The translations under genes and the position numbers were made by a program. Shown piece by piece: positions 1 through 64,000 of a stretch of DNA of 64,000 bases; position 1 is the stretch's first letter, and every line of letters begins with the position of its first letter. The stretch comes from Planctomyces sp. SH-PL62. GTDB lineage: Bacteria > Planctomycetota > Planctomycetia > Planctomycetales > Planctomycetaceae. Below the pieces are notes generated by a model. The model was not told the origin of the DNA. It worked only from the letters and a program-made list of their open reading frames with translations, and searched no databases. The DNA lies in the NCBI GenBank assembly GCA_945893075.1, contig CAMDDX010000002.1:24341-88340 (forward strand). Reading direction: 5' to 3'.

Positions 1-2
1 AC

Positions 3-596
3 TTCAGCCAAGCCAACTTCGAGATCGCCAAAGCCGTCAACGGCAACCCCAACGACGGCAATAAAGGCTGGGCCATCTCGCCCGCTTACGGCGTGACTCA
101 CTGGGCCACGTTCGAGTGCAAGCAAGCGATCAACATCGAAGGTGGGACGCAATTGAAGATCGTGATGCACCACAAGTTTACTCAGCCGGATTATGTGCTG
201 GGCCGCTTCCGTATTTCGGTGGCCATCGACAAGACCGACGTCGGCCTGACGCTCGCCGACGACTACAAAGCGATCGTCGCGACACCCGCCGCTCAGCGAA
301 CGGCACCGCAGGCAGCTTTTCTGGCCAAACACTTCAAGGCGGTCGATCAGGAATTCGTCAACCTGCAAGCCGCCTTGGGAGTCGCCAATCAACCGCTACC
401 GGTCGACCCGAAACTGGTCGAACTGCAAGGCAAATTGGAACTTGTCAGCCAGCCCATCCCCCCGGATGGCCGACTACTCCAACTGCAAGCTGACACGAAA
501 AACAGCGAAAGCCAACTCGGCAACAAACGTCTGACCGCCGCACAAGACGTCGTTTGGGCCTTGATCAACACACCGTCGTTCTTGTTCAATCGGTGA
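3..596 (+). CDS. C-terminal part of a planctomycetal PSD1/DUF1553-type protein (5' truncated by window)
   Basis: Open frame from base 3 to TGA at 596; ends 'TAAQDVVWALINTPSFLFNR', typical DUF1553 C-terminus; followed by a DUF1501 gene downstream. Confidence 0.75.
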   Translation, partial: FSQANFEIAKAVNGNPNDGNKGWAISPAYGVTHWATFECKQAINIEGGTQLKIVMHHKFTQPDYVLGRFRISVAIDKTDVGLTLADDYKAIVATPAAQRTAPQAAFLAKHFKAVDQEFVNLQAALGVANQPLPVDPKLVELQGKLELVSQPIPPDGRLLQLQADTKNSESQLGNKRLTAAQDVVWALINTPSFLFNR

Positions 597-633
597 GACG
601 CGATTGGTCGATCTGAGGAATCGAGGTGCCGTC

Positions 634-969
634 ATGGTCACAATGACAAAGACTCCGAAAGCGGCGATCTTGGAAGTAGTTTCCAATCAACCCGACAATG
701 CAACCTGGGATGAACTGCAATACCACATTCAAGTTCGCGAAGGGATCGAGCGTGGTCTTCGGCAAGTCGAGACCGGTGAACATCGAGACGCCGAAGACGT
801 GTTTGATGAGTTGCTGAAAAAGGAAAACTGGTCCGAGTCCGATCATCGGCACTATGACGAAAGTGTTCTCGCTAAGTTGGAACACGCTCACGCCCAAGCC
901 GAAGCCGGAATGTTGTACGATGAGGAGGAAGTCTTCGCCGAGTTGTTGTCGGACGAGGACGTGGCATGA
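634..969 (+). CDS. Antitoxin-like protein with two tandem RelB-like motifs
   Basis: ORF 604..969, ATG at 634 likely; 'GIERGLRQVETGEHRDAEDVFDELL' and 'VLAKLEHAHAQAEAGMLYDEEEVFAELL'; 4-nt overlap with downstream toxin. Confidence 0.7.
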   Translation: MVTMTKTPKAAILEVVSNQPDNATWDELQYHIQVREGIERGLRQVETGEHRDAEDVFDELLKKENWSESDHRHYDESVLAKLEHAHAQAEAGMLYDEEEVFAELLSDEDVA

Positions 970-1262
970 GCCGCAGTCGCTGGACTGAAGACGCGAAGGT
1001 GGACCTCGCCGAGATCAAAGCCCACATCGCCGATGATTCCAGGGAAAACGCGAAAAGGTTCATCAAACGAATTCGAGCGGCTGTCAAAGCCATTCACTTT
1101 CCAGAATCAGGCAGCCGCGTCCTTCAATTTGACAAAGTGGATCTGCGAGAGATTTACGTCGGAAACCATCGCGTGATCTATCGAGTTGTGAAAAATGAGA
1201 TTTGGGTTTACCGAGTGATCCACGGAGCCAGACGGCTCCCGGACTCGCTCGGGCAACTCTAA
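966..1262 (+). CDS. RelE/ParE-family toxin
   Basis: 'WTEDAKVDLAEIKAHIADDSRENAKRFIKRIRAAV...LREIYVGNHRVIYRVVKNEIWVYRVIHGARRLP' ParE-like. Confidence 0.85.
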   Translation: MSRSRWTEDAKVDLAEIKAHIADDSRENAKRFIKRIRAAVKAIHFPESGSRVLQFDKVDLREIYVGNHRVIYRVVKNEIWVYRVIHGARRLPDSLGQL

Positions 1263-1325
1263 GAGAATTTGAATCGTTCAAGCCCTTTCGAATGGTGGTC
1301 AGCATTTTCTTCAAAGGAAACAAAC

Positions 1326-2795
1326 ATGCTTTCTCTTCTTGGTCAACGTGCGAAAGATTTCTGTGATCGCCGACAAGGGATGTCTCGCCGCGACGTTTTG
1401 CGAGTCGGTGGCAGCGGGATGTTCGGGCTGACGCTCGGCTCGATACTGAAGATGCAGGCGCAGGCTGAAGAGACCAAGATCACTGGTGGGCCGGGTTGGG
1501 GAAAAGCCAAGAGCGTCGTGCTCATCTACCTGCAAGGTGGGCCTTCACATTTGGACCTGTGGGATCCAAAACCGGATGCTCCGGACAATGTGAAGAGTAT
1601 CTTCCAGCCGATCGACACCAAGCTGCCCGGCGTGAACTTCACCGAGATTCTGCCGAAGCTCGCGCAGATCAACGACAAGTTCACGATGATCCGCTCGCTG
1701 GGCTACACGCCCAACGGGTTGTTCAATCACACGGCCGCCATCTATCAGATGATGACCGGCTACACGACCGACAAGGTCAGCGCGTCGGGACAATTGGAGC
1801 CCCCAAGCCCGAAGGACTTCCCGAACTTCGGCTCGAACATCATCCGCCTCAAGCCGCCGACCGAACCGATGCTGCCGTTCGTGATGCTGCCTCGACCGCT
1901 GCAAGAGAGCAACGTCGTCGGCAAGGGAGGCACCGCCGGATTCCTCGGCAAAGCCTTCGACCCGTACACGCTCTACCCAGAGGGTGACGATCTCGACATG
2001 AACAAGATGGAGAAGATTAAGGTCGATGATTTGCAGCTTCGTCCGGAGGTCTTCTCCGTTCGACTCGAACGCCGCGCGCGTTTGCGTGACACGATCAACG
2101 CCAGCATGAAGTCGATCGACGCGGCGGTGAAGGACTACAACCTCGACGCCTACTACGACCAAGCCCTGCGATTGATCGTCTCCGGCCGCGCCCGCGAAGC
2201 GTTCAATCTGAGCGCCGAGAATCCGGAAACGCGAGCACGCTATGGCCGCACGACGTTCGGCCAGAGCTTGCTGCTGGCACGTCGCTTGGTGGAAGCCGGC
2301 ACGCGCGTTGTGGAAGTCGTATGGCCGAAGGTCGCCAACAGTGACAATCACTCGTGGGACCATCACGCCGGTTTGCCCGATCGTATGAAGAAGCAGTCGG
2401 GTCCGATGCTCGATACCGGATTGTCGGCGTTCCTCAGTGATCTCGATGAACGCGGGATGTTGGAAGAGACCCTCGTGCTGTGCGTCGGCGAGTTCGGCCG
2501 CAGCCCGAACCGCGGAGTCAGCACCTCCGGCAACAGCAACACCGCCGATGGCCGCGATCACTGGCCGTACTGCTACACCTGCGTCATGGCCGGTGCCGGT
2601 GTGAAGCGCGGAGTCGTCTACGGCAAGAGCGACAAGACCGCTTCCAGCCAACTCGAAAACCCGGTCCATCCGATCGAGTTGCTGGCGTCGATCTACCACT
2701 CCTTCGGAATTCACCCGGAGACGATCGTCTATAACCACCTGAACCAACCGCGCGAGTTGGTAAAGGCTCAGGCTGTGACAAGCTTGTTCGCGTAA
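1326..2795 (+). CDS. DUF1501 domain-containing protein
   Basis: '[23 protein letters not shown]...[23 protein letters not shown]...GEFGRSP' sulfatase-like DUF1501. Confidence 0.92.
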
Positions 2796-2812
2796 TGAAT
2801 CCAGTTCGTACC

Positions 2813-2858
2813 GGATCGGCGTCGCTCGGCGACGCCGATCCGAGTTGCGAAGCAACTC
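2813..2858. repeat. Double perfect hairpin (13-bp stem/3-nt loop then 7-bp stem/3-nt loop)
   Basis: ggatcggcgtcgc-tcg-gcgacgccgatcc followed by gagttgc-gaa-gcaactc. Confidence 0.9.
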
Positions 2859-2876
2859 GGCCACAGGGGATTCATC

Positions 2877-3308
2877 ATGGAGCCAACAATGGGACGAGTG
2901 ACGACCCCCGCGCTGATCGAGAATCTGGAAGACCTCTGGATGGCGAATCGCGGGTTGCAAACGAGCGAATCCGTCCGCCGAGTCCAAGTCGAAGACGCGT
3001 TGGTGGATACCGGCGCAATGATTCTGTCGTTGCCCACCAATCTCATTCAGCAACTCGGATTGAAGTCCACCGGTCAGAAGCGGACGATGACAGCGGGTGG
3101 TCCACGCACGACTTCGGTGTATCAGGCCGTCAAGCTGACCGTGCAAGATCGTGATTGCACGGTCGATGTCTTGGAAGTCCCCGATGCAGTCCCGGTTCTC
3201 ATTGGACAAGTGCCGCTCGAAATCTTGGACTTTGTGATTGATATGCCGAACCGCCGGTTGATCGGCAACCCAGCACACGGCGGTCAGCAGATGTTTGAAA
3301 TGTATTGA
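2877..3308 (+). CDS. Retropepsin-like aspartic protease (clan AA) family protein
   Basis: 'VEDALVDTGAMILSLPTNLIQQLGL' (D-T-G) and 'VPVLIGQVPLEILDFVIDMPNRRL'. Confidence 0.75.
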   Translation: MEPTMGRVTTPALIENLEDLWMANRGLQTSESVRRVQVEDALVDTGAMILSLPTNLIQQLGLKSTGQKRTMTAGGPRTTSVYQAVKLTVQDRDCTVDVLEVPDAVPVLIGQVPLEILDFVIDMPNRRLIGNPAHGGQQMFEMY

Positions 3309-3386
3309 GCCGCTTTCGTGGCCACCGCTAGAACCCCGCGAGTTCCTGGCAACATCGACTCGACTTGCATCACAAGGGTCTGCGGA

Positions 3387-5288
3387 ATGAACTCCTCCAC
3401 GTTCGACGACGTTCTGCGCATTTATGGTCTGGAAAATTGGGGAGCGGGCTACTTCTCGATCAATCGCAGCGGCCATTTGGCGGTCCACCCAGAGAAGGGG
3501 GACGCTCGCGCGGCGGACGTCTATGAACTGGTGCGCGAACTGATCGATCAGCGAAAGCTCGCGCCGCCGTTTCTGCTCCGGTTTCCGCAGATCCTGGGGG
3601 CTCAGTTGCAACGGCTGTGCTTAGCCTACGAGTCTGCGGCGAAACAGTTCGAGTACACCGGCGGGCACTTCCCGGTCTTTCCGATGAAGGTCAATCCGCG
3701 CCGCGAAGTGGTTGAGGAATTCCTGCGTGAAGGCAAGCGGCAGGCCGTCGGCGTCGAGTGTGGATCGAAGGCGGAGTTGTACGCCGCGTTGTCGCTCGAA
3801 CAGCCGGCAGACAGTTTGCTAGTTTGCAACGGCTTCAAGGACGAAACGTTTTTACGGCTGGCGTTGCTCGGTGTGCAGTCGGGCAAGCGTGTCGTCATCG
3901 TGATCGAGAAGCTCAACGAACTGAAGCTGGCGTTGAAGCTCGCCGAAGAAACCGGTGCGCTGCCGTGGATCGGGTTGCGAGCCAAGCTGTACTCGAAAGG
4001 CTCCGGCAAGTGGGCGTCGTCCGGTGGCGAGTCGGCGAAGTTCGGGCTGACGACTTCGGAAATCCTCGAATGCGTGCGGCTGCTGCGAGTGGCCAACAAG
4101 ATCGGCTCGCTCAAGCTGCTGCACTTTCACATCGGCTCGCAAATCACCGACGTGAAGCGCGTGAAGAACGCGATGAAAGAGGCGGCTCGCGTGTACGCCA
4201 AGATTCGGCAGATGCAGATCGAGGTCGAATACCTCGACATCGGCGGCGGGTTGGGAGTCGATTACGACGGCTCGAAGACGACATTTGAAGGCTCGGTCAA
4301 TTACTCGGTCGAGGAGTTCGCCAACAACGTCGTCTACACGATCAAGTCGGTCTGCGACGACGAGCAGGTGCCGCACCCGCACCTCGTCACCGAAAGCGGC
4401 CGAGTGATGACGGCATATCACACGCTGTTCGTCACGGAGATCCGCGACGAGATCGAAACCTTCGCCGACGACATTCCGATGGCCGCCGTCGATGACGACG
4501 ATCCGCAGGTCATCTACGAACTCAAGTCGCTGCTCGACGGCGTCAACAGCAAAAACTATCGCGAGTACTACCACGACGCGCTCGACCAGAAGGACGAGTT
4601 GCACACGCAATTCAACCTCGGCCTCGTCAGCCTGGAAGACCGTGCGAAGGGGGAAGTGCTGTTCTGGGAGATTTGTGCCAAGGCTTCGCAACTGGCCCAT
4701 CAGACGGACGCCGACGAGCCGGAGTTCGACGAACTCAAACGCATTCTCGCAGCAAAATATCTCTGCAACTTCTCGGTCTTTCGTTCGGCTCCCGATTCGT
4801 TTGCGATCAATCAGCTCTTCCCGATCATGCCGATTCACCGACTGAACGAACTCCCGACCGACTTCGCCACGCTGGCTGATGTGACCTGCGATTCCGACGG
4901 TTGTATTGATCGCTTTGTCGATCTCAAGGATGTGAAGCAGGTGCTGGAGTTGCACAAGTTCGACGATCAGCAGCCGTACTTCGTCGCGCTGTTCCTGACC
5001 GGCGCGTATCAAGAGGTCATGGGGAGCTTTCACAACCTGTTCGGTCTTCCGACGGAAGCTCAGGTCGTCATCGACACCGGCGGGAGCTATCACATCACGA
5101 AGCTGATCAACGGCAGCCGCGTATCCGACATGCTCAGCTTCGCGAAGTATGACAAGCAGCAGTGTCTCGAAAACTTTCAGAGGCAGATCACGGCGCAAGT
5201 CGCCGGTGGTCGGCTCGACCAAACGCACGCCGAGTCCGCCGTGAAGCATTACGAGCAAGCGGTCAACGGCTCGACGTATTTGGAATAA
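3387..5288 (+). CDS. speA: Biosynthetic arginine decarboxylase
   Basis: PLP-dependent ADC: 'YTGGHFPVFPMKVNPRREVVEEFL', 'LLHFHIGSQI', 'YLDIGGGLGVDYDGS'. Confidence 0.93.
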   Translation: MNSSTFDDVLRIYGLENWGAGYFSINRSGHLAVHPEKGDARAADVYELVRELIDQRKLAPPFLLRFPQILGAQLQRLCLAYESAAKQFEYTGGHFPVFPMKVNPRREVVEEFLREGKRQAVGVECGSKAELYAALSLEQPADSLLVCNGFKDETFLRLALLGVQSGKRVVIVIEKLNELKLALKLAEETGALPWIGLRAKLYSKGSGKWASSGGESAKFGLTTSEILECVRLLRVANKIGSLKLLHFHIGSQITDVKRVKNAMKEAARVYAKIRQMQIEVEYLDIGGGLGVDYDGSKTTFEGSVNYSVEEFANNVVYTIKSVCDDEQVPHPHLVTESGRVMTAYHTLFVTEIRDEIETFADDIPMAAVDDDDPQVIYELKSLLDGVNSKNYREYYHDALDQKDELHTQFNLGLVSLEDRAKGEVLFWEICAKASQLAHQTDADEPEFDELKRILAAKYLCNFSVFRSAPDSFAINQLFPIMPIHRLNELPTDFATLADVTCDSDGCIDRFVDLKDVKQVLELHKFDDQQPYFVALFLTGAYQEVMGSFHNLFGLPTEAQVVIDTGGSYHITKLINGSRVSDMLSFAKYDKQQCLENFQRQITAQVAGGRLDQTHAESAVKHYEQAVNGSTYLE

Positions 5289-5289
5289 C

Positions 5290-5377
5290 GGGGTCGGGAG
5301 TCTTTTTCAGGTCGGCGTCAAAGAGCTTTCGGAGGTCAACCGGTAACATCGCCGACCTGAAAAAGACTCCGGACCCC
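5290..5377. repeat. Intergenic inverted repeat, 28-bp arms (family H)
   Basis: ggggtcgggagtctttttcaggtcggcg (5290-5317) / cgccgacctgaaaaagactccggacccc (5350-5377), 1 mismatch. Confidence 0.9.
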
Positions 5378-5402
5378 TTCGCGCGTTTTCGAATTCGCCG
5401 AC

Positions 5403-6335
5403 ATGACCACGACCGGTTCGCCATTCTCTGCTCAGCCATATCAAGGGATCGCGACGTTCGGCCGCCGGCCGCAGACGCGCGAGTTGTCTGGCGTCGATGT
5501 CGCGATCCTCGGCGTGCCGTACGACAGCTCGACGTCGTATCGCAGCGGAGCACGCTTTGGGCCGCGAGCGATTCGTGAGCAATCGCTGTTGCTGTGGGGC
5601 TACAACAACGCGCAGCAGGTCGCACCATTCGAGGTGCTCAACGTCGTCGATTACGGCGACGTCGATGTCGTGCCGGTGGACATCACGGCCACTCATCGTG
5701 CGATCGAACAAACTGCGGCGACAATCCTGCAAGCCGGTACGCGACTCATTACGCTCGGCGGCGACCATTCCATCAGCCTGCCGTTGCTGCGAGCTCATCA
5801 CGAACGTCACGGCCCGCTGGCCGTCGTCCACTTCGACGCCCACCCCGATACGTGGGACGAAGAATATCCGTCGTTCAAATACAGCCACGGAACGCCGTTT
5901 CGCCGTGCGATCGAAGAGCAACTGATCGACACACAGGCGTATCTGCAAATCGGCATTCGTGGGCCGACTGGCGGGCCACAGGACTATGCGGATGCGCGTC
6001 AGCTCGGTGCCCGCATGATGACGTTCGACGAAGTGACCGATTTGGGATTGCCCGCCGTGTTGACCGAAGTGCGGCAGCGCGTGGGCGGTCGTCCGTTGTA
6101 CGTCACGCTGGACATCGACGCCGTCGATCCCGCGTTCGCCCCCGGTACGGGGACTCCGGAAGTTGGCGGCTTCACGAGTCACCAGATGCTGCGATTGCTG
6201 CGAGGATTGTCCGGTTTGAACCTCGTCGGAGCGGATCTCGTCGAAGTTGCTCCGCCGTACGATCCTCAACAGATCACGGCGATTCTGGCGGCGAATCTCG
6301 TCTTCGAGTTGCTGTCGATGATGGCGACAAAGTAG
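5403..6335 (+). CDS. speB: Agmatinase / ureohydrolase
   Basis: 'TLGGDHSISLPLLRAHH', 'VVHFDAHPDTWDE', 'LDIDAVDPAFAPGTGTPEVGG'. Confidence 0.93.
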   Translation: MTTTGSPFSAQPYQGIATFGRRPQTRELSGVDVAILGVPYDSSTSYRSGARFGPRAIREQSLLLWGYNNAQQVAPFEVLNVVDYGDVDVVPVDITATHRAIEQTAATILQAGTRLITLGGDHSISLPLLRAHHERHGPLAVVHFDAHPDTWDEEYPSFKYSHGTPFRRAIEEQLIDTQAYLQIGIRGPTGGPQDYADARQLGARMMTFDEVTDLGLPAVLTEVRQRVGGRPLYVTLDIDAVDPAFAPGTGTPEVGGFTSHQMLRLLRGLSGLNLVGADLVEVAPPYDPQQITAILAANLVFELLSMMATK

Positions 6336-6385
6336 ACCGGTCACTCCGTGACCGGAACGTTCGAGTCACGGAGTGACTCGTCTAC
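6332..6385. repeat. Intergenic paired hairpin (family D)
   Basis: gtagaccggtcactccgtgaccgg ... agtcacggagtgactcgtctac; each arm is itself a hairpin. Confidence 0.9.
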
Positions 6386-6421
6386 GATGTTCTGCAAACC
6401 CGCCTACAACTTGGAATCGTT

Positions 6422-7321
6422 ATGGAACTCAAGACGTTGGAAATCCACGGACATCAACCGGGACCGAAGCTGTTGATCACGGCGGGCGTACACGGCGATG
6501 AATTCGAGCCGATGGCGGCCGTGCGCCGGTTGATGAAAGAGGTTGATCCGCAACACCTGCGCGGCAAGCTGACGCTGGTGCCGGTCGTCAACGAGTCCGC
6601 ATTTCAAATGAGACGCCGCGCCGGCGAAGACGGAAAGGATCTGGCTCGGACATGCCCCGGCCTTGAAGTCGGCAGCCTCACCGAGCAAGTCGCGTTCGCG
6701 CTTTCACAACTGATCCGGTCGGCGGACTATTACATCGACCTGCACACCGGCGGGACGGCCTACACGGTCTTGCCGCTGAGTGGCTACACGCTGCACGCTG
6801 ATCCGAAGGTATTGGCCGTGCAGCGGCGGATGGCTCAAGTCTTTGGGTTGGATGTCGTGTGGGGCACCGACCCGAACTTGGACGGCCGGTCGCTGTCAGT
6901 CGCTCGCGATGCCAACGTGCCAGCGATCTATTGCGAGTACCTCGGCGGCGGCCGCTGCGATCCGGCGGGCATCGACGCGTATGTGCGCGGCTGCCGCAAC
7001 GTGATGATTGAACTCGGACTGCTTGAGGGCTCACCGGACATCCCGCGTCCGCCGCTGATCGTCGAAGACCATCGACCCGACGCGGGACACATGCAGATCA
7101 ATCACCCGTCGCCGTGCGAGGGGTTCTTCGAGCCTGCTGTTGTGCTTGGCCAACGAATCCGTATCGGCGATCTCATCGGGACTGTGTGCGACGTGCTCGG
7201 AGAACGTGTCGAACGAATTGAGTCCCGCTACACTGGCCTCGTCATCGTGTTGCACACATTCCCAACGGTTGCGAAAGACGATAGCGTGGCGGTGGTGATG
7301 GAAATGGTTGGTTTCAGTTGA
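6422..7321 (+). CDS. Succinylglutamate desuccinylase/aspartoacylase-family protein (M14-like)
   Basis: 'LLITAGVHGDEFEPMAAVRRLM', 'DYYIDLHTGG'. Confidence 0.85.
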   Translation: MELKTLEIHGHQPGPKLLITAGVHGDEFEPMAAVRRLMKEVDPQHLRGKLTLVPVVNESAFQMRRRAGEDGKDLARTCPGLEVGSLTEQVAFALSQLIRSADYYIDLHTGGTAYTVLPLSGYTLHADPKVLAVQRRMAQVFGLDVVWGTDPNLDGRSLSVARDANVPAIYCEYLGGGRCDPAGIDAYVRGCRNVMIELGLLEGSPDIPRPPLIVEDHRPDAGHMQINHPSPCEGFFEPAVVLGQRIRIGDLIGTVCDVLGERVERIESRYTGLVIVLHTFPTVAKDDSVAVVMEMVGFS

Positions 7322-7333
7322 AGGAGTGTGATC

Positions 7334-7564
7334 ATGACTCGAATCGTGGTTGACAAGGAAATGCGTGAGAAGCTGCTGAAATCAAAGACGATTGAATTCG
7401 TCGACGACACCGGCGCGATCCTTGGCGCGTTTATTTCTCGGCAGCCGGTTTCCTATCCGCCCGGCGTGATACCGCCGATCAGTGACGAAGAACGTCAGCG
7501 ATTGCTTGCTGAGCCTGGTATCTACACGACCGAGGAAGTTTTCGAACATTTGCGGAGCTTGTGA
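7334..7564 (+). CDS. Antitoxin-like small protein (FVDDxGxxLG family)
   Basis: 'MTRIVVDKEMREKLLKSKTIEFVDDTGAILGAF'; overlaps downstream toxin (TGATG); paralogous to 52265..52498. Confidence 0.65.
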   Translation: MTRIVVDKEMREKLLKSKTIEFVDDTGAILGAFISRQPVSYPPGVIPPISDEERQRLLAEPGIYTTEEVFEHLRSL

Positions 7565-7821
7565 TGTTCACCGTCACTTGGACGCAATCGGCGGAAGACG
7601 GCCTTGCAATCGTTTGGATGAATGCCAGTTCGTCCGAACGACAGGAAATCACCCGGTATGCAGCGGAACTCATTCGAAACCTTCGTGCTACCGCTGACGC
7701 CATCGGTGAATCCAGAGAAGCAGGTGTCCGAATTCTTGCTGAAACGACACTCGGCCTTGAGTTTCGAGTTTCAGTGCCTGACCGACTCGTCACCGTGTTT
7801 CGAGTTTGGCATATTCAATAA
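7564..7821 (+). CDS. RelE/ParE-like toxin
   Basis: 'MFTVTWTQSAEDGLAIVWMNASSSERQEITRYAAELIRNL...GLEFRVSVPDRLVTVFRVWHI'; paralogous to 52005..52268. Confidence 0.65.
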   Translation: MFTVTWTQSAEDGLAIVWMNASSSERQEITRYAAELIRNLRATADAIGESREAGVRILAETTLGLEFRVSVPDRLVTVFRVWHIQ

Positions 7822-7874
7822 GTCAGCAACTCTCCCCGTCTTCATCAACAACCAGGAAGTCGAATACACCCACC

Positions 7875-8666
7875 ATGCGAACCAGCCGAATCAAAGCCAA
7901 GCTCAGCAAGAATCAACCCGTTCTGCTCACGACTCTGCATTACTCCGATCCGTCGATCTTCGAGATGGCCAGCCTCATGGGCTTCGATGGGATCTGGCTC
8001 GATCTGGAGCATCATCATCACAGCGTCGAGACGGCGAACACGCTGCTGCGAGCCGCTCGTGTCGGAACATCCGATGTCATGGTGCGTCCGGCCAAAGGGG
8101 AATTCATGCGGATGGGTCGCATCCTCGAAGCGGGCGCGACCGGCATCATGTATCCGCGCTGCGATAACGCGGCCGAGGCTCGTGAGGTCGTCCGCTGGTC
8201 GAAGTTCGCTCCGCTCGGTCAGCGCGGCATCGACGCGGCCAATCCCGATAACCCGTACTGCATGATGCCGCTGGTCGATTATCTCAAGGCGGCGAACGAG
8301 CAGACTTTTATCGTCATTCAGATCGAAGATCCGAGTGCGTTGGCACAAGTCGATGAGATTGCGGCCGTGCCCGGTGTGGACATCGTCTTCTTTGGACCTG
8401 GCGACTTCAGCATCCTCAGCGGCATCCCCGGCCAGATGAATCATGAGTTGATCAAGGACGCGATGCGCAAAGTCTCGGCCGCGTGCCAGAAGGCGGGTAA
8501 GAATTGGGGTATGCCGATCTTCAACATCGAGCACGCCCAAGAAGTCCTGAGCCTGGGTGGCCGATTCCTCTGCCATAGCGCCGACATCCTGCTCGTGAAG
8601 AACGGGCTAGAAGATATTCAGAAGCGATTTGCTCCGCTGGGTGTGACCTGCGAGCGTGCGAATTGA
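7875..8666 (+). CDS. HpcH/HpaI aldolase/citrate lyase family protein
   Basis: 'ASLMGFDGIWLDLEHHHHSVETANTLLRAARVGTSDVMVRPAKGEFMRMGRILEAGATGIMYPRCDNAAEA'. Confidence 0.9.
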   Translation: MRTSRIKAKLSKNQPVLLTTLHYSDPSIFEMASLMGFDGIWLDLEHHHHSVETANTLLRAARVGTSDVMVRPAKGEFMRMGRILEAGATGIMYPRCDNAAEAREVVRWSKFAPLGQRGIDAANPDNPYCMMPLVDYLKAANEQTFIVIQIEDPSALAQVDEIAAVPGVDIVFFGPGDFSILSGIPGQMNHELIKDAMRKVSAACQKAGKNWGMPIFNIEHAQEVLSLGGRFLCHSADILLVKNGLEDIQKRFAPLGVTCERAN

Positions 8667-8671
8667 AAAAG

Positions 8672-8739
8672 AGCCCGACGAATTGAAGGAGACGACGAAT
8701 GAGATCGCATCATTCGTCGTCTCCTTTCATTCGTCGGGC
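8672..8739. repeat. Intergenic inverted repeat (family B, GACGAAT)
   Basis: gcccgacgaattgaaggagacgacgaatg / cattcgtcgtctcctttcattcgtcgggc. Confidence 0.92.
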
Positions 8740-8770
8740 ACTCTCCTGTCCTGAGATCAAATGAAACGAA

Positions 8771-9775
8771 ATGCCCAACTCTCTTCACAAATTGCTCGTC
8801 GTCGGTGTCGGCTCAATCGGTGAGCGACATTTGCGCTGCTTTCTGACAACCGGCCGGGCTGAGGCTGTCTTCGTCGAGGTAAATCCCTCGCTGCGACAAA
8901 CGATTGCCGAGCGATACGGCGTGCCCGGCTTTGCCAGCCTTGAAGAAGCACTGGCGACTCAACCGACACTCGCCGTCGTCGCCGTCCCCGCGCATCTGCA
9001 TATCGAGATCGCGACAAAACTCGCCGAGAGTGGTTTGCACCTGCTCATTGAAAAGCCGTTGAGCACTTCGACGGCTGGCATCGAACGACTGCAACAGATT
9101 GTGTGCGATCGCGGTCTCATCGCCGGAGTTGCGTACGTCTATCGCAGTCATCCGCTTCTGACGGCGATGCGGGTGGCGATTCAGGATGGACGCTGCGGCC
9201 GGCCGGTCGAACTGATCGCCGTCTCCGGGCAACACTTTCCGACGTACCGTCCCGCGTATCGCGACATCTACTACAAAGACCGCACGACCGGCGGCGGCGC
9301 GATTCAAGACGCACTCACGCACGTCATCAATGCCGGCGAGTGGCTGCTTGGACCCGTTCAGCGTTTGGTCGCTGACGCCGCGCATCAAGTGCTGGAAGGA
9401 GTCTCTGTCGAAGACACCGTGCATCTGCTGGCTCGGCATGGCGAGGTCATGGCCAGCTACAGTCTCAATCAGCATCAAGCCCCGAACGAATTCACGCTGA
9501 CGGTTGTCTGTGAACGAGGCGCGATCCGCTGGGAATCGCACCTCAATCGGATGAGCTGGATGACCGCCCCCGGCGGTGAATGGCACGAAGACCGGATCAC
9601 CCCGCTCGAGCGCGACACGCTGTTTGTTCGCCAAGCTAATCAGTTTCTGACGGCCATCGAAGAGGGCGCTCTCCCCGCGTGCTCGCTGGACGACGGCCTG
9701 CAAACGTTGCGAGTCAACCTCGCCGCACTGGCCAGCGCCGATGGTGCCGGCTGGCAGACGATTCATGTGACGTAG
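8771..9775 (+). CDS. Gfo/Idh/MocA family oxidoreductase
   Basis: 'LLVVGVGSIGERHLRCF...AVPAHLHIEIATKLAESGLHLLIEKPLS'. Confidence 0.9.
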   Translation: MPNSLHKLLVVGVGSIGERHLRCFLTTGRAEAVFVEVNPSLRQTIAERYGVPGFASLEEALATQPTLAVVAVPAHLHIEIATKLAESGLHLLIEKPLSTSTAGIERLQQIVCDRGLIAGVAYVYRSHPLLTAMRVAIQDGRCGRPVELIAVSGQHFPTYRPAYRDIYYKDRTTGGGAIQDALTHVINAGEWLLGPVQRLVADAAHQVLEGVSVEDTVHLLARHGEVMASYSLNQHQAPNEFTLTVVCERGAIRWESHLNRMSWMTAPGGEWHEDRITPLERDTLFVRQANQFLTAIEEGALPACSLDDGLQTLRVNLAALASADGAGWQTIHVT

Positions 9776-9824
9776 CCGCGTTCGCCAGAACGCGGGAACC
9801 CCGCACTCTGGCGAGTGCGGCTAC
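9772..9824. repeat. Intergenic paired hairpin (family A, GTAGCC/GCCA)
   Basis: gtagccgcgttcgccagaacgcggg / cccgcactctggcgagtgcggctac; arms individually self-complementary. Confidence 0.92.
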
Positions 9825-9826
9825 AT

Positions 9827-10381
9827 TCACGCGCTCGGCGGCGAGATGCCAAAATCGGTGATCGAGAGGAGCGAGCGGAACGGCAGGCGGCGTTCGGCGA
9901 AGTTCTTCGCTCCGCCTTCCATGCGATCGACGATGCCGACGACTTGAATGACCTCGCAGCCGAATTCGACGATGCGATCGACTGATTGCAGCGCGCTGCC
10001 GCCGGTCGTCACGACGTCGTCGATGATGACCACCTTCATGCCAGGGACGACGGGGCCTTCGACGTATTTGTTCGTGCCGTGACCTTTCGGCTCTTTGCGG
10101 ACCAGGAAGCCGCACAGTTCGCGCCCGCGAGCCGCCGCTGCGACGAGCACTCCGCCGATGATCGGGTCGGCTCCGATCGACATCCCGCCGATCGCGTCGA
10201 ATGACACATCGGCCAGCAGGTCGAGCAATCCTTCGCTGACCAGCCGCAGTCCCTCCGAGTGCAGCGTGATCTGCTTGCCGTCGAGGTAGTAGCTCGACTT
10301 CTTGCCGCTGGCGAGCGTGAAGTCGCCGAACTTGAGGGCGCGTTTGTGGAATAACTCAATCAATTGCTGGCGGTCGTACAT
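9827..10381 (-). CDS. pyrE: Orotate phosphoribosyltransferase
   Basis: 'FTLASGKKSSYYLDGKQITLHSEG', PRPP motif 'KVVIIDDVVTTGGSALQSV'. Confidence 0.93.
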   Translation of the reverse strand: MYDRQQLIELFHKRALKFGDFTLASGKKSSYYLDGKQITLHSEGLRLVSEGLLDLLADVSFDAIGGMSIGADPIIGGVLVAAAARGRELCGFLVRKEPKGHGTNKYVEGPVVPGMKVVIIDDVVTTGGSALQSVDRIVEFGCEVIQVVGIVDRMEGGAKNFAERRLPFRSLLSITDFGISPPSA

Positions 10382-10389
10382 GGCGGTCC

Positions 10390-10569
10390 TTTGGAGTGCT
10401 GCGCGTCAACACAGCTTTGGATTCTTTCACTCGTAGCCACGCTCGCCAGAGCGTGGGCAGGTTTGATCGTTCACCCACGCTCTGGCGAGCGTGGCTACGT
10501 CTCGATGCAAACCACTCACCCGCAGCATCCAAAAAATCCAAAGCGGTGTCGAGCCACCGCACTCCAAAG
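10390..10569. repeat. Composite nested inverted repeat: family C arms enclosing a family A element
   Basis: outer tttggagtgctgcg...ctttggatt / aatccaaagcggtgtcgagccaccgcactccaaa; inner cgtagccacgctcgccagagcgtggg (10432-) / cccacgctctggcgagcgtggctacg (-10499). Confidence 0.9.
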
Positions 10570-10570
10570 C

Positions 10571-12412
10571 TCAATCGAGATAGACAAACTCATTGAGATT
10601 AAACAGCGCGAGGCAGAGATCGGCGAGCGCTGAGTCGGAGGTTAGAAACTGTTCGGCGTCGCGAACATCATCGGCGGTTGGCTTTCGATTGAGAATTTGC
10701 CGATAGGCCAACTCCACTGCCGCACGGCGGTCGGAACCAGTTTGCTTCTCGATGCGCGCGGCCAGTTGCTGGGCGGCGACGACCGAATCGTCCGCGTTCA
10801 GCAACAGCAGTGCCTGCGGCGCGATTGTCGAGACATTGCGGCGCGAGCAACTCGCATTGCCGTCCGGTTTGTCGAACGCCTCGAAAATCGGATATCGCAG
10901 ATTGCGGCGAGCGAACAGATACACGCTGCGGCGTCGATGCTGCTCGACCTCCGGCGTGACCGGCCATTGGCTCTTCAGCAACGTGCGGACGAGTTCCTCC
11001 GGCAACGGTGGCCGGAAGCCCGGCCCGCCCGGTTGACGATTCAGCTCTCCACTCGCTGCGAGCAGCGCGTCACGGATCGCTTCACCATCGAGCCGACGAC
11101 GTGGGAAGTGTGCGAGCAGTGACTCCGTAGCCCGGACGCCTACGTCCGGGCGATCGGACGAGGGCGTCCAATCTACGACGACAGACGCTTGCCGATAGAC
11201 GCTGGATGTCACGATCAGCCGATGCAGCCGCTTGCGGCTCCAGTCGAGTCGCGGCAACTCGGTCGCCAGCCAATCGATCAATTCCGAATGCGTCGGGGAG
11301 GTGCCCATTACTCCGAAGTCGCTCGACGATCCGACCAAGCCAGTTCCGAAGTGTCCTTGCCAGATGCGATTGACGAGCACACGCGTCGCGAGCGGGTTGT
11401 CCGCGCGAGTCAGCCAGTTCGCGAGCGACGAGCGACGTCCGCTGCTCTTTGCGTCGTCGGCCGGCGAAGGGATTGCATCACTCGACATGTTGGCGATGCG
11501 CGGAAACGCCGCCTGCACGACGGGGCCGGGGCGGCGGAAATCGCCACGCTCGAACAGGCGGCTGGTCGGTGTCTTGGAAGATTTCTCGCGCATCACTTGG
11601 CCGAGTTGCGGATGTGTCTCGAACAGCGGTTCGACGTCGAAGCAGGCTCGCAGCCGATAAAAATCGGCTTGGCTGATCGGGTCGTACTTGTGGTCGTGGC
11701 ACGCCGCGCAGCCCATCTGCAAGCCGAGGAACACCGAGCCGACTGTCCCGGTCATGTCGTTGAGGAACGTGTGCCGCCGCTCGACTTGCAGGTTGATGTC
11801 GGGCATGTCCGGCCCGCAGAAGAGGAAGCCGGTGGCGATCAGCGCGGACTCGTCACCGGGCCGCAGTTCGTCGCCGGCAAGTTGCATGGCGATGAACTCG
11901 TTGAGCGGCACGTCGCGGTTGTGAGCATCAATCACCCAATCGCGAAACCGCCAAGCGTTCGGCCGCACATGATCGTGCTCGAACCCGTCGGTCTCCGCGA
12001 AGCGAGCGACATCGAGCCAGTGCTGCGCCCATCGCTCCCCGTAACTCGGCGACGCGAGCAGCCGATCCACCAACCGCTCGTACCAATCGGGCGATTCGTC
12101 GGCGAAGACTTCGTCCTGAAGCTCCAGACTCGGCGGCAGCCCCGTCAGATCAAAGCAGACCCGCCGCAGCAGAGTCGCTCGGTCGGCATCACCCGCCGGA
12201 GTCAGTTTTTCTAGTTCGAGCCGCGAGAGAATAAACCGATCAATCGCCGTGCGGCACCAGTTCGCGTCTTGCACTGCTGGTGGAGCCGGACGACTGAGCG
12301 GTTGAAATGCCCAATGTCCGCGATCCGAGTCAGTGATCGGCGGCTCGGTGAGCATCTCGTCCGCCGAGGCGACCACTGCAATCAGCAACATTGCAATTCC
12401 GAGTGACCGCAT
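10571..12412 (-). CDS. PSCyt2/PSD1 (DUF1549/DUF1553) domain-containing protein
   Basis: 'WCRTAIDRFILSRLELEKLTPAGDADRATLLRRVCFDLTGLPPS', 'GERWAQHWLDVARFAETDGFEHDHVRPNAWRFRDWVI'. Confidence 0.92.
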   Translation of the reverse strand: MRSLGIAMLLIAVVASADEMLTEPPITDSDRGHWAFQPLSRPAPPAVQDANWCRTAIDRFILSRLELEKLTPAGDADRATLLRRVCFDLTGLPPSLELQDEVFADESPDWYERLVDRLLASPSYGERWAQHWLDVARFAETDGFEHDHVRPNAWRFRDWVIDAHNRDVPLNEFIAMQLAGDELRPGDESALIATGFLFCGPDMPDINLQVERRHTFLNDMTGTVGSVFLGLQMGCAACHDHKYDPISQADFYRLRACFDVEPLFETHPQLGQVMREKSSKTPTSRLFERGDFRRPGPVVQAAFPRIANMSSDAIPSPADDAKSSGRRSSLANWLTRADNPLATRVLVNRIWQGHFGTGLVGSSSDFGVMGTSPTHSELIDWLATELPRLDWSRKRLHRLIVTSSVYRQASVVVDWTPSSDRPDVGVRATESLLAHFPRRRLDGEAIRDALLAASGELNRQPGGPGFRPPLPEELVRTLLKSQWPVTPEVEQHRRRSVYLFARRNLRYPIFEAFDKPDGNASCSRRNVSTIAPQALLLLNADDSVVAAQQLAARIEKQTGSDRRAAVELAYRQILNRKPTADDVRDAEQFLTSDSALADLCLALFNLNEFVYLD

Positions 12413-12431
12413 GACTGCCTTCCGTCTTCAT

Positions 12432-12638
12432 CAGTCGGCTTCAGCCGACTCCCCATTTGCCACCAACTTCAGTTGGTGGAAGCGGGCTGAATAAAACTTG
12501 GTTGAGCCGGCTTCAGCCGGCTTGTGTCCTGTCTTAAGACCTCGCCCAAGCCGGCTGAAGCCGGCTACTCAATTTCGTGGTCCTCGCTCACCACCAGCTA
12601 AAGCTGGTGGCAAATGGGGAGTCGGCTGAAGCCGACTG
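12432..12638. repeat. Composite nested inverted repeat (family J, TTCA-loop hairpins)
   Basis: cagtcggcttcagccgactccccatttgccaccaacttcagttggtgg / ccaccagctaaagctggtggcaaatggggagtcggctgaagccgactg enclosing gagccggcttcagccggctt / aagccggctgaagccggct. Confidence 0.92.
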
Positions 12639-12654
12639 ATCAACTCAGGATTCA

Positions 12655-12879
12655 TCATGATTGCGCGACCGCAGATTTCTTGCGCCGCCGCCCGCGCCGC
12701 GCCAGCAGCATCGCTGCAGCTTCCTCCGCAGACACCACATTCTTCTGAAGAAGAAGCTTCATCAGCGCGTCGATCCGGTCACGAAGATCGATGGTTTGTT
12801 CTGCCAACGCCGTCAAACGCGCAATTTCACCTTCCAAATGATCAATACGGTGTTTGTTGATAACGCTCAAAAGATCCAT
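12655..12879 (-). CDS. Small coiled-coil protein with basic C-terminus
   Basis: 74 aa, start preceded by gaggaggtttt (strong Shine-Dalgarno-like); 'LEGEIARLTALAEQTIDLRDRIDALMKLLLQK...RRGRRRKKS'. Confidence 0.6.
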   Translation of the reverse strand: MDLLSVINKHRIDHLEGEIARLTALAEQTIDLRDRIDALMKLLLQKNVVSAEEAAAMLLARRGRRRKKSAVAQS

Positions 12880-12918
12880 AAAACCTCCTCAACTTCCGAA
12901 CGTCTTAAAAATATCGAA

Positions 12919-14160
12919 TCACTCCACCGCGAACTCATGCACTGTCACCTGCCGATAGGTTTCGCCGGGCTTGAGGATGCAGGACGGGAACGACGGTTGG
13001 TTCGGTGAGTCCGGGAACTTTTGGGTTTCCAGGCAGAAGCCGCCGTGCTTGGCGAAGCCGTTGACGTCGGGAGTGCCGGGCAGATAGTTGCCGGTGTAGA
13101 ACTGCACGCCGGGTTCGGTCGTGAGGACGCGCATCACGCGGCCGGTCGAGGGTTCGCGGACCTCGGCGGCGAGCACCGGTGCTTTGGTCGAGTCGCCGCC
13201 GTCCTTGATGACCCAACAGTGGTCGTAGCCTTGCGGGTCGTTCGTCAGCTTGCCGAGGTCTTGGCCGATCGGCTTCGCTTTCGTGAAGTCCATCGGGCCG
13301 TCGTCTTTGACGGCGGTGAGCTTGCCGGTCGGGATCGATTCGTCATCGACGGCGATGTAGCTGTCGCAGTTCAAGTGAATGATGTGATCGAGGACCATGC
13401 CGCTCTCCGCTCGCGCGCCTTTCAGGTTCCAGTAGGCGTGGTTCGTGAGGTTCAGCGGCGTGGCTTTGTCCGTGGTCGCGGAGTACTCGATGCGGAGTTC
13501 GTTCTTGTCGGTCAGCTTGTAAGTCACGACCGAGGTCAACGTGCCGGGATAGCCTTCGTCGCCGTCGGGGCTGACGTGCGTCAGCTTCACGCCAGCCCAA
13601 CCCTCGCCCTGAACTGTCTCGGAGTCCCAAATGTATTTGTCGAAGCCTTTCACTCCGCCGTGCAGATGATTCGCGTTGTTGTTGTTCTTGGCGAGCGTGT
13701 ACTCGGTCCCGTCGAGCGTGAAATGTCCTTTGCCAATCCGATTGCTGTAGCGGCCGCAGAGGGCTCCGAAGTACGGCGGGTTCTTCAGGAACCTTTCGTT
13801 GTTGGGCGAGAAGCCACAGACGATGTTGTCGAGCTTGCCGTTGCGATCCGGCGTCTCGACCGACGCCAGAATTCCGCCCAAGTTCAGGACCACGGCTCGC
13901 AAGCCGTTCTTGTTCGTGAGCACGAACTGTTCGAGTTGCTTGCCATCGGCTTCGTCATTGAGTCTTTCGCGGACAACGCGGGCGGAGGAATTCATGTCGG
14001 CTTCTTTGCTGGAGGAATCGGAGGTGGAGTCGGGAATCGTGTCGGCAGTAAGGATCGGTGGCGGAGGCGGCGGCGACGACGAGTCGGGTTTCGATTCACA
14101 TCCCGATCCGCAGATCGCAAGACAGCTCAATAGGCCGAAGCGTAGCAGTGATTTCTTCAT
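12919..14160 (-). CDS. Galactose mutarotase (aldose 1-epimerase), lipoprotein-like signal
   Basis: 'MKKSLLRFGLLSCLAICGSGC', 'NRIGKGHFTLDGTEYTLAKNNNNANHLHGGVKGFDKYIWD'. Confidence 0.92.
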   Translation of the reverse strand: MKKSLLRFGLLSCLAICGSGCESKPDSSSPPPPPPILTADTIPDSTSDSSSKEADMNSSARVVRERLNDEADGKQLEQFVLTNKNGLRAVVLNLGGILASVETPDRNGKLDNIVCGFSPNNERFLKNPPYFGALCGRYSNRIGKGHFTLDGTEYTLAKNNNNANHLHGGVKGFDKYIWDSETVQGEGWAGVKLTHVSPDGDEGYPGTLTSVVTYKLTDKNELRIEYSATTDKATPLNLTNHAYWNLKGARAESGMVLDHIIHLNCDSYIAVDDESIPTGKLTAVKDDGPMDFTKAKPIGQDLGKLTNDPQGYDHCWVIKDGGDSTKAPVLAAEVREPSTGRVMRVLTTEPGVQFYTGNYLPGTPDVNGFAKHGGFCLETQKFPDSPNQPSFPSCILKPGETYRQVTVHEFAVE

Positions 14161-14407
14161 GGCAAACTCCGCGAGTGTGTATCGTCGATCAAACGCGGAA
14201 GCATCTTGGGAGCGGCTCAATCGGATGGTCAAGTCTCGCCGCGAGAGACCAGGGTTCGGCGAAAAGTCGTCTCCCTGGGAATCCGGGACTGGTCTACAAC
14301 CTGGCTCGCAGGTTGGCTCGTTGTGACCCCATTGGTGGGGTCGAACTCGCCCCGATGAATCGGGTCACTACGAGCGCGAGCGGGGCTTCAATCACGGAAG
14401 GTTTGGC

Positions 14408-15163
14408 ATGAATCAATACGTTTCGAGCATCTCCGGCAGTCGCTTGGCCATGTTTCTGTTGGGAGCCACGCTGGCCTTGGGCTTCACGTATTCCGCGCAT
14501 CTGATGTCGTCGGCGATTGTCAGCTTCAAGCATCAAAACACCATCAAGGTGAAAGGGATCGCCGAGAAAGCCATCACTTCCGACTCGGCTCGTTGGAACG
14601 CCACTTGGATGCGGCGTTCAACAACGCTCAAAGAGGGATACGCGGAACTCGAAGTGCAGCGTGACGTCGTCAAGAAGTTTCTCAGCGAAGCCAAGGTTCC
14701 GGAGTCCGACTGCACCTACTCCGCCGTCTCCACGGAGACCGTGTTCAAGAAGGACGAAAACGGTCAGACCTCCAATGAAGTCTTCGGCTATGTGCTCAAC
14801 CAGTCGGTCGAGATCAAATCCAAGGATGTGCGGCTCGTGGAGACCGTTTCCAAGAGCATTACGGAACTCATCAAAGAGGGGATCGAGATTCAGAGCCATC
14901 GTCCGGAGTTCATTTTTACGGGCTTGGAACAATTGAAGCTCGAACTGTTGGGGAACGCGACCAAGAACGCTTACGACCGCGCGAAGGCGCTCGCCGAGAA
15001 CAGTCGCGGCAAAGTTGGTGCGTTGAACTCGGCGTCGCAAGGAGTCTTCCAGATCACGCCAGTCGATTCGACGGATGTCTCAGACGGCGGCGAGTACGAC
15101 ACGACCACGATCGAGAAAAAGGTCAAAGCAGTCGTCACGCTGGAATATCACATCGAGAAGTAG
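14408..15163 (+). CDS. SIMPL domain-containing protein
   Basis: 'IKVKGIAEKAITSDSARWNATW...' and 'VKAVVTLEYHIEK'; N-terminal TM segment. Confidence 0.8.
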   Translation: MNQYVSSISGSRLAMFLLGATLALGFTYSAHLMSSAIVSFKHQNTIKVKGIAEKAITSDSARWNATWMRRSTTLKEGYAELEVQRDVVKKFLSEAKVPESDCTYSAVSTETVFKKDENGQTSNEVFGYVLNQSVEIKSKDVRLVETVSKSITELIKEGIEIQSHRPEFIFTGLEQLKLELLGNATKNAYDRAKALAENSRGKVGALNSASQGVFQITPVDSTDVSDGGEYDTTTIEKKVKAVVTLEYHIEK

Positions 15164-15166
15164 CGT

Positions 15167-16336
15167 TCACTTCCCGTCGGTGCCGGAGCCGTTGCCGCCG
15201 GAGCGTTGCAGGAATTGCAGCCAGCGGCGGCCTTGTGCCGCTCCTGAACCTTCGCGTGTGCCGCCCGCATTGGGGCTGGGTTCGTCGGGCGCGAGACCCA
15301 GTTTCTTCAACTGCTGCGCGAGTTGATTCGCTTTGATTGTCAGGCGCGCATCCTCGCGTGCCAGCTTGGCGCGTTGCAGCGACAGATCGACTTCGGCCAC
15401 GCGCAGCTTGTCTTTCAGGCGGTCGCGCAAGCTGAACAATTCGTGCTGCAAGTCTTCGGGGACGCGGTTGAGTCGGTCCCAATCGGGGAATTCAGTGCTC
15501 GCGTCGGGGGAGCTGAGCCGGCGCAGCAACAGCGAGATGAATTCATCACGGTCGCGGATCGCATCGCAGAGTTGTTGATGATCGGCGCTGTCGAAATCGA
15601 CCGGCAGTGGCGGTTCGGACAACGTCGGCGAATCCGAGCGTTCGAGAGCAACCGGTTCGGTGAAAATACTCTCGCTGGTCGCTGCGTGTCGTGGCGGAGA
15701 ATGCGAGACCGTTTCCAGGTTGATGCTTTCGCCCGCCATGACCGCGGCTTTGATCGCTTCCCAACCCATCGTCGCCGGCTTAGTCGGGGCAATCTCCGGA
15801 AGGACGGAAACGTTGGACGAAACCTCGGCTGAAGAATTCGCGCCGTCCTTCTCGTTCAAAGTCGATGTCGAACCGTTCGCACTGGCTCGCGAAGAACCCC
15901 CGGAGCCCGTCGAGACGAGGTCGTGCAGGTCGTTGAGCCGCGATTCGATGCGGGTCAGCATCTCGGCCGCTTGCAGCTCTTCCCATTGGCCGAGCAGTTG
16001 CGTCATCTGCCCGGCCAGAGTTTGCTGATTCTCGATCAACTCTGGCGAGATGCCGACGGCGGTCGCTCCGCCTCGTCCGCCCCCTGTGCGTTGCATGCGG
16101 TCCAATTGATCGGCCGCTTGTTCGAGTCGCTGCGTCAGCATCTGCACGATTTGCTCGCGCTCTTTAAGCGAATCTTGCAGCGTCTGAATGCGCTTCTCGT
16201 AGGCTGTGGCGAGCGGTTCGTCGGCAACGACGCTTCTCGAGCCACGGCCGCTCTTCGCAACCACAGGCTGCGAAGCTTCCGAAGCTGAGCTGGCATCGCC
16301 AGCCGTGAAACGTGAAGCGGTGTCGGCGGGATGCGA
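15167..16336 (-). CDS. Hypothetical coiled-coil protein
   Basis: Long ORF with heptad-like 'RIQTLQDSLKEREQIVQMLTQRLEQAADQLDRMQR' segments. Confidence 0.65.
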   Translation of the reverse strand, partial: SHPADTASRFTAGDASSASEASQPVVAKSGRGSRSVVADEPLATAYEKRIQTLQDSLKEREQIVQMLTQRLEQAADQLDRMQRTGGGRGGATAVGISPELIENQQTLAGQMTQLLGQWEELQAAEMLTRIESRLNDLHDLVSTGSGGSSRASANGSTSTLNEKDGANSSAEVSSNVSVLPEIAPTKPATMGWEAIKAAVMAGESINLETVSHSPPRHAATSESIFTEPVALERSDSPTLSEPPLPVDFDSADHQQLCDAIRDRDEFISLLLRRLSSPDASTEFPDWDRLNRVPEDLQHELFSLRDRLKDKLRVAEVDLSLQRAKLAREDARLTIKANQLAQQLKKLGLAPDEPSPNAGGTREGSGAAQGRRWLQFLQRSGGNGSGTDGK

Positions 16337-16486
16337 CATGAAATCCGTCTCTAACCACAATCGGGGAACACTCGGAAACTCATCCGAAGCGCGAGCGATG
16401 GAACGCCGAAGGTTAGGTCAGAGACTGGCGGCTCGGGGTGGCGGACGACCGCGGCGCTCGGCAAAGGTGGTCAGGTCGTGACGGTG

Positions 16487-17452
16487 CTAACGATTGTCAT
16501 CAACCTGCGGATTGACCACGTTCTCCGGGATTTGTCCGGCCAGCGTCATGACCACCTGCCGAGCGGCCCGGACTCGTAACTCGTGGAGCGACTCGATCGA
16601 CACGAACGCCGTATGCGGCGTGACGATGACTCGCTCGTCTCGAAACAACGGCTGCGACAGATCGGGAGGTTCTGGCTCAAACACATCGAGCGCCGCTCCG
16701 GCGATCCGGTTGGACTGCAACGACTCCCACAGCGCTGCGTGGTCGATCAGCCCGCCCCGTGAGGTGTTGATGACGAATGCGGTCGGCTTGAGCAGCGCCA
16801 GCGATTCGCGATTGAGCAAATGCCGCGTCTCCGGTGTGAGCGGTACATTGAGCGACACGAAGTCACTCTCTCGCAACAACTCCGGCAGTTCGACCATCCG
16901 AACGCCGCAGCCGTGATCGTTGCCCGATCGCGTCCAGCCGATGATCTCGAAGCCGAACGCGCGGGCTCGCTCGGCAACCGCTCGCGCGATGCGACCCATG
17001 CCGACGATGCCCAGCACCGAGCCGCGCAACCGACGCCGCAGCGGGCCGGCTTGCAACCGGTACTCGCCGGCCTTCGTCCGCTGATGAAAGAACGCCACTT
17101 TCCGAGCACACGCCAGCAACAACGCCAACGCGTGATCGGCAACTTCCTCGACGCAGTAGTCCGGCACGTTCGTGACTCGAATGCGTCGTTCGGTCGCAAC
17201 GGCCACCGCGATGTTGTCCAAGCCGATTCCCATGCGCGCGATGTGTCGACACTTCGTCGCCGCGCGCACGACTGCCTCCGTCACCGGCACCCAGCAACTC
17301 ATGATCGCATCGACGTCCACGGCCAGCCGGCACAACGTCGACTCGGAGCCGTCGGGAGCTTCGATCAACTCCGCACCGATACCGGCCAGAACCAATTGCT
17401 CAATGGAACTGTCCGGCCAGGCTCGATCAGTCAGCAGCACTCGCCAGGACAT
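16487..17452 (-). CDS. D-2-hydroxyacid dehydrogenase (NAD-binding, CtBP-like)
   Basis: 'GSVLGIVGMGRIARAVAERARAFGFEIIGW', 'TAFVINTSRGGLIDHAALWESL'. Confidence 0.92.
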   Translation of the reverse strand: MSWRVLLTDRAWPDSSIEQLVLAGIGAELIEAPDGSESTLCRLAVDVDAIMSCWVPVTEAVVRAATKCRHIARMGIGLDNIAVAVATERRIRVTNVPDYCVEEVADHALALLLACARKVAFFHQRTKAGEYRLQAGPLRRRLRGSVLGIVGMGRIARAVAERARAFGFEIIGWTRSGNDHGCGVRMVELPELLRESDFVSLNVPLTPETRHLLNRESLALLKPTAFVINTSRGGLIDHAALWESLQSNRIAGAALDVFEPEPPDLSQPLFRDERVIVTPHTAFVSIESLHELRVRAARQVVMTLAGQIPENVVNPQVDDNR

Positions 17453-17663
17453 CGGATTCTCTCCGCAGGCCGACAAGGATCAGTGAGCGGCACGGCGCTA
17501 GCCGCCGGTGATCCTGGGTGTTTCGCACCATGCTACCGGCGGCCGGTGCCATCCTACGATCACTCGCAATCTATTGCGCGTCCGCGCGTTTGCCACTCGC
17601 GACGGCGACTCGTATCATCCCGCCCCGTTCACGATCTCCATTAACCTCGAACCCTGACACATC

Positions 17664-18029
17664 ATGGCCAAAATCACCTTCGTCAAAGAGAAGAAGACCA
17701 TCGAAGTTCCCCCCGGCACCAATCTCCGCAAGGCGGCGTTGGAAAATGGAGTGCAAGTCTACTGGGGGTTCCACAAGAATTTCCCGTTCAACTGCATGGG
17801 CTTCGGTCACTGCGGCAGTTGCAACGTGCTGATCACGAAGGGCGAGGACAACGTCAGCACGCCCGGCTTGTGGGAACGCTTCCGCATCCTCGCCGGACCG
17901 CTGCTGTTCTTCTGGCGGATCGGTAACGAAAAGCAGCTCAGACTTTCGTGTCGCTGCCAAGTGAATGGCGACGTCGAGGTTGAAACCACGCCGACTCACA
18001 ACTGGCACGGCGAACGCTTCTGGGGCTGA
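17664..18029 (+). CDS. 2Fe-2S ferredoxin-like protein
   Basis: 'MGFGHCGSCNVLITKGEDN...LRLSCRCQVNGDVEVET'. Confidence 0.88.
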   Translation: MAKITFVKEKKTIEVPPGTNLRKAALENGVQVYWGFHKNFPFNCMGFGHCGSCNVLITKGEDNVSTPGLWERFRILAGPLLFFWRIGNEKQLRLSCRCQVNGDVEVETTPTHNWHGERFWG

Positions 18030-18033
18030 CCTT

Positions 18034-18113
18034 CGTGAGCGACAAGGCGCTAGCCGTCGGTGTTTGCCCACGTTATCGCCGCCAGCACCGGCGGCTAGCG
18101 CCTTGCCGCTCAC
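18034..18113. repeat. Intergenic inverted repeat (family K, GCGCTAGCC)
   Basis: cgtgagcgacaaggcgctagccgtcggtg / caccggcggctagcgccttgccgctcacg between convergent genes. Confidence 0.9.
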
Positions 18114-18604
18114 GGTCGCGACGCGCGATTGCGTTCGTCGAGAATCGCCTGAAGTTCTGCGATCGCTTCCAGATCTTTGGGGCGTCCGGCGGCGCGCTTC
18201 AGTTGGATCAGCCGATCCAACGTCACACAGCGGCAAGTGACGCCTAACGCTGTCACCTCCAGTGTCGAAGGCAGAAGTTGTTGATAGGTGCCGCCACCAG
18301 CGACTTCACCCAGGAAGTCGATGAAGCCCAGGTCGGTCGTCAGCGTGAAATTCAAACCCGCCAAAATCGTGGGCTCATCCCAATGAAATGGCAGACCAAG
18401 CGGTGCTCCGCGAAGATACGGCTGATGATCTTTCAAGGCTTCGGCTAGCCGCCGCACGTTGTCTGGAGTGCGCGAATAGACGACATCCACATCCGAAGTG
18501 GATCGGTCCGAGCCATGCAGCGCCGCAGCCCATCCACCAATCACAATGAAATCGACGCCATGAGCGTTGAGCAGTTTTACGACTTCATCCAGCATCGCGG
18601 TCAT
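18110..18604 (-). CDS. Nucleotidyltransferase (MNT/DUF6036-like)
   Basis: 'DFIVIGGWAAALHGSDRSTSDVDVVYSRTPDNVRRLAEAL' nucleotidyltransferase GG..DVD motif. Confidence 0.8.
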   Translation of the reverse strand: MTAMLDEVVKLLNAHGVDFIVIGGWAAALHGSDRSTSDVDVVYSRTPDNVRRLAEALKDHQPYLRGAPLGLPFHWDEPTILAGLNFTLTTDLGFIDFLGEVAGGGTYQQLLPSTLEVTALGVTCRCVTLDRLIQLKRAAGRPKDLEAIAELQAILDERNRASRP

Positions 18605-18861
18605 CGCCCGTCTCCGTGCGCTGGTTGATCCGCAGGAACCGCAGCGGCCTGAGTGGCCGCGCCTTGCCAAGCCGCGCGGGATTTTTGAAACGACTGATAC
18701 TTTCGCAATCGTTCTTCGACGGTCAGCTTGAGATTCTCGCGGATGATCGTGCGATCGACGTCCTTCTTGTAGACCTCAATGACGGGGTCAAAGAAGTCCG
18801 GAGGCGGATAGTCCAGGCTGTAGGGCAGCGATGTTTCGTCGGAGGGATTTTGATGGGGCAT
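18601..18861 (-). CDS. Small partner protein of nucleotidyltransferase (copy A)
   Basis: 'MPHQNPSDETSLPYSLDYPPPDFFDPVIEVYKKDVDRTIIRENLKLTVEERLRKYQ'; 4-nt overlap with downstream nucleotidyltransferase. Confidence 0.75.
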   Translation of the reverse strand: MPHQNPSDETSLPYSLDYPPPDFFDPVIEVYKKDVDRTIIRENLKLTVEERLRKYQSFQKSRAAWQGAATQAAAVPADQPAHGDGR

Positions 18862-18899
18862 AGTCGCACCTCGGTTCAATCGGTGACGGCTTGAGTCTA

Positions 18900-19196
18900 T
18901 CACAGCTCGTACCGGATTTGGCCGTTCGTTTGGGACCGCGAGACTCTGACTCCGGGGTCAGCAGTCCGACCTACTTTTCCGACGCACGCACCCGCCCTGC
19001 GGAGTTCCTCGAAAAATGTTTGCGCGTTCTGGTGCTTCCGCAAACGCTCTTCGACGGTCAGCTTGAGATTTTCGCGAATGATCGTGCGATCGACATCTTG
19101 CTTGTAGACCTCAATGACCGGGTCGAAGAAGTCCGGAGGAGGGTAGTCCAAGCTGTAGGGCAGCGGTGCTTCGTCGGAGGGGTTTTGATGGGACAT
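18900..19196 (-). CDS. Small partner protein, tandem duplicate (copy B)
   Basis: 'MSHQNPSDEAPLPYSLDYPPPDFFDPVIEVYKQDVDRTIIRENLKLTVEERLRKHQ' nearly identical to copy A. Confidence 0.7.
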   Translation of the reverse strand: MSHQNPSDEAPLPYSLDYPPPDFFDPVIEVYKQDVDRTIIRENLKLTVEERLRKHQNAQTFFEELRRAGACVGKVGRTADPGVRVSRSQTNGQIRYEL

Positions 19197-19234
19197 GGTC
19201 GCGCCTCGGTTCAATCGGTGACGGCCTCAGTCTA

Positions 19235-20656
19235 TCACAGCTCATACCGGATTTGGCCGTTTGTTTGCGATCGTGAGACTCGATCGGTCGAGTACAGCCC
19301 GGCCAGAACGAATTCGACGCACGAGGCCCGCACTGCCACATCGGTCGCCGCGTTGACCTCGAACGCTTTGTCCCAGGCGGGCGGGACGCGCTTCAATCGC
19401 TCGGCGTAGTACGACGACGGCAACAGGTCGCCGACTTCGATCTTCACCCCCTCAGCGAAAATCTTGGCGATCTCTTCGAGGCCATGCTCGGCGACGTATT
19501 CGTTGAAGACGGTGTGGATCGCCTCGGCCAGCAGGGCATCGAGGATTTGCCGTTCGGACATTTGATGGCTGCCCATCAGGTCCAATTCCAGCTTGCCGAG
19601 CGATGACGAATACAAGTGGCCGAGGTCACTGATACGCGGCACGACGGGGCGTTCGCCGAGACGCGCTCCGCGCTGGCGGGCGCTGGCAACCATCGTGCGA
19701 TAGTTGGCGATGCTGAATCGAGCGCTCACACCGGATGCCTGGTCGATGTACTTCGATTTGCGAGCGGCAATGCTCAGTTCTTCGATGATCTCCTTCATGA
19801 ACCGCGGCACAATCACCGGGAACGGTTCGCCGAGGTCGATGGCCGCTTCTTGTTCGAGAATCTCGATCCCCTGGTCGCGGTCCTTCGGATAGTGCGTGTG
19901 GATCACCGAACCGATGCGGTCCTTGAGTTGCGGAATGACCTTGCCGCTGCGGTTGTACGTCGCCGGGTTGGCCGAGAACAAAATCAGCACGTCGATGTCG
20001 AACCGCACCGGGTAGCCACGAATCTGCACGTCGCGCTCTTCGAGGATGTTGAACAGCCCAACTTGCACGAGCTCATCCAACTCCGGCAGTTCGTTCATCG
20101 CGAAGATGCCGCGGTGCATGCGCGGGATCAGTCCGAAGTGCAAAGCCGCCTCGGCCGACATGCTGACTCCGCCAGCCAGCTTCGCCGGGTCGATCTCACC
20201 AATAATGTCGGCGAACTTCGTGCCGGGCGCGAGCCGCTCGACGTACCGGTCGGCACGCGGCCACCACGCGATCGGGACTTCGCTGGGCGGGACCGACGCG
20301 ACCAACTCGCGGCAGACGCTCGTGATCGGTCGGTATGGGTCGTCATGCACGGGAGCTTCCGGATGCACGATGTAGGGAATCTCGTCATCAAGGAATCGTA
20401 TCAGCGTCCGCATCAGCCGGCTCTTGCCCTGCCCCTTCTCGCCGAGGAACAGCATGTCGTGGCCGGCGATGATCGCGATGTTCGTTTCCGGAATGACGGT
20501 GCTCTCATAGCCGACCATTCCCGGAAAGAGTTCGTCTCCCGCCGATAGCATCCGCAGGAAGTTATCCCGAATCTCTTGCTTGACCGTCTTCGAGGCCCAG
20601 CCACTCTCACGCAGTTGTTGCAGGTTCGTTGGTTTTCGATCGCTGGCTGGCATCAT
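19235..20656 (-). CDS. MoxR/magnesium-chelatase-I-like AAA ATPase
   Basis: '[32 protein letters not shown]' Walker A, '[49 protein letters not shown]'. Confidence 0.88.
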
Positions 20657-20763
20657 GTCTCCGCAGTTCCAAGGAGTCGCTGTGGGATTCGTTCGTCGAT
20701 TCGCGGCGGTAGTATAGCAGCGAGTTGTCATGAGCCGACACTCGCCCACGAGCAGGAAGGGAA

Positions 20764-20841
20764 GAGCCCGACGAATGAAAGGAGACGACGAATACGATTC
20801 ACTCGTCAAACATTCGTCGTCTCCTTCCATTCGTCAGGCTC
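20764..20841. repeat. Intergenic inverted repeat (family B, GACGAAT)
   Basis: gagcccgacgaatgaaaggagacgacgaat / attcgtcgtctccttccattcgtcaggctc; lies between divergent genes. Confidence 0.92.
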
Positions 20842-20861
20842 CTGACCTCAGAGGAGATTCC

Positions 20862-21230
20862 ATGACCAATGTGAACGCCACCGTCATCGACAGCCATCAA
20901 CTTCTCGAAGAGACGTTCGAGTGGGGCACGCTCAAGTGGCTGTGCAACGCGAAGCTCTCGCCCGGAGCGGCGCAAACGCTGGGCCTCTGCCACATCTGGC
21001 CCGGTCAGCGCAACCCGCGGCATTTTCATCCCAACTGCGAAGAGGTCTTGGTCATGCTCGAAGGCACAGGGCAGCACAGCTTCGATGACGAGGTGGTGGA
21101 GTTGCATCACGGCTCGGTGATTCGCATCCCGGCGGGAGTGCGGCACAATCTGAGCAACACCGGTTCGGAGACGATCATCTGCCTGATTTCGTTTTCCTCC
21201 GGAGATCGCGAAACTGTGTTCTTGGAATAG
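20862..21230 (+). CDS. Cupin domain-containing protein
   Basis: 'HFHPNCEEVLVMLEGTGQHSFDDEVVELHHGSVIRIPAGVRHNLSNTGSE'. Confidence 0.9.
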   Translation: MTNVNATVIDSHQLLEETFEWGTLKWLCNAKLSPGAAQTLGLCHIWPGQRNPRHFHPNCEEVLVMLEGTGQHSFDDEVVELHHGSVIRIPAGVRHNLSNTGSETIICLISFSSGDRETVFLE

Positions 21231-21237
21231 CCAACCT

Positions 21238-21368
21238 TTGGAGTGCGGTGTGTCAGCACCGCTTTGGATCGTTCGACTCTGCGAGATTTGCGCCTCTGTG
21301 TGAGATGAATTTTACGCAGAGTCGCAAAGCTCGCAAAAGAAAGCGGTGCTGACACACCGCACTCCAAA
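21238..21368. repeat. Intergenic inverted repeat (family C), 29-bp perfect arms
   Basis: tttggagtgcggtgtgtcagcaccgcttt (21238-21266) / aaagcggtgctgacacaccgcactccaaa (21340-21368). Confidence 0.93.
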
Positions 21369-21384
21369 GATGAGGAGCCATCCC

Positions 21385-22758
21385 ATGTCACGTCTGAGAC
21401 TGATCAGTTCGTTGATCCTGTTTTCGTTCGTTCCGTCGATGGCACAGTCCGCCGAGCCGATCGGTTCGCGACTGGAACCGTTCGTCGATGCCCAACTCAT
21501 CGAACGACTAAGCGGTGCCGCCGCGCTGAAAGTGCAACGGCCCGAACCGAAAGAGGTCGTGCTCACCGCCGACAAGCCGTGGGAGGGAAACACCAGCGCG
21601 TACTACACGGTGATTCAAGACGACGACAAGTTCCGCGTCTATTACCGCGGCTCGCACTTTGATCCGCCGACCAAGAAGGAGACCCATCGCGAAGTCACCT
21701 GCTACGCCGAGAGCACCGACGGCATCCACTTCACCAAGCCGGAGCTGGGACTGTTCGAGTTCAACGGTTCCAAAGCCAACAACATCGTGTGGGATGGACC
21801 GGGGACGCATTGCTTCGCGCCGTTCAAGGACACGAACCCGAAGTGCTCACCCGATGCTCGCTACAAAGCGGTGACCGCCGTGAAGGGAGGCTTGTTACCG
21901 CTGAAGTCCGCCGACGGCATTCATTGGCAGAAGATGTCCGACAAGCCGGTCATCACGAAGGGAGCGTTTGATTCGCAGAACCTGGCGTTTTGGGATCCGC
22001 ATCTCGGCAAGTACCGCGAATATCACCGCGCATTCCGCGTCGTCCGCGACATCATGACCGGCACGTCGGACGATTTTCTCAATTGGACCGAGCCAGTCTG
22101 GCTCGACTACCCCAACGTCGGCGCGACCGAGCACCTCTACACAAACACGGTCCGCAACTATCCCGGAGCACCGCACATCCTGATTGGTTTCCCGACGCGC
22201 TTCCTGCCGAAGACCGAACAGACCGAGCCGACATTCATGGTCAGTCGCAATGGCCAGTCGTTCGTGCGATACACCGAGGCGATCATCCCCGAGACCGCTC
22301 CGTCGGATCGCCAAGGCAACCGCAGCAACTACATGGCTTGGGGCTTGGCCCAACTCCCCGGCAAGCCGAACGAGTGGTCGGTCTATGCGAAAGAGGCGTA
22401 CTACACCGGCCCCGCCAGTCGCATTCGGCGATTCACGTATCGCCCCGACGGTCTCGTCGCCTTGAGCGCGTTGAACGCCGAAGGCGAGGCACTCACGAAG
22501 CCGCTGACGTTTACCGGTAAGTCACTGGTGCTCAACTACCGCACATCATCGAACGGATCGATCCAAGTCGAACTGCAAGACGCGGATGGTCAGCCCATCG
22601 GCCCATTCAAGACCGATGCTTGTCGTCTGACCGGAAACGAACTTGCTGCCAAAGTGTCTTGGGGCAAGAACTCCGACGTGAGCTCACTGGCTGCCAAACC
22701 TGTCCGCATTCGCTTTGTGCTGAAGGATGCGGAGCTGTTCTCGTTTCGATTTGAGTGA
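21385..22758 (+). CDS. Secreted planctomycetal hypothetical protein (glycosyl hydrolase-like)
   Basis: Signal peptide 'MSRLRLISSLILFSFVPSMAQSAEPIG'; 'CYAESTDGIHFTKPELGLFEFNGSKANNIVWDG' five-bladed propeller-like motifs. Confidence 0.7.
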   Translation: MSRLRLISSLILFSFVPSMAQSAEPIGSRLEPFVDAQLIERLSGAAALKVQRPEPKEVVLTADKPWEGNTSAYYTVIQDDDKFRVYYRGSHFDPPTKKETHREVTCYAESTDGIHFTKPELGLFEFNGSKANNIVWDGPGTHCFAPFKDTNPKCSPDARYKAVTAVKGGLLPLKSADGIHWQKMSDKPVITKGAFDSQNLAFWDPHLGKYREYHRAFRVVRDIMTGTSDDFLNWTEPVWLDYPNVGATEHLYTNTVRNYPGAPHILIGFPTRFLPKTEQTEPTFMVSRNGQSFVRYTEAIIPETAPSDRQGNRSNYMAWGLAQLPGKPNEWSVYAKEAYYTGPASRIRRFTYRPDGLVALSALNAEGEALTKPLTFTGKSLVLNYRTSSNGSIQVELQDADGQPIGPFKTDACRLTGNELAAKVSWGKNSDVSSLAAKPVRIRFVLKDAELFSFRFE

Positions 22759-22790
22759 CGGTGCTTGTCAGCGTAGCTGACTTATTCTCA

Positions 22791-22980
22791 GCACCAACGG
22801 TGCGAAACTCGATAGCCCAGGCCAACGGCCTGGGTTTGCGGGCCGGGGTGATTCACAGCCCCAACGGGGCGCAACTCGATTTCACGACCTGGAGTCACGC
22901 CCCGTTGGGGCTAACCACGTACTTCCGCGACGTGTACCCAGGGCGATGCCCTGGGCTTTCGAGTGTCGCACCGTTGGTGC
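22791..22980. repeat. Three-layer concentric inverted repeat (family I)
   Basis: [caccaacggtg [cccaggccaacggcctggg [gccccaacggggcg ... cgccccgttggggc] cccagggcgatgccctggg] caccgttggtg]. Confidence 0.93.
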
Positions 22981-23027
22981 AAATACAACCGCGACTTCTA
23001 CCGGTCGCAATTAGTGAGACGTGACGT

Positions 23028-23936
23028 TTATTTCGCCAGCAGCTTCGCCACGAGGAATTCGTTCGCACTGGCGTACTTGTCCGACTTCGAGACGCCAGGG
23101 ATCAACAGGTGGCACTCGTGGCCGGCCTTGTCCGACTTCTCTTTCAGCTTCACGCCGTAGACCGGGTGATGAATGCCATGCCCGGCGTCTTTCGACGGCA
23201 GCGTCATGTCGGCACCGTATGTCATCAGCAGCGGCGGGTCTTTGCCATCGACGTGGTTGTACGGTGAGAACTCGACATAGAGCGCATGATGCTTGTCGTA
23301 GTTCTTCAGCGCGTCGTCGATGGTCTTCTCGCCGACGGCCAGATTGATCATGCGATGCTTGAGCACGTTTGGCCCCAGCCACTCTTCACAGACTTTCGGA
23401 TCAATCGAGGTCTGCCCGCTGGCCACCGCCGCGGCGCAAACTCGCGTGGATTCACGCAACACCGGATCGGTCGCTTTCGGGTCAGCCAGATCGTCGTGCA
23501 GCAGCAACCACATCGACGTGCAAGCTCCGGCGCTCCCGCCGGTCAACGCGATGTTTTTCTTATCGATGTTCCAATCGGCGGCCTTCGTGCGAATGAACTG
23601 AATCGCCCGAGCGGCGTCATGCACCGGAGCCGGCAGCGGATGCGCGCCGCTCAACCGATAGTTGATCGCCGCGCAAGAAATCCCTTTGTCGAGAAACGGC
23701 TGGATCGTCTTCGTCGTGTCTTGCTTCTTGTCGCCTCCCGTCCAACCGCCACCGTGAATGTAGACCAGCAGCGGGCGCGGCTTGTCCCCCTTGGCCTGCC
23801 AGAAGTCGAGCACGTTGCGTACGTCTGGCCCGTAGGACACCTCCGCGTGCGTTGGTGCTAACTGTTTGGGTTCATCGGCGGCAAACAACGCGCTGGTCGC
23901 CACGAAACAGAACAGGATTGCGAGAGAAGATTTCAT
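23028..23936 (-). CDS. Alpha/beta hydrolase (carboxylesterase/BD-FAE-like), secreted
   Basis: 'PLLVYIHGGGWTGGDKKQ', 'IALTGGSAGACTSMWLLLHDD'. Confidence 0.9.
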   Translation of the reverse strand: MKSSLAILFCFVATSALFAADEPKQLAPTHAEVSYGPDVRNVLDFWQAKGDKPRPLLVYIHGGGWTGGDKKQDTTKTIQPFLDKGISCAAINYRLSGAHPLPAPVHDAARAIQFIRTKAADWNIDKKNIALTGGSAGACTSMWLLLHDDLADPKATDPVLRESTRVCAAAVASGQTSIDPKVCEEWLGPNVLKHRMINLAVGEKTIDDALKNYDKHHALYVEFSPYNHVDGKDPPLLMTYGADMTLPSKDAGHGIHHPVYGVKLKEKSDKAGHECHLLIPGVSKSDKYASANEFLVAKLLAK

Positions 23937-24112
23937 GAGTGGCTCCGGGAAGATGGTTCAATCAGAGTTGGATTCGCGAGGCATTCTGGCGAGCGGGATG
24001 TCCCAGGTCCATTTTGTGGGTTCCGACCAGCGGCGGCGAGCCGATAAGATCCGTACTAGACTCAGACGAAGGGTGCGGGTGTTTTTTCAACGATCGAGAT
24101 TGGGACGGCTTC

Positions 24113-25531
24113 ATGAATCTTCAACAACGAGTTTGCTCAGGTCCGGTGAAGCGACGCGAGTTCTTGGCGGCGGGAATGCTCGGAGTCGGCGGACTCTCCT
24201 TGCCGGAGTTGTTCCAGTTGCAGGCTCAGGCGGAGCAAGTAGGCCAGGCGGTCGATCAGCAGACGAACGTCATTTTTGTCTGGATGCCCGGTGGGCCTCC
24301 TCACATGGACATGTATGACATGAAGCCCAAGGCTTCGTCGGACTATCGCGGTGAGTTCCATCCAATCCCCACCAATGTCCCTGGCCTCGACGTCTGCGAA
24401 CTGATGCCTCGGCACGCCAAGATCGCCGACAAGTATTCGGTCGTCCGTTCGATCTCGCACAACTTCGCCGATCACGGCGGCGGCCACAAACGAATGATGA
24501 CCGGCCGCGTTCCCGCGACGCCGGTCGATACCGTCAACGATGCTCCGGCGACTGGCTCGATCGTCGCCAAGTGCCGTGAGCGAGTTGATAACGGCCTCCC
24601 CAACTACGTCTCGATGAATCCGGGCGGACGCACCAACGACGTGTTCGCTCAAGGCCCGGCCTATCTCGGTCAGGCGTATCTGCCGTTCAACGTCGAGGGC
24701 GATCCGACTCAGCCGAACTTCGTCGTTCCCAACATCGCGATGAACACCACGATTGCTCCGCGAGTCGATGACCGCATGAAGCTGCTCAGCAGTCTCGACC
24801 GCATCGACCGGCACATCGACACGTCGCGCATGATGGATTCGATGGACCGCTACCAACAGCGCGCGGTCAGCATGTTGCTGAGCGACGCCGCGAAGAAGGC
24901 GTTCGATTTGTCTCGCGAACCGGATGCTCTGCGCGATCGCTACGGCCGCCACTGCTGGGGCCAGCGAGCCTTGATGGCTCGGCGACTGGTCGAAGCGGGG
25001 GTCAGTTTCGTCACCGTCATCATGGAGAACCCGTATCAGTCCGGCATCCCGCACCTCAAGCAAGGGGTCTACAACTGGGACTCGCACGCGGTGAATTGTC
25101 ACATCTGGGACGACCTCAACGTGCGACTGCCGATCTACGATCAAGCCGTGACCGCGCTGATTGAAGATGTCTACCAACGCGGTCTCGACAAGAAGACGTT
25201 GATCGTCGTGACCGGCGAGTTCGGTCGCACACCGCGCATCGAGAAGTCGATCGGTTCGCAAACCGGAGTCATGCACCCCGGCCGAGATCACTGGCCGCAA
25301 GCGATGTCGCTGATCATGGCCGGCGGCGGAATGCGCACCGGTCAAATCGTCGGCTCGACCAATTCCAAGGGCGAACACCCCGCCGATCGACCGCTCACAC
25401 CGAACGATCTGTGGGCCACGGTCTATCGCCACCTGGGCATCGACGACTCCGCCTCGTTCCCCGATTACGGCGGCCGCCCCATGCCGATCCTTCCCTTCGG
25501 CGACCCAATCAGCGAACTGCTGCGAGCGTAG
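24113..25531 (+). CDS. DUF1501 domain-containing protein
   Basis: 'RREFLAAGMLGVGGLSLPELFQLQA...VIFVWMPGGPPHMDMYDMKPKA...GEFGRTPRIE'. Confidence 0.92.
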   Translation: MNLQQRVCSGPVKRREFLAAGMLGVGGLSLPELFQLQAQAEQVGQAVDQQTNVIFVWMPGGPPHMDMYDMKPKASSDYRGEFHPIPTNVPGLDVCELMPRHAKIADKYSVVRSISHNFADHGGGHKRMMTGRVPATPVDTVNDAPATGSIVAKCRERVDNGLPNYVSMNPGGRTNDVFAQGPAYLGQAYLPFNVEGDPTQPNFVVPNIAMNTTIAPRVDDRMKLLSSLDRIDRHIDTSRMMDSMDRYQQRAVSMLLSDAAKKAFDLSREPDALRDRYGRHCWGQRALMARRLVEAGVSFVTVIMENPYQSGIPHLKQGVYNWDSHAVNCHIWDDLNVRLPIYDQAVTALIEDVYQRGLDKKTLIVVTGEFGRTPRIEKSIGSQTGVMHPGRDHWPQAMSLIMAGGGMRTGQIVGSTNSKGEHPADRPLTPNDLWATVYRHLGIDDSASFPDYGGRPMPILPFGDPISELLRA

Positions 25532-25708
25532 ACGACTGTTTCACAAATTGTTCCGCAACAGTTTGCTCGCCTTCTTGCCCTACTTTGCGGCCTTTGCGCC
25601 CTTCTGTTCAAAACCTGTTTTGATTGGAACAGAAGGTCGCAAAGGCCGCGAAGAGTTAAAACGGCAACGAAGGCCGACGCGACTGCGGAACAGATTGTGA
25701 AACGTCGC
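25532..25708. repeat. Nested intergenic inverted repeat (family G inside an outer pair)
   Basis: outer cgactgtttcacaaattgttccgcaacag / ctgcggaacagattgtgaaacg; inner tttgcggcctttgcgcccttctgttcaaa (25584-) / tggaacagaaggtcgcaaaggccgcgaa (-25652). Confidence 0.85.
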
Positions 25709-25728
25709 CTGAAACTGAAGTGGGCGAG

Positions 25729-27159
25729 CTATGCAAACAGCTCCCGAACGACATTCCCTTCGACATCTGTCAAACGGAAATCGCGCCCCGCGTACCGATA
25801 AGTCAGCCGCTCGTGATCCAGTCCGAGCAGATGCAGCAGCGTCGCGTGGAAGTCGTGAACGTGGACTTTGTTCTCGGCCGCGTAGTACCCGTAGTCGTCG
25901 GTCACGCCATAACTAAAGCCCCCCTTCACGCCGCCGCCGGCCAGCCACATCGTGAAGCCTTCGGGATTGTGATCGCGACCGTTGGTGCTCTCGGCGGTCG
26001 GAGTGCGGCCGAACTCGCTGCCCCACCAGACCAGCGTGTCGTCGAGCATCCCGCGCTGTTTGAGATCCGCCAGCAGCCCGGCGATCGGCAGGTCCACTTC
26101 GCGAGCGTTCTTCTCGTGCCCGTTCTTCAGGTCCGAGTGCTGATCCCACTGCACGTTGCTGTCGCTGTGGCTGACTTGGATGAACCGCACCCCCGCTTCT
26201 GCGAATCGCCGAGCCATCAAACACATCCGCCCGAAGTTCGCGTTGATGGGATTGTCCATCCCGTAAAGCTTCAGCGTCGCGGCCGATTCGTTGGAGAAAT
26301 CTTCCACCTTGGGAAACTCCGTCTGCATTCGAAACGCCAGCTCGAAGGAACTGATCCGCGCTTCGAGCGACGCTTCGGGGCCAGTCTGCGCGAGATGCTC
26401 GCGGTTCATCGCGTTCAACCGATTGAGCTGCAACCGCTGAATGTCGCGCGATAGTTGCGAGTTCCTGATGAACTTCACTTTGGCTTGATCCGACGGAACG
26501 CTCGCGTTCCCCAGCGGGACGCCGTTGTATGTTGCCGGCAGAAACGCGGAACTCCAATTATTGAGGCCGCCATGTCCCAACGTCGGACAGATTGTGACAT
26601 ACGCCGGTAGATTCGTGTTGTCGGTGCCCAGCCCGTAGCTGACCCACGACCCGATACTGGGCCGAACGAAATTGTCGCTGCCGGTGTGCAACTTCATCAT
26701 CGCTCCGCCGTGAGCGGGATTCGTCCCATGACACGAATGAATCATGCACAGGTCATCGACGTGCTGGGCGACATGCGGGAAGAGTTCGCTGACCGACAGG
26801 CCGCTCTCGCCGTACTGCCGAAACTGCCACGGAGACTTGAGCAAGTTCGTGGTCGCGTTGAACTGCACTCGCGGCTTCGCAAACGGCAGCGGCTTGCCAT
26901 CATCGCGAATCAGCAGCGGCTTTGGATCGAAGGTATCGACCTGTGAAACTCCCCCGACCATAAAGAGGAAAATGATCCGCTTCGCGCGAGCCGCAAAGTG
27001 CGGCAACCTCGCCGCCAATGGGTTCTCGTCTGCCGCGCGAATGGATGACTCATTCGCCAGCATCGAAGCGAGCGCGAGCGAACCGAATCCGACGGCGGAA
27101 CGCTGCAAGAGTGCTCGGCGCGAGACAGCGATAGTTGGAGACGTGTCGGCATCAATCAT
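25729..27159 (-). CDS. DUF1501 domain-containing protein (TAT-like leader)
   Basis: '[22 protein letters not shown]...[21 protein letters not shown]...[31 protein letters not shown]'. Confidence 0.92.
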
Positions 27160-27179
27160 GTTTCGATCCTTAACCCGGA

Positions 27180-28747
27180 GAGGCTGTGAGTTTTTACCAA
27201 AAGCGGTTCGGGTTCGTTTTTCCCGGCAGCGGTTTTTGCTGATGGGGTTTGTGACTCGGTTTGTGTTGGTTTCTGTTGACGGGACTTTCGTCGTTACGGG
27301 TCTTGGTTCTGCATCAGGATTGGAAGTTGATTCGTTTGCGGTCTCTGGAAAATCGATTTTGGATTTGGTTTGCTTCGTCAGAGGACGCCCAGGTGCAACA
27401 TTCTCATAAAGTTGAACGTGATCGCGTACCAGAGGGTTGCCGTTCGCACCTTCTCCAAGCCGCGGACTCGGAACTGATGCAATCCTCGGTTGCGGCATTC
27501 GGCGTTAGGGAATTCGGCGATCGACGGGCGTTGCTTCAGGATCGCTTTCGAGTTCTCCGTCGTCATGCGTTGGCGGAAGGCGAACATCGCGTCGGTGTCG
27601 TGAGCTCGGCGAGCGTGCGGATCGCCGCCCCGTTTGGTGATGCGGTCCTCGTGAGTCATCGGAGCGGCCACGCGGCTGCCGCGTTCTTCCACCGCGGTGA
27701 TGTCGTCGATCGTCGAGAAGCCGCCGTCCACCGTGTAGTTCCGCGGAATCTGGTCGTACTTCTCACAGACCTCCTCGTGCATCGGCGACATCTGCCCGCC
27801 GTCGCTGCCGTTGTTGGTGACCTCCACCGACACAATCATTCGCGCTTGGCCGTCGGTGGCGAATTGCACGTTGTACGCCGGACGAAAGCCGCCGTCCCCC
27901 ATCTTCATCTGCCGAGCTTCCGGGTCCGTCGTCGAGCAGCGAGCCTCTTCGCCCGATCCCTTTTTGCGTTGCTCCTTTTGCTGCCGCAACTCTTCCAGAT
28001 TCTTCAACGCCTCGGCGATCTGTTCCTCGCGTTCGCGAGCGGCACGCGCCACCGCCGCTTGGCGACGAGCGTTGCTGGCATCCTGGCCGTTCGCCGAGTC
28101 ATCGTCGCTCTCTTCACGCAGTCGTTTCACTTGCTCGGCCGCTTCCTGGCGACATTTCTCCAGCGTCTTCTTCCGGCGGAACGACCCGCTCCCCGCGTGA
28201 GCCCGTACACGCATGCCGTCCTGAGCCACCGTTTCCAACGTCACGATCTTTTGGTGCAGCAGCGTGGCGATGGTGTCGGTCAGCAGTTCATCGAGAAACT
28301 CCCCGTGGTCCGTGCGAAAGTCGCTGAGCATGTGATAATTCACGCCGACTTCTCCGCAGATCCACAGGTACGTGACGTCCTTCTCACACTGTCGAGCCAC
28401 ATGCCGAGCACTGCTGATCCCCTCAATGATGGCCCACATCCACAACGCCATCAGGATCTTGGGATCCACCGCATCCCGCCCGACGCCACCCTCGACCGCC
28501 CGGATCTTCTGATACAGCGGCGTCAGATCGAGCGAATCGACATACGCCCACACGGCCCGCACCCGATGATCCTTCGGAACCAGCTGGTCCAACGACGCAT
28601 CCCGCCACTGAATCTGATCCCGATGAGGTCGCTTGACCCGAGCTCGAACTGCCGAAAAATCATTTTGTGAGTTGGATTCATTCATGTCAGAACTTATAGC
28701 GCCCAAAATTCTTTCTTGAAGATCGGTTTGTAAAAAATCACAGCCTC
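27180..28747 (-). mobile_element. IS1182-like insertion sequence
   Basis: Terminal inverted repeats gaggctgtgagtttttac (27180) / gtaaaaaatcacagcctc (28747) flank an intact transposase. Confidence 0.8.
27378..28685 (-). CDS. IS1182-family-like transposase
   Basis: '[31 protein letters not shown]...[38 protein letters not shown]...LSDFRTDH'. Confidence 0.9.
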
Positions 28748-28762
28748 GAAGGGTTGCCAGCC

Positions 28763-28960
28763 ATTAGCCGGTGGTTGAGCGCAGCGACACCACCGGTCAA
28801 AGACCGAGATATTTGATTTGCATCCCGGCAGGGATGCCAGCAATTCATTTCACGTCCGGTTTCAAGTGGGATTGGATTCCAATCGTCTGTGATCCCTCCG
28901 GGATCAGATTTCAACCGCGACCGATACCGGTGGTGTCGCTGCGCTCAACCACCGGCTAAT
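28763..28960. repeat. Intergenic inverted repeat (family L), 35-bp perfect arms
   Basis: attagccggtggttgagcgcagcgacaccaccggt (28763-28797) / exact reverse complement 28926-28960. Confidence 0.95.
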
Positions 28961-29023
28961 TGCTGCAATCCCTTCGGGATGGGATTCAGTGACTCCGGGA
29001 TGGAATGGGGGGACTCGATGTTC

Positions 29024-31465
<2,442 letters not shown>

Positions 31466-31480
31466 CAGTCCTCTGTGAGT

Positions 31481-31590
31481 CACGGGGTCGGGTGTTCGGT
31501 TTTTCGAAATTGGCGGGAAGTAAGCGTCATTTGCAATCCCAGCCCTCAGCCCGCCAATTCCGAAAAACCGAACACCCGACCCCTTTGCGT
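31481..31590. repeat. Intergenic inverted repeat (family H)
   Basis: cacggggtcgggtgttcggtttttcgaaattggcggg / cccgccaattccgaaaaaccgaacacccgacccctttgcgtg. Confidence 0.92.
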
Positions 31591-31592
31591 GA

Positions 31593-32738
31593 TTACGGCA
31601 ACACCATAATGCAAGACGGCGACGTGATCGCAACCGGTTCACCGACCGATTTCAACCCACCGGTTTGCGAGTCGATCCGAAATGCCACCACGTTGTTGCC
31701 TGGCATGTTCGCGCACAGCAGCAGTTCTCCGCCGGGCATGATCGCCAAATTCTGCGGCCCTTTGCCGAGACTCGGTTCGATACCGATCAGCGTCAGCCGC
31801 CCATCATCACCAATCCGATAAGCAGCGATGCTGTCGTGCCCGCGATTCGTCCCGTACAGGAAGCGGCCATTCGGAGTGATCTTCAAGTCGGCGCAATAAC
31901 TCGTCCCTTTGAAGTCCGCCGGCACCGTCGAAATGGTTTGCGTCTCGGTGAGGCTGCCCGCCTTGGCGTTGTAATCAAACGCGGTCACCGAATTGCTGAG
32001 CTCATTGATGACATAGACCCGCTTGCCATTCGGAGAAAACGTGAGATGCCGAGGCCCCGCTCCCGCCGGCGACTTCGCGAACGGCGGATCGTTCGGAGTC
32101 AGCTTCGACGTCTTCGCATCCAGCCGATAGCTGAGCACTTGATCGAGTCCCAAATCCGCCGCGAAGACAAACCGATTGTCCGGGCTGACGACAATGCAGT
32201 GCGCGTGCGGCTCCTTCTGTCGATCCGCATTAACGCTCGCACCGACGTGCTGCACGAAGGACGCCGCCTCGCCGAGCGAACCATCCGCCTTGACCGGCAG
32301 CGACGCGACACTGCCGCTGGAATAGTTGGCGACGAGCACCGTCTTCCCCGTCGCATCGACGTCGAGGGAGCAGGCCGCAGTGCCAAGAGCCGATTGCCGG
32401 TTCAACAGTTTCAACTGACCGGTGCGCCCCTCGATCTGATAGGCGGCGATCTGTTCGTTTTCTTTGCCACCGAAGTTCTTCGCGTGAATCGAATACAGAA
32501 ATTTTTTGTCTCGCGACAACGCCAGGAAGAACGGGTTCTCAACGCCGGTTGTCTGCTGCACCGGCTTGAGTTGGCCGGTCTTCGTCTCCAACTGAAAAGC
32601 CTGAATGCTCCCTTTGTCCCCGGCCGCGAAGGCTGAGATGAAGATCAGAGGTTCTTCTGCGTTTGCTGTTGGAGTTGAGTTGCTCAACATCGCACCTACC
32701 AAGAGGGGAATCAGAGTTCGCACAAAGTTGAATTTCAT
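31593..32738 (-). CDS. Lactonase family protein (6-phosphogluconolactonase-like beta-propeller)
   Basis: 'HLTFSPNGKRVYVINELSNSVTAFDYNAKAGSLTETQTISTVP...GNNVVAFRIDSQTGGLKSVG'. Confidence 0.9.
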   Translation of the reverse strand: MKFNFVRTLIPLLVGAMLSNSTPTANAEEPLIFISAFAAGDKGSIQAFQLETKTGQLKPVQQTTGVENPFFLALSRDKKFLYSIHAKNFGGKENEQIAAYQIEGRTGQLKLLNRQSALGTAACSLDVDATGKTVLVANYSSGSVASLPVKADGSLGEAASFVQHVGASVNADRQKEPHAHCIVVSPDNRFVFAADLGLDQVLSYRLDAKTSKLTPNDPPFAKSPAGAGPRHLTFSPNGKRVYVINELSNSVTAFDYNAKAGSLTETQTISTVPADFKGTSYCADLKITPNGRFLYGTNRGHDSIAAYRIGDDGRLTLIGIEPSLGKGPQNLAIMPGGELLLCANMPGNNVVAFRIDSQTGGLKSVGEPVAITSPSCIMVLP

Positions 32739-32771
32739 GAGCGGCTCCTGAAAGGTCAAACCGTGGAAATT

Positions 32772-32838
32772 GTAGGATGGGCACTCTTGCCCGTCGCTTG
32801 CCTGGGAGAAACGAGACGGGCAAGAGTGCCCGTCCTAC
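32772..32838. repeat. Intergenic paired hairpin (family M)
   Basis: gtaggatgggcactcttgcccgtc / gacgggcaagagtgcccgtcctac. Confidence 0.9.
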
Positions 32839-32900
32839 TCGCCGTCACGGTAGAAGGTCGAGTTCGCCGCATCAACGCACGTTGCGACATGAGACGCCGT

Positions 32901-33299
32901 TCAAAGTCGAGATTTGATTTCGCTGCGCACTGGTTCCGCGCGGCACTTGATGAGTGCCGCTTGAATCTCACTCGCTCTTTCGACGCAGAGTCTCGCGAAC
33001 GCGGTGGTGCCGATGCGATGGTTGCCCAAACGATAGTCGGCTTTGATCCGTTCGGTGTGCAGATCACCCAAGAGTGATCCCGCGCGATAGGCATCGGTCT
33101 GGCCAGATCTTTGAAGCTGCCGAGCGACGTACACATGAGCGTTCGCATTTTGCGGCACAGGCCGTTCAATCTCGTCCAGGAACTGAAGCGCCAAATGGAA
33201 CGCTCCGTAATACGCCCGACTGACGGCACTGCGGAGCGAAGCCTCGTCGGCACTCGTCGCCAGCTTTCCCGCCAAAATGATGAAGTCATCGCCGGTCAT
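32901..33299 (-). CDS. HEPN-like domain protein
   Basis: 'ASLRSAVSRAYYGAFHLALQFLDEI' with R-x6-H spacing (RAYYGAFH). Confidence 0.6.
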   Translation of the reverse strand: MTGDDFIILAGKLATSADEASLRSAVSRAYYGAFHLALQFLDEIERPVPQNANAHVYVARQLQRSGQTDAYRAGSLLGDLHTERIKADYRLGNHRIGTTAFARLCVERASEIQAALIKCRAEPVRSEIKSRL

Positions 33300-33574
33300 G
33301 GGCAGGGGTAAATCGAAAGTCGCACGGTGGAGACTGCATCGGGGAATTGCCGAGCCAACCGTTCGTGCCACTCGCACTGAGTCTTGATGATCTCTTGGGG
33401 GGCATCGTCGGATTCAATGTTCAACACCGTCCACGGCTCGCCCAGTGCATCTGGGTCCGACATCACTTCCACCGAGATGCGGCCAGGGAAAAACTCCTGG
33501 CTCATCCGAAGAATCTCGGTCAAATCTGGGCTTGTTGAGATTTGCAGTTCGTCTTGCTCGACAATGGAAGGCAT
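33296..33574 (-). CDS. Small partner of HEPN-like protein
   Basis: 92 aa ORF whose TGA overlaps the ATG of the HEPN-like ORF (ATGA). Confidence 0.6.
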   Translation of the reverse strand: MPSIVEQDELQISTSPDLTEILRMSQEFFPGRISVEVMSDPDALGEPWTVLNIESDDAPQEIIKTQCEWHERLARQFPDAVSTVRLSIYPCP

Positions 33575-33679
33575 ACACGTCTCCTGGACCGGTGGTTTTA
33601 ACAGTCTAGCCCCGTCCGAGAACTGTTGTCAGTTCACATCGGCAGATTTGCCTCGCCGTCTTGGACGATCTTCGTCCTG

Positions 33680-33776
33680 TTGTGGCCGGTCTCCCGACCG
33701 AGCCACTTGGACCGACCGAAGGTCTCAAGCCGCATTCGGTCAACGAGCAGTGGCTCGGTCGGGAGACCGGCCACAA
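33680..33776. repeat. Intergenic inverted repeat (family F), 27-bp perfect arms
   Basis: ttgtggccggtctcccgaccgagccac / gtggctcggtcgggagaccggccacaa. Confidence 0.93.
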
Positions 33777-33861
33777 CAAGTCACCTGGGCGTGGCGGATG
33801 TGAGGGCCATGATTGATTCCTGGGATGTTTGTCTTACAAAGTCGCGGCGGCCGAGTGAGTC

Positions 33862-33927
33862 GCCACGCTCGCCAAGAGCGTGGGGAAATTCGCGAGGCGC
33901 AAAACCCACGCTCTTGGCGAGCGTGGC
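33862..33927. repeat. Intergenic paired hairpin (family A)
   Basis: gccacgctcgccaagagcgtggg / cccacgctcttggcgagcgtggc. Confidence 0.92.
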
Positions 33928-33967
33928 TACATTGAAACTCAGCGACCCGCCACTTGGGCTTGTCCCA

Positions 33968-34024
33968 GTGGTTCCCGCGCTTCTGCACTACGGCATTCGA
34001 GTCGTGCAGAAGCACGGGAACCAC
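33968..34024. repeat. Intergenic inverted repeat (GTGGTTCCCG)
   Basis: gtggttcccgcgcttctgcac (33968-33988) / gtgcagaagcacgggaaccac (34004-34024). Confidence 0.9.
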
Positions 34025-34063
34025 CCCGACAAGGGGGTGGCGTTTGTGCCATTAGACGTGGAG

Positions 34064-36577
34064 ATGCCGACCGTGGCCAAGCAGCGAAAACAACCAACCA
34101 TTCCGGCGTCAGCACCGTCGGTGGGCATCCCCGGTCAACCAGGCTGGCAACCGGTCCCGGGCGTGAAGCTGCTCCGCACGCTCGATGGTCACAAGAGTAT
34201 GGTCTTGAGCATTGCCTTTGATCCCGAGGGACGGACACTGGCGAGCGGGAGTGACGACAGAACGGTCAAGCTGTGGGAGGTGACCAGCGGCAAGCTGGTC
34301 CGCACGCTCGAAGGACACTATGACGCGGTCATTAGTATCGCCTTTGATCCCGAGGGGCGGACGCTGGCGAGCGGGAGTAGCAGCAACAACATAGTCAAGC
34401 TTTGGGAGGCGACCAGCGGCAAGCTGATCCGCACGCTCAAAGGGCACTATGGCACGGTCAGGAGCGTCGTCTTTGATCCGGAAGGTCGGACGCTGGCGAG
34501 CGGGAGCGCTGACGGGACGGTCATTCTTTGGGAGGCGACCAGTGGCAAACTGATCCGCACGCTTGAACGGCACAGAAACTGGGTCAATAGCATCGCCTTT
34601 GATCGCCAGGGACGTACGCTGGCGAGCGGGGGCGGTGATATTTATGTCAAGCTGTCGGGTGCGACGAGCGGTAAGCTGCTCGCCACGCTCAAAGGTCACA
34701 TGGGCATCGTCTGGAGCATTGCGTTTGATCCTGAGGGACGCACGTTGGCCAGCGGGAGTAGTGACAAGACAGTCAAGCTGTGGGAGACGACCAGCGGCAA
34801 GCTGCTCCGCACGCTCGAAGGGCACACCAACAGTGTCGAAGCCATCGCCTTCTCTGCCGACGGGCGTCTGCTGGCCTCGAAGAGCGGCGATGGAACGATC
34901 CGTCTCTGGAGTTGCGAGACATGGGAGACGGTCGCGGTCATCCCAGAGCCAGCAAAACCTGACTGGTGGATTCCCGCGCTCGCTTTTCATCCCACGTTGC
35001 CGCTGCTGGCCACCGCCGGCTCGGACCCAGACACACCGGAGGACGCGCGAGGCCGGCTGATCCACCTCTGGGAACTGAACCTCGACCTGCTGCTAGGCGG
35101 GCAAGCTGCGGCCCCGACGGTCCACTATGTCAACGCCAAGGTGGTGTTGGTCGGAGACACTGGCGTCGGTAAGTCGGGGCTCAGCTTGGTGCTGAACGGC
35201 GAACCGTTTGAAGCCACGGAATCGACGCCAGGACGCCACGTCTGGACGTTCGACTCGCGCGAGGTGGCGCTGGCTGGCAACCGCAAGCAGACTCGCGAAA
35301 CGCTGTTGTGGGATCTGGCTGGTCAACCGGGATATCGCGTGATCCATCAGTTGCACTTGAACGAAGTGTCGGTCGCGCTGGTCGTCTTCGATGCGCGGAG
35401 CGAAACCGATCCGCTCGCTGGCGTCCGCCACTGGGAGCGCGCCCTGCGCCTCGCGCATCAACGGCAAGGCTCGCAATCGGTCCCCATGAAGAAATTCCTC
35501 GTCTCTGCCCGTTCGGATCGAGGCACGGTGTCGGTCAGCAAAGAACGGCTCGAAAGCGTCGTCAAGGAATTTGGTTTCGACGGCTACTTTGAAACCAGTG
35601 CCAAGGAAGGCTGGCAGATCCAGGAATTGCGGGCGGCGATCGAGACCGCCATTCCGTGGGATGATCTCCCGGTCGTCACGTCCGAAGAACTCTTCGCACG
35701 CATCAAGGCGTTCCTGCTTAAGCTCAAGGAGACGGGTCGGTTGCTCGCGCCGGCCACTCAGCTTTACGACGAGTTCGCGCGCGAGCACGCCGACCTGGCT
35801 GCTGCGCATGCGAATCTGTCGGCACAGTTCGAGACCTGCATCGGCCGCTTGGAGAATCGCGATCTGATCCGCCGGCTGAGCTTCGGCGGTTACGTCCTGC
35901 TCCAGCCGGAACTGCTCGATGCCTATGCTTCGGCGATGGTCAACGCGGCGAAGAACGAACCGGACGGCCTGGGTTCGATCGCGGAAGACGCCGCGCTGGC
36001 CGGTCAATTCTTCGTTCCCTCGGAACAGAAGGTCGGCGAGCGCGGGCAGGAGCAGTTGCTTTTGAACGCGACTGTGGAGGAACTCGCGCGGCATGATCTC
36101 GCTCTGCGGGAAAGTGCTTCGGACGGCCGCTACCTCGTCTTTCCGTCGCAGTTCAACCGCGACTACGAAGACGCGCCGGAGCCGCCGGGCAAGGCGCTCG
36201 CGGTGACGTTCGACGGCCCGGTGCAGAGTCTCTACTCGACGCTGGCCGTGCGGCTTGGCCATAGCGGACTGTTCACGACCGGCCGCGCTGAGATGTGGCG
36301 CAACGCGGCGGTTTTCACCGCGAAGGCGGGGGGCAAGTGCGGTCTGTATCTGCACGAGTTCGCCGAGGCTCGCGGGCGGCTCGTGATCTTCTACGACCAA
36401 CACGAGGGCCAACCGCCGAGCGACGAGACACGGTTTCATTTCGAGGAGTTCGTGCTGGTCCACGCTCAGCACCGGTCGCTGGAGGGGACCGTGGAACTGG
36501 TGCGGTTCTTTGTCTGTCCGAAGTGCGGCACTCCCGTCCCTGACGCCTATGTGAAAATGCTGCGGGAGCAGAAGTAG
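34064..36577 (+). CDS. Seven-bladed WD40 repeat / Ras-like (Roc-type) GTPase protein ending in a truncated zinc ribbon
   Basis: Five near-identical plus two divergent WD40 repeats; Walker A 'VVLVGDTGVGKSGLSLVLNG', 'LLWDLAGQPGYRVIHQLHL'; C-term 'FVCPKCGTPVPDAYVKMLREQK*'. ATG 34064 chosen because the upstream part of ORF 33626.. is inverted-repeat DNA. Confidence 0.88.
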   Translation: MPTVAKQRKQPTIPASAPSVGIPGQPGWQPVPGVKLLRTLDGHKSMVLSIAFDPEGRTLASGSDDRTVKLWEVTSGKLVRTLEGHYDAVISIAFDPEGRTLASGSSSNNIVKLWEATSGKLIRTLKGHYGTVRSVVFDPEGRTLASGSADGTVILWEATSGKLIRTLERHRNWVNSIAFDRQGRTLASGGGDIYVKLSGATSGKLLATLKGHMGIVWSIAFDPEGRTLASGSSDKTVKLWETTSGKLLRTLEGHTNSVEAIAFSADGRLLASKSGDGTIRLWSCETWETVAVIPEPAKPDWWIPALAFHPTLPLLATAGSDPDTPEDARGRLIHLWELNLDLLLGGQAAAPTVHYVNAKVVLVGDTGVGKSGLSLVLNGEPFEATESTPGRHVWTFDSREVALAGNRKQTRETLLWDLAGQPGYRVIHQLHLNEVSVALVVFDARSETDPLAGVRHWERALRLAHQRQGSQSVPMKKFLVSARSDRGTVSVSKERLESVVKEFGFDGYFETSAKEGWQIQELRAAIETAIPWDDLPVVTSEELFARIKAFLLKLKETGRLLAPATQLYDEFAREHADLAAAHANLSAQFETCIGRLENRDLIRRLSFGGYVLLQPELLDAYASAMVNAAKNEPDGLGSIAEDAALAGQFFVPSEQKVGERGQEQLLLNATVEELARHDLALRESASDGRYLVFPSQFNRDYEDAPEPPGKALAVTFDGPVQSLYSTLAVRLGHSGLFTTGRAEMWRNAAVFTAKAGGKCGLYLHEFAEARGRLVIFYDQHEGQPPSDETRFHFEEFVLVHAQHRSLEGTVELVRFFVCPKCGTPVPDAYVKMLREQK
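34175..34930 (+). repeat. Tandem DNA repeats encoding WD40 blades (~126-bp period)
   Basis: cgcacgctc marker at 34175, 34301, 34430, 34556, ~34682, 34808 (spacings 126,129,126,126,126). Confidence 0.92.
36575..36577 (+). other. In-frame TAG separating WD40-GTPase ORF from cyclase-TIR ORF
   Basis: cag aag TAG aat gag ttc caa tgt ttt tgt ccg ggc aag ggg atc gtc gct ttg acc gag: same frame on both sides, no other stop from 34064 to 38185. Confidence 0.9.
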
Positions 36578-36619
36578 AATGAGTTCCAATGTTTTTGTCC
36601 GGGCAAGGGGATCGTCGCT

Positions 36620-38185
36620 TTGACCGAGCCGAAGGAGCGGCTGCACTTCCCGTCGAAGGTCGCGGCGATGGAGCAATCCGCCGACCGCCAGCGTGACTTC
36701 GACGTGTTCGTCGAATCGGCGCGCGGCGAGACGAGCACGCCGAGCTTTAAGGCCTGGGCGGGCGGCGAGCGCGTGACGCTCGCGATTGTGTTCACCGACG
36801 TCGTCGGATCGACCGCGCTGGGACACGAGGTCGGTGACGCCGAGATGAACGACGTCCGTCGTGCTCACTTTGCCCAAGGCCAGAAACTGCTGGGCCAACA
36901 CAACGGACGCGAGATCAAAACTATCGGCGACAGCTTCATGGTGGCCTTCAAGAGCGTGGAAGAGGCGCTGGATTTTGCGCTGGCCCTGCAATCGAAACCG
37001 GGCCATCCGAAGATTCAAGTCCGCGCCGGCATTCACGTCGGAGTGATGCAAGTCGAAGGGAACGACGTGTTCGGCGGCACGGTGAACTTCGCCGCTCGCG
37101 TCGTGGGAGCGATCAAGGACGCCGAAATCTGGCTCAGCGACCGAGCGAAAGAGGACATCGTCGCGTTGAAAGCCAGTCGCCACAGTGGCCTGAAATGGCA
37201 ACAGCAAGACGCCGTCGTGATGAAAGGCTTTCCGGGAACGTTCACTCTCTGGGCACTCCGCGATCAGGCTTCTCCGATCAAACAGCGACCAGCAACTTCG
37301 TTTGACGTGTTCCTCAGCCACAACAGCCAAGACAAACCGACGGTTCGCGTGTTACGGGACAGGCTCGTCGAACTTCAGCTCAAGGTGTGGTTCGATGAGG
37401 AAGAACTCCGGCCGGGAATCCCGTGGCAAAAGTTGTTGGAAGAGGGGATCAAGAATTCGGCAAGCGTAGCGGTCCTCGTTGGTCAGGATGGACTTGGACC
37501 TTGGGAAGATGAAGAGATGCAGGGAGCGCTGTCGTTGGCCGTGAAGAACAAGCGGCCGGTGATTCCTGTGGTCATGCCGGGTGCATCGGCTCAGCCCGAG
37601 TTGCCGATGTTTCTCGGCAATCGAACGTGGGTTGATCTGCGAAACGGATTCGACAAGGGGGGACTCGACAAACTCGTCTGGGGCATCACGGGGAAGAAAC
37701 GGGATTTACAAACCGAAACCATTCCTTTGACGGGAATCGTCAGACTGCGAGCGGACGTCGAAGCCACTCGATTTGAGAAAGAATTCGCACATTCAGCGTC
37801 TCGCGATTTGTTGCTGCCGTTATGTGACAAGGACGAGTGGAAATATCTCGAACTCAACGACAACTATCGCAGTGGAAACTGGGAATCCGCGCTGAAGGAC
37901 GCCGACAAGCACCTTGCCGACGCAATTCATGCGTCCGGGGGAACCGCCGCTGAAATCGCGTTCGAGGCAGTGGCGGTACTGATGGTGGCGATCGCAGACG
38001 CTTTGAGGCACGACTCCGAAGTCTCTGTGCAATTCGTCCGCGAACTCTGTGCGACCATTTTTCGAGCGACAAAAACCGCAGTCGTGCTGAACGACACTGA
38101 TGCCGACTTATTGTTCGCCAAGGCGTGCCGCCATGAACACGCAGGTGTGATCGCGATTTTGAGCAACGCACGAGATCGAATCTAA
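36620..38185 (+). CDS. Class III adenylate/guanylate cyclase - TIR domain protein
   Basis: Cyclase 'LAIVFTDVVGSTALGHEVGD', 'EIKTIGDSFMVAF', 'GGTVNFAARVV'; TIR 'SFDVFLSHNSQDKPTVRVLRDRLVELQLKVWFDEEELRPGIPWQKLLEEGI...PWEDEEMQGAL'. First ATG is 36668; TTG 36620 used by ORF track. Confidence 0.9.
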   Translation: MTEPKERLHFPSKVAAMEQSADRQRDFDVFVESARGETSTPSFKAWAGGERVTLAIVFTDVVGSTALGHEVGDAEMNDVRRAHFAQGQKLLGQHNGREIKTIGDSFMVAFKSVEEALDFALALQSKPGHPKIQVRAGIHVGVMQVEGNDVFGGTVNFAARVVGAIKDAEIWLSDRAKEDIVALKASRHSGLKWQQQDAVVMKGFPGTFTLWALRDQASPIKQRPATSFDVFLSHNSQDKPTVRVLRDRLVELQLKVWFDEEELRPGIPWQKLLEEGIKNSASVAVLVGQDGLGPWEDEEMQGALSLAVKNKRPVIPVVMPGASAQPELPMFLGNRTWVDLRNGFDKGGLDKLVWGITGKKRDLQTETIPLTGIVRLRADVEATRFEKEFAHSASRDLLLPLCDKDEWKYLELNDNYRSGNWESALKDADKHLADAIHASGGTAAEIAFEAVAVLMVAIADALRHDSEVSVQFVRELCATIFRATKTAVVLNDTDADLLFAKACRHEHAGVIAILSNARDRI

Positions 38186-38195
38186 CCGACGGTAG

Positions 38196-38519
38196 CTACG
38201 ACGCCTCGCGGAGTATGGATTCCGCATCGAGAAATGTCGGTGGGTTATTCACGCAGTCGCGCACATATCGCTTGACGGAATCGGGCATCGCCGCGAGTTC
38301 GGCTTCGTGTCCGCAGACGAAGCCGTTGATCCACGTCTGCTTGATGCGTGGGTTGAGACTGGGAATGCTCAACCAGCGAATGAACTCCTGCAGGCTGATC
38401 ATTTTGGGAACGAGGTCTGTTCCCTCATAACGCAAAGCCACGCGAGCCGGTTTCGCGAGGACGTCGTCGCGTTCCCACTTTTCGACGTACCAGCCATAAA
38501 GGGTTCCGATAACATCCAT
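38196..38519 (-). CDS. Hypothetical protein
   Basis: ORF with ATG at 38519: 'MDVIGTLYGWYVEKWERDDVLAKPARVALRYEGTDLVPKMISLQEFIRWL'. Confidence 0.6.
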   Translation of the reverse strand: MDVIGTLYGWYVEKWERDDVLAKPARVALRYEGTDLVPKMISLQEFIRWLSIPSLNPRIKQTWINGFVCGHEAELAAMPDSVKRYVRDCVNNPPTFLDAESILREAS

Positions 38520-38703
38520 GATTGAATCCTTCTCGCTACCGTTCTGAGTCCGTTCACGCTCCATCGACGGCGGGATTGTTCAAAACGTGTTGGTAACGGT
38601 CAAGCAAAAGCCGGAGATCGTCAAAAGCTGCGGACAGATAGAGCACGATCATGTATCGGCCGTGCTGACGACCAAACCGCGAGGTCTCTAATGTCTCGCG
38701 ACC

Positions 38704-39420
38704 ATGAAGGAAATCTCCGCCGAGATGGCACAACCGAACGACATCCTGGTTCAGGCGGTGAGTCTCGCCAAGATCTACAACGGCAAGACGCCGGTCGCGG
38801 CGCTGTGCGATGTCTCTTTCACGCTGCGCCGAGGTGAGCTTGCGGCTTTGTTGGGAAAGTCGGGGTCTGGGAAATCGACGTTGCTCAACCTGCTGGCTGG
38901 GCTGGATCAGCCTTCTGCTGGGTCGCTCATGGTTGGTGGCCAGCCTCTGCACTCGTGGAATTCGGGGCAGATGGCGGCGTACCGGTCCAACGTGGTGGGG
39001 GTCGTGTTTCAGTCGTACAACCTGATCATGCAACGGACGGCTTTGCAGAATGTCGAGTTGCCGCTCGTCTTCGCCGGGCATGCTCCGGAGGTGCGGCAGC
39101 AGCGAGCGCTGGCGGCTCTCGATGCGGTGGGCTTGAGTCCGCGTGCTCATCACCGGCCGACGGAACTCTCTGGCGGGGAGCAGCAGCGAGTGGCCATCGC
39201 GCGGGCTTTGATCAATCGGCCGCAGCTTTTGCTGGCGGATGAGCCGACGGGCAATCTCGACTCGGTGACGGCGGATGAGATCATGGCTCTGCTGAAGAAT
39301 TACTGTCGCGAGCAGCAGACGTCCGCATTGATCGTCACGCATGATGAAGAACTCGCGCGGCGATTCGCGACGCAGATCCTCCGCATGCACGACGGGCGCT
39401 TGCTGGAGGACGCGGCGTGA
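38704..39420 (+). CDS. ABC transporter ATP-binding protein (LolD/MacB type)
   Basis: '[25 protein letters not shown]', '[33 protein letters not shown]'. Confidence 0.93.
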
Positions 39421-40976
39421 AGTTCTCCGATCTGATTCGCTTCGCGTTTCACTCACTGACGCAGCACAAGCTGCGGTCCTCGCTCACGCTGCTGGGGGTC
39501 ATCCTGGGAGCATTCCTGGTGATCGTCACGATTTCGATCGGACAAGGGGTTCAAGAGGTCATCCCGCGACTGATCCGTCGCAACGATCAACTGCGTCAGA
39601 TTCGGGTCGAACCAAATTGGGAACGCGAGCAACTCGTCGCTGTGGCCGAGGAAGCGCTTGTCGGCGTGATGTCTGACGAACGACGTGTTCGGCTGACGGA
39701 GCGGACAAAGCGACGCCATGCGGGTGGCAATTCCGGCGAGCGGAAAGAACCGCTCAACGATCAGCGGCTGGCTGAACTGGCGGCGATTGAGCATGTGGAA
39801 TCCGCCGTTCCAACGATTGCAATGAACGCCGAACTTCGGTTTCGCGATCAATCGCTCAACGTCAATTTCTTCAGCACCACAACCGAGAATCGCAATCTGC
39901 CCCGCACATTGGTGGCGGGACGTTCGATCGCATCCAACGCGGCCGCGGAAGTCCTGATGAACGAGTTGCAGGCGTACGACATGGGCTTTCACGACGAAGC
40001 GGACCTCGACCAACTCCTGGGGGCGACGGTGCGGCTGAACACGAACTTTGGCGACGCGTACCTCGACAACGTGTTGGCCTCGAAAAGCAACGGACTAATC
40101 CAGTTGTCGACCGCAGACAAACAGAAATTTGAAAATGTCATTCGTGCGTTTCCCGCCGTCGCCGAACTGATCAACTTGCCTGCGGAATGTCGGAAACTGA
40201 TCAAGCACTTTCTCGTGGTATCGGCCGAATCCCTATCGTCCACGTTGTTGCAGCCGCAGCGTGCGAGCACCGGGGATTTGACCGTCGTCGGCCTCTACCG
40301 TAGCTCGACCGACGAGGAACACCAGCTCCATGAGTACTTTGGTCATCAGGAAAACGTGTTGGTTCCCGATGAGATCGCTCGTGCATTCGTCCGGCAGATG
40401 CCCGGCTTCGACAAGACCGGCTACGGCCAAGTCATCGTCCGAGTCGATGAAGAGCGAAATGTTCGGGCGGTCGTGGAGAACCTTCGTTCGCGGAAGTACC
40501 AAGTTCACTCGTTGGTCGAAATCGTCGAGCACTTGCAGCACCAATACGGCCTCATGCTGTGGTGTATGACCGCGCTCGGCACCGTCGCTCTGCTGATCTC
40601 GGCTCTCGGTGTCACGAACACGATGCTGATGTCGGTCCTCGAACGGACTCGCGAAATCGGGATCATGAAAGCCGTCGGTGCCAGAGACGGACAAATCCAA
40701 GCCATCTTCCTTACCGAAGGAGTTTTTGTTGGCCTCGTCGGAGCCGCCGTCGCGCTGGCCGGAGCATGGGGCGCGTCCAAGTTTGCCAACTCGTGGATTC
40801 AGCAGATCGTTTCCAAGGAAGCGAACCAACCGGTGGACGATCAACTCTTTTTGTTCCCGTGGTGGCTCATCGCGGGCATCTTCGTTGTCACTCTCGCGGT
40901 CACGCTCATCGCTGCATGGCTGCCTGCTCGGCGCGCCGCGCGAATCCCGCCCGTCATCGCGCTCCGCCACGATTGA
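39417..40976 (+). CDS. ABC transporter permease (MacB/FtsX type)
   Basis: 4-nt overlap with ATPase; 'LRSSLTLLGVILGAFLVIVTISIGQGVQ', 'ERTREIGIMKAVGARDGQIQAIFLTEGVFVGLVGA'. Confidence 0.92.
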   Translation: MKFSDLIRFAFHSLTQHKLRSSLTLLGVILGAFLVIVTISIGQGVQEVIPRLIRRNDQLRQIRVEPNWEREQLVAVAEEALVGVMSDERRVRLTERTKRRHAGGNSGERKEPLNDQRLAELAAIEHVESAVPTIAMNAELRFRDQSLNVNFFSTTTENRNLPRTLVAGRSIASNAAAEVLMNELQAYDMGFHDEADLDQLLGATVRLNTNFGDAYLDNVLASKSNGLIQLSTADKQKFENVIRAFPAVAELINLPAECRKLIKHFLVVSAESLSSTLLQPQRASTGDLTVVGLYRSSTDEEHQLHEYFGHQENVLVPDEIARAFVRQMPGFDKTGYGQVIVRVDEERNVRAVVENLRSRKYQVHSLVEIVEHLQHQYGLMLWCMTALGTVALLISALGVTNTMLMSVLERTREIGIMKAVGARDGQIQAIFLTEGVFVGLVGAAVALAGAWGASKFANSWIQQIVSKEANQPVDDQLFLFPWWLIAGIFVVTLAVTLIAAWLPARRAARIPPVIALRHD

Positions 40977-41003
40977 GTGCCGGTCAGAGGCTGTCCGAGA
41001 AGC

Positions 41004-41070
41004 CCGTAGCCTGACTCTCCGAGTCGGGAATTCTGCGAGAAAATACCCGACTCGGAGAGTCAGGCTACGG
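41004..41070. repeat. Intergenic paired hairpin (family E), 25-bp perfect arms
   Basis: ccgtagcctgactctccgagtcggg / cccgactcggagagtcaggctacgg. Confidence 0.93.
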
Positions 41071-41096
41071 TAATGAGCCACTACTCGGACAGTCGC

Positions 41097-42449
41097 TCAA
41101 TCCTTGGCGACGGAATCCCGATCGCGAGCGGCGGCTTCGTCGAGCTTGGTCAGCAGTTGTTTGAGTTTGTCGGGCTGCTGGTCGGCTTGGTTCTGGGACT
41201 CGGCGGGATCGTGGGCGAGATCGAAGAGTTCCACTTTGCGAGCGTTCTTGTCTTCGTGGACGATGAGCTTCCAGTCGCCGAGCCGTAGCGAGCGCGAACG
41301 CCAGCCGGGGGCGACGGCGTAGAGGGGGCGCGTCGGCAGGTCGGTGTGATTGGTCAGCAGCGAGGCGATGTTGGTGCCGTCCCATTTCAGATCTCGGTCC
41401 GGGCGATAGCCGGCGAGCGTGCTGAGTGTCGGCATCCAATCGATGATCTGGACCGGGCTGTTCACCTTGCCGGATTTGGCTTTGCTAGGCCAGGAGACGA
41501 TCGTGGGAACCCGCGTGCCCCCTTCGTATAGCGATCCCTTCTCGCCGCGCCACGGTTTGTTGTTGCCGGTCAGTTTGCCGTTGGGGCAATTGTCGTCGGG
41601 GTACTTGAGATCGTTGTTCTCGACCGTGCTGCCGCCGTTGTCGCTGGTGAAGACGAGCAGCGTGTTGTCGCGGCGTTTCGTCTTATCGAGCGCGGAGATG
41701 ATGCGGCCGACGGCGTCGTCGAGGTGCATCACGCAGGCGGCGTAGTGGCGTGGAACGTCGCCCTTGATTGAGTCGGGGACGCGATGCAGCCACTCGTCCG
41801 GTTCTTTGATCGGCAGATGGACGGCGGTGAATGGCACATAGAGAAAGAACGGGGCCGAGCCGCGCGACTCGATCCAGCGGATGGCTTCGGCGGCGAGCAG
41901 GTCGGTGACGTGGCCCGATTCTTCGAGCAGCTTTTCGTGGCGATGCCACGTCTGCGTGAAGGGGCCTTGCTTGTAGCGATGATTCCAAGGGCTGACTCCA
42001 CCGGCGAGCGAGCCGTAGGAATGATCGAAGCCAAAATGATTCGGCCCCTGTTCGGGCAGCGAGCCGAGATGCCATTTGCCGGTGAGGCAGGTGTCGTAGC
42101 CGGCGCTCTTCAAAGCTCGCGGCAAAGTCACCGTGTCCCACGGCAACGCGCGTTCGTTCTGCGGATTCGTGACGTTGAAACGGCTCCAGCAACGGCCGGT
42201 CATCAAGCCGGTCCGAGTCGGACTGCACACCGGAGCGACGTAATGTTGCGCGAGTTCAAGTCCCTCGCGGGCCAGCCGATCGAGATGCGGCGTCGGTGCG
42301 TTGCCTCCGTGAAACGCGACGTCTGCCCAGCCGAGATCGTCCGCGATGACGAAGACGATATTCGGCTTGGCGGCCTGCGGTGCGTCAGCGGCGAGCAGAG
42401 CGTTGATTGGGATCAGCAGTAGTGCAGCAAGACAGATGGAGTAACGCAT
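41097..42449 (-). CDS. Sulfatase (arylsulfatase family)
   Basis: 'PNIVFVIADDLGWADVAFHG', catalytic 'CSPTRTGLMTGR', 'VFTSDNGG'. Confidence 0.94.
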   Translation of the reverse strand: MRYSICLAALLLIPINALLAADAPQAAKPNIVFVIADDLGWADVAFHGGNAPTPHLDRLAREGLELAQHYVAPVCSPTRTGLMTGRCWSRFNVTNPQNERALPWDTVTLPRALKSAGYDTCLTGKWHLGSLPEQGPNHFGFDHSYGSLAGGVSPWNHRYKQGPFTQTWHRHEKLLEESGHVTDLLAAEAIRWIESRGSAPFFLYVPFTAVHLPIKEPDEWLHRVPDSIKGDVPRHYAACVMHLDDAVGRIISALDKTKRRDNTLLVFTSDNGGSTVENNDLKYPDDNCPNGKLTGNNKPWRGEKGSLYEGGTRVPTIVSWPSKAKSGKVNSPVQIIDWMPTLSTLAGYRPDRDLKWDGTNIASLLTNHTDLPTRPLYAVAPGWRSRSLRLGDWKLIVHEDKNARKVELFDLAHDPAESQNQADQQPDKLKQLLTKLDEAAARDRDSVAKD

Positions 42450-42484
42450 GACAGCCTTTTGAGTGGACCCGCAGAGTTCATTTG

Positions 42485-42550
42485 GTAGCCGCGTTTCGCC
42501 AGAACGCGGGTTTTCGGCCATTCGCCCGCGTTCTGGCGAAACGCGGCTAC
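42485..42550. repeat. Intergenic paired hairpin (family A), 26-bp perfect arms
   Basis: gtagccgcgtttcgccagaacgcggg / cccgcgttctggcgaaacgcggctac. Confidence 0.93.
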
Positions 42551-42557
42551 CCAGAGG

Positions 42558-43565
42558 TCAGAACTCGATGACGCGGTTTTCCTGGGCGGAGCGCTCCGCC
42601 ATGCGCACGGCATGGACAACGTCGCGGGATTCCTGCGGTGTGATGACGCTCGGCTTGTCGCCAGCCAGGACACACTTGAGGAAGTAGTCGAGTTCCTCTT
42701 TGAGATACCCGCGCCGCAGGCCATGCACTTTGGGCCAATACGTTGACTGCGGGAAGCTGAGACCGTCTTTGGTCAGCAGCGTGTATTGGCTGCCGGAGTT
42801 GTCGATGTAGATTGCACCTTCGGTGCCGATGATTTCCATGCGCGCGTCGATCGCGAACGGGGCGTTGTCCGGCAGGCACCAAGCGTTCTCGATCACGGCG
42901 ATGGATTCGTCGTCGAAGCGGAACATGGCCCAGCCGAGATCCGCGTGCGGCAGATGTGGCCGAGTGTTCGACGTCAGAGCGTAGACGCTTTTCGGTTTGG
43001 CTCCGGTGAACCAGAGCATCAGATCGAGATCATGCACGCCGTCGCCGAAGAGCGCGCTGATCTTGGGAAGATGACTCTCGGTGATCCACTTCGCGAGATT
43101 CCGCCGAGCGTGCAGACTGACGATCTTCCCCAACCGGCCGGCGGCAATCTCTTCCTTGGCGAGCGCGTAGACTGTGTCGAAGCGACAGACGTGGCCGACC
43201 ATGAAGGCTCGCTTCTCACGAGCCGCGTATAACTCGGCGATGATGCGGTCGCAGGACTCGACGCTGTCGGCCATCGGCTTTTCGAGGAACACGTTTTTTC
43301 CGGCTCGAATCGCCGCGAGCGTTGGTTCCAAGTGGTCGCCGACGTGCGTGACGATCGACACGAGGTCGATCTCCGGGTCGGCCAGCAGCTCTCGATAATC
43401 GGTGTAGGTCTTGGGGACGTGGTATTTGTCGGCGACCTCGCGGAGACGTTCCGGCCGGCGCGTGCAGATCGCGGTCAGGTCTGCTTGAGGTAACTGCTGG
43501 AGCGTGTCGACGTGATGCTCGCCGAACCAGCCCAGGCCGATGACGCCGCAACGGATGCGATTCAT
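42558..43565 (-). CDS. Gfo/Idh/MocA family oxidoreductase
   Basis: 'IRCGVIGLGWFGEHHVDTLQQLPQADLTAICTRRPERL...GKNVFLEKPMADSVESCDRII'. Confidence 0.93.
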   Translation of the reverse strand: MNRIRCGVIGLGWFGEHHVDTLQQLPQADLTAICTRRPERLREVADKYHVPKTYTDYRELLADPEIDLVSIVTHVGDHLEPTLAAIRAGKNVFLEKPMADSVESCDRIIAELYAAREKRAFMVGHVCRFDTVYALAKEEIAAGRLGKIVSLHARRNLAKWITESHLPKISALFGDGVHDLDLMLWFTGAKPKSVYALTSNTRPHLPHADLGWAMFRFDDESIAVIENAWCLPDNAPFAIDARMEIIGTEGAIYIDNSGSQYTLLTKDGLSFPQSTYWPKVHGLRRGYLKEELDYFLKCVLAGDKPSVITPQESRDVVHAVRMAERSAQENRVIEF

Positions 43566-43589
43566 GACTGGCAGCCTTTTGAGGAAGGT

Positions 43590-43656
43590 GCCCGACGAAT
43601 CGAAGGAGACGACGAATGGGGGGCCAGCATTCGTCGTCTCCTTCGATTCGTCGGGC
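43590..43656. repeat. Intergenic inverted repeat (family B), 29-bp perfect arms
   Basis: gcccgacgaatcgaaggagacgacgaatg / cattcgtcgtctccttcgattcgtcgggc. Confidence 0.93.
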
Positions 43657-44610
43657 TCATTTCACATTCGCAAACACATGATCGAGCGCGGCCTTCACAT
43701 CCAAGCGTCGAAAGGTGAGCTTAGTGCCGGGGTCTTCAACAGCCGAACCGGTCTTCTGAAAGATCGCCAGCATCGCTTCGGGGAGGTTCTTGCCGTCTTG
43801 CTTCCAATCGTAGCCCGACTTCTCGATCGCCTCGCGCAGCAACAAGACGGCTCCGCAAACGATCGCGTTGGACGATGACGTCGCTGATGCCGGCACGACG
43901 AGATCAATCTTTGAGTGGCGATCGAGATACACCTCGTCCTTCCCGGACCGGACGGCACCGATGGCGAAGCAGTTCGGCTGACAGGCCGGCCATGAGATCC
44001 CTTTCGTGAAGGCGTGATTGCCTGCCGGTGCGCTGACCCAGATGCCCAGCTCGCGCAGTCGTTTCAGCTTGTTGTCGATCTCGGTCGCGACCGGCTGGCC
44101 GTGTTCCAAATCGTCGACCGGAGCCAGATTGATGGCGGTGATGCGGTACTTCTGATGATGGTCGATCACCCATTGCATCCCGGCCGCCAGCGTCTTGCTG
44201 TCGGAGACGTTGCAATGACAGCACTCCAACGCCCGCACAACCGCCACTTGATTGTTGAACGCGACGCCGAGCTTCCCTTTGTAATTCACCGATGAGGGAA
44301 TCCCGATCGTCGAACCGTGATAGCCGCGTCCCTCGTGCTTGGGATCGTTGTCTCCATCGACGCTGTCATACGACACGAGCACCTTCGGCAACTCGCCATC
44401 GGATTGCGACCACTCCGGCATCGACAGCTTGCAGCCGTCATCCAAGAGCGCCAGCGTTTGCCCTTTGCCAAACGAGAGCTTGCCGGCGTACGCCTCCCAA
44501 GCGTCGGTCACTCGCGCATGCTTGAAGGCCGGCGGATCAGCGGGCTCGGCGGAGAGCGCCGGGCGGCTCATCAGTGCAAACAACAAGAGGATGCCGAAAA
44601 GAAATCTCAT
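43657..44610 (-). CDS. Subtilisin-like (S8) serine peptidase, secreted
   Basis: Signal peptide; 'TLALLDDGCK', 'GRGYHGSTIGIPS', 'PASATSSSNAIVCGAVLLLREA'. Confidence 0.75.
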   Translation of the reverse strand: MRFLFGILLLFALMSRPALSAEPADPPAFKHARVTDAWEAYAGKLSFGKGQTLALLDDGCKLSMPEWSQSDGELPKVLVSYDSVDGDNDPKHEGRGYHGSTIGIPSSVNYKGKLGVAFNNQVAVVRALECCHCNVSDSKTLAAGMQWVIDHHQKYRITAINLAPVDDLEHGQPVATEIDNKLKRLRELGIWVSAPAGNHAFTKGISWPACQPNCFAIGAVRSGKDEVYLDRHSKIDLVVPASATSSSNAIVCGAVLLLREAIEKSGYDWKQDGKNLPEAMLAIFQKTGSAVEDPGTKLTFRRLDVKAALDHVFANVK

Positions 44611-44649
44611 CGTCGTCTCCTAACACTGGCTGGGCTCGAAACCCATGAG

Positions 44650-44764
44650 GGTGAAAAATTGTTGGGTGAAAAATTCAGTCACAGTCGCTCACAGCATCTT
44701 TGCGGTTGCTCAGTCAAGAATTCTGTTTTCACTTCTCCCATGTTTCACCCAACAATTTTTCGCC
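44650..44764. repeat. Intergenic inverted repeat, AT-rich
   Basis: ggtgaaaaattgttgggtgaaa / tttcacccaacaatttttcgcc. Confidence 0.85.
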
Positions 44765-44855
44765 TTCGTCCGCTTTGATTCACTGGCAGTTTGAAATTGA
44801 ACGACCTACGGCAATCACGCACGCAAGAATCACACTTCTTTCAGACAACGATAAT

Positions 44856-45722
44856 TTACCGTCGGAAATGTTTCCGCAGAAATTGGGCTTCAAGTGGGTA
44901 TGAATCGTCGATGGCTCGATGACCTTCTGAGGGGCCGACGATCAATTCGACGGGGGCCACTTTCATCTCCGGCTTGAGCCGGCGCGTCGCAGTGACCAGC
45001 TTGCGAGCCAATTGGATGCAGTCGTCGGTGCTGACGCGCGCGTCGTCGTTGCCGATGCTCAGCCAGACGATGCGTCCGGCCAGCCGGTCGGTCAGGCTGT
45101 CGATGTTGATCGACTTGGCTTGCTCGTCCGTGACCCCTTTGAACTCGGACAGGGCCAGCGGATTTGTCACCGGAGCCACCCCAGTCACGGCTCGGACACG
45201 CGGTTCTCCGGCGGCGAAATGCAGCGCACAAAAACCGCCGCGCGACGTGCCCGATGCGGCCACTCGATTGGGATCGGTGTAGCCCTCGGCAATCAGATGA
45301 TCGAGCACCGCCGTGCAGCGCTTCACGAACGGGCTCATCAGATCCTGTCCCGCCTTCACGCGATGCGCCCAGCCCTGCAATGCGGCCGGCTCACCGTCTT
45401 TGCGGTCGTATCCGTGACACGGAGCATCGAGCACCACATACACCCAACCGTCTTTCGCCAAGTCACGACCGGTTTGCGTGTAGTACCGAGTCGGATCGTT
45501 CCCCATCTCGTCGATGCCGCTCGCGAAGATAAACAGCGTCGCTGCCGGAGCCGCCGGTTTCTCGCTGAACAGTCCGAAGCGCGTCCCATCCGCAGTCTTC
45601 AGCAACCGCATCGGCGGAAAGGTCGGCTTCGCGTCCTCCGCAGAGACTGACGACCACGCGGATACTGCAAAAGCGGTTGAGAGCAGGGTCTTCAACAAGT
45701 CTTGTCGGTTGAGCAAAGTCAT
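44856..45722 (-). CDS. Alpha/beta hydrolase family protein
   Basis: 'TLFIFASGIDEMGNDPTRYYTQTGRDLAKDGWVYVVLDAPCHGYD', 'VAASGTSRGGFCALHFAAG'. Confidence 0.85.
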   Translation of the reverse strand: MTLLNRQDLLKTLLSTAFAVSAWSSVSAEDAKPTFPPMRLLKTADGTRFGLFSEKPAAPAATLFIFASGIDEMGNDPTRYYTQTGRDLAKDGWVYVVLDAPCHGYDRKDGEPAALQGWAHRVKAGQDLMSPFVKRCTAVLDHLIAEGYTDPNRVAASGTSRGGFCALHFAAGEPRVRAVTGVAPVTNPLALSEFKGVTDEQAKSINIDSLTDRLAGRIVWLSIGNDDARVSTDDCIQLARKLVTATRRLKPEMKVAPVELIVGPSEGHRAIDDSYPLEAQFLRKHFRR

Positions 45723-45874
45723 TGAGCCTCCTCACGGTGATCGCTGTGCGTGGCGTTTCGATTTTGATTCGAGACTTGGCTAAGATCGCGGACGCCTCGA
45801 TCAACGTCTGACGATCACTGCAAGCACATGATCGTTGTGCCGACTCTTGCCGTCCAACATCTTGGGAGAAAAAC

Positions 45875-46615
45875 ATGATTCGCAACTTGGTGCTGCTGAC
45901 CGTTCTCTTGGTTCCTGTCTGTGTCATTGGAGCCGATGCTCCGGTGACGGCTCCGCCCGAAGCGGGTGGGATGAAGGCGTTGTTCAATGGCAAGGATCTC
46001 ACGGGGTGGGACGGCGATCCTCGGCTGTGGAGCGTCAAAGACGGTGTGATCCACGGCGAGACGACTGAGGCAAATAAGGCCAACGGGAACACGTTCCTCA
46101 TTTGGAAGGACGGCACGACGAAAGATTTTGAATTGCGGCTGTCGTTCCGTTGCAACGCGACCAACAACTCCGGGATTCAATATCGCTCGAAGCACATCAC
46201 CGACGGCAAGGTCGGCAACCAATGGGTCGTGGGGGGTTATCAGCATGAACTCCGCAACGAGAGCAAACTGCCTGATGTCGCGGGCTTCATCTACGACGAA
46301 AGAGGGAAGCGCGGACGCATCTGTCTCGTGGGCGAGCAAGCGACGTGGGAAAAAGAAGGCAAGAAGCTCATCAAGAAAGACCTGATCGATCAGGCCGGAT
46401 ATGAAAAACTCTTCAAGCTCGATGACTGGAATGACGTGGTGATCATCGCCAAGGGGAATCACATCCAGCATTACCTCAACAACACGCTGATCCTGGACTT
46501 CACTGACAACCATCCGGAGCTCGCGCTGACGGAAGGCATCCTGGCCGTGCAACTGCACGCCGGAAAGCCGATGTGGGCGGAGTTCAAGAACATTCGCATT
46601 CGCGAATTGAAGTAG
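45875..46615 (+). CDS. DUF1080 (3-keto-disaccharide hydrolase-like) protein
   Basis: 'GGMKALFNGKDLTGWDGDPRLWSVKDGVIHGETTE', 'NSGIQYRSK', 'LAVQLHAGKPMWAEFKNIRIREL'. Confidence 0.93.
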   Translation: MIRNLVLLTVLLVPVCVIGADAPVTAPPEAGGMKALFNGKDLTGWDGDPRLWSVKDGVIHGETTEANKANGNTFLIWKDGTTKDFELRLSFRCNATNNSGIQYRSKHITDGKVGNQWVVGGYQHELRNESKLPDVAGFIYDERGKRGRICLVGEQATWEKEGKKLIKKDLIDQAGYEKLFKLDDWNDVVIIAKGNHIQHYLNNTLILDFTDNHPELALTEGILAVQLHAGKPMWAEFKNIRIRELK

Positions 46616-46727
46616 CCGTACTCGCCAGAGTGCGGGCTCTCCTTGGAACGGCCAATGGCCGCAACCAAAGAGGACTGCTTCACCATCATTTCCAATCCAG
46701 AAATGCCTTTCGTGGAATCCTCAATTC

Positions 46728-46798
46728 TTCGCGGCCTTTGCGACCTTCTGTTCAAAGAAGGTCTTTCTTTTGAACAGAAGGTCGCAAAGGCCGCGAAG
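46728..46798. repeat. Intergenic inverted repeat (family G), 30-bp perfect arms
   Basis: cttcgcggcctttgcgaccttctgttcaaa / tttgaacagaaggtcgcaaaggccgcgaag. Confidence 0.94.
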
Positions 46799-46892
46799 AG
46801 ATACCGAGGTAAAACGGTTGTAGAGCCGATCGGAAGTGTGAATTCTGCCAACCACGTTCCCGCACGGAGCGTGAGAACGAGATTTTTGCCGG

Positions 46893-48170
46893 TCACTTGC
46901 TCGGCAGCGTCAGCGTGGACTGCGGGTGGTTGGCATATGGCCAATCGGTGGGCTGATACGACACCGCCAGTTCGGGAGTCTCCAGCCGCTTTCCGCCGTC
47001 AGCGAGGCTGTGCATGACTCGATCGAGAATGCCTGTCGTCAGCAACGTGCGTTCGATGGGATAGACGGCTCGGCCGGTGTGGATTGTTTCGTCGATGGCA
47101 TGCACGAGGTACGCGAAGTGGCCGTAAGGAGCTCCGTCCTGCAACTTGAACCACGTCGCCAGCGGTTCGGCTCGGCCTTTGAGCTTCACGGCAAACGCCT
47201 GGTATCTGGCGAGTCCGTTGGCCATGACGACGGCGGACTTCAGTCCGTCGCGGTGCTGCAACAGATACACGGCCGAGTTGTTCTTGGAGGTCCACTTGTC
47301 GGAGTCTTGCGGCGATCCCGGCAACTGCTTCAGTGCCGCAGCGAAAAGTTCGCTGGACCAAAGGCCGGCGGACTCGGCCTTGCGGATATCGTCCTCCGAG
47401 ACCGTTTGCACCGAGGCCACGCCGGTTTCGCCACCACGACGACGTTCGATCATGCACTGATGCGCTTCCAGAGCGTGAAAGCCGTAGGACTCCAAACCGC
47501 CGTAGCCGATCGTCAACGCGGCTTCGATCTCGCAATCGCGCGGCAGTTCCAGCGGAGGCTCTCGCCACGCGACCGGGACCGAGGAGCCCGCGATGAACGG
47601 GAAGTTCATCTTCTTCGCGGTCTCGACCATGAAGAGTGCGTCTTCCCAGCGATACGACAGGTGCTTGTCGTTGAACACGGGGACCGATTTTTTGCAGCGG
47701 CGAAACGTGGCGACGATCTCATCGAAGAAACGCCGGCGCGGGTACTGATGCTGCTTCGTGTCGGGAGTGAAGGGATAGTCGCCGTGCTCGCCGATGCTCA
47801 GCACACCCGCGACTTGGATTTGGTTTGTTCCCAGCGTGATCGCTTCGTCGATGGACTTGGCGAGCCGAAAGCCATGCTTCTCGGCCAGCGGACGGCTGAG
47901 ATCGCCGGAGGGAACTTGATCCGTGTAGAGCGAGACGAGCCGCAAGTCCGGCCCCTTGCCGCCGTCCTGCTGAAAGCCTTCCAAGATTTTTCCGACGATC
48001 ACATCGGCGTGCGTGTTCTTACGATAGGCCGTGACGACCGCCGCGACCGGCAGCTTCTCTCTGGCCGGGGCGAATCCGCGCGCCGTCGAAACAAACCACG
48101 AAGGAAGCGTCGCTCCTAACGCTGTCGAAAGACCAACCTTCAACAGATCGCGTCGGTTGGGTGCAGTCAT
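46893..48170 (-). CDS. Planctomycetal hypothetical protein with TAT-like leader
   Basis: 'NRRDLLKVGLSTALGATLPSWF', long conserved-looking ORF. Confidence 0.75.
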   Translation of the reverse strand: MTAPNRRDLLKVGLSTALGATLPSWFVSTARGFAPAREKLPVAAVVTAYRKNTHADVIVGKILEGFQQDGGKGPDLRLVSLYTDQVPSGDLSRPLAEKHGFRLAKSIDEAITLGTNQIQVAGVLSIGEHGDYPFTPDTKQHQYPRRRFFDEIVATFRRCKKSVPVFNDKHLSYRWEDALFMVETAKKMNFPFIAGSSVPVAWREPPLELPRDCEIEAALTIGYGGLESYGFHALEAHQCMIERRRGGETGVASVQTVSEDDIRKAESAGLWSSELFAAALKQLPGSPQDSDKWTSKNNSAVYLLQHRDGLKSAVVMANGLARYQAFAVKLKGRAEPLATWFKLQDGAPYGHFAYLVHAIDETIHTGRAVYPIERTLLTTGILDRVMHSLADGGKRLETPELAVSYQPTDWPYANHPQSTLTLPSK

Positions 48171-48213
48171 CGGGCACCTCGCTTCGTTAAGGCGAACGGC
48201 AGGACTTTTCTTC

Positions 48214-48267
48214 CCGTAGCCACGTTCGCCAGAACGTGGGAACCCACGCTCTGGCGAGCGTGGCTAC
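48214..48267. repeat. Intergenic paired hairpin (family A) with covarying stems
   Basis: cgtagccacgttcgccagaacgtggg / cccacgctctggcgagcgtggctacg. Confidence 0.93.
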
Positions 48268-48270
48268 GTC

Positions 48271-49170
48271 TCACTTCTTGGTCAGCTTTTGAAATCGCAT
48301 ATTCCCGACCTCGGCGACGAACAGGTTGCCGGCCTTATCAAAGGCCAGCATGTGCGGCGTATCGAATTCACCCGGAGCCGTTCCCTTTTTGCCCCAGCGT
48401 TGTTGGACTTTGCCAGACGCATCCAGACGAAGCACTTGATTCGCTACGGCATCCGCGACGAAGACGTGGCCGTCGCCGTTGATCGCGATGCCATACGGAG
48501 CGAAGCCCGGCCATTGTTCGAGGAATTGGCCTTCAGCATCGAACAGTTGAATCCGTTCGTTCTCGCGGTCACCGACCAGCAGGCGGCCTTTCGAGTCCAT
48601 GATGATCGCGTGCGGCAGATCGAACTCGCCGGGCTTCGTCCCCTTCGTGCCCCATGATTTGAGGAAGCGTCCGGCCGATGAGAACTTCATCACTCGGCTG
48701 TTGCCATAGCCGTCGCTGACGAACACGTCGCCGTTGGGAGCGAACGCGATATCGGTCGGTCGGTCGAACTCATCATTGCCCGTCCCCGCTTTGCCGGTGC
48801 CCAAGGCCAGCAGCAGTTTTCCGGTGGGATCAAACTTCAAGACTCGGTGCCGGCCCATGTCCGTGACCCAGACGTTGTCCTGACGATCGACTCGCAGTCC
48901 GTGAGGTGTGCCGATGTGGTCATCGCCCCACGCTCGCAACAGCTTGCCGGTTGCATCCACGCAGAGCAGCGGACGCGGACCGCGATGAAATAGATAGATC
49001 TCCCCTTTGCTGCTCGAGGCCACTGCCGAACATTTTCCGAGGACGACGTCGGCCGGCAACTTCGGGAAGTCGCCGCGCGACTCGAAGTTGATCGCATCTT
49101 CTGCCGAGGCGGGCTGGCAGAAAATGAAGGGCAGAAAATAGACACAAAGAAGCGCGCTCACAGTTTTCAT
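48271..49170 (-). CDS. NHL repeat-containing protein, secreted
   Basis: 'GTPHGLRVDRQDNVWVTDMGRHRVLKFDPTGKLLLALG' NHL repeats. Confidence 0.9.
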   Translation of the reverse strand: MKTVSALLCVYFLPFIFCQPASAEDAINFESRGDFPKLPADVVLGKCSAVASSSKGEIYLFHRGPRPLLCVDATGKLLRAWGDDHIGTPHGLRVDRQDNVWVTDMGRHRVLKFDPTGKLLLALGTGKAGTGNDEFDRPTDIAFAPNGDVFVSDGYGNSRVMKFSSAGRFLKSWGTKGTKPGEFDLPHAIIMDSKGRLLVGDRENERIQLFDAEGQFLEQWPGFAPYGIAINGDGHVFVADAVANQVLRLDASGKVQQRWGKKGTAPGEFDTPHMLAFDKAGNLFVAEVGNMRFQKLTKK

Positions 49171-49200
49171 TTTCCGCCCTCCATTTTTTGCCTGCTCCGG

Positions 49201-50406
49201 TCACGTTCCACGTCGGACAGCCAACAGCGTCTGTTCGAGAAACGGCCGGACAAGCCGTTCGAGCCACTCGAATTCAATCAGGAAGGCGTCGTGGCCGTAG
49301 GCGCTTTCCAGTTCGATAAACGTCACATGGCGACGAGCTTCAATCATCGCGCGCACGAGCGCTTTGCTTTGAATCGTCGGAAACAGCCAATCGGAAGTGT
49401 AACTGGTGACAAGGAACCGCGCGTTTGTTTGGCTGAGCGCTTGCGCGACCGAACCGCGGCCTTCGGCGAGGTCGAAGTAGTCCATCGCGCGGGTCAGATA
49501 GAGGTAGCTGTTGGCGTCGAAGCGTTCGATGAACCGCTTGCCTTGGTAGTGCAGATAGCTTTCGACTTGAAACTCGATCTGCCGCATCATGTCGTACGAG
49601 AGCCGGTCGCCGTCTTGCAGGCGGCGGCTGAATTTCAGCTCGATCGAGGCGTCCGATAAATAGGTGATGTGCGCGACCATGCGTGCCAGCGCGAGTCCAA
49701 CCTTCGGGCCGATCGGCTTGTCGTAGTATTGCCCGCCGTGAAAGTTCGGGTCGGTACAGATGGCTCGGCGGCCGACCGCGTTGAAGGCGATGCCTTGCGC
49801 CGTCAGCTTCGCGGCTGACGCCATGCAGATCGCCGACTGAACCATCTGCGGGTATCGAGCCGCCCACTCCAACACCTGCATGCCGCCGAGACTGCCGCCG
49901 ACGATCGACAACAATTTTTCAATTCCCAGATGCCGGACCAGTCCCGCATGAACCTCGACCATGTCCCCCACGGTCATGAACGGGAAGTTGAGCCCATACG
50001 GTTCGCCGTTCTGCGGGTTGAGACTCAGCGGCCCGGTCGTCCCCTGGCAACCGCCGAGACAGTTCGCGCAGATGACGAAGTAGCGGTTCGTATCGAGCCC
50101 TTTGCCCGGACCAACGAACTCATCCCACCAACCGGTCTTGCGATCCTGCGGCGTGTGATAGCCCGCGACGTGAGCATCTCCCGTCAGCGCGTGACAGACG
50201 AAAATCGCGTTGTCGCGCTGCGGGCTGAGTTCGCCGTAGGTCTCATACGAAACCGTGACCGGTCCGAGTTCACCGCCGCCAGCCAGACGGAGCGGATTCG
50301 GCGGTTCGAACAGTGATGCGGAACGCTTCGGCACGAACCCGACCGAGTTCGGGCCGGGCTCGATCGGTTGGTCGGGTTCTCGTAGTTCGCCTGCGTCGGT
50401 CGCCAT
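49201..50406 (-). CDS. metX: Homoserine O-acetyltransferase
   Basis: 'VTVSYETYGELSPQRDNAIFVCHALTGDAHVAG', 'LSIVGGSLGGMQVLEWAARYP'. Confidence 0.93.
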   Translation of the reverse strand: MATDAGELREPDQPIEPGPNSVGFVPKRSASLFEPPNPLRLAGGGELGPVTVSYETYGELSPQRDNAIFVCHALTGDAHVAGYHTPQDRKTGWWDEFVGPGKGLDTNRYFVICANCLGGCQGTTGPLSLNPQNGEPYGLNFPFMTVGDMVEVHAGLVRHLGIEKLLSIVGGSLGGMQVLEWAARYPQMVQSAICMASAAKLTAQGIAFNAVGRRAICTDPNFHGGQYYDKPIGPKVGLALARMVAHITYLSDASIELKFSRRLQDGDRLSYDMMRQIEFQVESYLHYQGKRFIERFDANSYLYLTRAMDYFDLAEGRGSVAQALSQTNARFLVTSYTSDWLFPTIQSKALVRAMIEARRHVTFIELESAYGHDAFLIEFEWLERLVRPFLEQTLLAVRRGT

Positions 50407-50475
50407 GAATGCCGCTCCTGAGTGCGGCGGAGTATATTGAGCCGCGGCGCAGAGTCAGCGGTCCGAATGATCCGG

Positions 50476-50586
50476 AAATGGAAAATGAGAAATGAGAAAT
50501 GAGAAATGGAAAATGCAAAATGACGAGCCGACGATGACGCCCGTCTCCATTTTGCATTCTTCATTTTCCATTTCTCATTTTCCATT
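50476..50586. repeat. Low-complexity GAAATG inverted repeat
   Basis: ggaaaatgagaaatgagaaatgagaaatggaaaatgcaaaatg / cattttgcattcttcattttccatttctcattttccatt between divergent genes. Confidence 0.9.
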
Positions 50587-50629
50587 CGCCTTGCTTCCCA
50601 GCCATCTATCAACCCCAACGAGGTCCACC

Positions 50630-51955
50630 ATGTTCCAGCCAACTCGACGTGACTTCCTGCAAACGACAACCCTCGCCGCCGCCACCGCGGCGCTGCCGTA
50701 CTGGTTCGCTCAACAGCGGACGATGGCCGATGACGCCAAGTCGCCGAACGAACGGCCGAAGGTTGGTTGCATCGGCAACGGAGGCATGGGGAGCGGCGAT
50801 GCAGCGGCGATCAAGAACTACGGAGACATTGTCGCGCTGTGCGATGTGGACAGTCAGCGCTCGGGAGTCCTCAACGACAAACTGCTCGGCGGCAAGGCGG
50901 AGTTTCATGAGGACTATCGCAAGCTGCTCGATCGGAAGGACATCGACATCGTCACGATCAGCACGCCGGACCATTGGCACTCGCGGATCGCATTGGCCGC
51001 GCTGCGAGCCGGCAAAGACGTCCATTGTCAGAAGCCGCTGACATTGACCATCGACGAAGGGAAGCTGCTCTGCAAAGTCGTGAAAGAAACCGGCCGAGTC
51101 TTCCAAGTCGGCACGCAGCAACGCAGCGAACACAATTTTCAGAAGGCGGTCGCGCTGGCTCGCGAAGGACGCATCGGAAAGATCAAGACGGTTCACGTCG
51201 CGATCGGCGGCGCACCCAAGGGCGGGCCGTTCAAGAAGCAAGCTCCGCCCGCGCAACTCAACTGGGATTTCTGGTTGGGACAAGCTCCGCTGGTCGAGTA
51301 CATCCCGGAACGCTGCCACAACAACTTCCGTTGGTGGTACGAGTACTCCGGCGGCAAGATGACCGACTGGGGTGCTCACCACGTGGATATCGCCCAGTGG
51401 GCCATCGGCATGGAAGGCTCCGGCCCGACGTCCATCGAAGTGCTGGAGAACGTTCACCCGGTGCCATACGAAAAGGGTTGGCCGACCGTCGATGATTCGT
51501 ACAACGCGGCCACCAGCTTCAACCTCAAAGCGACGTTCGCCAACGGCGTCGAAGTTTTCATCCGCGACGACTGCAAAGACCTGGGCTTCGACAATGGCGT
51601 GATGTTCGAGGGGGAGACCGGCCGCTTCTTCGTCAATCGCGGCAAGCTGACCGGCGCTCCGGTCGAGGAACTCGAAAAGAATCCGATCTCCGAAGAGGTC
51701 TTCAAAGCACTTCGCAAAGGGAAGAACCGCGACAACCACATGGGCAACTTCATCGCCTGCGTGAAGGACCGCGGCCAGACTCAAAGCGACGTCTTCAGCC
51801 ACCACCGCATCCTGACGACCTGCCATCTGGCCAACATCGCGCTGCGTCTGAACCGCACGCTCAAGTGGAACCCCGAAACCGAACAGATCCTCGGCGACGA
51901 CGAAGCCAACGGCTGGCAGAAGCGCGAGCAGCGCAAGGGATATGAAGTGGCATAG
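50630..51955 (+). CDS. Gfo/Idh/MocA family oxidoreductase with TAT leader
   Basis: 'TRRDFLQTTTLAAATAALPYWF', 'GCIGNGGMGSGDAAAIKNYGDIVALCDVDSQR', 'GKDVHCQKPLTLTIDEG'. Confidence 0.93.
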   Translation: MFQPTRRDFLQTTTLAAATAALPYWFAQQRTMADDAKSPNERPKVGCIGNGGMGSGDAAAIKNYGDIVALCDVDSQRSGVLNDKLLGGKAEFHEDYRKLLDRKDIDIVTISTPDHWHSRIALAALRAGKDVHCQKPLTLTIDEGKLLCKVVKETGRVFQVGTQQRSEHNFQKAVALAREGRIGKIKTVHVAIGGAPKGGPFKKQAPPAQLNWDFWLGQAPLVEYIPERCHNNFRWWYEYSGGKMTDWGAHHVDIAQWAIGMEGSGPTSIEVLENVHPVPYEKGWPTVDDSYNAATSFNLKATFANGVEVFIRDDCKDLGFDNGVMFEGETGRFFVNRGKLTGAPVEELEKNPISEEVFKALRKGKNRDNHMGNFIACVKDRGQTQSDVFSHHRILTTCHLANIALRLNRTLKWNPETEQILGDDEANGWQKREQRKGYEVA

Positions 51956-52004
51956 TTCGACAAGAGCGTACTATCGACGATCACAATGGTAGGCGGCTTG
52001 ACCG

Positions 52005-52268
52005 CTAAGCCCGTCGCTGTGCCCTGACGACATGCACGACCTTGACCAAGCGGTCGTCGGGGCTGACCGAGAAGACGAAGCCGAGCGGCGGTTCGAGCAG
52101 CAACCGAATTGGGCCGACTCGTGATTCGCCCGCGTGTTCCGGGTCGATCTTGAGTTGCCGTTCGACCGCTTGTGAGACGCGCGTGACTTCGGCTTTGTCG
52201 TCGGCAGCGAGCCACAATTCCGCGAGTTCCCGTTCGGCCACCGGAGTCCAGATGACCGTGAACTTCAT
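52005..52268 (-). CDS. RelE/ParE-like toxin
   Basis: 'MKFTVIWTPVAERELAELWLAADDKAEVTRVSQAVERQLKIDPEHAGESRVGPIRLLLEPPLGFVFSVSPDDRLVKVVHV'. Confidence 0.7.
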   Translation of the reverse strand: MKFTVIWTPVAERELAELWLAADDKAEVTRVSQAVERQLKIDPEHAGESRVGPIRLLLEPPLGFVFSVSPDDRLVKVVHVVRAQRRA

Positions 52269-52498
52269 CGGGTGGACTCCAGGTCACGAAGGATGTGATT
52301 CAACTCACGGCCATCGTTGGACTCGGCGCGGCGCAGCAACTCGGCGTCGGAGACGAGTGGTTCGCACTCCCATTCCGAGTGCTGTTGCGACGGGGTGTAA
52401 TAGCCCAACACGTCGCCGGACTCATCCACAAACTCCAGCCGATCACGCAGATCGCCAAGCTGGCCGCGAATCTGTGGGTTGACCAAAACACGAGTCAT
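52265..52498 (-). CDS. Antitoxin-like small protein (FVDxxGxxLG family)
   Basis: 'MTRVLVNPQIRGQLGDLRDRLEFVDESGDVLGYY'; overlaps toxin by 4 nt. Confidence 0.68.
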   Translation of the reverse strand: MTRVLVNPQIRGQLGDLRDRLEFVDESGDVLGYYTPSQQHSEWECEPLVSDAELLRRAESNDGRELNHILRDLESTR

Positions 52499-52572
52499 GA
52501 CGGCACCTCCGATTGAGATGGCAACATCGTAGTCCGGTTATCAGCCAACAGTAAGCTGATTTCGGAAACCAC

Positions 52573-53463
52573 TCATCGCCCCTTCTTGCGAGCGATCGCT
52601 TCAACGAGGGCTTTGCCCATGTCGGCGGGGCTGCGGCTGACGACGACTCCGGCGGCTTCGAGAGCTGCGATTTTTTCCTCGGCGGTGCCGCTGCCTCCGG
52701 AGATGATCGCTCCGGCGTGACCCATACGCTTGCCGGGCGGAGCGGTCTGGCCGGCGATGAAGGCGGCAACCGGTTTCTTGATGTGGGCTTTGATGAACTC
52801 GGCGGCTGTGATTTCCGCGTTGCCGCCGATCTCGCCGATCATCAGCATCGCTTCGGTGTTCGGGTCGGCTTCAAACAGCGTCAGGCAGTCGATGAAGTTG
52901 GTGCCGATGATCGGATCGCCGCCGATGCCGATCGCGGTCGATTGGCCGAGTCCGACGTTGCCGAGTTGCCACGCGGCTTCATAAGTCAGCGTGCCGCTCT
53001 TGCTGACAAGTCCGACGGGGCCGGGCTTGTGGATGTAGCCGGGCATGATGCCGATCTTGGCGATGCCGGGCGTGATGATGCCGGGACAGTTTGGGCCGAT
53101 CAGTCGGCTCTTCGGAAACTTTGTCGCGAGCACATCAGCGGTGCGAACCATGTCGAGCACCGGCACGCCCTCGGTGATTGCAACGATCAACGTGATCCCG
53201 GCCGCAGCCGCTTCGAGGATCGCGTCGCCACAGCCTCCCGGCGGCACGAAGATCAGCGAGCAATTCGCGTCTGTCTTGCGAACGGCTTCAGCGACCGAAT
53301 CGAAGACCGGGAAGCCATCGACCTCGGTGCCTCCCTTGCCGGGCGTGACGCCGCCGAAGAACGGAGTACCGTAGGCTCGGCACTGCTGCGAATGGAACAG
53401 GCCCGTCTTACCGGTAATGCCTTGGCAGATCACACGCGTGTTTTTGTCAACGAGAATGGACAT
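52573..53463 (-). CDS. sucD: Succinate-CoA ligase subunit alpha
   Basis: '[45 protein letters not shown]', '[21 protein letters not shown]'. Confidence 0.95.
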
Positions 53464-53513
53464 GGTTTGAATTGGGTCCGTTGTCAGTGGTCACTGGATA
53501 GGAGTGTGTTGTT

Positions 53514-53891
53514 TCAGAATTCCACAAAGTCGTGAGCAAGATGTGTGAGGTCGAGTTTTTCGTTGGGAAGGTCGAGCTTGATGCCCCATTGCTGCATGGC
53601 AATGGCCCCAAACAGCATCTCGATGGGTTTACCGTCTTCGTCCTTGCCGATCTCGTCGGTGACGTTGGCATGAAACTCGACGGCATGTCCCTCGACACGA
53701 GCTTGAACCAAACAAGACGCCGTGATGCTGTGAGCTTTGCCACCGAGTGCGAACGATCGAGGCTCCTCCAATTGCACAACTGAAAGACCGTCGGTCGCTC
53801 GCTGAACGACGTAGGAATTTCTGGCACCACTATCGAACAGGGTCCAACAGTCTCGTCCTTTAATTTTTAGGTTTTCACGAATGCGTCCCAT
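53514..53891 (-). CDS. Retropepsin-like (clan AA) aspartic protease-like protein between sucC and sucD
   Basis: 'WTLFDSGARNSYVVQ' (D-S-G) and 'MLFGAIAMQQWGIKLDLPNEKLDL'. Confidence 0.68.
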   Translation of the reverse strand: MGRIRENLKIKGRDCWTLFDSGARNSYVVQRATDGLSVVQLEEPRSFALGGKAHSITASCLVQARVEGHAVEFHANVTDEIGKDEDGKPIEMLFGAIAMQQWGIKLDLPNEKLDLTHLAHDFVEF

Positions 53892-53943
53892 GATGCGCCT
53901 CCGAAGGTTCGCCTCGCGCAGCGAGACGGCGACATTGATGGTC

Positions 53944-55131
<1,188 letters not shown>

Positions 55132-55171
55132 CGGTTGGCCTTTGAATGTCGTAGGGCGGCGGAGCCGCAAA

Positions 55172-55223
55172 GTAGACCGGTCACTCCGTGACCGGAATTC
55201 GGGTCACGGAGTGACCCGTCTAC
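55172..55223. repeat. Intergenic paired hairpin (family D)
   Basis: gtagaccggtcactccgtgacc / gggtcacggagtgacccgtctac. Confidence 0.92.
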
Positions 55224-55280
55224 GGGGGTGCAAGGGGGCGGGATGATAACGGTGCCCTTTTGCAACCGTTAGCGAACGCC

Positions 55281-55387
55281 GTTGTGGCCGGTCTCCCGAC
55301 CGAGCCACGCCCTGCGACCGAAGGTCTCCCGTGCATTTGGAGACCTTCGGTCAGCCTCGGTGGCTCGGTCGGGAGACCGGCCACAAC
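55281..55387. repeat. Nested intergenic inverted repeat (family F), 28-bp perfect arms
   Basis: gttgtggccggtctcccgaccgagccac / gtggctcggtcgggagaccggccacaac enclosing cgaccgaaggtctcc / ggagaccttcggtc. Confidence 0.94.
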
Positions 55388-55501
55388 ACCGGCGCGGCCC
55401 TCCCAACGCGCGATCCTGGGTCGTCTGTGTTACTTTCTTGTCCAATTCTTGACCCTGCCGGGAATAAGCCCGGCGGTTACGACTCTCCCTCTCGCGTCGC
55501 C

Positions 55502-56038
55502 ATGAACTCCATTGAGCATCAGCAGCGTGTCGCCGATTTGATCGGACAGCATTACGAATTGCTGTACCGGGTATCGTTCCGTTTGACCGGATCGGTGGCC
55601 GATGCGGAAGACCTGACTCAGCAGACGTTCCTGACGGCGCAGCAGAAACTGGAACAGCTTCGGCAGACAGACAGCGCGAAGTCGTGGTTGTTGGCGATCC
55701 TGCGGCACCACTTCTTCCGAAATCGGAGCCGGGCGGCGAAGCAATCGGTGCGGTTGGATTCGCTCCCCGAACCGAGTTGTTCGACACCCAGATCGGACGG
55801 GTTCGATTCGGAAGAGTTGCAGGCCGCGCTGAACGATCTGCCCGAAGAGTTCCGAGTTCCACTGGTCCTCTTCTACTTCCACGAACTGAGCTACCTAGAC
55901 ATCGCCGCCGAACTGTCGATCCCGCTGGGGACGGTGATGAGCCGTCTCTCGCGCGGCAAAGAACATCTTCGACGCCGACTGTGCCGTGACGGCGTCGAAA
56001 CGAAACCGCCTCAACTACTCGCCCGCCAATTGCCATGA
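55502..56038 (+). CDS. ECF RNA polymerase sigma factor
   Basis: 'YRVSFRLTGSVADAEDLTQQTFLTAQQKLEQL', 'FYFHELSYLDIAAELSIPLGTVMSRLSRGKEHLRRRL'. Confidence 0.93.
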   Translation: MNSIEHQQRVADLIGQHYELLYRVSFRLTGSVADAEDLTQQTFLTAQQKLEQLRQTDSAKSWLLAILRHHFFRNRSRAAKQSVRLDSLPEPSCSTPRSDGFDSEELQAALNDLPEEFRVPLVLFYFHELSYLDIAAELSIPLGTVMSRLSRGKEHLRRRLCRDGVETKPPQLLARQLP

Positions 56039-56868
56039 CACCTTCTTCTCCTGAACTGCTGACTTGTGAAACCGCTCTCGAGCGGCTGGATGCTGTGTGG
56101 CTCGATCCGTTGCCGGAAGAGCCACTCGATGGCGATCTGCTTGCCGCGCGCGAGCACTTGCAAGAGTGCTCCGCTTGCTGGACGAAGTGGGAACAACGTC
56201 GCGCCGTCGATCACCGTATTTCCGAGGTCATGCAAGCGGTCTCGGTGCCGACCGGATTGCGCGAGCAGTTGCTGGCTCAGACCGTGGCGGACGCTGCCAG
56301 CGTCCTGCCGAGCGACGCAAGCTGCGTCGGCCACGATCGCAAGCTGCATCGCCGAGCGTGGTGGATTTCGATTGCGGCGATGTTGCTCGTCAGTGTCGCG
56401 GGGGGTTCGTGGTTGTGGCAGACGCTGCAACCGCGGCGCGTCTCGATGCAGACTTTGTGCGATCTCGCGCCGCTGACCTCCTCCGGGCTGATGAAAGTGG
56501 ATGTTCTCTCGAAGTTGCCGCCGCTGCCGGCCATGTGGCCGCGAGCTAAGGGCCTACGAATGCCCGATCCTCCCTGTTGGTTCACTCCGCCGAATTCGCG
56601 GGAAGCGACCGGATGGATCGCTTTCGAGTTGCGATCCGGCAAGACCACGATTCACGGCGTGCTGTTGATGACCCGGCAGATCAACGTCAGCGATCCACCG
56701 GCCGAATTGCTCGTGCGGCCGAGTTGGTCCAGCTACACGCTGCGCGGCGGCAAGTCGGTCAGCGTCGCCGGCTGGTCCGAACGAGGAGTCGTTTATCTCT
56801 GCTTCGTTCCGGGTGAACCAGCAGCGCTCGAAAGTGTGTTGCGAGTGACGGCACCAACATCGGCGTGA
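56035..56868 (+). CDS. Putative anti-sigma factor (zf-HC2-like, single TM)
   Basis: Overlaps sigma gene by 4 nt; 'AAREHLQECSACWTKWE'; TM 'WWISIAAMLLVSVAGGSWLW'. Confidence 0.8.
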   Translation: MTPSSPELLTCETALERLDAVWLDPLPEEPLDGDLLAAREHLQECSACWTKWEQRRAVDHRISEVMQAVSVPTGLREQLLAQTVADAASVLPSDASCVGHDRKLHRRAWWISIAAMLLVSVAGGSWLWQTLQPRRVSMQTLCDLAPLTSSGLMKVDVLSKLPPLPAMWPRAKGLRMPDPPCWFTPPNSREATGWIAFELRSGKTTIHGVLLMTRQINVSDPPAELLVRPSWSSYTLRGGKSVSVAGWSERGVVYLCFVPGEPAALESVLRVTAPTSA

Positions 56869-56880
56869 GCCATCGATCCG

Positions 56881-56944
56881 CGTAGCCTGACTCTCCGAGT
56901 CGGGATTTCTGCGGAATGCTCCCGACTCGGAGAGTCAGGCTACG
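56881..56944. repeat. Intergenic paired hairpin (family E)
   Basis: cgtagcctgactctccgagtcggg / cccgactcggagagtcaggctacg. Confidence 0.93.
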
Positions 56945-57001
56945 ACTCCGAACGGCCGTTGACTCACCCTTCGCGAGTTCGGCGATTATGCTTCCGACTG
57001 A

Positions 57002-58693
<1,692 letters not shown>

Positions 58694-58718
58694 CACCAGC
58701 AACGTCGCGCGATCGTCT

Positions 58719-58791
58719 CCATCCGTCGAATCCGCGTCATCCGTGTTCTCAACGAACTATTGAACACGGATAACGCGGATGTCGCGGATGG
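58719..58791. repeat. Intergenic inverted repeat
   Basis: ccatccgtcgaatccgcgtcatccgtgttc / gaacacggataacgcggatgtcgcggatgg. Confidence 0.88.
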
Positions 58792-58854
58792 AACAGGCTT
58801 CGCCTCTCTGGTGAGTCAGTGGTTATTAACTTGCGGCACGATTGAGGCTCTGCC

Positions 58855-59667
58855 ATGAAACTGTCCCATCGCACGGCGCTGGTCACCGGAGCCGCTCGTG
58901 GAATCGGTCGCGGTTGCGCGTTGGAGTTGGCTCGCGCCGGTGCCGACGTGGCGATCAACGACCGGCAGCCGTCGGACGACACCGCATCGCTGATGGCCGA
59001 GATCGAATCGCTCGGCCGGCGTGCGGTGTTGGTCGATGGCGATGCGTTCGAGCGTGCCTCCTGCGAAGACATCGTGAAGCGGGCGATCGCGGCGCTGGGC
59101 CGGATCGACATCCTGGTCAGCAATCCGGCGTTCTCGCGGCGTGGCGACTTTCTCGATTACGACCCGGAGATCTTCGACAAGACTCTGCGCGGCACGCTGA
59201 CCGCTGGATTTCACATGAGCCAATTCGTCTCGCGGCACATGGTCGAGCGGGGCGGCGGCGGGAAGATCCTGTTCATTTCGAGCGTCCATTCGCGGCGGCC
59301 CTACGCGCGAGCGGTCGCGTACAACGCGGCGAAGGCGGGACTGAATCACATGGCCTTCACAATCGCCGCTGAATTGATTGGGCAGCGCATCAACGTCAAC
59401 GTCATCGAGCCAGGCTGGATCGACACTCCGGGCGAGCACGAAACCTTCGGCGATGCGATGATCGCGGAAGAAGGGACGAAACTGCCGTGGGGCCGGATCG
59501 GCACGCCGTCGGACATCGGCCGCGCGGCGACGTTTCTGTGTTCGGACGACGCCGACTACATCACCGGCATTTCGCTGGTTGTCGACGGCGGGTTTTGTCT
59601 GCGCGATTCGATTTCGAGTCCCTCCATGCGAAGTCCGATCACAAAATCATGTGACACAGAATCATGA
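58855..59667 (+). CDS. SDR family oxidoreductase
   Basis: 'TALVTGAARGIGRGCALELARAGADVAIND', 'AVAYNAAKAGLNHMAFTIAAEL'. Confidence 0.93.
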   Translation: MKLSHRTALVTGAARGIGRGCALELARAGADVAINDRQPSDDTASLMAEIESLGRRAVLVDGDAFERASCEDIVKRAIAALGRIDILVSNPAFSRRGDFLDYDPEIFDKTLRGTLTAGFHMSQFVSRHMVERGGGGKILFISSVHSRRPYARAVAYNAAKAGLNHMAFTIAAELIGQRINVNVIEPGWIDTPGEHETFGDAMIAEEGTKLPWGRIGTPSDIGRAATFLCSDDADYITGISLVVDGGFCLRDSISSPSMRSPITKSCDTES

Positions 59668-59689
59668 TTTTGTGGAACATGATTCTGTG
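59640..59689. repeat. Interleaved A-B-A'-B' short inverted repeats
   Basis: cacaaaatcatg (59640) cacagaatcatg (59655) catgattttgtg (59663) catgattctgtg (59678). Confidence 0.85.
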
Positions 59690-59708
59690 ATCAAAGATTG
59701 GCCGCGCG

Positions 59709-61040
59709 ATGCCTCATGTAGTCGATCAATCGTTGTCGTTATATCGCCGAGCGCAGGAACTCATTCCCGGCGGCACGCAGTTGCTCAGCCGCCGGCCGAC
59801 GAAATACGCATTCGGCGTCTCGCCGGTGTATGCCGCGCGAGCGAAGGGGGCACGGATTTGGGACGTCGATGGGAACGAGTACATCGACTGGGTCAGCGGC
59901 ATCGGCGCGATCATTCTCGGCTATTGCGATCCGGTCGTGGACGACGCCGTGCGCGATCAGATCGGCAAGGGAGTCGCGACTTCGATCAGCAGCGCCGTGG
60001 AGCTCGAACTCGCCGAGGAACTCTGTCGCACGATTCCGTGCGCCGAGATGGTCCGCTATGCGAAGTGCGGCGGCGAGGCGTGCGCGATCGCGGTGCGGAT
60101 CGCTCGCGGTGCGACCGGGCGGGACAAGGTGCTCTTCTGCGGCTATCACGGCTGGCACGACTGGTACTTGGCGGCGAACCTCGTGGCCGAAGAGAGTTTG
60201 AATTCGCACCTGTTCCCCGGCATCGAACCGATTGGCGTGCCCAAGGCGCTGGCCGGAACGGCTCTACCGTTTCCGTTCGGAGACCTCGCGGCGCTGGGGC
60301 AATTGCTCGATGACCACAAGGGCGAGGTTGCGGCCGTCATCATGGAGCCGCTCCGTTCCGAGAAGCCCGCCGACGGATATCTCGCCGGCGTTCGCAAGCT
60401 GTGCGACGAGCGTGGCGTCGTGTTGATCTTCGACGAAGTCTCGTCCGGGTTCCGCTTCGGGATGCAGGCGGCTCAGGGCTTCGTCGGCGTGACGCCGGAC
60501 ATGGCGGTGTTCGCGAAGTCGATGTCGAATGGCTATCCGATGGGAGCGGTCGTCGGGCGGCGCAGCGTCATGGAACCGGCCGCGAGGATGTTCATTTCCA
60601 GCACCTACTGGTCGGACCCGATCGGCATGGTCGCTTCGCTGACAACGATTCGCGAACTGCGACGCCGCAACGTGTCGGAATCGCTGTGGGCATTCGGCCG
60701 CGAATTGCAATCGCGACTGGATGCTGTTGCGGGCGAAGTGGGTCTCGACGTGCATTGCGGTGGCTTGCCCGTGCATCCGCATCTGGAGTTCGCGTCGGCC
60801 TCATCCGATCAGAAGCCGGTCTTGGCGACGTTGTTCATTCAAGAAATGGCGAAGCGCGGCTGTCACGGATACGCGAGCTTCTACCTCAATGCGGCTCAAG
60901 GAGCGGCGGAGTTGGAACAGACGGCGGCGGCAGCTCGCGAAGTCTTCGCGATCATTCGCCGCGCGATCGACAGCGGCGATGCAGAGTCGTTTCTGGAATG
61001 CCCCCGCCAGCAAGATGCGTTTCGGAGATTGGTGCGATAA
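59709..61040 (+). CDS. Class III aminotransferase (glutamate-1-semialdehyde aminomutase-like)
   Basis: 'GGTQLLSRRPTKYAFGVSPVYAARAKGARIWDVDGNEYIDWVSGIGAIILGY', 'LIFDEVSSGFRFG', 'FAKSMSNGYPMGAVVG'. Confidence 0.92.
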   Translation: MPHVVDQSLSLYRRAQELIPGGTQLLSRRPTKYAFGVSPVYAARAKGARIWDVDGNEYIDWVSGIGAIILGYCDPVVDDAVRDQIGKGVATSISSAVELELAEELCRTIPCAEMVRYAKCGGEACAIAVRIARGATGRDKVLFCGYHGWHDWYLAANLVAEESLNSHLFPGIEPIGVPKALAGTALPFPFGDLAALGQLLDDHKGEVAAVIMEPLRSEKPADGYLAGVRKLCDERGVVLIFDEVSSGFRFGMQAAQGFVGVTPDMAVFAKSMSNGYPMGAVVGRRSVMEPAARMFISSTYWSDPIGMVASLTTIRELRRRNVSESLWAFGRELQSRLDAVAGEVGLDVHCGGLPVHPHLEFASASSDQKPVLATLFIQEMAKRGCHGYASFYLNAAQGAAELEQTAAAAREVFAIIRRAIDSGDAESFLECPRQQDAFRRLVR

Positions 61041-61042
61041 CC

Positions 61043-61134
61043 TTGAAGTGCGGTGTGTCAGCATCGCTTTGGAATTTGGATCGCTATGAGGCCGAAACAA
61101 TCCAAAGCGGTGCTGACACACCGCACTCCAAAGA
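61043..61134. repeat. Intergenic inverted repeat (family C)
   Basis: cttgaagtgcggtgtgtcagcatcgctttgga / tccaaagcggtgctgacacaccgcactccaaag. Confidence 0.92.
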
Positions 61135-61143
61135 GGCGAAATC

Positions 61144-62760
61144 TTGGACGAACCGAAACTCACGCTCGACTCCGGCCTCGAATGGCCTGACTTCGCGGCG
61201 ATCGCGTTTTATTTCGCGCTGACGTTTGGCATCGCGCTGTGGTTCGGCCGCAAGCAGAAGCACGTTGATGACTTCTTCGTCGGCGGTCGCCGGATGCCGT
61301 GGTTCGCGGTCGGGCTGAGCATTCTCGCGACGCTGTTCTCGACGCTGTCCTACCTCGGCATGCCGGGCGAGATGATCAAGAACGGCATGGGCGTCTTCAT
61401 GGGGATTCTCGCGGCTCCGCTGAGCATGGCCGTGATCATGCTGCTGTGGATTCCGTTCTTCATGCGGCTGAAGTTGACGAGTGCCTACGAGTACCTCGAA
61501 CTCCGATTTAACTATCCGGTGCGCCTGATCGGTGCGTCGTTGTTCGTGCTGCTGCGGCTGGGCTGGATGAGCATGGTGATCTTCGCCGCGTCGATGGCGC
61601 TCGACCGGGTCAAAGGCCCGGACCTGCTCTGGTTGCCGGGGCCGGACATCTATTGGTGGATCGGACTCGTCGGGGTCATCGCCGCGATCTACACGGCGGT
61701 CGGCGGGATTCAGGCCATGATTTGGACCGATGTGTTGCAGTGCCTGCTGCTGCTGGCGGGAGTGCTGTTGGCGATTGGCTATGTCGCCGCCGTTGACGGC
61801 ACCGGTCCCGTCGATTGGTGGAAGACGGCGTCGAATACGAGCGGCCGAAATAACCTGCCGCCGGTGTTTAGTTGGGACATCACAGTCCGCACGACAATCG
61901 TGTTCGCGATGATCAATCACTTCTTTTGGAATATCTGCACTCACGGCTCGGACCAGGTCGTGCTGCAACGGTACTTTTCGGTGTCGTCGTTGAAGAACGC
62001 TCGGAAGAGCTACTTCGTCAACTTCCTCGTCGATCTGACGATGGCCTCGCTGCTGTCGCTGGGCGGCTTGGCGCTGCTGGCGTACTACCTGAATCACGCC
62101 GACCAAGTTCCCGATGGACTGACGGCGGTCAAAGGAGCCGACAAGCTCTTCCCGCACTTCTTGGGCAACCAGCTTCCCGCCGGCTTCGCGGGGCTGATCA
62201 TCTCGGCGTTCCTGTGCGACGCAATTCAAACGCTGGAATCCGGCGTGAACGCGATCACGGCCGTGGCCGCGAACGATCTGGTGCCGCGCTTGCGTCGCGG
62301 CCGGCCACGGATCATGAGCGACCTGATGTTCGCTCGCGTGCTGAGCATCGTCATCACGATCGCGGTCACGGCGAACGCATACTTCGTGGCGAACCGTGTG
62401 CAGGCGATCGGCGAGACGATCGTCGGCATGATGCCCAAGTTCTTCAACATGTTTGTCGGCCCGCTGGCGTCGCTGTTCATCATCGGCATGTTCTTCCCGC
62501 GCTGCACGGCCAGATCGGCGATCCCGGCGGTGCTGTGCGGTTTCAGTGTGTCCATCGTCTGGAGTTGGTGGCCGGAAATCTTTGGGGTCACGAAAGAAAA
62601 CTCACCTTCATTTCTGCTGGCGATTGCGTTCCCCTGTGTCACAACGCTGGCCCTCGCACGCGCGCTCAGTTGGTTTGTCGAACGGAAAGGCGATCATCCC
62701 GGACTCAAATACACTTGGCGGGAGATCGTGCGCAAAGACGAGAATGAATCAGTATCTTGA
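61144..62760 (+). CDS. Sodium:solute symporter (SSS) family protein
   Basis: TTG start; 'DDFFVGGRRMPWFAVGLSILATLFSTLSYLGMPGEMIKNGMGV', multiple TM segments. Confidence 0.92.
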   Translation: MDEPKLTLDSGLEWPDFAAIAFYFALTFGIALWFGRKQKHVDDFFVGGRRMPWFAVGLSILATLFSTLSYLGMPGEMIKNGMGVFMGILAAPLSMAVIMLLWIPFFMRLKLTSAYEYLELRFNYPVRLIGASLFVLLRLGWMSMVIFAASMALDRVKGPDLLWLPGPDIYWWIGLVGVIAAIYTAVGGIQAMIWTDVLQCLLLLAGVLLAIGYVAAVDGTGPVDWWKTASNTSGRNNLPPVFSWDITVRTTIVFAMINHFFWNICTHGSDQVVLQRYFSVSSLKNARKSYFVNFLVDLTMASLLSLGGLALLAYYLNHADQVPDGLTAVKGADKLFPHFLGNQLPAGFAGLIISAFLCDAIQTLESGVNAITAVAANDLVPRLRRGRPRIMSDLMFARVLSIVITIAVTANAYFVANRVQAIGETIVGMMPKFFNMFVGPLASLFIIGMFFPRCTARSAIPAVLCGFSVSIVWSWWPEIFGVTKENSPSFLLAIAFPCVTTLALARALSWFVERKGDHPGLKYTWREIVRKDENESVS

Positions 62761-62763
62761 CCG

Positions 62764-62872
62764 GCTGATGGCTGTTGGCTGAAAGCTGATGGCTGTTATT
62801 CCAAAATCCAACCTCAACGAATTTGTGATAACAGCCAACAGCCATCAGCCATCAGCCATCAGCTTTCAGCCA
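62764..62872. repeat. Intergenic inverted repeat (GGCTGATGGCTGTTGGC)
   Basis: gctgatggctgttggctgaaagctgatggctgttat / ataacagccaacagccatcagccatcagccatcagctttcagcc. Confidence 0.92.
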
Positions 62873-62894
62873 GACAAATGCCGAGAGTTATGCC

Positions 62895-63638
62895 ATGTCC
62901 CCCAAAGACACCTACGACCGTGACGGGTTCGTCATCGTCCGCCAACTGTTGTCCTCCGATGAATTCGCTGACCTGCGGCGGGAGCTTGACCGCTACATTC
63001 GCGAAGTTGTGCCGACGCTGTCGGATGCCGATGCGTTCTTCGATGACAAGTCGCGGCCGGAGACGCTCAAGCAGATGCAGCACATGCAGCAGGATGCGTT
63101 CTTCCGCGATTACGTCCGGCATCCAAAATGGGTCGCACTGGCCGAGATGCTCGTCGGCGAGGAGGCCGCATGCGAGGGACCGGAATGGTTCAACAAACCG
63201 CCGGGGACGAATCACATCACCCCGCCGCATCAAGACAACTATTACTTCTGCCTCGTGCCGCCCAATGTCGTGACGATCTGGATGGCGCTCGACGACGTCG
63301 ATGACGAGAACGGTTGCCTGCGCTACGTCCGCGGTTCGCACCTGCCGCCGATCCGGCCGCACAACCGCTCGAACGTGCTGGGCTTCTCGCAGGGGATCAC
63401 CGACTACGGCGACGCCGACCGCGCGGCCGAGGTCCGCATCCATCTGGCACCCGGAGACGTCGTCGCTCATCACGGCAACACGATTCATCGAGCCGACGCA
63501 AACCGCTCGCCGATTCGCATCCGCCGAGCCTTTGCGATGGTCTTGAAAGGGGTCAGTTGCCGCCGTGACGAAGTCGCATTCACTCGGTACATGACCGCCG
63601 TCAAAGAACAACATCAGCAAATGGGATTGAAAACGTAA
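62895..63638 (+). CDS. Phytanoyl-CoA dioxygenase family protein
   Basis: 'YDRDGFVIVRQLLSSDEFADLRREL', 'TPPHQDNYYFCLVPPNVVTIWMALDDVDDENGCLRYVRGSH', 'VVAHHGNTIHRADANRS'. Confidence 0.93.
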   Translation: MSPKDTYDRDGFVIVRQLLSSDEFADLRRELDRYIREVVPTLSDADAFFDDKSRPETLKQMQHMQQDAFFRDYVRHPKWVALAEMLVGEEAACEGPEWFNKPPGTNHITPPHQDNYYFCLVPPNVVTIWMALDDVDDENGCLRYVRGSHLPPIRPHNRSNVLGFSQGITDYGDADRAAEVRIHLAPGDVVAHHGNTIHRADANRSPIRIRRAFAMVLKGVSCRRDEVAFTRYMTAVKEQHQQMGLKT

Positions 63639-63640
63639 CC

Positions 63641-63863
63641 CTGGAGTGCGGTGTGACCCAGATGCTGGGTGCCCCAACACCGCCCTCCATTCGGTAGCGG
63701 GAGTTAAACTCCGAACATTAACCAATCGTTGCCGTGAGGATCGTCTTGCAAACGAAATGCAGAACTTTCATTTGGCGTTCGATCGTCACGGCGACGGTTT
63801 CTAACATTTGATCGCGAACGCCCGCGATCGAATGGAGGGCGGTGTCGAGCCACCGCACTCCAG
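63641..63863. repeat. Nested intergenic inverted repeat (family C derivative)
   Basis: ctggagtgcggtg / caccgcactccag enclosing caccgccctccattc (63679) / gaatggagggcggtg (63830). Confidence 0.88.
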
Positions 63864-63872
63864 GGAGGCAAC

Positions 63873-64000
63873 ATGGACTGGCAACTTCTCGATCGTGACC
63901 GCGATATCTGGAATCGCGAGCTGGCGTCGTTCGTGCCGCCGCGCGTGTTTGACTCGCACCTGCATTTGTACGAGTCGAGTCACTTCAACGGCTCGGTGCC
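63873..64000 (+). CDS. Amidohydrolase family protein (3' truncated by window)
   Basis: 'MDWQLLDRDRDIWNRELASFVPPRVFDSHLHLYESSHFNGSV' metal-binding HxH. Confidence 0.75.
   Translation, partial: MDWQLLDRDRDIWNRELASFVPPRVFDSHLHLYESSHFNGSV

Follow-up and report, generated by a model that had tools for sequence, protein, structure and literature searches.

At positions 48216-48267 of the window, the 64,000-nt stretch of planctomycete DNA analysed here, the element consists of two 24-nt hairpins placed head to head, and both of its outer ends are GTAG. Each hairpin is built from GTAG, an 8-bp stem and a GCCA loop, so that the unit reads GTAG-CC....TC-GCCA-GA....GG. The element probably belongs to a family of GTAG-tagged REP sequences that form REPIN-like head-to-head dimers in one planctomycete genus and are spread by a Y1 HUH transposase of the RAYT/IS200 type. 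Observed are the GTAG foot, the 8-bp stem, the near-fixed loop, the inverted pairing, the quantised spacer, insertion without target duplication, and sites that are occupied in one species and empty in another. The Y1 HUH transposase would act in trans on the single-stranded hairpin and would recognise it by its GTAG, its loop and the pairing of its stem, tolerating most stem letters. Paired stem variants would then survive and be amplified, unpaired ones would not, and covariation of the stem positions would be the outcome.

The REP unit and related copies in the window

The first-pass annotation, whose letters and coordinates at 48214-48267, 9772 and 10432 proved correct on re-reading, overlooked the GTAG foot, which is the key to the identity of the element. 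Since GTAGC precedes every hairpin of the GCCA-loop family found in the window, the stem is counted as 8 bp. With a loop of 4 or 5 nt, the unit falls inside the range of GTAG-tagged REPs (stem 5-13 bp, loop 2-20 nt). The loop had been taken as invariant and is indeed near-fixed as GCCA, except in a recurring GCCAA subfamily, which accounts for nine hairpins of the 717-kb sample and for 7 of 50 listed dimers, and in a few hairpins with GCC, ACCA or GCCGA loops. Stem letters vary freely in the four middle pairs (3-6) only, the outer CC-GG and the closing TC-GA hardly at all. An Rfam search of the 64,000-nt window returned no match above the gathering cut-off, and a tRNA search of the window found none. 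The coordinates of the element, of the other copies of the family and of two neighbouring genes are collected in Table 1.

Table 1. REP arms, dimers and adjoining genes in the window
Feature	Position	Strand	Remarks
Left REP arm	48216-48239	+	GTAG; stem CCACGTTC/GAACGTGG; loop GCCA at 48228-48231
Dimer spacer	48240-48243	.	4 nt (GAAC)
Right REP arm, inverted	48244-48267	-	GTAG; stem CCACGCTC/GAGCGTGG; loop GCCA
Head-to-head heterodimer CCGCGTTC / CCGCACTC	9772-9824	.	between convergent genes
Homodimer CCACGCTC / CCACGCTC	10433-10498	.	18-nt spacer; inside palindromic repeat 10388-10569
Single arm CCGTACTC-GCCA-GAGTGCGG	46612-46635	+	one T-G pair
GCCAA-loop dimer	33859-33930	.	foot decayed from GTAG to GTCG on the left, GTAG on the right
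Dimer with an extra T in both arms (GTAGCCGCGTTTCGCCAGAACGCGG)	42484-42551	.	
Gfo/Idh/MocA-like oxidoreductase gene	8771-9775	+	ends in the 9772 element; named from its own sequence
Orotate phosphoribosyltransferase-like (pyrE) gene	9827-10381	-	runs convergently towards the 9772 element; named from its own sequence

The same sites differ between relatives. The orthologue of the 48214 site is precisely empty in G010 and holds unrelated palindromes in G007 and G003. At the site orthologous to 9772, G003 carries the same dimer and G010 a different GTAG dimer; the site of the 10433 dimer is empty in G002, G004, G009, G010 and G011. The palindromic repeat that surrounds the 10433 dimer belongs to the CTTTGGAGTGCGGTG... 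family, with copies also at 21235, 61040 and 63827, and in G003, G005, G006 and G007 the orthologous site is filled by other sequence. A separate inverted-repeat family, GAGCCCGACGAAT...GGAGACGACGAATG, is found at 8668-8741, 20762-20841 and 43580-43666, and G003 has a copy of it at its orthologue of the 48214 site.

Copy number and distribution

The genome scanned is a planctomycete MAG of 7.57 Mb in 484 contigs, in which the window occupies C2:24341-88340. Taken alone, the half-arm pattern GTAGC-N7-GCCA is weak (404 matches in the genome versus 300 for the reversed control); among the first 100 matches listed, most are visibly members of the family. The full dimer pattern, in which the 3' half of each stem was left free, matched 145 times in the genome and its reversed control not once. 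GTAG stands at the 5' foot of 67 of the 70 GCCA(A)-loop hairpins that were found in 717 kb without requiring GTAG, a proportion that leans upward because the sample was partly picked for holding GTAG-pattern dimers; the window was not selected in this way, and there the sole GCCA(A) hairpin of at least 7 pairs that lacks GTAG has GTCG. Hairpins with GTAG number 216 in the 717 kb, compared with 1-71 for ten control tags, and the genome contains other GTAG families with the loops TCC, CCTA, GCT, TTCC, GTGA, CTCT and TCCT.

The arms are fully paired in 96 cases out of 100. Mostly whole contigs contained 12 head-to-head dimers, five single arms and no tail-to-tail pair. According to home-made gene calls, 24 of 32 sampled dimers are intergenic, six overlap called genes and two lie at contig edges. 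The family is present in all 11 genus relatives, in one of seven other genera of the taxonomic family and in none of 11 genomes from the other families of the class; exact matches among named genomes are mostly to planctomycete MAGs, and the host is accordingly read as an uncultured planctomycete.

In several sampled dimers (gene gap -4) the adjacent gene uses the TAG of the REP foot as its stop codon, as at 9772, where GTAG supplies the TAG stop of the gene at 8771-9775; at locus L074, the TAGs of the feet serve as stop for both convergent genes. One dimer (L103:9676-9740, G000:C58) lies within a long called ORF, where relatives differ in palindromes or in lengths.

The hairpin as the conserved unit

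The two arms are unequal in 31 of 50 dimers. Because the hairpins of these 50 dimers break 4 of 800 pairs, against 110 of 800 for the long repeat, the single hairpin is the conserved unit, and to this extent the earlier proposal of selection for the hairpin over the long repeat stands. The energy of the two-hairpin fold is equal in homodimers (-19.0 kcal/mol) and heterodimers (-19.4 kcal/mol), whereas that of the best, long fold goes from -36 to -25 kcal/mol. The minimum-energy fold of the three window elements is still the long hairpin. The long fold is not lost; it is merely not what stays constant. Selection on the hairpin could act via transposition or via the host, or could be mimicked by template-switch or conversion repair, and covariation alone cannot separate these.

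That the stems covary is borne out by 58 distinct arms, taken from several members of the genus and from one genome that lies outside the genus; these arms score 0.429 versus 0.178 ± 0.015 (sd) for shuffles, a control that does not preserve relatedness, and at most 0.125 for slid partners. In these arms 92.9% of the cells pair, five pairs have changed on both sides, and the variation sits in pairs 3-6; for many arms the pattern used in collecting them held TC-GCCA-GA and the first C-G constant, so pairs 1, 7 and 8 are not free tests. At least nine double changes across the genus follow from the pair types, and the number of copies overstates the number of events because stem subtypes are copied as whole dimers. 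The claim in the first-pass annotation of compensated substitution is not supported as a change in place: the variants are old subtypes common to the genus, copied as whole dimers, and not changes at the 48214 site.

Probable copying of whole dimers and the search for a transposase

Spacers of different dimers resemble one another more than shuffled spacers do (mean score 6.8 versus at most 4.7), which suggests that the dimers were copied as units; a spacer of fresh host DNA was rejected for the same reason. Spacer lengths are quantised at 4-6 nt or mostly 15-20 nt. No target-site duplication was seen at the insertion sites examined and the base before GTAG is commonly C, both of which fit HUH single-strand chemistry, though they do not prove it. 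As in REPINs, the inverted REP doublet has conserved ends and a less conserved spacer. The whole doublet may be the replicative unit; what was observed are empty versus occupied orthologous sites and related spacers.

In 12 genomes, whose assemblies are fragmented so that a cognate gene could sit in a gap, GCCA hairpins flank none of 92 PF01797 (Y1) loci, and linkage of the REPtron type was therefore not found. The GCCA family is thus an orphan in these genomes, and we infer transposition in trans. Near Y1 genes, four GCCA arms occurred in 322 kb, which is not above chance density, and G011, a member of the genus, has the hairpins and no PF01797 match. Eight flagged loci of the genus have a Y1 gene framed by inverted GTAG hairpins from other families, with the loops TTCC, TCCC, TCC, CTTGT, GTCA and TT[TC]A. 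At one locus (L042), an IS200-like gene (NF033573, 88.8 bits) is placed between GTAG-CCCCAGGC-TTTA and its inverted partner and looks like the autonomous counterpart of a GTAG dimer. This tnpA region (L042:1413-2049, G007:C482), with TTTA and TTCA loops in the inverted hairpins, has more inverted repeats outside. Two further observations concern G000: a RAYT-like protein (L005:1462-2589, C203) has a domain resembling the DnaA C-terminus, by a match to TIGR00362, and a short coding repeat, RGRVYDFSDLAG, inserted in frame; and a repeat of about 160 bp (L102:2500-2680, C33) has some twenty copies in this genome at 85-91% identity.

Dimers at orthologous loci

A flank-anchored comparison with genus relatives yielded nine orthologous dimer comparisons at six loci. 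Differences amount to 8/418 in the arms, 40/143 in the spacers and about 14% in the flanks, which are largely coding; the nine comparisons are not independent, several sharing a locus, and the set is biased, since heavily decayed copies would escape recognition. At the flank rate 58 arm changes are expected (p ~5e-18), and when the worst comparison per locus is taken the arms differ at 5/274 (p ~1e-10). The changes between orthologous arms are uncompensated: GTAG has become GTCG or GGAG, and broken or wobble pairs occur in G003 and G009. At C58:16676 a broken T-T pair is common to G000 and G003, which are two species. Conservation and decay were seen in the nine comparisons at the six loci, and no compensatory change in place. 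The dimer of G007 at C58:16676 has different, mostly paired stems and a spacer that does not align, so that it could be an insertion of its own. A GTAG hairpin of another family occupies the corresponding place in a relative both at 9772 and at C33:33079. After insertion, it seems, either host selection or the copying of other arms keeps the arms in place.

What keeps the arms paired

Conservation at orthologous sites speaks against the transposition model, as transposition alone does not explain it. It would be expected if the hosts themselves kept the hairpins by compensatory change for a role at gene ends, either as RNA 3'-end structures or as DNA sites used by gyrase or some other protein of the host. 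This explanation is possible, though we consider it doubtful. It accounts for arms that change far less than spacers and flanks, for the 11 of 24 intergenic dimers that lie between convergent genes (such regions make up 79 of 388), and for the several relatives that carry other palindromes at the same gene ends. It fits poorly with the frequency of empty orthologous sites and with the uncompensated decay of arms in G009 and G003. Terminator-like T-runs are rare beside the dimers (4 of 64 sides), and a search of 48100-48400 gave no terminator-like site; on these counts an intrinsic terminator, a hairpin followed by a T-run, was rejected. A related and somewhat less probable reading is an orphan REP family with no transposase gene of its own, whose arms stay letter-perfect across the genus through a host function or genome-wide copying of arms while the spacer drifts freely.

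Pairing might also be kept by mutation itself, if template switching within the hairpin or the copying of other arms turned single changes into paired ones. The identical extra T in the stem-loop of both arms at 42484-42551 suggests copying of one arm into its partner, and in the GCCAA subgroup the arms are far more alike than the spacers (1.00 vs 0.60). We nevertheless regard this explanation as unlikely: at C31:22078, where the flanks of the orthologous sites have diverged by about 20%, the dimer is still a heterodimer and its orientation is unchanged, which argues against general arm-to-arm copying, and correction of the stem does not account for a fixed foot and loop. That the covariation is a counting artefact of a few founder subtypes copied many times is very improbable. 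Four stems do account for 140 of 159 perfect arms, and one heterodimer, CCGCACTC/CCGCGTTC, for 19 of 50 dimers; yet the score was obtained from distinct arms only and exceeds all shuffles and slides, the five pairs changed on both sides are joined by at least nine further Watson-Crick pair types, and several other GTAG families of the same genome also show alternative paired stems.

Comparison with known systems

With REP dimers from several species of a phylum that has received little study, three questions about REPs become separable: the parts read by the transposase (foot and loop), the purely structural part (mid-stem) and the intactness of REPs after insertion. Whether hosts keep REPs, or REPs persist only by copying themselves, is tested directly when arms are contrasted with spacers and flanks locus by locus.

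The E. coli BIMEs and REPs (group 2) are likewise dispersed inverted REP units with GTAG; unlike them, the GCCA family has neither a bulged stem nor mosaic arrays. In REPINs, compensatory changes occur in the spacer hairpin and the inverted pair is probably the replicative unit (Bertels and Rainey 2011, PMC3116915). The GCCA dimers share with them the inverted REP pairs, conserved ends and variable spacer, and differ in their short spacers (about 5 or 17 nt, whereas GI REPIN ends are 71 bp apart), in that each arm is a complete hairpin, and in that a cognate RAYT was not found in 12 genomes. Linkage to a Y1 transposase gene separates REPtron-linked REPs from the GCCA family, which flanks none in these genomes, while sister GTAG families do.

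The GTAG-tagged REP superfamily comprises head-to-head homo- and heterodimers, subfamilies whose stems use alternative residues that still pair, spacers similar in length and different in sequence, and planctomycete members in R. baltica (Di Nocera et al. 2013, PMC3733652). The GCCA family resembles it in the GTAG foot, the short stem and the head-to-head dimers, and loops of 2-4 nt are found in many families of the superfamily; compared by description, it may be one of the published GTAG-1 to GTAG-24. In group 3 TnpA_REP biochemistry, loop positions and an unbroken stem matter and most stem swaps are tolerated (PMC8266576). The GCCA loop differs from the two loops tested there. Like the GCCA hairpins, the group 3 REPs of Stenotrophomonas and Marinomonas are perfect short palindromes with GTAG, in which specific loop bases are required and a stem mismatch is harmful (PMC8266576). 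It is proposed that such TnpA_REP requirements are the reason why foot, loop and pairing are kept in the GCCA family while the stem letters vary.
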